Positions 1 through 29,718 of a stretch of 29,718 bases of DNA are shown here, piece by piece. Each line of letters begins with the position of its first letter. Positions within the stretch are counted from its first letter, which is position 1. A model generated the notes under the pieces. The model was given only the letters and a program-made list of their open reading frames with translations. It had not been told where the DNA came from and searched no databases. The stretch is from a virus, in the IMG/VR virus record IMGVR_UViG_3300000230_000023, positions 1 to 29,718 of that record. One strand, given 5' to 3'. The translations under genes and the position numbers were made by a program.

Positions 1-2
1 CC

Positions 3-791
3 CTTCACAATTACTCAGGGCAGGCCGTGATAGAGGCCTTGGAAATCTTCAACACTGAATATCGACACCTATTCCCCGAATCAACGGATGCTGTGTTCAC
101 CCCTAAGACTCCAGGCCGTTTCTTTGACTGCCTCCTTATGTACCTTAAGCAGTGGGCTTCTGATAAGACTCAGTATACAACCTACAAGACTGAATTTGGG
201 GGTACAGTCTCCCTTGGCGACCATTACAAGGTAGCCTTTAAGATGGACACCATCCTCCAGGACAACTACACTGGACTCTATTGCTCACTTGAGCACAAGA
301 CTGGGGGTGGCAACTATATTAGCCATTTCTACGACATCCAACATGAGATGGGCATTCAATGCGGGACTTACACTCATGTTTTAAACTGTATCTTCCCTCC
401 TGAGCAAGTCTCCGGAGTTATTATCAATCTCTTACAATTTAAAAAGACCCTCGATAAAACTTATAAAGGAAATGAGTTCATCCTACAACGATTCCCTATC
501 AATCTCTCCAATGCCAGAATGTATGACTGGATGATGAATACTAGAATGTGGATCGATAGGATTAATTCAGATAAAGAAACACTAAGTAGATCTACTGATG
601 AGATTGATCTTCTTCTATGCTTCCCAAAAAATGGGCGCTCATGTACTAATTATAACAAAGCATGCACCTATGTAGATATGTGCCGTGCTTGGGGAAATCC
701 TCTCCAGCATCTCGATAGAATGCCCAATGATTTGGAAGTTAGTTTCTGGAATCCTCTTGAGGAAAACTTGAGGGAGGTAATGGTATTATGA
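3..791 (+). CDS. Cas4/AddB-like PD-(D/E)XK exonuclease, 5'-truncated by window edge
   Basis: Predicted Fe-S-dependent nuclease acting on phage DNA ends in recombination or repair. Counting from the GTG at 27, the PD-(D/E)XK core is visible as Asp74 (KMDTI), Glu89-His-Lys91 (LEHKTGGG) and a following Gln-containing helix (QHEMGIQ). Near the C-terminus Cys206, Cys213 and Cys219 are spaced C-x6-C-x5-C, followed by RAWGNP; this is the three-Cys part of the AddB/Cas4-type [4Fe-4S] site, and Cys35 could be the distant fourth ligand. The frame stays open upstream of the GTG to the window edge (LHNYSGQA before it), and no Shine-Dalgarno precedes the GTG, so the gene starts outside the window. The stop overlaps the next start (ATGA). 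Family assignment is by motif; the biological role is inferred from its replication-block neighbours. Confidence 0.75.
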   Translation, partial: LHNYSGQAVIEALEIFNTEYRHLFPESTDAVFTPKTPGRFFDCLLMYLKQWASDKTQYTTYKTEFGGTVSLGDHYKVAFKMDTILQDNYTGLYCSLEHKTGGGNYISHFYDIQHEMGIQCGTYTHVLNCIFPPEQVSGVIINLLQFKKTLDKTYKGNEFILQRFPINLSNARMYDWMMNTRMWIDRINSDKETLSRSTDEIDLLLCFPKNGRSCTNYNKACTYVDMCRAWGNPLQHLDRMPNDLEVSFWNPLEENLREVMVL

Positions 792-1036
792 GAGTCAGTG
801 ACATAAAAACACACAAAGATATATGTAAATTTTCACATAAGAGGAATTACTGTTTTGGCAATCTTAAATTAGCAAAATGTAGTTTTAAAGACATGATTAA
901 TTCTGATCTTATTGACTCTAAGGATAAGAAAATCTTAAGGAAGCTGATTATAGTAATAGACTTTATCCTAAATCGCTGGGACAAACACTACACCACAAAA
1001 CTACTCAAATCAAATGAGGATTTAAAATGCAACTAA
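788..1036 (+). CDS. hypothetical small protein, 82 aa
   Basis: Not recognised. The product is lysine-rich and mostly hydrophilic, with three cysteines in the first 31 residues (KDIC, NYC, AKC) and a hydrophobic-helical C-terminal half (LRKLIIVIDFILNRW) that could be an amphipathic helix rather than a membrane span. The ATG overlaps the stop of the nuclease gene (ATGA), with GGAGG about 11 bases upstream, so translation is probably coupled. It ends 10 bases inside thyX, so all three genes form one operon. Local A+T is higher than in the flanking genes. The coding call rests on tight packing and the ribosome site, not on a known family. Confidence 0.6.
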   Translation: MRVSDIKTHKDICKFSHKRNYCFGNLKLAKCSFKDMINSDLIDSKDKKILRKLIIVIDFILNRWDKHYTTKLLKSNEDLKCN

Positions 1037-1836
1037 TCAATCAAAGTCATAAAATTTGGGGAAGGTGTCCATCTAATCCACAAGAAGGATTAAAGTGGAT
1101 AGAGCGTGCTGGTAGGGTGTGCTACGCATCTGAGGATAAAATCACAGAAAACTCTGCCATATCCTTCATTAAAAGTTTAATAGTCAGAGGCCACCTCAGT
1201 GTATTGGAGCATTCTGAAATTGGATTTATTAAATCTCTCCCTAACAGCTATAACGGGCTGGATAAAGAGAAATATATTAACTACATGGATAATGTATTTG
1301 TGGGAAATCTTAGAGCTTGGATGGAGATAACTCCTAATACTAACAGTGATGTATTAAAAGATTGGCTGGCTGGAACTTTTACAATATCTCCAGAAATCAT
1401 CCCTCCACCCTTACGTAGATATACGGTTGAGTTTATTACAAATCGTGCAATGACCCACGAATTGGTGCGCCACCGACCTTGTTCATTTAGCCAACAATCT
1501 CAGCGATATGTAAGATATGGCCTTACCACTCCGATGCAATTCATCAAACCTCTCGACTATGATTACTGGCCCATGGTAGTTAAGAAGGAATTTGAATGGG
1601 GGTTAGATCACACTGAATCAATCTACGCATTTCTCCTACACGCAGATTTCAAGCCCCAACAAGCTCGTAACATCCTCCCTAATGCTTGCGCTACTAAAAT
1701 CATAGTCACGGCGGATATGAAAGAATGGGAACTCATCTTTGACCTCCGATGTGCTGGGTGTGCAGACCCTCAAATGATAGATCTAATGACTCCAGTAAGG
1801 GATGAAATGCTTAAACTGTGGGAGGAAGAGTTATGA
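1027..1836 (+). CDS. thyX: FAD-dependent thymidylate synthase ThyX
   Basis: ThyX makes dTMP from dUMP using methylenetetrahydrofolate and NADPH with FAD, supplying thymidylate for phage DNA synthesis. The defining signature RHR-x2-S-x4-S-x-RY is present exactly: Arg148-His149-Arg150, Ser153, Ser158, Arg160-Tyr161. Other family blocks are GHLSVLEHSEIGF (His56 and His62 region) and the C-terminal ARNILPNACATKI, which supplies the nucleotide-binding Arg. At 269 residues it is slightly longer than the usual 220 to 250, with extra sequence around residues 75 to 130. The ATG has GAGGA upstream and overlaps the preceding gene by 10 bases; the stop overlaps the next start. It is unrelated in sequence to ThyA. 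High certainty of family. Confidence 0.97.
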   Translation: MQLINQSHKIWGRCPSNPQEGLKWIERAGRVCYASEDKITENSAISFIKSLIVRGHLSVLEHSEIGFIKSLPNSYNGLDKEKYINYMDNVFVGNLRAWMEITPNTNSDVLKDWLAGTFTISPEIIPPPLRRYTVEFITNRAMTHELVRHRPCSFSQQSQRYVRYGLTTPMQFIKPLDYDYWPMVVKKEFEWGLDHTESIYAFLLHADFKPQQARNILPNACATKIIVTADMKEWELIFDLRCAGCADPQMIDLMTPVRDEMLKLWEEEL

Positions 1837-2075
1837 AAGATGCCTTTATCATAAAAGAATTAGACTATAGTAATACACCCGAAGGTGAATTTATAAATAT
1901 CTATGTCTGCAACACATTAGAAACTGCTCGTGAAATCTGCGTTGAGGATGGGTTTAGTAGAACTCCTACTGAAGGACTTAGTGAAGTCTGGACTTCTTGG
2001 GTATATGACGAGAGTGCGGATGAAGAGGTAGAAATAACTCGCACAATTCAAAGTATAAATTACATAGAATCTTAA
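1833..2075 (+). CDS. hypothetical acidic protein, 80 aa
   Basis: Not recognised. The ATG at 1833 is chosen over an in-frame GTG at 1818 because GGAGGAAGAG lies directly before it and because it makes the usual ATGA overlap with the thyX stop. The product is strongly acidic (runs such as DESADEEVE near the C-terminus) with no cysteine pairs, membrane segment or signal peptide; the pattern of alternating aliphatic residues suggests a small alpha/beta fold. It sits between thyX and the Sak4-like ATPase in the same operon. A role in nucleotide metabolism or recombination would be guesswork. Confidence 0.65.
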   Translation: MKDAFIIKELDYSNTPEGEFINIYVCNTLETAREICVEDGFSRTPTEGLSEVWTSWVYDESADEEVEITRTIQSINYIES

Positions 2076-2090
2076 CCTTTGGAGAACATT

Positions 2091-2822
2091 ATGTCCGATC
2101 TAATATCCTCAACTGACGTCAACGAAATGTACAAAGGGCAGAAGTCCATGTTAGTAATGGTTGTGGCTAAGTCTGGCCGTGGGAAATCTACTGCTATGCG
2201 TAACATGGATCCTGAGAAAACTTTCCTCATATCTGTCATTGGCAAGCCCCTTCCCTTTCCTAAAGGAATCAAGTGGGTAGAAGGCGCTAACATGATTACT
2301 CAAGCCAATCCTGACACCATCCGTAGGGCAATGATGGAGGTGGGGAAGAGTGATAAGTTCGATTCCTTGGTAATTGATGATGGGCAGTATATTATGGCTA
2401 CTGAATTTATGTCCAACGCCATGGTCAAAGGGTATGATAAATTTACATTGATGGCTAAGAATATATGGGATGTCTTATCTCTTGCCACTAAATTAAGAGG
2501 CGGGCTCAAGGTCTTCTTCCTTACCCATGAAGAGGAGACTAATACTGGGGAGCGTAAGATGAAAACTCTTGGTAAACTTCTCGATGAGAAGATCACACCT
2601 GAGGGATTGAGCGCCATTGTTCTATATGGGGATGTAGTTAATGATGAACAAAAGCGCACTTACTACTTCTCCACCCAGAGTGATGGCTACACTAATGCTA
2701 AAAGCCCTTTTGATATGTTTCCGCAAAAGATTCCTAATGATTTACAACTAATATCTACTCGTATTGATGAGTACTACCAGGGCGTGGAGTTGAAAGATTC
2801 CAAGCTAAACTTTAACATTTAA
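2091..2822 (+). CDS. Sak4-like phage RecA-fold ATPase / ssDNA recombinase
   Basis: Predicted RecA-fold ATPase of the phage Sak4 type, proteins that promote single-strand annealing or strand exchange together with a phage ssDNA-binding protein. The P-loop is AKSGRGKST at residues 26 to 34, with Ala instead of the first Gly, and a Walker B strand LVIDD is at 93 to 97. A later strand FFLTHEE matches the post-Walker B sensor strand of this family. Length (243 aa) fits. The start is the ATG at 2091 with GGAGA ten bases before; the TTG at 2079 lies ahead of the ribosome site and is rejected. The DUF669-like putative ssDNA-binding gene two genes downstream supports the recombination assignment. Alternative: a generic AAA ATPase such as a helicase loader. 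Confidence 0.72.
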   Translation: MSDLISSTDVNEMYKGQKSMLVMVVAKSGRGKSTAMRNMDPEKTFLISVIGKPLPFPKGIKWVEGANMITQANPDTIRRAMMEVGKSDKFDSLVIDDGQYIMATEFMSNAMVKGYDKFTLMAKNIWDVLSLATKLRGGLKVFFLTHEEETNTGERKMKTLGKLLDEKITPEGLSAIVLYGDVVNDEQKRTYYFSTQSDGYTNAKSPFDMFPQKIPNDLQLISTRIDEYYQGVELKDSKLNFNI

Positions 2823-2833
2823 ATGGAGAATGT

Positions 2834-3079
2834 ATGGACCCGATTAAAATTGCAGGACTTGTGTTAAAATCAGAGCCTCAGAATGCTGGTGCTGACCCCG
2901 TAAATATTAGTGGCGGAGGTGGAGATGAAGATTACATTACAACAGAGGGGGATATTCTAACTAAGAGTGTCTATCATATAAAAGAAACAATATCACTAAC
3001 GGAGGGACTACCTAGCACAGATAAAACTATTAAGGCATTAGCAAAACTAAAAGGTGCATTAGAACTCTTAAATTCTTAA
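2834..3079 (+). CDS. hypothetical protein, 81 aa
   Basis: Not recognised. The first 20 residues are hydrophobic-amphipathic, followed by a glycine run (SGGGGDED) and an acidic linker, then a helical C-terminal half rich in Lys and Leu (IKALAKLKGALELLNS). No catalytic motif or cysteine is seen. GGAGA ends five bases before the ATG, and the gene starts 11 bases after the ATPase stop, so it is cotranscribed. It is followed by the only sizeable gap in this operon, which carries a possible promoter and dyad before the DUF669-like gene. Confidence 0.6.
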   Translation: MDPIKIAGLVLKSEPQNAGADPVNISGGGGDEDYITTEGDILTKSVYHIKETISLTEGLPSTDKTIKALAKLKGALELLNS

Positions 3080-3103
3080 CTTAAATTCCATTGGAATTAT
3101 ACT
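3076..3103 (+). promoter_or_regulatory. candidate sigma70-type promoter with a dyad in its spacer
   Basis: TTAACT (3076 to 3081) and TATACT (3098 to 3103) are separated by 16 bases and match the -35 and -10 consensus at 4 and 5 of 6 positions. Between them lies a perfect 7-bp-arm dyad, AATTCCA, one T, TGGAATT (3084 to 3098), in the position expected for an operator. It would drive the DUF669-like gene at 3143. In an A+T-rich gap such matches arise by chance, so this is tentative. Confidence 0.3.
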
Positions 3104-3142
3104 AACTAACCAACCAATCATTTAATTAAAAGGAACTTTATC

Positions 3143-3598
3143 ATGGCTGATTTTTCTGATTACTCTGGCAATTCTTCTGATGACTCTTCCACTCAGTCTA
3201 CCTTCATCGACATTGACACCTCTGATGCTCGTGAACCTATGGCTGTTGATGATGGGGAGTACAAGGTACGTATTACTGGGTATAATAAAGATAAGGCTGG
3301 CAATGTTATCCGCACTGGAGATACAGGCAACCGATACTTTATTGTTAACTTTGACATTCCTGACGAGGAATATTCCAAGGGATTTTCCAAAATATTCTCC
3401 CTTCCCAATGCAGACACTGATGCTAAGCGTCTGAACTCCATTAAGTGGGCTATTGAACTGTTCAAGAAATGCTTCGGTGTTGTAGACCTTGACCTCAACG
3501 GCCTTATTGGGAAAGAGGGTTGGGCGCTCCTCGTAAAGACCAACGATCCTGTGTATGGTGAGCAGAACAAAATTAGTACTTTTATCACTGGCGCATAA
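3143..3598 (+). CDS. DUF669-like protein, probable phage ssDNA-binding protein
   Basis: The core GEYKVRITGYNKDKAG (from about residue 38), then NRYFIVNFDI and YSKGFSKIFSLP, follows the strand pattern of phage DUF669-type proteins, in which a beta-rich OB-like domain precedes a helical segment. These commonly sit beside recombinase and polymerase genes and are thought to serve as ssDNA-binding proteins. The N-terminal 35 residues are Ser/Asp-rich and probably disordered, so the acidic tail typical of SSB is here at the front. AAGGAAC precedes the ATG. It is directly followed by a palindromic repeat and a strong terminator, so it ends the first transcription block. ssDNA binding is inferred from family and context, with no direct motif proof. 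Confidence 0.6.
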   Translation: MADFSDYSGNSSDDSSTQSTFIDIDTSDAREPMAVDDGEYKVRITGYNKDKAGNVIRTGDTGNRYFIVNFDIPDEEYSKGFSKIFSLPNADTDAKRLNSIKWAIELFKKCFGVVDLDLNGLIGKEGWALLVKTNDPVYGEQNKISTFITGA

Positions 3599-3601
3599 TT
3601 G

Positions 3602-3624
3602 CTACGTTACATTTTGTAACATAG
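3602..3624. repeat. dispersed 23-bp palindrome, copy 1 of 6
   Basis: Left arm CTACGTTACA, spacer TTT, right arm TGTAACATAG; the symmetry extends one base further on each side (G...C) with a single arm mismatch. It lies between the DUF669-like stop and the terminator, 47 bases before the ribbon-helix-helix-like gene. It is the only intergenic copy with spacer TTT in the sense direction of the downstream gene. Confidence 0.85.
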
Positions 3625-3636
3625 CATCAACCAATT

Positions 3637-3658
3637 GAGGGGCTTCGGCCCCTCTTTT
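3637..3658 (+). terminator. rho-independent terminator
   Basis: Perfect 7-bp stem GAGGGGC / GCCCCTC closed by a TTCG tetraloop and followed directly by TTTT. This is a textbook intrinsic terminator for the plus strand. It sits 38 bases after the DUF669-like stop and 12 bases before the ATG of the next gene, so downstream genes need readthrough, antitermination or their own promoter. No U-tract is found for the minus direction. Confidence 0.92.
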
Positions 3659-3670
3659 AAGGAGATTAAA

Positions 3671-3916
3671 ATGTCTGAAGATTATACCCCACGTTTATCA
3701 ATAGAACTTAGGGAGGATCAGTATCTAACCCTCCGTAATATCTTCCCCCATGGTACTCAAAAAGTATTCTTCCAAGCCATAGTAGATGGCATTATCGAAC
3801 TCCACAAAAAGGGTGGCTTTGCCGCACTTGGCCCTGTTATGAGTGGCCATATTGATATCATAGCCCTCGCCAAGGCTGGACACCCCTACACTCACAAATC
3901 ACATATGGAGGGCTAA
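3671..3916 (+). CDS. ribbon-helix-helix-like small protein
   Basis: 81-residue protein whose first 48 residues follow a ribbon-helix-helix layout: strand PRLSIEL (7 to 13), helix EDQYLTLRNIF (15 to 25), turn PHGT, helix VFFQAIVDGIIEL (32 to 44). Such proteins dimerise and insert the strand pair in the major groove of dyad operators. The tail (about 50 to 81) is Gly/His-rich and unassigned. The ATG at 3671 follows GGAGATTAAA; an in-frame TTG at 3635 lies upstream of the terminator and is rejected. A copy of the dispersed palindrome and a terminator lie directly before it. DNA binding is inferred from secondary-structure pattern only; similar small phage proteins are usually left unnamed. Confidence 0.55.
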   Translation: MSEDYTPRLSIELREDQYLTLRNIFPHGTQKVFFQAIVDGIIELHKKGGFAALGPVMSGHIDIIALAKAGHPYTHKSHMEG

Positions 3917-4183
3917 GTGGCAACAATCTACTCACTCGGCCCATCTATCACTGATCTTAGTTATCCTAACCTTCTGGCAAAGCTCTCTATCATCCGTACC
4001 AGTAGGCGTCGCCGTCCTGAGCGTACTATTCGGGCAACTAAAAAGACAAGCACCCCCCCTGCAAGAGTGGCCCGTTCTAAAAGTCATCACCCTAAAACTA
4101 AAGATATCTCTACTGCCATTAACAAGCTATCCCCTGAGATGAAAGCCCTCTTGGCGGCAGAACTACTTGGAGCATTAAAATGA
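3917..4183 (+). CDS. basic hypothetical protein, 88 aa, GTG start
   Basis: Not recognised. Residues 27 to 60 are very basic (RTSRRRRPERTIRATKK, then further Arg/Lys/Ser/Pro), typical of an unstructured nucleic-acid-binding segment, and the last 25 residues form a predicted helix (LSPEMKALLAAELLG). The GTG start directly follows the previous stop (TAA GTG) and has GGAGGG five bases before it; there is no ATG in a suitable place. The stop overlaps the ATG of the ParB-methyltransferase gene (ATGA), so the two are translationally coupled. A role in binding DNA with its neighbours is an inference from charge alone. Confidence 0.6.
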   Translation: MATIYSLGPSITDLSYPNLLAKLSIIRTSRRRRPERTIRATKKTSTPPARVARSKSHHPKTKDISTAINKLSPEMKALLAAELLGALK

Positions 4184-5517
4184 AATCCCTTCTTGAAAAC
4201 ATCCCACTCAATCAAATCCACATCGGAGACCGCTTCCGAAAAGACTACGGAGATTTAGGCCAACTCAAATACTCCATCAAGACTAATGGTCTGATCACTC
4301 CCATAGCCGTAGGTCTAACTTCAGTCCTCAAGATGGAAGGTCTAGACCAATCCAAGCCTTACACACTCCTTGCTGGGGGTCGCCGCACTCAAGCTGTCAC
4401 TGCTATGGGCTGGACTACTATCCCTGCCAAGATCTATGACTACCCTATTTCTGAATTAGATCTACGCACCATTGAGTTGGCTGAGAATCTTGAGCGCAAA
4501 GACATGACGCCCATTGAAGAGATCCAACTTAAGAAACAAATCCACGAACTTCAAGAATCTATCCATGGCAGAAAGTATGGTAAAGTCCCAGGTGGGGCAG
4601 GCTGGTCTCAGGCCGACACTGCTAAGCTCCTTAAAGAGACCCCTGCTAATCTTGCCCGTGATCTACAACTCGCCCGTGCTATGGACCAATATCCTGAATT
4701 AGGACTAGACAAGTGTAAGAACAAATCAGATGCTATGAAGTTACTTAAATCTGTTAGTAACAAAGTTGCTATGTCTCAAGCCGCAGAGTCTTTCCAGAAT
4801 AAGGCCGCCAAATCTAACCATCTCCAAAGTATGATTGACTCTTACCTAATTGGAGATTGTCTTGAGACTATGAAGACTCTCCCTGACTCATCCATCCATT
4901 TTGTTGAGATCGATCCCCCTTATGCAATGGATCTACACGCCAAAAAAAGTGACTCCGTCATGCTGGGGTATAATGAGATAGAAAATTCCAAGTATCTCCC
5001 CTTTATGGCGGAGATTTTCTTACAATCCTATCGCATTCTCCGTGAAGGTGGATGGCTCATCTGTTGGTTTGCTATGGACCCTTGGTTCTCACAAATCTCT
5101 GATCTCCTCTACAAGAGTGGCTTTAAGTTTAGACTCCTCCCAGCATTGTGGTGTAAGCCGAATGGTCAAACTCTACAACCAGAAACTGGACTGGCTAATT
5201 CATATGAGCCCTTCTTCTATTGTAGAAAGGGTGACGCTAAGCTTACCAAGATGGGTCGCCCCAACGTGTTTAACTTCCCACCTCTTACCCCTGGCAAGAA
5301 GTACCACCCTACCCAACGCCCTCTTGATATGATGGTAGAGATTTTAGAAACATTCACCCGCCCCGACCAAACCATCTATGTACCATTCTTGGGAAGTGGA
5401 ACTACTTTAATCGCTGCTGATAAGTGTAAGTGTAAAGCCTTTGGAAATGACCTCACTGAAGACTACAAGAATGGTTATATTCTAAAGCTCAAAGATATTT
5501 ACTCTGAGGAACTTTAA
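4180..5517 (+). CDS. ParB-like domain fused to DNA methyltransferase (N6-adenine or N4-cytosine)
   Basis: A two-domain protein. Residues about 1 to 125 are a ParB/sulfiredoxin-fold N-domain with the signature AGGRR at 65 to 69 and ENLERKDMTPIEE at 102 to 114; a helix-turn-helix-like region follows (WSQADTAKLL to LARDLQLA, about 142 to 166). From about 218 to the end is an S-adenosylmethionine-dependent amino-methyltransferase: catalytic DPPY at 245 to 248, then HPTQRP at 376 to 381 and the AdoMet-binding motif PFLGSGTT at 402 to 409. Motif IV before motif I gives the beta-class circular order. Methylated base and site cannot be read. No restriction endonuclease is adjacent, so an orphan enzyme protecting phage DNA or regulating it is likely. 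The start overlaps the preceding stop. Confidence 0.93.
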   Translation: MKSLLENIPLNQIHIGDRFRKDYGDLGQLKYSIKTNGLITPIAVGLTSVLKMEGLDQSKPYTLLAGGRRTQAVTAMGWTTIPAKIYDYPISELDLRTIELAENLERKDMTPIEEIQLKKQIHELQESIHGRKYGKVPGGAGWSQADTAKLLKETPANLARDLQLARAMDQYPELGLDKCKNKSDAMKLLKSVSNKVAMSQAAESFQNKAAKSNHLQSMIDSYLIGDCLETMKTLPDSSIHFVEIDPPYAMDLHAKKSDSVMLGYNEIENSKYLPFMAEIFLQSYRILREGGWLICWFAMDPWFSQISDLLYKSGFKFRLLPALWCKPNGQTLQPETGLANSYEPFFYCRKGDAKLTKMGRPNVFNFPPLTPGKKYHPTQRPLDMMVEILETFTRPDQTIYVPFLGSGTTLIAADKCKCKAFGNDLTEDYKNGYILKLKDIYSEEL

Positions 5518-5519
5518 TC

Positions 5520-6122
5520 ATGTACCTATTCTTCGACACTGAAACTACGGGACTTCCAACTAAGAAATCCCCCACTGATTTAACTCAAGCACGCATCATC
5601 CAATTAGGGGCCATCCTTACATCAGCTGAGGGTGAAATTCTTGAAGAACTCAACACTTTAGTTCAAATCGGCACTACACCAATCAACCCTTACGCCCTTG
5701 CTGCGCATGGTATCTCTGCTGAGAGAGCCAATGCTGAGGGCATCTCACTTAAGGAGGCTTTCGAGAAACTTCATGGACTTACTACTAATTCACAATGTCT
5801 TGTATGCCATAACTATAATTTTGACTTCAAATTAATAGAACTCACAGCCGCGCAAATTGCCACTCAGTATGATGACCCTACTACATCTGACCTCATGCTG
5901 GGTGATATTAAAGAAATCCCTTTTTACTGCACGATGGTACAATCGAAAGAGTTCTGCGCTCTCCCCTTTGCGGGGAATCGTAAGGGTTTTAAGTTTCCTA
6001 AACTTACTGAACTCCATACCATACTATTTGAGGAAGAATTTAGTGGGGTGCATGATGCTATGGCTGATGTCACTGCCACTATGAAATGTTTTTTTGAACT
6101 TAGAAAAAGAGGAGTTATGTAA
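5520..6122 (+). CDS. DEDDh 3'-5' exonuclease (DnaQ / RNase T superfamily)
   Basis: All five DEDDh catalytic residues are visible: Asp6 and Glu8 in FFDTETTGL, Asp102 in HNYNFDFKL, and His178 with Asp183 in HDAMADV. Between them CTM and KFPKLTELH match the usual exonuclease spacing. At 200 residues it is a stand-alone domain, with no polymerase part. The likely role is proofreading or trimming of 3' ends during phage replication. It starts three bases after the methyltransferase stop and its own stop overlaps the next start, so it is in the same operon. The polymerase two genes downstream also carries an intact exonuclease domain, making two 3'-5' exonucleases in one module. RNA could also be a substrate. 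Confidence 0.92.
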   Translation: MYLFFDTETTGLPTKKSPTDLTQARIIQLGAILTSAEGEILEELNTLVQIGTTPINPYALAAHGISAERANAEGISLKEAFEKLHGLTTNSQCLVCHNYNFDFKLIELTAAQIATQYDDPTTSDLMLGDIKEIPFYCTMVQSKEFCALPFAGNRKGFKFPKLTELHTILFEEEFSGVHDAMADVTATMKCFFELRKRGVM

Positions 6123-6382
6123 TGCCAACTATGTCATATAGAGGATCTGATTTTGCAAGTTTTACATTTAAAGTTATAGATCATATATACAACTATACTG
6201 TCCCCCAGTATGGAGATAAGGGCGGTGATCTATGTACTAATTTTACCCGTCAAGATTTTGAAACTCAGATAAAAAAGTATGCTAATAGAATGGGTAAGAA
6301 CTCTCGCCAAGGGCAGGATAAACTTGACCTTCTCAAAATCTGCCACTATTGTCAAATGCTCTATGACTTGATTGAGGAATAA
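6122..6382 (+). CDS. conserved-looking small phage protein, 86 aa
   Basis: Function unknown. The central stretch VPQYGDKGGDL followed by FETQIKKYANRMGKNSR and a helical LDLLKICHYCQMLYDLI end is a pattern I associate with small unnamed phage proteins found in replication blocks; no enzyme signature is present. Cys-His-x-Cys near the C-terminus (CHYC) is the only possible metal-binding feature, with one more Cys at about 39. The ATG overlaps the exonuclease stop (TAATG) and the gene ends two bases before the polymerase start. It could be a polymerase- or exonuclease-associated factor, purely on position. Confidence 0.65.
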   Translation: MPTMSYRGSDFASFTFKVIDHIYNYTVPQYGDKGGDLCTNFTRQDFETQIKKYANRMGKNSRQGQDKLDLLKICHYCQMLYDLIEE

Positions 6383-6384
6383 TT

Positions 6385-8871
6385 ATGAATCGTCCTGCAA
6401 CCTATGTACCCGCAAGTGGAAGTAAGACAGCCACATATATAATTGTCGGAGAACATCCAGGTATTGATGAGATTAGAAGTGGTCGTCCTTTCGCGGGATA
6501 TTCTGGACAAGAACTCCATGAAGATTTACGCATGGCTGGAATTAACGTGGCTGATTGCTATATGACAAATGTCATAAAAGATGCAGATGAAATCATTGAG
6601 AAATACATCTCCTTCCACCCACGGCGTGGCCCATCTGTAACAGATAAGGGTCGTGAATATATTGACAAACTTGCTGAAGAAATTGCGGCACACCCCGCTA
6701 AAGTTATCATCGGCCTGGGGAATATTCCCTTATATGCTTTAGCAGATCGCCTTGGGGTCACCAGATGGAGGGGCTCTGTGCTTGATTGTGCATTGGTGGG
6801 GGGTAAGAAATTCATCCCTTCTATCTCCCCTTCATCAGTATGGAAACAATACACTAATAAACGTCTACTTATCTACGACCTGAAGAGGGCTAAGGAAGTA
6901 GCTGAAGGGAATTGGAAACCTCTAACACGGAATATAATCATCCGCCCTACCTTTGGGCAGTCTATGGAATTCCTACGGGTATGTAAGATGTGGGGTCTCC
7001 TTGGAAATCCCATAGCTTATGATATTGAAGTAGATATTTTCAATGGTGAGATGACCTGTATCTCCTTCTCCTACTCCCCTAACACTGTAATTAGCATCCC
7101 ATTTGTTGGAGAGGAAGGCGACTACTTCACACTTCCCCAAGAGGCTGAAATCCTTCTCACCATCGCCCGTATATTGGAAGACCCTAAGATTCCCATCCTG
7201 GGGCAGAACTTAGTGTTTGATTGCCATTATATGCTCCGTAAGTATGGCATCAAAACTACCAACATCCATGATACTATGGTAGCACAGAAGACCCTACTTC
7301 CTGACTACCCAGTAGGCCTCCACTTCATATGCTCCCTATATACAGACCTTCCTTATTATAAGGACGACGGGAAGTATTGGCTAAAGGGTATTGGTAATTG
7401 GGACTCTGGCTGGAAGTACAATGCACTGGATTCTGTAGTATGTGCAGATGCGTATCCCAAGCAGGTGGAGTCTTTAGTTAAACAACACAACTACCCCGCA
7501 TATGAGAGAAAACGTCTCTCAATCCTCCCCTACGTCTACCTCATGGAGCACGGCATTCGCATTAACGTAGCCTCTATGAAAGACGCTTATGACCAACTCG
7601 GGCGTGAGATCAGTGACCTGAAAGTTAGACTTAATAAATTGGCTGGTAAAGAACTCAACTCAAACTCTCCTGCCCAGGTTAAAAATTATTTCTACGTTGA
7701 GAAGAAACTCCCCGCTTATAAGGGCAAAGATGGAAAGGTATCCTCAGATGAAAAAGCACTTAAGAGAATCGCTCGTAAAGGTTTTGAAGAGGCGTCTATC
7801 ATACTTAAAATTCGTGGGCTCACCAAAGAACGAGCAACTTTTCTCGACACTAACAAAGTTGACACTGACGGGAGGATGCGTTGCTCATATAACCCAGTTG
7901 GAACCAGATTCTCTAGGGCATCTTCAAGTGAAAATATATTCGGGACTGGAAACAATCTCCAAAACCAACCCCATTCAGTGCTCTCCCATTTCTTGACCGA
8001 TCCGCATTATGTTTTTTACGGAATGGACCTTTCTCAGGCTGAGAGCAGAATAGTCGCTTACGTTGGGCGCATCACTCAAATGATCGAAGCATTTGAGGCC
8101 AATAAAGATACCCACGGATTGACTGCTACTATGATGGCCACCATTTTCTATGGAGGAAAGCTCCCAGAAGGTTGGACTCCTAAAACTTTAGCTAATATAG
8201 GGGATGGTAAAAAAGTATGGAGGGATTGGGGAAAACGTGCGAATCACGGATTGAATTATGATCTTGGTTATAAATCTTTCTCACTTGGTAATGAAATCCC
8301 TGAGAGGGATGGTAAGATAATTGTCGACAGTTACCATCGTGCATACCCTGGAGTTCGCCATGGCTTTCATAAGTACATCCAACAGTGCATTAATAAAGAT
8401 AGAACTCTCACTAATCTCATGGGCCGGAAGACTATATTCACTGACAAATTGGACGATCAACTTTTTAAGGATGCCTACGCGTGCATACCTCAAGGGAGCG
8501 TAGGAGATATTATTGACCAGAGAGGACTCAACTTTGTGTATTATAATCCTAATCCCCTCTTCAGATATGTTGAACTCCTCATCCAAATTCACGATCAGAT
8601 TGGATTCCAGATCCCTACACCTTACCATCCAACTCACCCAGTACAATGGAAGGATCATGGTAAAATTCTTACCACAATTAAGGAATCCTTAGAACGTCCC
8701 ATCTATACACACTACGGAAAGAAGTTCATCCTTCCTGCGGATACTCATATGGGAGTTACATTGAATAAGGCTGACGGTGCTGAACCAAAGAACTTTACAT
8801 CTGAGTGTTTAGCTGATACTTATCACGACGTAACTAAGCGATGGCTTCCAGTTGTTAGAGATTTAATATAA
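6385..8871 (+). CDS. UDG-like domain fused to family A DNA polymerase with 3'-5' exonuclease
   Basis: The phage replicative DNA polymerase, 828 aa. Residues 18 to about 175 are a uracil-DNA-glycosylase-like fold (GEHPGIDE at 22 to 29, RPFAGYSG at 34 to 41, later TNVIK), a fusion also known in SPO1-type phage polymerases. The exonuclease domain has Asp213 and Glu215 (YDIEVD), Asp279 (NLVFD) and Tyr345/Asp349 (YNALD), so it looks active. The polymerase domain has NLQNQP at about 524, motif A MDLSQAESR with Asp548, O-helix Arg613, Lys617, His621, Tyr625 and motif C IHDQ with Asp737. Oddities: His at the E. coli Phe762 position, Gln738 where family A has Glu, and a glycosylase domain lacking Fe-S cysteines and the motif 2 His. 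Starts two bases after its neighbour. Family certain; glycosylase activity doubtful. Confidence 0.96.
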   Translation: MNRPATYVPASGSKTATYIIVGEHPGIDEIRSGRPFAGYSGQELHEDLRMAGINVADCYMTNVIKDADEIIEKYISFHPRRGPSVTDKGREYIDKLAEEIAAHPAKVIIGLGNIPLYALADRLGVTRWRGSVLDCALVGGKKFIPSISPSSVWKQYTNKRLLIYDLKRAKEVAEGNWKPLTRNIIIRPTFGQSMEFLRVCKMWGLLGNPIAYDIEVDIFNGEMTCISFSYSPNTVISIPFVGEEGDYFTLPQEAEILLTIARILEDPKIPILGQNLVFDCHYMLRKYGIKTTNIHDTMVAQKTLLPDYPVGLHFICSLYTDLPYYKDDGKYWLKGIGNWDSGWKYNALDSVVCADAYPKQVESLVKQHNYPAYERKRLSILPYVYLMEHGIRINVASMKDAYDQLGREISDLKVRLNKLAGKELNSNSPAQVKNYFYVEKKLPAYKGKDGKVSSDEKALKRIARKGFEEASIILKIRGLTKERATFLDTNKVDTDGRMRCSYNPVGTRFSRASSSENIFGTGNNLQNQPHSVLSHFLTDPHYVFYGMDLSQAESRIVAYVGRITQMIEAFEANKDTHGLTATMMATIFYGGKLPEGWTPKTLANIGDGKKVWRDWGKRANHGLNYDLGYKSFSLGNEIPERDGKIIVDSYHRAYPGVRHGFHKYIQQCINKDRTLTNLMGRKTIFTDKLDDQLFKDAYACIPQGSVGDIIDQRGLNFVYYNPNPLFRYVELLIQIHDQIGFQIPTPYHPTHPVQWKDHGKILTTIKESLERPIYTHYGKKFILPADTHMGVTLNKADGAEPKNFTSECLADTYHDVTKRWLPVVRDLI

Positions 8872-8874
8872 ATG

Positions 8875-8897
8875 CTATGTTACAAAATGTAATAAAG
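8875..8897. repeat. dispersed 23-bp palindrome, copy 2 of 6
   Basis: Left arm CTATGTTACA, spacer AAA, right arm TGTAATAAAG. The inner 5 bp of each arm is perfect and the outer right arm is degraded (TAAAG instead of TATAG). It begins three bases after the polymerase stop and runs into the purine repeat before the DUF3987-like gene. Copy 4 has the same degraded arm. Confidence 0.8.
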
Positions 8898-8914
8898 GAA
8901 AAAGGAAAAAGGAA
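8894..8914 (+). repeat. triplicated AAAGGAA heptamer, Shine-Dalgarno-like leader
   Basis: Three perfect tandem copies of AAAGGAA, followed directly by AAGGAG (8915 to 8920) that is spaced six bases from the ATG at 8927. Each heptamer is itself a weak ribosome-binding sequence, so the leader may act as a ribosome standby site; slippage during replication would change copy number. Confidence 0.75.
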
Positions 8915-8926
8915 AAGGAGATTAGA

Positions 8927-10126
8927 ATGCCCCGCAAGTTAAACGATTGGCTAGAATCCTACCTCACCTACACTGAGAATTCCGAGCCACCTAAACTCTT
9001 CCATGTGTGGACTGCTGTATCAACTATAGCGGCAGCTCTACAGAGGAAGTGTGTAGTGAATTGGGGTCATCTGCGCTTTTACCCTAATATGTACGTAGTG
9101 TTAGTGGGCCCTCCAGGGAAAGTAAGGAAGGGTACTGCTATGGGATTTGGCCGTAACCTCCTCTCCAAGCTGGGGGTTAAGCTGGCCGCTGAATCTACCA
9201 CCCGTGAAGCCCTTGTTCGAGAGATCATGAATTCCCAAGAAACCCTCATGGACGATAGCACCGGAGCTATATCCTTCCACTCATCACTTACAGTATATGC
9301 CCCTGAACTGGTAGTCTTCCTAGGCTACAACCAGCAACAACTAATGATGGACTTAACAGATTGGTTTGACGGTGGTCAAGGGCCAGAAGGTACTTGGACT
9401 TACCGCACTAAACACCAAGGCAGTGATGACATCATCGGGGTGTGGGTCAATCTAATTGGGGCCACTACCCCAGACCTCCTGCGCTCATGCCTCAGTATGG
9501 ACGCCATTGGGGGTGGGCTTACTTCACGAATCATCTTTGTATTTGAAGATCAGAAATACAAGAGTTGCCCAATCCCTTTCCTCACCCCAGCTGAAGAAGC
9601 CTTAGGTGAAGATCTATACTACGACTTAGAACAGATCCATTTAATGAAAGGGCAGTTTAAACCAACTAAGAGTTTTATAGAATTGTGGAAAGACTGGTAC
9701 ACTGCTGCAGATGCGGCTCCAGTATTTGACGATCCACGCCTTGCCCCCTACTGTGAACGGCGCCCAGTGCATGTAATGAAACTATCCATGATATGCAGTG
9801 CCTCTCGTAGTGACTCAATGATTCTGGATAGACAAGATCTGGCACGCTCCATAGCTATTATAGAATCTACTGAAAAACGTATGCCTTCAACCTTTAGCGG
9901 AATTGGAAAATCTCCACATGCTGAAGTTCTTAGTAAGGTAATGCAAGAAATAGGACTACAAGGTGAAATCACTATAAGAGAGCTCCAACGTAAATTCTAC
10001 AACGACGCAGATGCCAGAGTTCTCCAACTTATAATTCAGACTCTTGAAAACATGGGATGGGTTCATAGAATAGAAACTGCTACTGATACCATCTTAAAGT
10101 ATCACAAGTTAGGAGACACAAAATGA
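8927..10126 (+). CDS. DUF3987-type P-loop ATPase, probable phage helicase/primase-related protein
   Basis: The N-terminal block is typical of DUF3987 proteins: FHVWTAVSTIAAAL (25 to 38), then WGHLRFYPNMYVVLVGPPG and the P-loop GPPGKVRKGT at 61 to 70, where the Lys of RKG/S replaces the usual GKS. A Walker B-like strand LTVYAPELVVFLG follows at about residue 122, and SRIIFVFE later. The last 80 residues look like a winged helix (ITIRELQRKF to MGWVHRI). Such proteins stand in for the replicative helicase or primase-helicase beside family A polymerases in several phages; here no DnaB or zinc-finger primase is visible, which supports that role. AAGGAG precedes the ATG. Helicase activity is inferred. 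Confidence 0.8.
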   Translation: MPRKLNDWLESYLTYTENSEPPKLFHVWTAVSTIAAALQRKCVVNWGHLRFYPNMYVVLVGPPGKVRKGTAMGFGRNLLSKLGVKLAAESTTREALVREIMNSQETLMDDSTGAISFHSSLTVYAPELVVFLGYNQQQLMMDLTDWFDGGQGPEGTWTYRTKHQGSDDIIGVWVNLIGATTPDLLRSCLSMDAIGGGLTSRIIFVFEDQKYKSCPIPFLTPAEEALGEDLYYDLEQIHLMKGQFKPTKSFIELWKDWYTAADAAPVFDDPRLAPYCERRPVHVMKLSMICSASRSDSMILDRQDLARSIAIIESTEKRMPSTFSGIGKSPHAEVLSKVMQEIGLQGEITIRELQRKFYNDADARVLQLIIQTLENMGWVHRIETATDTILKYHKLGDTK

Positions 10127-10443
10127 GAGAACTTCAAGAATTACTCCATCTCTTATGCTGCACTAAACCTCACGCCACTAATATGGAGGATATCTTAGAT
10201 CGTAAAGATGGCGTATGCTACTTCTATATTGAAAGGGATATGGCCATAGATGAAGACCTCCCTAACCACATCGAATGGGAGATGGAAGTGGCTAAATTTA
10301 AAAACAGTATGGGCTTTAAAACAGAAGAGGCCACCTTGGATTTCATCAGGGATTGTATTAAGTTATCCCATGAAATTTACAAGGTGACCTCAGGGTTGGA
10401 AGATCGAGAAGTATTCTTACACTCCCTAATTAGAAGGGCTTAG
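10123..10443 (+). CDS. hypothetical protein, 106 aa, last gene of the plus-strand block
   Basis: Not recognised. Acidic, mostly helical prediction, with a Cys pair near the start (LLCCTKPHA), a predicted beta segment GVCYFYIERDM and a helical remainder. The ATG overlaps the upstream stop (ATGA), so it is coupled to the DUF3987-like gene. Its last 14 bases overlap the 3' end of the convergent ejection-protein gene, which leaves no room for a terminator between the two arms. Confidence 0.65.
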   Translation: MRELQELLHLLCCTKPHATNMEDILDRKDGVCYFYIERDMAIDEDLPNHIEWEMEVAKFKNSMGFKTEEATLDFIRDCIKLSHEIYKVTSGLEDREVFLHSLIRRA

Positions 10444-13400
10444 GTGGAAGAGGGGGTCTTGGGATTTCAGGCCTAAGACCTCCCTTCTTCTTCTTCTCCT
10501 CATCGTAGACTCCAAGTATTATTTGATAAGGATTCCCGCCCTTATAAGCGGAGTTTATACTTTTCAATATCTGATTGGTCATAGGAATCCCAGCAGTCAG
10601 CCCCACTGCCCTTGCTATAAGTCTTATATTATAAGATTTCTGCTTATCTGTTAAGTTGCCCCAGTCTAAAGATGCCGCAAATTTCTCCCCTGCTTCGGGC
10701 ACAACATCTGCCCATTCCCCAGCTATGCCAAAAAGACTTGAACCAAACTTAGCACTTCCCCCAATGATTGGGATCTTTTCTAACAACTCCCCCGCCGCGG
10801 CCCCTACAGCACGAAGGTCACCCTTACCTTCCTCCTTGGCTTGCTGATAAGCGCCGATTGGATCAGGAACTACATTGTCTAACCCAATCATCTTATAGAG
10901 TTGTCCTGCTAAGATAGTAGCAGCGGCATACTTAGCCACCCTAATAATAGTCTTCCCCTGATTTGCTTCTGGATTCTTAATCCCTAACACATCCCGGGCA
11001 ATAAGATTAAAATCCGCAATAGCGAAAGTCTGAAGTATTGTTAGCCACTTGGTAGCCGCACTACTTTGAATATCACTAACTGCCCCCTTAACCCCCATTC
11101 CTTGAGTTCTCTCTACTATATCATCAGCAAATCTATACAAATCTCTACCCTGGAGTTTAAGCCTCTTCTCCCCATAATACCTAGCAGCATTGAATGCAGC
11201 TTCAGCTATAATACTATCAAACCATTTCATGGGTTTTAAACTTTTCTGCGCCGCATATCCAATCGTCCCACTCATCTTACCTTGCTGAATGTAGTCAGAT
11301 AATTCCTTAAAGTTATAATCCGCCTCACGGATATCAATTATAGAAGAATTCTGACGTGCAGTAGACTTACCAAAAGGTCTCTCACTCATCAACTTAAATA
11401 TCCCATACGCAGTACTTCTTAAATCTAACATAGTAGGTATGCCAATCATGTAAGATGTAGGCTGAACTAACACTGTCCTCACCGACCCGCCAATTGTACC
11501 CACCACTAAATTCTTAGTAAGCCTATCCTTACCCCATGCGAAGAATGGGTTAGCATTAGCCAGCGCCGTAGCCACTACATCCTTACCAACTATCTGGTCA
11601 CTCCACCTACTTAGCATTCTACTCAGGTAGGGGTTCCAATCAACTAAGGAAATCTTCCCCTTCCCACCATCAATTCTTGGTAAATTAAGATTAGCCAAAT
11701 CCTTAGCCAGTGCAGCCACAGGACTAATGTGAATTTCATCTAACCCATACTCTGCGTGGCGCCTTAATGCTTGGAAGGGATCTAGCTCAATCGGTATATC
11801 TGACACATGCCTCTTCTTAGAGTTAGGATTAAACATCCCGTTGAATTTCTTACTAAGTTCTCCTAACTTCTTAGCATCCGAGATAGTGAGACCCTCAGCC
11901 AGGCCCATATCACGGAGGACATTCAAGTCCCTCACCAATGGGAGATAATTCTCTTTCCCCTCCATATCTAAAAGTTTAGGAATAGCTTTTTGCCCTGTGT
12001 GAGTACGAATATAATTAGATCTATCCCTAAACTTACGAGTATATTCTAAGAGTTGCTCTAATACCACACTCTCCTTAGGGGTTAGAGTGGGAATTTCTGT
12101 AATACCCATTCTATCAAAAGCCTCTTTCACACTCTTCATCTTTGCATATGCTGCTATGGCAAAATCCCTTCGGCGCTCTGGAGCTATTTGACTCTCGAGG
12201 TTGTCCATCCAAGCTTTAACCTCCACCATCTCCCTATGAGCCGCACTCTTAGCTTCCCTCCACATACTATAAAGATCTGATAGACCTGCTGATCTGAAGG
12301 AATTAATCTTAACCTCCGTAGCTTGCATAGCTTTCTCAAATCCATTAGATGTATGCTCAACTAAAATCTTCCCAGTGGCGGGATCTTTCCGCACAACATC
12401 ACTTCCCCATTGCATATCACGATTGGCAGACATGACCCTGTTAGCAAGAGTTTCAGTAATTGGAGGCCCGACCGCGATTACTTCTTTATTCGTATTCTTG
12501 ATTATAGTCTGTGCAACTACCTTACCCTCAGGGGTTAGTATGGAAGTTGTCACTGGATCCTTATCCATCAACTCTTGTTTCATCTGAGGGACTCGAGCCA
12601 TAGCAGACTTAAATGCCATAGCCGCAGCTTCATCAGCACCTATGTGGGCTAAGTATTCATCGATAGATTTACCCATCTTCTCAGCGGCTCTAAGTGTAGA
12701 CTCCACCATGTCGACTACACCACGGAGGGGAGTTAAGTCTGCGGAGCCTCTTTCATTATGTAAGATGTCAAATAAATCCCTAACCCCTGTATCACTCATA
12801 TCCATATCTGGGTAGGCATCTCCATCTAACAAGGATTCCGAACGTCCTGTTAGTTGCTCCACCCCTTCATCGAACAGATCTAACTCGTCCAAATTCTTGA
12901 ACTTCTCAGCATTAGCTATACTCCACCGACCAGTCTCAGGATTTTCTACTAACTTCCCATAAGTATCATTAGCCATCATCCAATCAGTGGCAGCTTGCTC
13001 GGACTCGAAAGATTTGAAGTCATCATTGGCAAGGGCAAGGGCTTCTTTAGTGATTGGGGTTTTAGGAGGGGCACTTTTCTTAGGAGTCTGTGCTATATTA
13101 CATTTTGTAACATAGGAATCCTGCCACTCCTTATACGCTTTCTGAAGTTGTGCTATACGGGCGGGATCAGCAGGAGCCTTAACTCCAATCTCCCCCGCAG
13201 CTTTAGCCTCAACTTCAAGCTCACCACTTAAGGCCTTAATCCTATCCTGCGCCTTGATCTCATTCAACGTGGCCTTTCCTACTTCCACTTCCAACGCTGC
13301 CCACTCAGCTGGGCTAACATCATCTTCCCATGTCTCTACCCTCTTAGAAGTAGGCTCCTCAGCCATTACCTCAAGGGTCTCTGGCATCTCAGCAAATTCA

Positions 13401-15424
13401 ACAGTCCTATAATACTTATCCCCTATCTTAACAGGCTCAGTACCACCCTCCCCTACCTCATAATACTTAAGGCGCCTTTCTGGAATCTCACTCAGTACAT
13501 CGAACCCCGCAGCATTAGCCTCAGCTACTGATTTAAACTCAGCAACCACAGGCTCATCTATATATTTAGCAACTCTATATTTCTCCCCAACCTTAACTAC
13601 CTCATGCCCATCACCCATTTCAGTGGCCTTAGCCTGAGCAGTTTCTGAAGTGGGGAAAGTTTTCTTAGTGGGGAAAGTATACCCCTCACCCTTGGCCATA
13701 TTAATATCAGTGAATTCACTAATAACTGGAACATTGGCTTCTTCAATGGGAGTTCCACCCACAGGTTGAGACTCTACAACTGGTACTTCTGAAGAGGCTT
13801 CACCTTTAGGGGGGATAGCCTCTAATGATTTAACGGGCTCAACCACCTCAATCGGTGTAGTAATAGTAGCCTCAGCCTTCACATCTTCAGGAGTGATAGG
13901 AAGTTCACTAAGTGGAGCTTCATTCTTGGGCTCTATAGGAGGCGCAAACATTCCATTATCTGGAAGTACTTCCTTAGCATTTGCAGCATCCCTTTCAGCA
14001 ACTAACTTAACAATAAGTTTACCTGTAGTACCCTTAACCCTGATACCTTTAATAGGGTTAAAATCAACTAATCCGGCATCTTGTTCAAGGTCTGCAACTA
14101 TCTTGGCAGCTTTACGTATACTACCTTTACCATTAGCATCGTCTCGTAACTCAGCCTCCATAAGAAGGCCTTCAACTATACTTTGATTCCCTGCGAACTT
14201 AACTTCTGGAATGGGCGCAGCCTTAACCTTATCACTGGCAACCTTCTTAGCGGCCCTACCCTTAATCTCATTAAGTACCCCTACATCTACCCCTTCAACT
14301 TCAACCTTCACCTCTGGAGCTACATTAGGATCACTCAGTATCTGAGCCTTAGCTTTAGCTGCCCCTTCAGCTGTGATCTCCTGAGAGGCCAGAGCCTTAG
14401 CGGGGTTATTAGGGTCAATCCCCCCACTACCTTTAAACGCCCCTTTAAACATCGGAGCTATCATCGCCACATTCATGAAGAACTGAGTGGCTTTGATCTT
14501 ATGATCTAACTCTTCTGGGGTGGCATTTGGATAAGAATCCTTAATATATTCAGCTCCAGTGTTTAAGATTCCTCCAAACACTACCTCAAAAGGCCGCATG
14601 AGGACTTTAGCTGTGGTAGTCTGAGAATCACCCATAGCAGCGTGAGCTATCTGATTGAAGGTCTCTCCCCCTGCCTCCGGCCCGCTTGTAATAGCCTTAG
14701 CAGTCCCTCCAATGGCCGCAGCTGGTAATCCAATTAGACCTGCCCCCAACTGCATCCCAAACTCGCCCAGTCCATAGAGTATATCCTTACTCCAACGTGC
14801 AATAGGGCCACCAGTATTCTCAAATCCAAATGGTAACTTGCCCGTAGTATCTGGAAGTGGGGCAGATGCTGCATCTGAGAACCCCCTCTTAGCAGGGTCT
14901 ATAAGTTGTGTCAATAATAATGGAGGCTTCTCATAAACTTTACCCTCTGGATATGGACTCTGCCCATACGTATCCATAAGGCTACTCATATCAATATCCT
15001 GAGGCTGGGCAGTGGGCTGTCCCCCATATATACTTCTCACCCTACCAACATAATCTTGAGCCTTACTAAGATCTCCACCCGGCCCTTGATTATACATAGC
15101 GAGAGCCTTATCTACATCCCCTCCCGCAGTGTTTAACTGTTGCTTGAAGTACTTGACTCCTCCAGTGAGATTCTCCCTAGGGTCAAAAACATTCTTAACC
15201 CCCATATCACTGGCAGTTCCCTTCACCAGTTGCATCAACCCACTAGCACTACTCTCAAGATTGGTGGCATTAGGATTAAAAGAACTCTCAGTTTGTACTA
15301 TAGCACGGATAAGTTTAGGATCAACACCTTGAGCATTACTAATATCATTAATAAGATTATCAAAGTCCTCTCCCTCATACTGTAGAGGTTGCCCTTTAGA
15401 TGGAATATCAAATATACTTTGCAT
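10430..15424 (-). CDS. giant internal virion / ejection protein with lytic transglycosylase domain, 1664 aa
   Basis: Probable DNA-ejection protein packaged in the capsid, functionally like T7 gp16 (1318 aa) but larger. Residues 20 to 135 are an SLT-type lytic transglycosylase: catalytic Glu46 in VQTESSFNP, then GLMQL (62 to 66) and AMYNQGP (109 to 115); it would open peptidoglycan at infection. Next come Gly/Ala-rich hydrophobic segments (about 220 to 300) and an acidic, Pro/Val-rich middle with about three related hairpin modules (about 580 to 830), then long helices. The C-terminal third again has hydrophobic stretches (VVGTIGGSVRTVLV; AKYAAATILAGQLY), reminiscent of phage polyvalent proteins, and a Pro-rich end. 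The ATG at 15424 has GAGG before it, overlapping the upstream stop; an in-frame GTG four codons earlier is rejected. Residues 770 to 778 are encoded by a copy of the dispersed palindrome. Confidence 0.9.
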   Translation of the reverse strand: MQSIFDIPSKGQPLQYEGEDFDNLINDISNAQGVDPKLIRAIVQTESSFNPNATNLESSASGLMQLVKGTASDMGVKNVFDPRENLTGGVKYFKQQLNTAGGDVDKALAMYNQGPGGDLSKAQDYVGRVRSIYGGQPTAQPQDIDMSSLMDTYGQSPYPEGKVYEKPPLLLTQLIDPAKRGFSDAASAPLPDTTGKLPFGFENTGGPIARWSKDILYGLGEFGMQLGAGLIGLPAAAIGGTAKAITSGPEAGGETFNQIAHAAMGDSQTTTAKVLMRPFEVVFGGILNTGAEYIKDSYPNATPEELDHKIKATQFFMNVAMIAPMFKGAFKGSGGIDPNNPAKALASQEITAEGAAKAKAQILSDPNVAPEVKVEVEGVDVGVLNEIKGRAAKKVASDKVKAAPIPEVKFAGNQSIVEGLLMEAELRDDANGKGSIRKAAKIVADLEQDAGLVDFNPIKGIRVKGTTGKLIVKLVAERDAANAKEVLPDNGMFAPPIEPKNEAPLSELPITPEDVKAEATITTPIEVVEPVKSLEAIPPKGEASSEVPVVESQPVGGTPIEEANVPVISEFTDINMAKGEGYTFPTKKTFPTSETAQAKATEMGDGHEVVKVGEKYRVAKYIDEPVVAEFKSVAEANAAGFDVLSEIPERRLKYYEVGEGGTEPVKIGDKYYRTVEFAEMPETLEVMAEEPTSKRVETWEDDVSPAEWAALEVEVGKATLNEIKAQDRIKALSGELEVEAKAAGEIGVKAPADPARIAQLQKAYKEWQDSYVTKCNIAQTPKKSAPPKTPITKEALALANDDFKSFESEQAATDWMMANDTYGKLVENPETGRWSIANAEKFKNLDELDLFDEGVEQLTGRSESLLDGDAYPDMDMSDTGVRDLFDILHNERGSADLTPLRGVVDMVESTLRAAEKMGKSIDEYLAHIGADEAAAMAFKSAMARVPQMKQELMDKDPVTTSILTPEGKVVAQTIIKNTNKEVIAVGPPITETLANRVMSANRDMQWGSDVVRKDPATGKILVEHTSNGFEKAMQATEVKINSFRSAGLSDLYSMWREAKSAAHREMVEVKAWMDNLESQIAPERRRDFAIAAYAKMKSVKEAFDRMGITEIPTLTPKESVVLEQLLEYTRKFRDRSNYIRTHTGQKAIPKLLDMEGKENYLPLVRDLNVLRDMGLAEGLTISDAKKLGELSKKFNGMFNPNSKKRHVSDIPIELDPFQALRRHAEYGLDEIHISPVAALAKDLANLNLPRIDGGKGKISLVDWNPYLSRMLSRWSDQIVGKDVVATALANANPFFAWGKDRLTKNLVVGTIGGSVRTVLVQPTSYMIGIPTMLDLRSTAYGIFKLMSERPFGKSTARQNSSIIDIREADYNFKELSDYIQQGKMSGTIGYAAQKSLKPMKWFDSIIAEAAFNAARYYGEKRLKLQGRDLYRFADDIVERTQGMGVKGAVSDIQSSAATKWLTILQTFAIADFNLIARDVLGIKNPEANQGKTIIRVAKYAAATILAGQLYKMIGLDNVVPDPIGAYQQAKEEGKGDLRAVGAAAGELLEKIPIIGGSAKFGSSLFGIAGEWADVVPEAGEKFAASLDWGNLTDKQKSYNIRLIARAVGLTAGIPMTNQILKSINSAYKGGNPYQIILGVYDEEKKKKGGLRPEIPRPPLPPKPF
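13093..13115. repeat. dispersed 23-bp palindrome, copy 3 of 6, inside a coding sequence
   Basis: Left arm CTATATTACA, spacer TTT, right arm TGTAACATAG, with one arm mismatch. Unlike the other copies it lies within an open gene, where it is read in frame as SYVTKCNIA at about residues 770 to 778 of the ejection protein, in a Pro/Lys-rich linker (QTPKKSAPPKTP follows). No stop or start is created. Confidence 0.85.
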
Positions 15425-15432
15425 CTTTAACC

Positions 15433-16356
15433 TCACTTAGCAATTCCGGCAATCTTGAGAAATTCCTCTATTGTGTACCCCTTATCCTTGGCCATTTGCT
15501 TAATCGCTCCAACGGTTAGAACCTTTTCTGTTTTTTCATCATAATATACGACCTTATCATCAGGGAGATTCACAATCTTGGAAACCTGTTTAGGGATCTT
15601 AATATACTGAGTTGGAACATCCTTATCAACCCAACCACCAAATCCACCTCCAGGAATAGTCTTCCCAGGGATCTTAATATACTGATCATGCTTATCATTG
15701 GCATTGACCAGAGTCATGTTATTATCTCTAGTGACCTCATCAAGCTCCTCACCCTTAGCATCTACCCCACTCTCCACACCCGATTTTAAAGCACTAAGAG
15801 TATACTGATCAGTGATAGAGTACCCATCATCTTTACTGGTTACAAGTACAGACCCCGGCTCAACAGGATCTCCTGGACCTACCCAGTATATATTCCCCTT
15901 AGGATCTCTAAGAAGTTTTTTATCCTGGGCTTTGAAATCTTTGGTAGGCGCAGCCCCAATATCAGCCTGTCTAACTAAGTTACCATACTTATCATGGTAT
16001 CTCTGAACCCATCTATCCCCCACCTGAACTGGAGAATCTGCCTTAACTTCGCCAGATTCAAGCTTCATATTAAGCCACTTTCTCTGCTCTTCAACACTCT
16101 TAAGACGATTCTCCTGAATATCCTGAGCGGCCTTCTGCTTAAGCACCTCATTACTCTGCGCTTGTTGGCCCTTATAGTATTGGTCGATGTTATCTAATTG
16201 TTTATTCTGCAATCCAGCTCCCATCAATTTATATACATCCTCTGGACTTAGACCTCGAAGATCCATACCCCCTAAGACTTGTCTAATAAGATTAGAACTA
16301 TCTACACCACCCCCTACATTTGGAGATTGCTGAGTTGCCCCAGAAGGGCTTCCCAA
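15433..16356 (-). CDS. virion-block protein, probably the -1 frameshift extension of the 140-aa ORF
   Basis: A 307-codon open frame with no convincing start of its own. Its first start-type codon is a TTG at 16356 with no Shine-Dalgarno, inside the preceding gene; the first ATG (residue 31, 16266) has only AGGGGG one base away. The frame opens 13 bases before a C CCT TTT heptamer that is in phase in the upstream ORF, so a -1 shift there would give a 434-residue product (127 plus 307). The sequence is Gln/Lys-rich and helical at first (QQAQSNEVLKQKAAQDIQENRL), then beta-rich with two near-identical QYIKIPGK / QYIKIPKQ strands. Lies directly before the ejection protein, so an internal virion protein is likely. 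Function not recognised. Alternatives: a natural frameshift mutation or an assembly error in the C4T5 run. Confidence 0.6.
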   Translation of the reverse strand: MGSPSGATQQSPNVGGGVDSSNLIRQVLGGMDLRGLSPEDVYKLMGAGLQNKQLDNIDQYYKGQQAQSNEVLKQKAAQDIQENRLKSVEEQRKWLNMKLESGEVKADSPVQVGDRWVQRYHDKYGNLVRQADIGAAPTKDFKAQDKKLLRDPKGNIYWVGPGDPVEPGSVLVTSKDDGYSITDQYTLSALKSGVESGVDAKGEELDEVTRDNNMTLVNANDKHDQYIKIPGKTIPGGGFGGWVDKDVPTQYIKIPKQVSKIVNLPDDKVVYYDEKTEKVLTVGAIKQMAKDKGYTIEEFLKIAGIAK

Positions 16357-16736
16357 AAAGGGGACTGTTCAGACACTCCCCCCATGGAAGATGTTTTCAT
16401 AGACTCTGGAATTTGTGAAGATCCATAGTTTAAGCTAGACAATTTCTGTTGTGATGGGGTAAATACTTTAGTAGTAATACCATCTATAGTCTCTTCTCTG
16501 ACAATCTTATCAGGGCCAGGTTTATTAGGAGCTGTTACCTGAGGATTATTCCCTTGCAAGGCTCGCATCTTGAGGGCTTCCATAGTAGCATCTCCTATAG
16601 CCTCACCACCACTCTTACCTTGCGCGATATTACTTCCCATACTGGCTAACATCCTAAGAAACTCAGGGTTTGCCTTAAAGTTACCATCCTCACCTGCCCC
16701 CCCAAAAAATCCCCAATCAGTTCCACTTGTAGTCAT
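16314..16736 (-). CDS. hypothetical virion-block protein, 140 aa, zero-frame product of a frameshift pair
   Basis: Not recognised by family. Gly-rich, with GFFGGAGEDGNFKANPEFLRMLASMGSN near the start (written in two parts: GFFGGAGEDGN, then PEFLRMLASMG), a pattern seen near the start of small podovirus virion proteins, then a Pro/Ser/Gln-rich, probably disordered tail. The ATG at 16736 has AGGAGA five bases before it, and that Shine-Dalgarno abuts palindrome copy 4. The last 13 codons after Phe127 overlap the 307-codon frame. If frameshifting occurs, this is the shorter, presumably more abundant product; otherwise it is a separate small gene. Confidence 0.65.
   Translation of the reverse strand: MTTSGTDWGFFGGAGEDGNFKANPEFLRMLASMGSNIAQGKSGGEAIGDATMEALKMRALQGNNPQVTAPNKPGPDKIVREETIDGITTKVFTPSQQKLSSLNYGSSQIPESMKTSSMGGVSEQSPFWEALLGQLSNLQM
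16356..16362 (-). promoter_or_regulatory. candidate programmed -1 ribosomal frameshift site
   Basis: On the minus strand the heptamer C CCT TTT fits X XXY YYZ and is in phase in the 140-aa ORF (codons Pro126, Phe127). After a -1 slip the next codon is TTG 16356 to 16354, the first codon of the 307-codon frame. Six bases downstream is a small GC hairpin (GCCC, loop TTCTG, GGGC; 16349 to 16337). The -1 frame has a stop only 13 bases upstream of the heptamer. The stem is short, so efficiency is uncertain. Confidence 0.5.
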
Positions 16737-16745
16737 ATTATTCTC

Positions 16746-16768
16746 CTATGTTACATTTTGTAATAAAG
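16746..16768. repeat. dispersed 23-bp palindrome, copy 4 of 6
   Basis: Plus-strand left arm CTATGTTACA, spacer TTT, right arm TGTAATAAAG. It fills most of the 35-base gap between the internal virion protein stop and the 140-aa ORF; in the gene direction its outer arm ends in CATAGGA, which merges into the AGGAGA ribosome-binding site. Confidence 0.85.
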
Positions 16769-16771
16769 CAA

Positions 16772-17662
16772 TTAAAGAAGTCCTGATAGGCCGCCTAATA
16801 CTCCACCAACAGCCATTCCCACAGGCCCAGCTACAGCTCCACTAGATGCACCTGCAAGCATCCCTCCCATAGCAGCACCAGTCATAGCACCGCCCACTAC
16901 CTTAGCACCTGTACTAGCACCCCCACCTTGTATACTCTCACTACTCTGAGCCCCTTGTAAAGCTCCAAGAGCCGCCCTCTCTTGATCAAGCACTGTGAAA
17001 GGCCACATAGTATTCTTAGTATGCGAGGTATAATTATACTCATCAGTAGTCTTCTTCATATCATAGTATATTTGAAGATTCTGAAGATGTGTATTTACTA
17101 TCTGCTTATTCCATTCTAATGATGTATTCCATATATCACTAATAATTGGTAGCATAGCATATTTAAGGCCAGTACTATATTTAGAAAGTAGCCTTAGTCG
17201 CTGACTCTCTATATTACCCTTAGCTATAATAAATGTACTACTCATCACAGCATTAAGATCTCTGGCTCCGGCCATCAATCTAGGATAAGCCTCTGTGTTA
17301 ACATCTTCACTAAGCAACTTCCCTTCAGCTACTATAGATTCCTTAATCGCTGGCGAGGACATGACTTTGGAGAATATAGTATCATACAGTGTCTGTGGGA
17401 CTACGTCTACCATAAAATCATTAAAATTCTTAAATAGACTTGAGTAAGATTTTATAGTTATCCCCACACCTAAAAATCCTGCGTCTGTATCTATACCTAC
17501 AAAATTACTAAATGGAGAAGCTCCTATGAGACTATTCCTATAATTCGCTACAACGCTTAGAAATGTTTGATGCTGAGATTCTATATAAGGTGCGAATCTT
17601 ACAGTGTTAGTCTGAGTGCCACTACTAGTACTACTCCCACCACCCCCACTACTACCTCCCAT
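16772..17662 (-). CDS. internal virion protein with membrane-active Gly/Ala tail
   Basis: 296 aa. The first 20 residues are almost all Gly, Ser and Thr; the middle (about 25 to 235) is predicted helical with many aromatic and aliphatic residues; the last 50 (from about GASTGAKVVGGAMTG) are Gly/Ala/Met-rich and hydrophobic, like the membrane-inserting tails of podovirus ejection proteins and of many phage proteins that cross the host membrane. Position between the GNAT-like gene and the transglycosylase protein fits an internal core component. ATG with AGGGGG ahead; its start overlaps the upstream stop by 11 bases. The virion role is inferred from composition and context; no named family was recognised. 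Confidence 0.65.
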   Translation of the reverse strand: MGGSSGGGGSSTSSGTQTNTVRFAPYIESQHQTFLSVVANYRNSLIGASPFSNFVGIDTDAGFLGVGITIKSYSSLFKNFNDFMVDVVPQTLYDTIFSKVMSSPAIKESIVAEGKLLSEDVNTEAYPRLMAGARDLNAVMSSTFIIAKGNIESQRLRLLSKYSTGLKYAMLPIISDIWNTSLEWNKQIVNTHLQNLQIYYDMKKTTDEYNYTSHTKNTMWPFTVLDQERAALGALQGAQSSESIQGGGASTGAKVVGGAMTGAAMGGMLAGASSGAVAGPVGMAVGGVLGGLSGLL

Positions 17663-18104
17663 AATCTACCCCCTTTAAATCTACAGTGTAATTTCTACTA
17701 ACCTCAGCCATACCGTATCTATTAGCGAGCTCCACTACTATAGAATTATTAGTACACATCCTAACGCTGGTACATTTCTCATCTTGGGCATATCTATATA
17801 AAATCTTAGACTCCTTAAGCCACTCTTCAGGGGCCATCTTTTGGAACCCGTAGATACCCTCAATAACCATGAACTTCTCTTTAAGGATGTCATCATAGTA
17901 GATACCTATAAGGGTAATCTTTTGAATATTCCTACCCTCATCAATACTAACTAAACATTGTAAGTTACTGTTTAGTAGATTTAAAAGAAGTTTAATGGAA
18001 TACTCTTGGGTATTCTCATCTCTAATCTCATTAGCAGTAATGGCCGCTAACTTAATACTCTCCCAGTAAGGGGGAATCTGTACAGGTTGAAGTTTTATTA
18101 TCAT
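17652..18104 (-). CDS. GNAT-like acyltransferase-fold protein
   Basis: 150 aa. The strand-helix order suggests a GNAT-type fold: N-terminal helices (WESIKLAAITANEI), a central pair of strands (KITLIGIYYD, KFMVIEGIYGF), a helix (WLKESKILYRYAQDEKC), a strand and helix (SVRMCTNNSIVVELANRYGM) and a final strand (VSRNYTVDLKG). The stretch of Cys-x-x-Val-Arg followed by an NNSIVVELANRYGM helix is like the last two GNAT elements. The acetyl-CoA loop (Q/RxxGxG/A) is not evident, so catalytic activity is doubtful. Proteins of this shape occur in podovirus tail/core blocks. AGGGGG precedes the ATG and overlaps the upstream stop. Tentative. Confidence 0.5.
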   Translation of the reverse strand: MIIKLQPVQIPPYWESIKLAAITANEIRDENTQEYSIKLLLNLLNSNLQCLVSIDEGRNIQKITLIGIYYDDILKEKFMVIEGIYGFQKMAPEEWLKESKILYRYAQDEKCTSVRMCTNNSIVVELANRYGMAEVSRNYTVDLKGVDYGR

Positions 18105-18112
18105 CTTACCCC

Positions 18113-19330
18113 CTAATTAATGCGATCAGTATCTAAATACATATAGTCATGTATTCGCCCTTTGACTATAATAGACTCTATCTTAAGATCTTCAGCCACA
18201 GTAGTGCCACCTATTCTAAATCTAAACTCCACTCCGTAGCATGGAAGTTTGACATTCCCATCAGGCCCTACACCTAAAGTTGGGGTAGATGTAAAAGGAT
18301 CTTTAGACGAAAGTCTAAAATCAATGGCAGCATTAAGGCCTGTAGGATCACTAACTGTCAGAGCCAGGCCTGATAGTGTCTTACCCTTCCTAGTCCCCAT
18401 ATCATATATGTCTGTGACTATGCTAAAGGAGGGGTGAGTGATTGTATTAGAAGCCCCTACCCACATAGCGTCATCCTGCCACTTAATCCCTGTAATATTC
18501 ACAGGGCCAGTACCTAAGCTTTCACTATCCTCTGAGTACACATACCCTAAAGTCCCATCACATATGTAGACTAAACTATTAATCTCATCGTAGGACATGT
18601 AAGGTAGGGGCATCTGAGATAGAAATTCTCTATACCCCAACTTAACAATCTTTCCATCCCCACTAACCTTATAGAGTTCCCCCACAGTATTTATAAAATA
18701 GTGAGACTCTCCAGTATTAACCACCGCCCCATTCCCTTTAATGCCTACCTTAGATACTAACCCTTTCTTATAAAAAAGATCTTGAGGAGTTATAACAGCA
18801 ATCCCACTATCTCCATATACAAAGATTAATTTACTATCCCCTAATTGCTCAATAGCATAGATAAACCCTTTAAACCCAATAGGCATTTTACCTGCTACAT
18901 TAGAGGAATCTATATTAAAATTTAACTCCCCTATATTACTCCACGCAACCCAATTACTATAAGGATGGGATAGGTGAAATATTGCACCAATATCTAATGA
19001 TACTCCTACATACCCTCTAGCAACTATCTTAGGATTGATAAATTTAGAATATACCCCAAGAGCTAAACGTGTAAGTAGGGTTGTTCCGAATTCATCAAAG
19101 TTACCATACACACCTAAACCCATCCTAGGTATGTAATCTATATTTGCTAAGTCTATATAAGTATCAAGATCAGGGATTCGCAGAGTTGTATGGAATGAGC
19201 TGAACACTCCATGACCCCTATATAAGACTCCTATCTTACTGTTATTAATATTAGCTGATACTTCAACAGTATATATGCCCAGGAGTTTATCCCCATAAAT
19301 GCCACTCCCAAGAATTATATTCCCAAGCAT
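18113..19330 (-). CDS. beta-rich tail protein, possible tail nozzle/propeller type
   Basis: 405 aa, almost wholly beta by pattern. The motif WVAWSNIGELNFNI (about 135 to 148), followed by a segment ending LIFVYGDSGIAVI, matches propeller-blade repeats seen in podovirus tail nozzle-like proteins (P22 gp10, T7 gp12 type), where a line about an 'is-the-site-shown' strand repeats around a ring. Further strands HYFINTVGELYKVSG and SLVYICDGTLGYVY continue the blades; the C-terminal 100 residues are a beta-sandwich-like region (GLALTVSD, AIDFRLSS, YGVEFRFRIGG). AGAGGT precedes the ATG. A tail role is supported by position after the fibre genes; the specific family is inferred from pattern only. Confidence 0.55.
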   Translation of the reverse strand: MLGNIILGSGIYGDKLLGIYTVEVSANINNSKIGVLYRGHGVFSSFHTTLRIPDLDTYIDLANIDYIPRMGLGVYGNFDEFGTTLLTRLALGVYSKFINPKIVARGYVGVSLDIGAIFHLSHPYSNWVAWSNIGELNFNIDSSNVAGKMPIGFKGFIYAIEQLGDSKLIFVYGDSGIAVITPQDLFYKKGLVSKVGIKGNGAVVNTGESHYFINTVGELYKVSGDGKIVKLGYREFLSQMPLPYMSYDEINSLVYICDGTLGYVYSEDSESLGTGPVNITGIKWQDDAMWVGASNTITHPSFSIVTDIYDMGTRKGKTLSGLALTVSDPTGLNAAIDFRLSSKDPFTSTPTLGVGPDGNVKLPCYGVEFRFRIGGTTVAEDLKIESIIVKGRIHDYMYLDTDRIN

Positions 19331-19340
19331 GATAGACCTC

Positions 19341-19694
19341 TTAAGAACTTAATAAAGTATTATGAGATTGGGTCATCAGATGGAGTAGGTGAGTTATGGC
19401 AGGATCAGGTTTAGGTTCCACCTTACCATTAACACTCTCACACAGCCCATTCCTAAGGCCCTCCGTAGCGAGTTGATTACCCTCAAGGAGTTTCAAGGAT
19501 TTAAACTTTAGATCAAAAATTACTAAATCCATACACGCCTTAACAATAACATCAGGTTTAGATGGGTCATCTGCTTTATAGGTAAGTTCAACCCATGCAG
19601 GACAACCTTCCTCTCCATCCCACCCCATCTTAGGGCACCCATCTGAGAAGCGTGCTAGATTCCTAATGCAAGGAGGTTTAATCTTCGGCATCAT
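19341..19694 (-). CDS. hypothetical Cys-containing protein, 117 aa
   Basis: Not recognised. The N-terminal part has four cysteines spaced C9, C20, C31 and C54 in a Gly/Trp-rich context (CPKMGWDGEEGCPAW), which could bind a metal or be a small disulfide-free knot; the C-terminal half is helical with a Ser/His-rich end. GGAG is five bases before the first of two adjacent ATG codons; the start overlaps the upstream gene by 17 bases, so translation is coupled. It lies in the tail-fibre cluster, so an assembly or fibre-associated role is possible but unsupported by motif. Confidence 0.55.
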   Translation of the reverse strand: MMPKIKPPCIRNLARFSDGCPKMGWDGEEGCPAWVELTYKADDPSKPDVIVKACMDLVIFDLKFKSLKLLEGNQLATEGLRNGLCESVNGKVEPKPDPAITHLLHLMTQSHNTLLSS

Positions 19695-20193
19695 TAACTC
19701 CTACAAAACTATCTCTGGTTTTGAGATAAGTATATGCACATGCCAATATATTGCCGGTAGTGAATACTTTCCTATGTGAAAAATACTTCTCATAATCATT
19801 ATCAGTTTCAGCCTTAGCAGCTTTGGTAGCATCTGCAGTTACTATAGATGCCTTATGAGTATCCATAGCCGTATTGTAGGCTATTAGAGCATTGTTATAT
19901 TCGTTAATCTCTGGCTGAGGTGTCCCATCTGGCCACATAGGTACTAAAGCCTCTCTAGCAGTGCATAATTCTGGATACACTGGAGGAGTTAAGGTGTTAG
20001 TAGGGAGAGTTTCTAAATACTTTCTAACTTCTACAGCCCTACTAACCTTAAACTCCATAAGGTTAATTACTTCATCTCCACCTTTATGATCGAAAGTTTT
20101 GAGCTCAAAACTAATCTCCCCCATATCTATATCAACTATTACCCTGCTGATTTTAGAATAATAATCCTTCTGAATAAACCCTTTAAGCCCCAT
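19678..20193 (-). CDS. hypothetical tail-cluster protein, 171 aa
   Basis: Not recognised. N-terminal half is beta-like (KISRVIVDIDMGEISFELKT, read as VIVDIDMGEISFEL), then a Pro-rich linker (TLTPPVYPELC) and a helical segment with repeated Ala/Asn/Thr (YNNALIAYNTAMDTHKASI). The position directly after the tail fibre gene, with 10 bases between, is where fibre-assembly chaperones are commonly encoded, and the mixed beta/helical layout would permit that. No chaperone signature is present, so the role is an inference from position only. AAAGGTG precedes the ATG. Confidence 0.55.
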   Translation of the reverse strand: MGLKGFIQKDYYSKISRVIVDIDMGEISFELKTFDHKGGDEVINLMEFKVSRAVEVRKYLETLPTNTLTPPVYPELCTAREALVPMWPDGTPQPEINEYNNALIAYNTAMDTHKASIVTADATKAAKAETDNDYEKYFSHRKVFTTGNILACAYTYLKTRDSFVGVNDAED

Positions 20194-20203
20194 AATTTCA
20201 CCT

Positions 20204-21379
20204 TTAATTTTTAGTAGCTCTAATTAATGTAACATACCTAGGGGAGTATGTACTCTGCCCAACAGTATGGGTAGTAGACCCACCTGAACCTGAGTCAGCT
20301 GCAGATGTAGAACTTGTATTCCCAGTACCTCCCGCACCAGTATCTCCATGGGAGTGGCCTGCACCGTTACCAGTGGATCCGGTTGTGCTCGCCCCAGTTA
20401 TAACACCTCCATACTCAGCTTGTGTGAAATATCCAGAACTACCTGCAGGATGACCTAAATTATGATAACTGTGTGTATGTGCCGGAAGATCAGCATATCC
20501 GATACTTGACCCGTGGGCATGACTTGGGCCAGTATGTGAATGCCCACTAATAGAATGTGTATGAACAACATGGTCTCCCACTGTTATTCCCGTAGTAAAA
20601 CTAACTGCTGAATCACTACCGCCACTTCCATAATCATTACCCAACACTAAACTTCTTGGGGTACTCCAACTACTATCAAGAGTCCATCCAGTTGGGGCTG
20701 ACGATTGAGGGAATAGTAAAGCTGTTGTACTAGCAAATTCTGACGGAAATGATATTTTAGACGTAACTAAAATAAATCCACCATTACTAGAATCTAATGA
20801 GCTGTCATAAAATACAGAGCTGTACATTCCATCTGTTATATCCCCAGTAGTGGCTTGAGATATAACTCCAGAAGAGTATTTATAAAGCTTCTTGACACCC
20901 ACAGCATTAAGCCCTAAAGTACAGACGCCTGTAGAAGCATTAACAAACTTAATATTATACATAGCCCCATGTGCATAGGAAGTGACTGCGGGGGATAATA
21001 TAGCTGAGTAAGTATTAGTACCAGTCCCTGTAGCAAATCCATGCAAGTGGCCTTGGGTAGCAACTTCTAATTCATCTAACTTCCCAGCAGTTATAACTAA
21101 TGCGATATTACTACCGACAGGCCAAGCCTTAGCAGTAGTCCCTTCCTGGGCACGAGTTATAGCGAAGGTATCATCAGTGGTAAGGGTTGCCTTAACAATT
21201 TCTCTAGTGGAATCTAAACTAGGAGCTGCATAGGCGCTACCCCAAATTACAGCCATGAAATATCCAGTAGAGGGAAATCTAATACCTTCACCTGTAAGCA
21301 CGGTGACTGATAATCCATCTATAAGGATATTAGCATTTAGAGTAGAAAATGCAAAATTTTTATTCTTCAATATATCCAT
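20204..21379 (-). CDS. tail fibre with collar-like, His-rich metal-binding tip
   Basis: 391-aa receptor-binding fibre. Residues 105 to 175 (VATQGHLHGFATG, YAHGAMYNIKFVNASTG, CTLGLNAVG) are a phage tail-fibre repeat domain. From about 219 a collar-type domain begins (LLFPQSSAPTGWTL), leading to HxH pairs at 273 to 275, 280 to 282, 287 to 289, 301 to 303 and 342 to 344, as in short tail fibres where such histidines bind metal ions along the trimer axis. The Ser/Gly-rich stretch 345 to 372 and the terminal SPRYVTLIRATK match the end of collar fibres. GGAGATTACC precedes the ATG. The receptor cannot be inferred. The first 100 residues likely attach it to the tail. Confidence 0.9.
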   Translation of the reverse strand: MDILKNKNFAFSTLNANILIDGLSVTVLTGEGIRFPSTGYFMAVIWGSAYAAPSLDSTREIVKATLTTDDTFAITRAQEGTTAKAWPVGSNIALVITAGKLDELEVATQGHLHGFATGTGTNTYSAILSPAVTSYAHGAMYNIKFVNASTGVCTLGLNAVGVKKLYKYSSGVISQATTGDITDGMYSSVFYDSSLDSSNGGFILVTSKISFPSEFASTTALLFPQSSAPTGWTLDSSWSTPRSLVLGNDYGSGGSDSAVSFTTGITVGDHVVHTHSISGHSHTGPSHAHGSSIGYADLPAHTHSYHNLGHPAGSSGYFTQAEYGGVITGASTTGSTGNGAGHSHGDTGAGGTGNTSSTSAADSGSGGSTTHTVGQSTYSPRYVTLIRATKN

Positions 21380-21391
21380 GGTAATCTCCGA

Positions 21392-21850
21392 TTAACTAAT
21401 AGATATATCTTCACCAGTTAGCATAATATTAGATACAGTCAATGCAGCGCCATCCGCCACGGTCTGTACCCCATTAGCATCTAACCAGCATATAACGGCG
21501 TCAGTGTAATCGTCCCCAGTACCAGAGTCTGTAGAGTCATTATAAATGATAGCTCCTACCACAGCTAGAGACCCACCACTGGCTGTCCATTGAGCATTTT
21601 GAAAAGTAACTTCACACCTATCTTCTACATTATCCGTAGTAATAGCATTAAGAATTAATGTCACCCCTCCAGCAGTATAGCCATTACCTGTAGGTAATTC
21701 AAAAGCACTTATATCTGTGTACTTTTGATGATTATCTTTATCAAATGTAAATCCTAAATCCATTAAAATCATCTTAAACGTATCAGTTGCAGCATTAATC
21801 TGCCCCTTCCATAACATTGTCTTTGCGCTATTAGATAACTGATTAGCCAT
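21392..21850 (-). CDS. phage structural protein, tail-fibre-associated type
   Basis: 152 aa, beta-rich. The opening MANQLSNSAKTMLWKGQINAATDTFKMILMDLG matches in pattern a widespread phage protein that begins with a short helix, an INLATDTIKVALVDSG-like strand and then a long beta-sandwich (FELPTGNGYTAGGVTL, NAQWTASGGSLAVVGAIIY, AVICWLDANG). These are found beside tail or capsid genes in many phages but lack a defined role. Here it sits directly upstream of the fibre gene (12 bases), so a tail or decoration role is likely. AGGAGATTAAA precedes the ATG. Named family not certain. Confidence 0.65.
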   Translation of the reverse strand: MANQLSNSAKTMLWKGQINAATDTFKMILMDLGFTFDKDNHQKYTDISAFELPTGNGYTAGGVTLILNAITTDNVEDRCEVTFQNAQWTASGGSLAVVGAIIYNDSTDSGTGDDYTDAVICWLDANGVQTVADGAALTVSNIMLTGEDISIS

Positions 21851-21851
21851 T

Positions 21852-22352
21852 TTAATCTCCTAAATTATACCCAGCATTGGGGGCCCCTATAATAATTTGC
21901 CCATTATAATTACATATTGCCATAGCAGTAGGATGATCACTTGTAATGCTAAATATATTTGATATAGGATCTCGTACTACAGTAATACTCCCATTACTCA
22001 TATACACAAAATCTTCTACAGTTATTAAACTCCAAGTAGACCCTACAACTGCAGTGGATATCTTAAGTATTAAATTACTCCCATCATACTCATATATATG
22101 AGTGGCAGTGCACACTAAAATAATATAAGGCTCGATGAAAATCTGAGGATAAGGGAATGTGGAAGTTAAGTCAAAAGTTTTTACTAACTCATCTAACCTT
22201 TGAAGTACCCCTTCTCTACCTACAGCTCCTGCGCAATATATCAACCCATCACTGTTAAGGTAATTAGATTTACTCCTACGGAGACCTTTAGATAAAACCT
22301 CAGGCTTTATGGGCATAGAGAAAATTCCATCTTTAGTAAGTTCAATTGGCAT
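21852..22352 (-). CDS. tail protein, nozzle/stopper-like N-domain, 166 aa
   Basis: The N-terminus (DGIFSMPIKPEVLSKGLRRS, then LIYCAGAVGREGVLQRLDEL) resembles the first domain of podovirus tail nozzle proteins that begin with a short region recognising the adaptor ring and a GxxxRxG strand. Repeated short strands with YEYDGSNLILKI, ITVEDFVYMSNGSITVV and AICNYNGQIIIG look like single blades of a propeller. It is much shorter than P22 gp10 (472 aa) or T7 gp12 (794 aa), so the propeller may be shared with the 405-aa protein downstream. The ATG overlaps the upstream stop (TAATG). Assignment from pattern and position, not confirmed. Confidence 0.5.
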   Translation of the reverse strand: MPIELTKDGIFSMPIKPEVLSKGLRRSKSNYLNSDGLIYCAGAVGREGVLQRLDELVKTFDLTSTFPYPQIFIEPYIILVCTATHIYEYDGSNLILKISTAVVGSTWSLITVEDFVYMSNGSITVVRDPISNIFSITSDHPTAMAICNYNGQIIIGAPNAGYNLGD

Positions 22353-22708
22353 TATAATTCTCCAAATGGGCTACCTTCAGATAGAACTCTGGGGACTTCA
22401 CTCTTAGGAAGAACATCCTGAGTGTTAAGTGTAGTTTTTAATTTGATCTGATTTTCAATTTCTGGAATGGCGCCATTTAAAATGTCATCATAGTTTTGAC
22501 CTAACTTAGCACCTTCTATCTTAGCCACAACATCTCGTACTACGTCAGTGTGATCTTTAAACTTTGGATGTTTACTATAAAAGTCATCTTTAATCTTAGC
22601 ATTACTGGCATGATTAGCCATGAGATTTCCTACTACCTCAGGCATTAAGGTTAAGATTCTCTCAATCACCTTTAGTACAATTCTATCTTCAACTTCCTGA
22701 GTAATCAT
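22352..22708 (-). CDS. hypothetical tail-block protein, 118 aa
   Basis: Not recognised. Helical prediction throughout: ITQEVEDRIVLKVIERILTLMPEVVGNLM, given here as two parts (VEDRIVLKVIERIL; MPEVVGNLM), then DDFYSKHPKFKDHTDVVRDVVAKIEG. The product is charged and lacks cysteines or glycine-rich segments. It starts between the adaptor and a tail protein with GGAGGG four bases before the ATG, and its stop overlaps the next start. A small helical connector or chaperone of the tail is possible from position only. Confidence 0.55.
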   Translation of the reverse strand: MITQEVEDRIVLKVIERILTLMPEVVGNLMANHASNAKIKDDFYSKHPKFKDHTDVVRDVVAKIEGAKLGQNYDDILNGAIPEIENQIKLKTTLNTQDVLPKSEVPRVLSEGSPFGEL

Positions 22709-23458
22709 CTAACCCTCCATCTTGTCAATACTGTTAACTTCTTGCTCGATTGCATCCTTTTCGACATTTATAAGCTCACCCTCAATTAGAGCCTCCCATG
22801 AAGATGCAGTCTTACTACCTCGGAACATAATCTCAAGCTCTCGCAGAGCGGCCCATATTAGAAGGGTTGGATACTCTGATGACCAAACATTTGAGTCTGT
22901 ATCTATGGATAAAGTAGGACTGTAGAAAAGTCCTTTGATTTCAATCCCGTAAGCTTCATCAGTACGGGGGAGTAAGATTATTCCGGATGCTGTAGGATCA
23001 GACGGGTAGGAGGTGTCTAGATATGAGGAGAGTGTGGATGAATCACCTGTACCATCCTCAGTCTCTGGTGAACGTCGGAGATTGGTGGGGTAGTAGTGAG
23101 TAGGCCTTCCCTGAGACATTGTAGATAAAGGTGTAGAATACATATTAGCCACAAATGTCTGATGAATTGCTCTAAGATCATAATCTCCAATCTTAGCAAC
23201 CTCAGTACGAGCTGTAGAATTCATAACCCACACTTCCTGAATGGCCCTACAATTCTGTACAGTGACTTTATACTGGCCAATTATTAAGTCAGTATAATAC
23301 TTAGCCACTGTAGGATTAATATTCAGACGCCTTTCCAGTGACCTTTGCCCTTGCTGGATGTAGAAGTCAGCCCCATCATCAGCAAAAGTAGAGGGATTAA
23401 CCAGATCATAGCGCCCAGATATCTTGGTGAATTGTGTGCGGATTTGGAGTAAGTTCAT
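22709..23458 (-). CDS. head-tail adaptor (phage adaptor protein)
   Basis: 249 aa. The N-terminus MNLLQIRTQFTKISGRYDLV, followed by ADFYIQQGQRSLERRL, is characteristic of podovirus adaptor proteins that bind the portal ring and seat the tail (P22 gp4 / T7 gp11 role). Further features are a beta segment QYKVTVQNCRAIQEVWV, a Pro/Ser-rich insertion (about 145 to 170) and a C-terminal helix with WAALRELEIMFRG and the Glu-rich end. Position downstream of the capsid gene fits. GAGGG before the ATG. A tail tubular A-like name would be an equivalent. Good confidence in the class, not in a specific homologue. Confidence 0.7.
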   Translation of the reverse strand: MNLLQIRTQFTKISGRYDLVNPSTFADDGADFYIQQGQRSLERRLNINPTVAKYYTDLIIGQYKVTVQNCRAIQEVWVMNSTARTEVAKIGDYDLRAIHQTFVANMYSTPLSTMSQGRPTHYYPTNLRRSPETEDGTGDSSTLSSYLDTSYPSDPTASGIILLPRTDEAYGIEIKGLFYSPTLSIDTDSNVWSSEYPTLLIWAALRELEIMFRGSKTASSWEALIEGELINVEKDAIEQEVNSIDKMEG

Positions 23459-23475
23459 GGTTAACCCTCAGTAAG

Positions 23476-23700
23476 TTATTTATTAGATAAATCTATAGCC
23501 TTTTTAATTCCTTGTATAGATGTATCTATTAATCTATCATCTGCAGCTTTTCTACGGGCAGAATTTTTTATTTCAGGAAAGGCTGTACCTTTAGTGGCTA
23601 TCTCTTTTACAGCCATCCTACCTGCTAACTTTTGAGCATTAACATCTGAATTAATACTATCATAAAGCATATTATGTAGGGTAGTACCTTCTTTAGGCAT
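23476..23700 (-). CDS. hypothetical small protein, 74 aa
   Basis: Not recognised. Basic, helical prediction, Ala/Lys-rich (KLAGRMAVKEIATKG, RRKAADDRLID), no cysteines. It begins just after palindrome copy 5: the outer arm of the palindrome merges into AGGAGG, eight bases before the ATG. It lies between the major capsid protein and the head-tail adaptor. A short helical head-completion factor would be consistent with size and position, but nothing in the sequence shows it. Confidence 0.6.
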   Translation of the reverse strand: MPKEGTTLHNMLYDSINSDVNAQKLAGRMAVKEIATKGTAFPEIKNSARRKAADDRLIDTSIQGIKKAIDLSNK

Positions 23701-23710
23701 CCTATACCTC

Positions 23711-23733
23711 CTATGTTACATTTTGTAATATAG
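23711..23733. repeat. dispersed 23-bp palindrome, copy 5 of 6
   Basis: Left arm CTATGTTACA, spacer TTT, right arm TGTAATATAG. The symmetry extends to TCC/GGA on each side, giving 12-bp arms with one mismatch, the most complete copy. It lies between the post-capsid hairpin and the start of the 74-aa gene, where its outer arm runs into the AGGAGG ribosome site. Confidence 0.9.
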
Positions 23734-23759
23734 GAATGGGGCCATTGTGACCCCACTCC
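23733..23759 (-). other. strong RNA hairpin 10 bases after the capsid gene
   Basis: On the minus strand GGAGTGGGGTC, loop ACAAT, GGCCCCATTCC form an 11-bp stem with two G-U pairs. It is the only strong stem in the late block outside the palindromes. No U-tract follows (TATATTACAA), so it is a weak candidate for a terminator and more likely protects or attenuates the abundant capsid mRNA end. Confidence 0.65.
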
Positions 23760-23768
23760 TAACACTTA

Positions 23769-25058
23769 TTAAGTTACATTATTATCTACCCCAACCCCAG
23801 TCAGCCATCCCCATCCATCAGGATGATGATACTCAAGGCCAGCCTCAGTGAGATACTCTTCCTTAAGACCATCCCTATTAGTCCACCCGCCTTTGGTCAT
23901 CTGATCGTCAGACTTATACATAGTATCATCAATATACATAAACTTAAGATCTTTAGGCTCAAAGATAGCCATAGCATTACGAGTGGTAACTTCATAGGAG
24001 AACAGTGGATGTGTCATCACGTTGATTGTACCGAATGCAGTAACCCACTTACTGACCTGTAGACCATAACTGGTAGTCTCAGCTTTGTAGTCAAAATTTC
24101 CACCTGCCTTAATCAACCGATTGATAGCCAGCAGTGCTCCTGACCCAGCAAAGCACAGCTTCTCCCTTGACCCGTAACGGAAGATTTGCTCAAGATAAGT
24201 GTCAAGCCAGTACTCACCAGCCTGAAGCCAAGTGTAGCCAGAGAAGTCTGAACTAGCATTAAGACTAAAGTCATTTACCAACCCACCTGCCTTGATTGCA
24301 GGAATGAGACCCATAGTAGTACGCTCAGGCTTACCATTCGTCCCAGTGCGCTCAGATGCGATGCTGAACATAAGAGCCTTCTCCATCTCAATGGAGTGAA
24401 GTTCAAGGCACTCACGCTTGGCTTCTTTATACTGATCGCCAGTACGGAGTTTAGTCTTCATCGCAGTACGAGTCATTTCCAGAGGGGTCCGGAAGATCTG
24501 AGTGTAGTTATACCATTTGGTAGGATCATATGCAATAGCGTCAGGCATAGCTGCACCTTCACTATTCACATTACCGATAATAAGAGCAGTATCACAATCA
24601 CTCAAATCATGTGTAGTAGAATTGTCATCAGCCTCAAGGAGTAAGCAAGCGATATAAGATGAGGTGCTATTAACTACAGCACTTGTCACTTTAGCATTAA
24701 CATCTACAGTCGGATCAGATGCATCACGAAGTAGAACCTGATGCCCAGATCTAAAGTGTGCTACATCAGCAGCACTCATTTTTACATACACTGTTGAGCC
24801 AAGTCCAGTGTTGGTAGTATATGCAGTCGCAAGAGTTGAATCAGTATAAACCCCCGTAACTGCGGCCCGCTGAGTTGGAAGAGACTTAGTCCACCAATTA
24901 AACTCAGGATCAGTAACACTCTCAGATCCCATCTTACTTAAAATTGCAGTAAGAGGTGCAGTGCCATTTGGATAACGATAAAGAATCATCTCCCGCCAAG
25001 ACTTAGGTCGTTGATCAGCTACCCAGTCACCAGTTCCACGCATTCCCATAAAAGGCAT
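23769..25058 (-). CDS. major capsid protein, SU10 / DUF5309 type
   Basis: 429-aa capsid protomer with an HK97-type fold expected. The N-terminus GTGDWVADQRPKSWREMILY followed by YPNGTAPLTAIL and SESVTDPEFNWWTKSLPTQ is the diagnostic start of the SU10-type major capsid family; YNYTQIFRTPLEMTRTA (about 186) and MEKALMFSIASERTG (about 228) are further core blocks, and the C-terminal half with FGTINVMTHPLF and MFIYID-type strands is also typical. A 60-residue Ser/Thr/Asp-rich insertion lies at about 70 to 180. GGAGAT precedes the ATG. Surrounded by scaffold, decoration and adaptor genes. Conventional gene order (portal, scaffold, capsid). High certainty. Confidence 0.93.
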   Translation of the reverse strand: MPFMGMRGTGDWVADQRPKSWREMILYRYPNGTAPLTAILSKMGSESVTDPEFNWWTKSLPTQRAAVTGVYTDSTLATAYTTNTGLGSTVYVKMSAADVAHFRSGHQVLLRDASDPTVDVNAKVTSAVVNSTSSYIACLLLEADDNSTTHDLSDCDTALIIGNVNSEGAAMPDAIAYDPTKWYNYTQIFRTPLEMTRTAMKTKLRTGDQYKEAKRECLELHSIEMEKALMFSIASERTGTNGKPERTTMGLIPAIKAGGLVNDFSLNASSDFSGYTWLQAGEYWLDTYLEQIFRYGSREKLCFAGSGALLAINRLIKAGGNFDYKAETTSYGLQVSKWVTAFGTINVMTHPLFSYEVTTRNAMAIFEPKDLKFMYIDDTMYKSDDQMTKGGWTNRDGLKEEYLTEAGLEYHHPDGWGWLTGVGVDNNVT

Positions 25059-25081
25059 AATCTTATCTCCTTACAAATTAA

Positions 25082-25351
25082 TTAAGCTTGAGTAACAGCA
25101 GTAAAAGCAGCAGATGCTGCCGTACCCTTATTACAATAAAGCCCTGTAGTGCCAGTAGCAACATCAGTATCGATGAAGAGGCACCCTTTAGCATATTTAG
25201 TTGTGCCATTAGCAGGCACTGTAGTCCCAGTGGCTAACAACACCTTGCCGCTTCCGTCTTTCAAAAGCGCCGTAACTCCAGTTGCAACTGTAGTTCCATC
25301 TATAGTTATACAAGGGAGCTTACTATTGAACAACTTACCAAATAAAGACAT
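25082..25351 (-). CDS. head-fibre/decoration protein, paralogue 1
   Basis: 89 aa. The C-terminal half YAKGCLFIDTDVATGTTGLY followed by CNKGTAASAAF is a beta-rich module common at the end of phage head-fibre and decoration proteins; the next gene upstream has the same module. The N-terminal 25 residues (MSLFGKLFNSKLPCITIDG) differ between the two. Only a short spacer remains between this gene and the capsid gene, as expected for a capsid-decorating protein. GGAGGGTT precedes the ATG. The fold may trimerise at a capsid symmetry axis; that is an inference. Confidence 0.65.
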   Translation of the reverse strand: MSLFGKLFNSKLPCITIDGTTVATGVTALLKDGSGKVLLATGTTVPANGTTKYAKGCLFIDTDVATGTTGLYCNKGTAASAAFTAVTQA

Positions 25352-25365
25352 AACAACCCTCCAAA

Positions 25366-25671
25366 TTAAGCATCAGTTACAAGATCAAAATTAGCAGCTG
25401 CAGTAGTTCCTACATTAACATAAAGACCTGACGTGCCAGCTGCTACATTAGTATCTATGTGCAAAGCACCTTTGGCATACCCCGCAGTTGCATCTGCAGG
25501 AACTTCAAGACCCGTGGAGTGTATAATATAACCACCCTCATCATACATAAATACTCTAATTGCATTAGTAGTTCCAGCTGTAGTTGCTGCTACAGTTTTA
25601 CCTACCAACTTAATAGCCTCAAATACAGGAACCCCAGTAAGCATTCCATCTATAGCCATACCTTCTTTCAT
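25366..25671 (-). CDS. head-fibre/decoration protein, paralogue 2
   Basis: 101 aa. Residues about 58 to 95 (YAKGALHIDTNVAAGTSGLY, then VNVGTTAAANF) align nearly residue for residue with paralogue 1. The N-terminal half (GMAIDGMLTGVPVFEAIKLV) is longer and may be the capsid-binding part. It lies 14 bases upstream of paralogue 1, and both have the same GGAGGGTT ribosome site, so they look like a tandem duplication followed by divergence. Virion location is inferred from position between scaffold and capsid genes. Confidence 0.65.
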   Translation of the reverse strand: MKEGMAIDGMLTGVPVFEAIKLVGKTVAATTAGTTNAIRVFMYDEGGYIIHSTGLEVPADATAGYAKGALHIDTNVAAGTSGLYVNVGTTAAANFDLVTDA

Positions 25672-25673
25672 TT

Positions 25674-26495
25674 TTAACCCTCCAAAAGTTCATCAATTTC
25701 TTGTTGTAAGTCACTCTTCTGTGAAGTTGCTTGGCGAACTCCTCTAGCCCCTGGAAGCACTGGAGGTTTACCTTTAGATTTATCCACAGAAGGTTGTGTC
25801 TTAGATATACCAAGTGACTCTCGAGCAACTTCAGCCGCTTTCACTAACACTTCAGCAACTCCCCATTCAGGATTAGCCTGAGCCACATTACTTGCTACCA
25901 TTGCCACATAAGGTCGTACAGCATTAAGGTCAGTATTAGCACTGTAAAAATTCTCTCTAACCTCCTGCATACTTACATGGCGAGTTACTACATCCGGCAC
26001 AAAATTCTGGACATATCCAGTAGTTGATTGTGTCGAGATTTGAAAGGCCTGCTTGATGAACTCCATAAACTTTTCTTTACTCTCCATAATATCATCAAAG
26101 TCAACACCGCTGATGAGATCATCTAAGTTTAAAGATAGTTCAGGAGATTTCCTATCTCCCTCTTTAGGAGATGCCAACTGTGTCACCAACCCTTTGAGGG
26201 ATTCTATCTGGGCTTTAAGAGTATCAAGCTCATTAGGGACTTGGACATCTTGCAGAACCTGCTCAGGTAATTTAGTATCTACACTCCCACCCTCAGACAC
26301 ATTACCCACATCTCCCTCCACAGCAATTTCCCCATCAGTCACGCCATCCCCAGAGGGAGCTTCACCTGTAAGGTTATCATTAGTAGAGGATCCTACTTCC
26401 CCCTCTAAGGGGGAATCCATCAACTCATTAATCTCATCTACAAGAGTGCTAGTGGCCGCGGCATCTACACTCCTGTCAGTGGATTCATTCTCCAT
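25674..26495 (-). CDS. capsid scaffolding/assembly protein
   Basis: 273 aa from the ATG at 26495, which has GGAGA upstream; a longer in-frame reading that begins at 26561 lies within the preceding gene and lacks a ribosome site. The product is acidic: the first 100 residues are Glu/Asp/Ser/Gly-rich and probably disordered (EGEVGSSTNDNLTGEA), a coiled-coil-like helix follows (LDTLKAQIESLKGLVTQLAS), then a helical domain with YSANTDLNAVRPYVAMVAS, and a basic tail with a final helix (LQQEIDELLEG). This composition and the place just before the head-fibre and capsid genes are typical of a scaffold protein. No protease domain is visible. The start overlaps the upstream stop. Confidence 0.8.
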   Translation of the reverse strand: MENESTDRSVDAAATSTLVDEINELMDSPLEGEVGSSTNDNLTGEAPSGDGVTDGEIAVEGDVGNVSEGGSVDTKLPEQVLQDVQVPNELDTLKAQIESLKGLVTQLASPKEGDRKSPELSLNLDDLISGVDFDDIMESKEKFMEFIKQAFQISTQSTTGYVQNFVPDVVTRHVSMQEVRENFYSANTDLNAVRPYVAMVASNVAQANPEWGVAEVLVKAAEVARESLGISKTQPSVDKSKGKPPVLPGARGVRQATSQKSDLQQEIDELLEG

Positions 26496-26778
26496 CTTTA
26501 GTCTCCAATTCTGAATCTGATTTAGCGTTTTCGTAAAGGTCTTCAAAAATGCCAGAGACAAGTCTCATAGCAGCTAAGGCCCCACGGGTTTCTAAGTACT
26601 TCTTACTATCGCCAATCTCATAAGATTGCTTCATATCCTCAATTCGCACAGTCATTTCTTCCAAGAAATCTCTATATATAGAACTTTCAAGAAAGTTCTC
26701 CAAATTAGAAATCGAACTTTTAGGGGAATAATCACAGTGTTTGTAGATTAGATTCTCCAATACATCTTTATTCCTCAT
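26485..26778 (-). CDS. hypothetical small protein between portal and scaffold, 97 aa
   Basis: Not recognised. Helical, with LEDVLENLIYKHC-type start (KDVLENLIYKHCDYSPKS), then FLESSIYRDFLEEMTVRIEDM and KKYLETRGALAAMRLVSGIF, and a charged tail. It has the size and helical nature of small gene products that often follow the portal in podovirus head modules; the function of those is generally unknown. Start overlaps the portal stop (ATGA), and it ends inside the scaffold gene start region, so all three are coupled. Confidence 0.6.
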   Translation of the reverse strand: MRNKDVLENLIYKHCDYSPKSSISNLENFLESSIYRDFLEEMTVRIEDMKQSYEIGDSKKYLETRGALAAMRLVSGIFEDLYENAKSDSELETKDGE

Positions 26779-28727
26779 GCTTGAGCCCCCATCGGAACTA
26801 AATTCCCTGCTTGCATTTCATTCATGACTTGCTCATTAGGCATACTTTTAGGGCTAATATTACCCCCAGTCCTTACAAAGTCATTAACATTTTTAGCCCC
26901 CAAGTTACGGGCAATATGTGAGAAAATCCTAACTACATCAAACTTCTGAGCAAGTTCAGGGTTCGAACCCAGTACCTGGAATAATTGTAACCAAGAGGAG
27001 GAGTAGTTACCTCCAGGTACTGAGCCGTCCCTAACTATTACATTATAGTTAATGTCAAGATCTTTAGGGGTTACTCGCTTTCTACCCCTACCATCTCCAG
27101 CCACACCATACTCAGCCATCAACACCTCTTGCCACTCTCCCGCTAACTTAATATACGCTTCACCCTGCATCATCTGGTTATTGTGGTGAGCGAAGAATGT
27201 GCCAATATCTTGCATCCCCTGTAACCCAACGATTTTAGCAATCCTATCCATTCTATTAATCCCACCTGACATGGTACCTTGGAATTCTGTAGATGTAAGT
27301 CGATCAGGGCCACCTTGCCTCTGAGCACCTTGCATAGCAGAATCAGCCCCACTAATACGGTCCATCCACTGGACTATCCAAGTGGAATCAGACACATTAC
27401 CCCTGGTTACGTCATTAACCATAAGTTGTTGAGCAACATCTTTAACCCCACGACCCCATGCAGGACGGCGGAGTCTGATGAGTTTCCCAGCTGATGGATT
27501 CTTCAAGTCTTCACTATTTACTTGGTAAGGATCGTATATTATCATATCATGAATGGCTTTCCTTACATTAGCCACATGACTGTTGAACATGAAATCTAAC
27601 ACCCCTTGCATCCCATTTAGCATCTCAATCCTTGAGACGGGGGACATAGAGTATCCATCAAAATCTGGGGCAATCACCACAGAGGGGAACTTATTATGAC
27701 TCAAGTTAGCTTTTCTAGCTTGGATGATCACAGCATCGGAGGCCAGTTCAAAGTACCATATCTCAGGATATTCACTAAGGGATAGGCTATAATCCTTAGG
27801 CACCAGCTTTATAAACATTTTAATAACATCAAGACCTGATGTCAACCCAGAAATTGGTGTATTTCGCCCTCTCAGACCGCTTTTACTTCCACGACCCGAG
27901 TTATCCACGTTATAGATAGAAGTCTTTCTATTGGTGAGACCTTTAAGGTACTTCACATTAAAGATATTATCAGAAGTCTTCTCATCAGCCAATAATGCCA
28001 TGTAATTAGTGGGTGATACCCATCCTATGTATTCCCCAGCCTGAGGGTCATGTATGGGGACATTAGGGTCTGGTAAGTATAGGTAAGGGTCTATATTATC
28101 AAGAGCATTACCCTCATAAGTGATGACCTCCCTCTCAACCTTCTCTGGCTTAGAGCCAAATCCTAAGAACCCCCCACGGTCAATAGTCTCATACTTAGTC
28201 CCAGTCTCCACCCTCCATGTAGGTGTGGCAGCGCCAAAGCCATAAGCAAATGCATCCCTAGCCTGGGTGTGAAGATTAAGCCCTACTTTACTCTTAGTAC
28301 ATTGGAGAGCTATCACCTTTTCAAGTAGAATGGCCCCAATCACATCATCAGGCCCAGTGCCTTCATATCGAAAGATGGGATCTTGAAGGAATGCCGCACA
28401 GTAGTATGAGAGAAGAGTTTCAAGAACTGTGTATGAATAAGGGAATACAATGCTAATAGGCTTCCTAGAATCAGCATCCTTGAGCATTCTTTCTTTATCA
28501 TCAGAAGATATGTAGGCAGTAAGAGTATGGTCAATCTCTCTCCACACCTTATGGCGAGTTGACATAGTATTGGCTGACTCTTGAGCGCGCCTATAAATCA
28601 TATCCTTCAATTTAGTGTGGAGAGATGAATTTGGGCGTAGATCAAGATTATCTGGGTATTCATACCCTAAGTCTTTTTGAGGGTCAAATCCCCCTGAAGA
28701 ACTGTCTCCTGTTATTATTGCTGGCAT
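26775..28727 (-). CDS. portal protein
   Basis: 650 aa, podovirus-size portal forming the dodecameric DNA gate at a capsid vertex. Recognisable blocks: helical N-terminal part with KLKDMIYRRAQESANTM; a stretch FPYSYTVLETLLSYYCAAFLQDP (given as SYTVLETLLSYYCAAF); DIDPYLYLPDPNV-like strand (NIDPYLYLPDPNVPIHD); EMLNGMQGVLDFMFNSHVANVRKA and KAIHDMIIYDPYQV; TSTEFQGTMSGGINRM in the stem helices. These order as in portals of T7/P22-like phages. AGGAA precedes the ATG, next to palindrome copy 6. Two short Gly-rich loops (GRGSKSGLRGRN; GGFLGFGSKPEK) probably lie on the surface. Function by family. Confidence 0.88.
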   Translation of the reverse strand: MPAIITGDSSSGGFDPQKDLGYEYPDNLDLRPNSSLHTKLKDMIYRRAQESANTMSTRHKVWREIDHTLTAYISSDDKERMLKDADSRKPISIVFPYSYTVLETLLSYYCAAFLQDPIFRYEGTGPDDVIGAILLEKVIALQCTKSKVGLNLHTQARDAFAYGFGAATPTWRVETGTKYETIDRGGFLGFGSKPEKVEREVITYEGNALDNIDPYLYLPDPNVPIHDPQAGEYIGWVSPTNYMALLADEKTSDNIFNVKYLKGLTNRKTSIYNVDNSGRGSKSGLRGRNTPISGLTSGLDVIKMFIKLVPKDYSLSLSEYPEIWYFELASDAVIIQARKANLSHNKFPSVVIAPDFDGYSMSPVSRIEMLNGMQGVLDFMFNSHVANVRKAIHDMIIYDPYQVNSEDLKNPSAGKLIRLRRPAWGRGVKDVAQQLMVNDVTRGNVSDSTWIVQWMDRISGADSAMQGAQRQGGPDRLTSTEFQGTMSGGINRMDRIAKIVGLQGMQDIGTFFAHHNNQMMQGEAYIKLAGEWQEVLMAEYGVAGDGRGRKRVTPKDLDINYNVIVRDGSVPGGNYSSSWLQLFQVLGSNPELAQKFDVVRIFSHIARNLGAKNVNDFVRTGGNISPKSMPNEQVMNEMQAGNLVPMGAQA

Positions 28728-28735
28728 TTTGATTC

Positions 28736-28758
28736 CTATGTTACAATTTGTAATATAG
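28736..28758. repeat. dispersed 23-bp palindrome, copy 6 of 6
   Basis: Left arm CTATGTTACA, spacer ATT, right arm TGTAATATAG. It fills the 33-base gap between the terminase stop and the portal start almost completely; its outer arm continues to CATAGGAA, the portal ribosome site. The spacer differs from all other copies (ATT). Confidence 0.88.
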
Positions 28759-28760
28759 CA

Positions 28761-29717
28761 TTACCCAATTACAGTAAAGCCCATATCTTCAACACTCATC
28801 ATTGCTTCGTTATCTAACTCATCATACTCATCTTCACTTGTAGCATTAACAGATTCCCCATCAGACGGGTCAAAGTACACTGCATGTTTATCCATGATAT
28901 AGGTTATGTATGAGAGTGCATCCATAACATCCCACAACTTAGATCTTGGGAATCCTAAAAGCTGCCCTTCTAACTTACCACAGTTATTAGGATTATGGTA
29001 CATATACCCAAGACGGTAACTTGGTGCTAAAGAGGCTACTCTATCTTCTTTCCTACCCTTAGGTGGAAGTTCCATAATCAGTGGATGAATCCCTCTAACC
29101 CTACACTCATTCTCTACAGGCTGAATGATGAATTGACTAAGGCCTGTTACTTCGTATCCTAAGATAAAAGATGAGTACAACTGCACCTGACGAAACATCT
29201 CAGCGTATAGTTGATCAGGATAGAATTTCTCCGCCACTATATCCCTAATAAAAATACGCTTAGAAGTTCTGTCTACTGCTACAGTTAACACTGCAGAATC
29301 CGCACTTTGTAATTTAACAGTACGGGCCGGATCCGTAATAGTAACATGAAGAAGGTTTCTAGTACTAACCCTCTCACCATCTACAAGTATATGATCCCCC
29401 TGATCCTCAAAATACTTAAAGTATTCCTGCTTAAAAACTGCGTCTTCTTTAGATATAGGTACATTCATACGCTCCATGTAGAATGCGTCTAATGTCCCAA
29501 GACGCCTATGCTCTGCAACCTCGGCCAGAATCTCATCATCGGTCATGTAGTTAGGATCATATGACTTATAATTATCATCACAAATGGATAGTTGAATAGA
29601 TGCCCACTCAGGAGATTCTATCAAATCCACAAGAAGAGAATCTTCATGTTTGATGGTGTCTATATAAATAAATATACACCCTTTCGAGTACCTATCCTCA
29701 GTCTTCATCAAATCAGA
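28761..29717 (-). CDS. terminase large subunit, C-terminal nuclease part, truncated by window edge
   Basis: Headful or end-specific packaging motor subunit. The fragment (318 codons to the edge, frame open beyond) carries an RNase H-like nuclease domain with the three metal-binding acids Asp127 (HVTITDPAR), Glu187 (GYEVTG) and Asp264 (WDVMDALS), numbering from the first start-type codon at 29711. The ATPase domain with Walker A lies outside the window, and the TTG/ATG near 29711 has no Shine-Dalgarno, so the real start is further right. The acidic tail (EDEYDELDNEAMM) is typical of the C-terminus that docks to the portal. Portal is next downstream with 33 bases between. Good certainty of family. 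Confidence 0.87.
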   Translation of the reverse strand, partial: SDLMKTEDRYSKGCIFIYIDTIKHEDSLLVDLIESPEWASIQLSICDDNYKSYDPNYMTDDEILAEVAEHRRLGTLDAFYMERMNVPISKEDAVFKQEYFKYFEDQGDHILVDGERVSTRNLLHVTITDPARTVKLQSADSAVLTVAVDRTSKRIFIRDIVAEKFYPDQLYAEMFRQVQLYSSFILGYEVTGLSQFIIQPVENECRVRGIHPLIMELPPKGRKEDRVASLAPSYRLGYMYHNPNNCGKLEGQLLGFPRSKLWDVMDALSYITYIMDKHAVYFDPSDGESVNATSEDEYDELDNEAMMSVEDMGFTVIG

Positions 29718-29718
29718 C

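Follow-up and report, generated by a model that had tools for sequence, protein, structure and literature searches.

Several described systems resemble the locus analyzed here. The frameshifting cassette of Escherichia coli dnaX combines an upstream Shine-Dalgarno (SD)-like element, a slippery heptamer of the form X_XXY_YYZ (A_AAA_AAG), a short spacer and a stem-loop. In lambda G/GT (tail assembly chaperone) and T7/T3 gene 10A/10B (capsid), a -1 slip in a late structural gene yields a short protein together with a C-terminally extended one, and tail chaperones and capsid genes are the known phage examples of -1 frameshifting (PMC5009743, PMC10885494). For the DNA-ejection block only one isolated frameshift prediction was found in the literature searched. 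It places a -1 slip among the internal virion protein genes of Alteromonas phage vB_AspP-H4/4 (MF278336, genes 39/40) (PMC5658483), with A_AAA_AAG_TAG as the site and GGGAG upstream, and the predicted products are a short N-terminal protein and a longer fused one. In T7 the order gp14-gp15-gp16 places a middle protein, encoded by one ORF, between a helical membrane-type protein and a large SLT protein.

The window is the whole 29,718-bp virus record analyzed, and its virion block contains two overlapping ORFs, A and B, with B open only in the -1 frame relative to A. The site has counterparts of the four elements of the dnaX cassette, the hairpin being weak in the window, and differs from it in having C_CCU_UUN as the family heptamer, in its unrelated gene and in its predicted outputs, the short product being the 0 frame and the long product the -1 frame. 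Compared with lambda G/GT and T7/T3 10A/10B, A/B is a different gene adjoining an ejection-type SLT protein, and what its long form adds C-terminally is an entire folded domain, some 300 residues long. The H4/4 prediction concerns a gp16-type gene (endolysin domain and the rest) in one genome of the Autographiviridae, and A shows no similarity to the neighboring gp15-position protein of H4/4. The order of genes is that of T7, with the middle gene split as T7 gp15 is not. Programmed -1 ribosomal frameshifting in this late virion gene is the best explanation of the layout, with a probability of about 0.93. The mechanism is textbook, and the A-B gene family is provisionally regarded as new, no description of it having been found in a search of papers largely outside the subscription journals.

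Results

Gene Neighborhood and the Overlapping Frames

The plus strand of the window carries a replication block including a DNA polymerase. The virion genes lie on the minus strand and comprise terminase, portal, major head protein, proteins of 405 and 150 amino acids, a 296-aa helical protein, ORFs A and B and a 1668-aa SLT protein (Table 1). The head protein shares 51% identity with its counterpart in Desulfofustis phage LS06-2018-MD01, and the SLT domain of the 1668-aa protein spans residues 28-122 (PF01464, E 3.6e-23). A palindromic sequence around CTATRTTACAAAATGTAACATAG occurs in six copies in the window (3594-3627, 8867-8900, 13085-13118, 16738-16771, 23703-23736 and 28728-28761), three of them directly upstream of virion genes (the 140-aa ORF, the gene after the head protein and the portal), and resembles a phage regulatory site or promoter element present in several copies.

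Table 1. Features of the A/B locus and its flanking genes in the window
Feature	Position	Strand	Remarks
Gene upstream of A, 296-aa all-helical protein with Gly-rich hydrophobic C terminus	16772..17662	-	gp14-like by position and character
ORF A, 140 aa, 0 frame	16314..16736	-	short product; N-terminal helical domain
Shine-Dalgarno-like GGGGGGAG	16376..16383	-	13 nt upstream of heptamer
ORF B, 311 codons plus stop	15433..16368	-	C-terminal folded domain; open only in -1 relative to A
A/B dual-coded overlap	16314..16368	-	52 coding nt plus A stop codon
Slippery heptamer C_CCU_UUU (X_XXY_YYZ)	16356..16362	-	in phase in A
Hairpin GCCCU-UCU-GGGGC, 5 bp	16337..16349	-	after 6-nt spacer; conserved position of stimulatory hairpin
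Second, weaker predicted stem	16302..16334	-	overlaps A stop codon; minimum-energy structure only
Trans-frame peptide predicted for A-B fusion, SEQSPFLGSPSGATQQ			
Gene downstream of B, 1668 aa, N-terminal SLT transglycosylase domain	10430..15436	-	gp16-like by architecture

ORF A starts at ATG 16736, preceded by GGAG, and ends at TAG 16316-16314. ORF B is open from 16368, directly after TGA 16371-16369, to its stop codon at 15435-15433. The open -1 frame described in the original prediction is present, and the length of 307 codons given for it counts from TTG 16356. Around the slip site A reads GTG TCT GAA CAG TCC CCT TTT TGG GAA GCC CTT CTG on the minus strand, with the heptamer in the claimed phase. 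The frame of B opens 6 nt before the first base of the heptamer, the 13 nt quoted originally being the distance to its last base. Translation with a -1 slip at C_CCT_TTT gives a protein of exactly 434 aa, as foreseen, with the junction ...SPFLGSPSG... No SD-supported start codon was found in B in the window, in agreement with the claim that the second frame has no credible start.

Conservation of the Slip Site in Related Contigs

About 150 viral loci were gathered through the head protein and the gene just upstream of A, and in each the interval from the 296-aa-type gene to the large SLT-type gene was read. In 17 contigs, the window included, a short A (126-190 aa) precedes a B that is open in -1 alone, with no stop-start junction between the two, and in all of them the second frame lacks its own initiation signal. 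The other 16 are uncultured phages from many samples, with protein identities down to about 20-30%; being related to one another, the 17 contigs do not amount to 17 independent events. An in-phase X_XXY_YYZ heptamer lies within the overlap in every one of the 17, where 0.95 would be expected from the background rate in the same genes, and this count is slightly favorable because 14 of the contigs were chosen by ORF layout and L028, L034 and L103/L017 were recognized from ORF lists and homology matches. Among other -1 overlapping pairs of open frames in the same loci, 7 of 273 carry an in-phase heptamer. The heptamer is C_CCT_TTN (C_CCT_TTT, C_CCT_TTC or C_CCT_TTA) in 14 of the 17, A_AAT_TTT in L120 and L139 and A_AAC_CCT in L160; elsewhere in these genes C_CCT_TTN is absent from all 6,119 other codon pairs. 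One close relative, L092 (= L001), is 79% identical in B and has the same split, the same upstream G-rich motif and also CCCCCTTTTTGGG.

The original prediction had allowed that the C4T5 run could be a sequencing error, which would make A and B a single gene. Homopolymers are error-prone and 38 of 95 rows are indeed single ORFs, yet the split recurs in contigs from many samples, always in -1 and with differing heptamer letters, it is shared in the same phase by L092 with a C5T5 run, and runs as short as CCCTTTC, with three T's (TCC CCT TTC), are split as well. An error of sequencing or assembly is thus very improbable. The same short runs bear on slippage of the RNA polymerase rather than the ribosome, for which the T5 following C4 in the window would be the substrate. 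Known transcriptional slippage uses longer runs, of more than 7 A or more than 8 T (PMC3711429), and the in-phase heptamer, spacer and hairpin suit a ribosome, leaving transcriptional slippage with hardly any likelihood.

In-phase A_AAT_TTT or A_AAT_TTA heptamers also occur in other -1 overlapping frames of L085 (near 5564) and L055 (near 3812), which may be further frameshift sites or chance.

Elements Flanking the Heptamer

Bacterial -1 sites can have a stimulatory SD-like element spaced 9-14 nt upstream (PMC5009743), and in the window GGGGGGAG lies at 13 nt, an element not included in the original prediction. A strong upstream SD-like motif is present in 12 of the 17 contigs, with a mean duplex energy of -8.0 kcal/mol compared with -3.8 kcal/mol for other codons, and a good motif is missing in L095, L120 and L139.

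Downstream of the heptamer, where a stimulatory RNA structure is expected at about 5-9 nt, the first paired base of the predicted fold falls +5 to +8 nt past the heptamer in all 17 contigs, and on average 2.5% of control windows of the same genes fold equally well. In most relatives the fold has a z of -1.7 to -4.4 with strong hairpins at this same position, many of them long (z about -3 to -4.4). The GC hairpin and six-base spacer originally proposed for the window are present, the hairpin being weak. The window and L092 retain its 5' arm with only 5 bp, and their z values of -0.83 and 0.05, respectively, are no better than those of dinucleotide shuffles. The short hairpin is the weakest point of the frameshift case for the window. 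A search for long-range pairing of this hairpin gave only GU-rich candidates that are not conserved in L092. Nucleotide conservation between the window and L092 is raised near the slip site, at 91% against 85%, and is not exceptional. The 0-frame tail after the slip site, PFWxALL, appears conserved; it is not counted as proof of a functional short product because the 5' arm of the hairpin (AGCCCTT) forces much of it.

Separate initiation of B from an internal start, TTG 16356 or ATG 16266, by reinitiation or coupling is very unlikely. ATG 16266 lies at the B domain boundary (MDLRGLSPED) and could start B in the window from an SD-like AGGGGG, and five relatives (L115, L122, L149, L173 and L177) have a split A/B with an ATG at the A stop. 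However, AGGGGG is badly spaced, only about 1 nt from ATG 16266, and TTG 16356 abuts the slip site and is 19 nt from the SD-like motif. In L034 and L132 the part of the open B frame ahead of the conserved domain contains no ATG, GTG or TTG, and separate starts leave the invariant in-phase heptamer, the spacer and the hairpin unexplained.

Programmed frameshifting accounts for these elements by a route in which ribosomes translate A and the SD-like GGGGGGAG inside A can pair with 16S rRNA. The downstream hairpin would hold the ribosome back while CCU occupies the P site and UUU the A site, allowing both tRNAs to re-pair one base back, onto CCC and UUU. A fraction of ribosomes would then read on in B to give the A-B protein, and the remainder would stop 13 codons further and release the 140-aa A protein.

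Selection and Alternative Architectures

In three frameshift pairs dN/dS in the own frame is 0.09-0.45 for A and 0.13-0.33 for B, with 0.33 for B between the window and L092, which indicates purifying selection on both. These values, with B open throughout, argue against a frameshift mutation that left A alone in use and B as a decaying pseudogene. On the tree the splits are interspersed with intact single ORFs, as such mutations would be, but the break is in -1 in 17 contigs against +1 in one (L052), and decay of B is an extremely remote prospect. In L052 (18457-19855) the A/B break is in +1 (or -2), at TTC CCT CTT CAA TAG with no ATG near, and is a possible +1 frameshift or error.

The original prediction had proposed checking whether related phages keep the overlap and heptamer or have a single ORF, and both kinds are found. 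In more than 20 loci, hidden Markov models of A and of B match the same single ORF, with the A domain ahead of the B domain. A syntenic single ORF of 487 aa is present in Desulfofustis phage OP947158, and its product matches the two fused proteins (E 8e-4 and 9e-5) and also the A model. A and B are separate ORFs in nine rows, and in L165 (5208-6410) and L166 (5235-6598) the A domain is in tandem, an A-only ORF preceding a second ORF that itself begins with a further A domain. With the overlap, phase, heptamer, spacer and fold kept in 16 other contigs, both frames under selection and unsplit homologues in existence, the candidate frameshift of the original prediction becomes the best explanation of the locus.

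On a quick tree of the 296-aa-type protein, 11 changes of the frameshift state are required, no fewer than four of them forced by supported branches, so that the state has arisen or disappeared several times; exchange of genes among neighbors could inflate the count.

Among GenBank phages no close relatives of A, B or their divergent homologues were found by DNA or protein. The frameshift layout was not recognized in five known isolates picked by head-protein similarity (Vibrio ABTNL-3, Caulobacter Kuura, Microcystis Mel-JY34, Pseudomonas 119X and Roseobacter CRP-810), of which Mel-JY34 has two ORFs with a stop-start overlap. None of five contigs binned in bacterial or archaeal metagenome-assembled genomes has a frameshift in the A/B gene.

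Predicted Structure and Role of the Product

A structure was modeled for L126, a near homologue with a single ORF, from a 37-row alignment. The model has N-terminal helices in residues 1-90 with moderate confidence, a disordered stretch at 95-148 and a confident C-terminal domain at about residues 150-391, which would place the frameshift junction of the split relatives in a predicted disordered linker between the helical and folded domains. Family and fold searches with A-B, including the unsplit homologue, and with the 296-aa protein gave no convincing match (VIA-align rows all Z <5); the model of the 296-aa protein is of low confidence and had no significant match in a PDB fold search. The same family and fold searches found no similarity of A or B to T7 gp15 in sequence or fold.

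The A-B gene lies between the gp14-like and gp16-like (SLT) genes, in an order shared with the relatives, and this succession of helical Gly-rich protein, A-B and SLT protein puts A-B at the place of gp15 in T7. By this analogy the product is likely an internal virion (ejection) protein in the gp15 position, made as a short A and a long A-B. A tail assembly chaperone of the G/GT kind was considered and rejected, as the downstream gene encodes an SLT protein and not a tape measure and there is no match to a tail-chaperone family.

Discussion

Sequence comparison establishes the overlap and its phase, the slip site with its spacer, the fold in relatives, the selection on both frames and the unsplit homologues; that ribosomes slip, how often they do so, that both products are needed and that the protein serves in ejection are inferred from these. 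A-B is a well-supported addition to the few phage structural genes in which programmed frameshifting is used. The original prediction called a slip in the internal-protein block unusual, a fair statement with the single earlier proposal for H4/4 standing beside it, in a different gene (gp16/endolysin, PMC5658483). Ordinary gene callers split or mis-start the A-B gene, and annotations therefore lack the 434-aa protein.

The occurrence of a frameshift, a single ORF, split ORFs and a duplicated domain in one family is a natural experiment on why viruses keep recoding sites, and the mixed architectures suggest that virion building depends on how much short protein is made relative to long. A tentative extension, to which we give somewhat less than even odds, is that this podovirus-like family requires one ejection protein in two forms, free A and fused A-B, at a fixed proportion reached by repeatedly switched routes. 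The routes to both forms would be separate ORFs, duplication of A (L165, L166) and -1 frameshifting, for which three kinds of heptamer serve, and the conserved PFWxALL tail would then be a functional end of the short form.

Rearrangements are also seen next to the A-B gene. The gp14-like (296-aa) gene is tandemly duplicated upstream of A-B in L096, L097, L098, L100, L101, L103-L109, L134 and L140. In L017 (= L103) two ORFs of 127 and 165 aa lie between the gp14-like gene and ORF A (19074-19939) and resemble the window ORFs at 22352-22708 and 21852-22352, a displacement indicating that gene order has been shuffled in L017.
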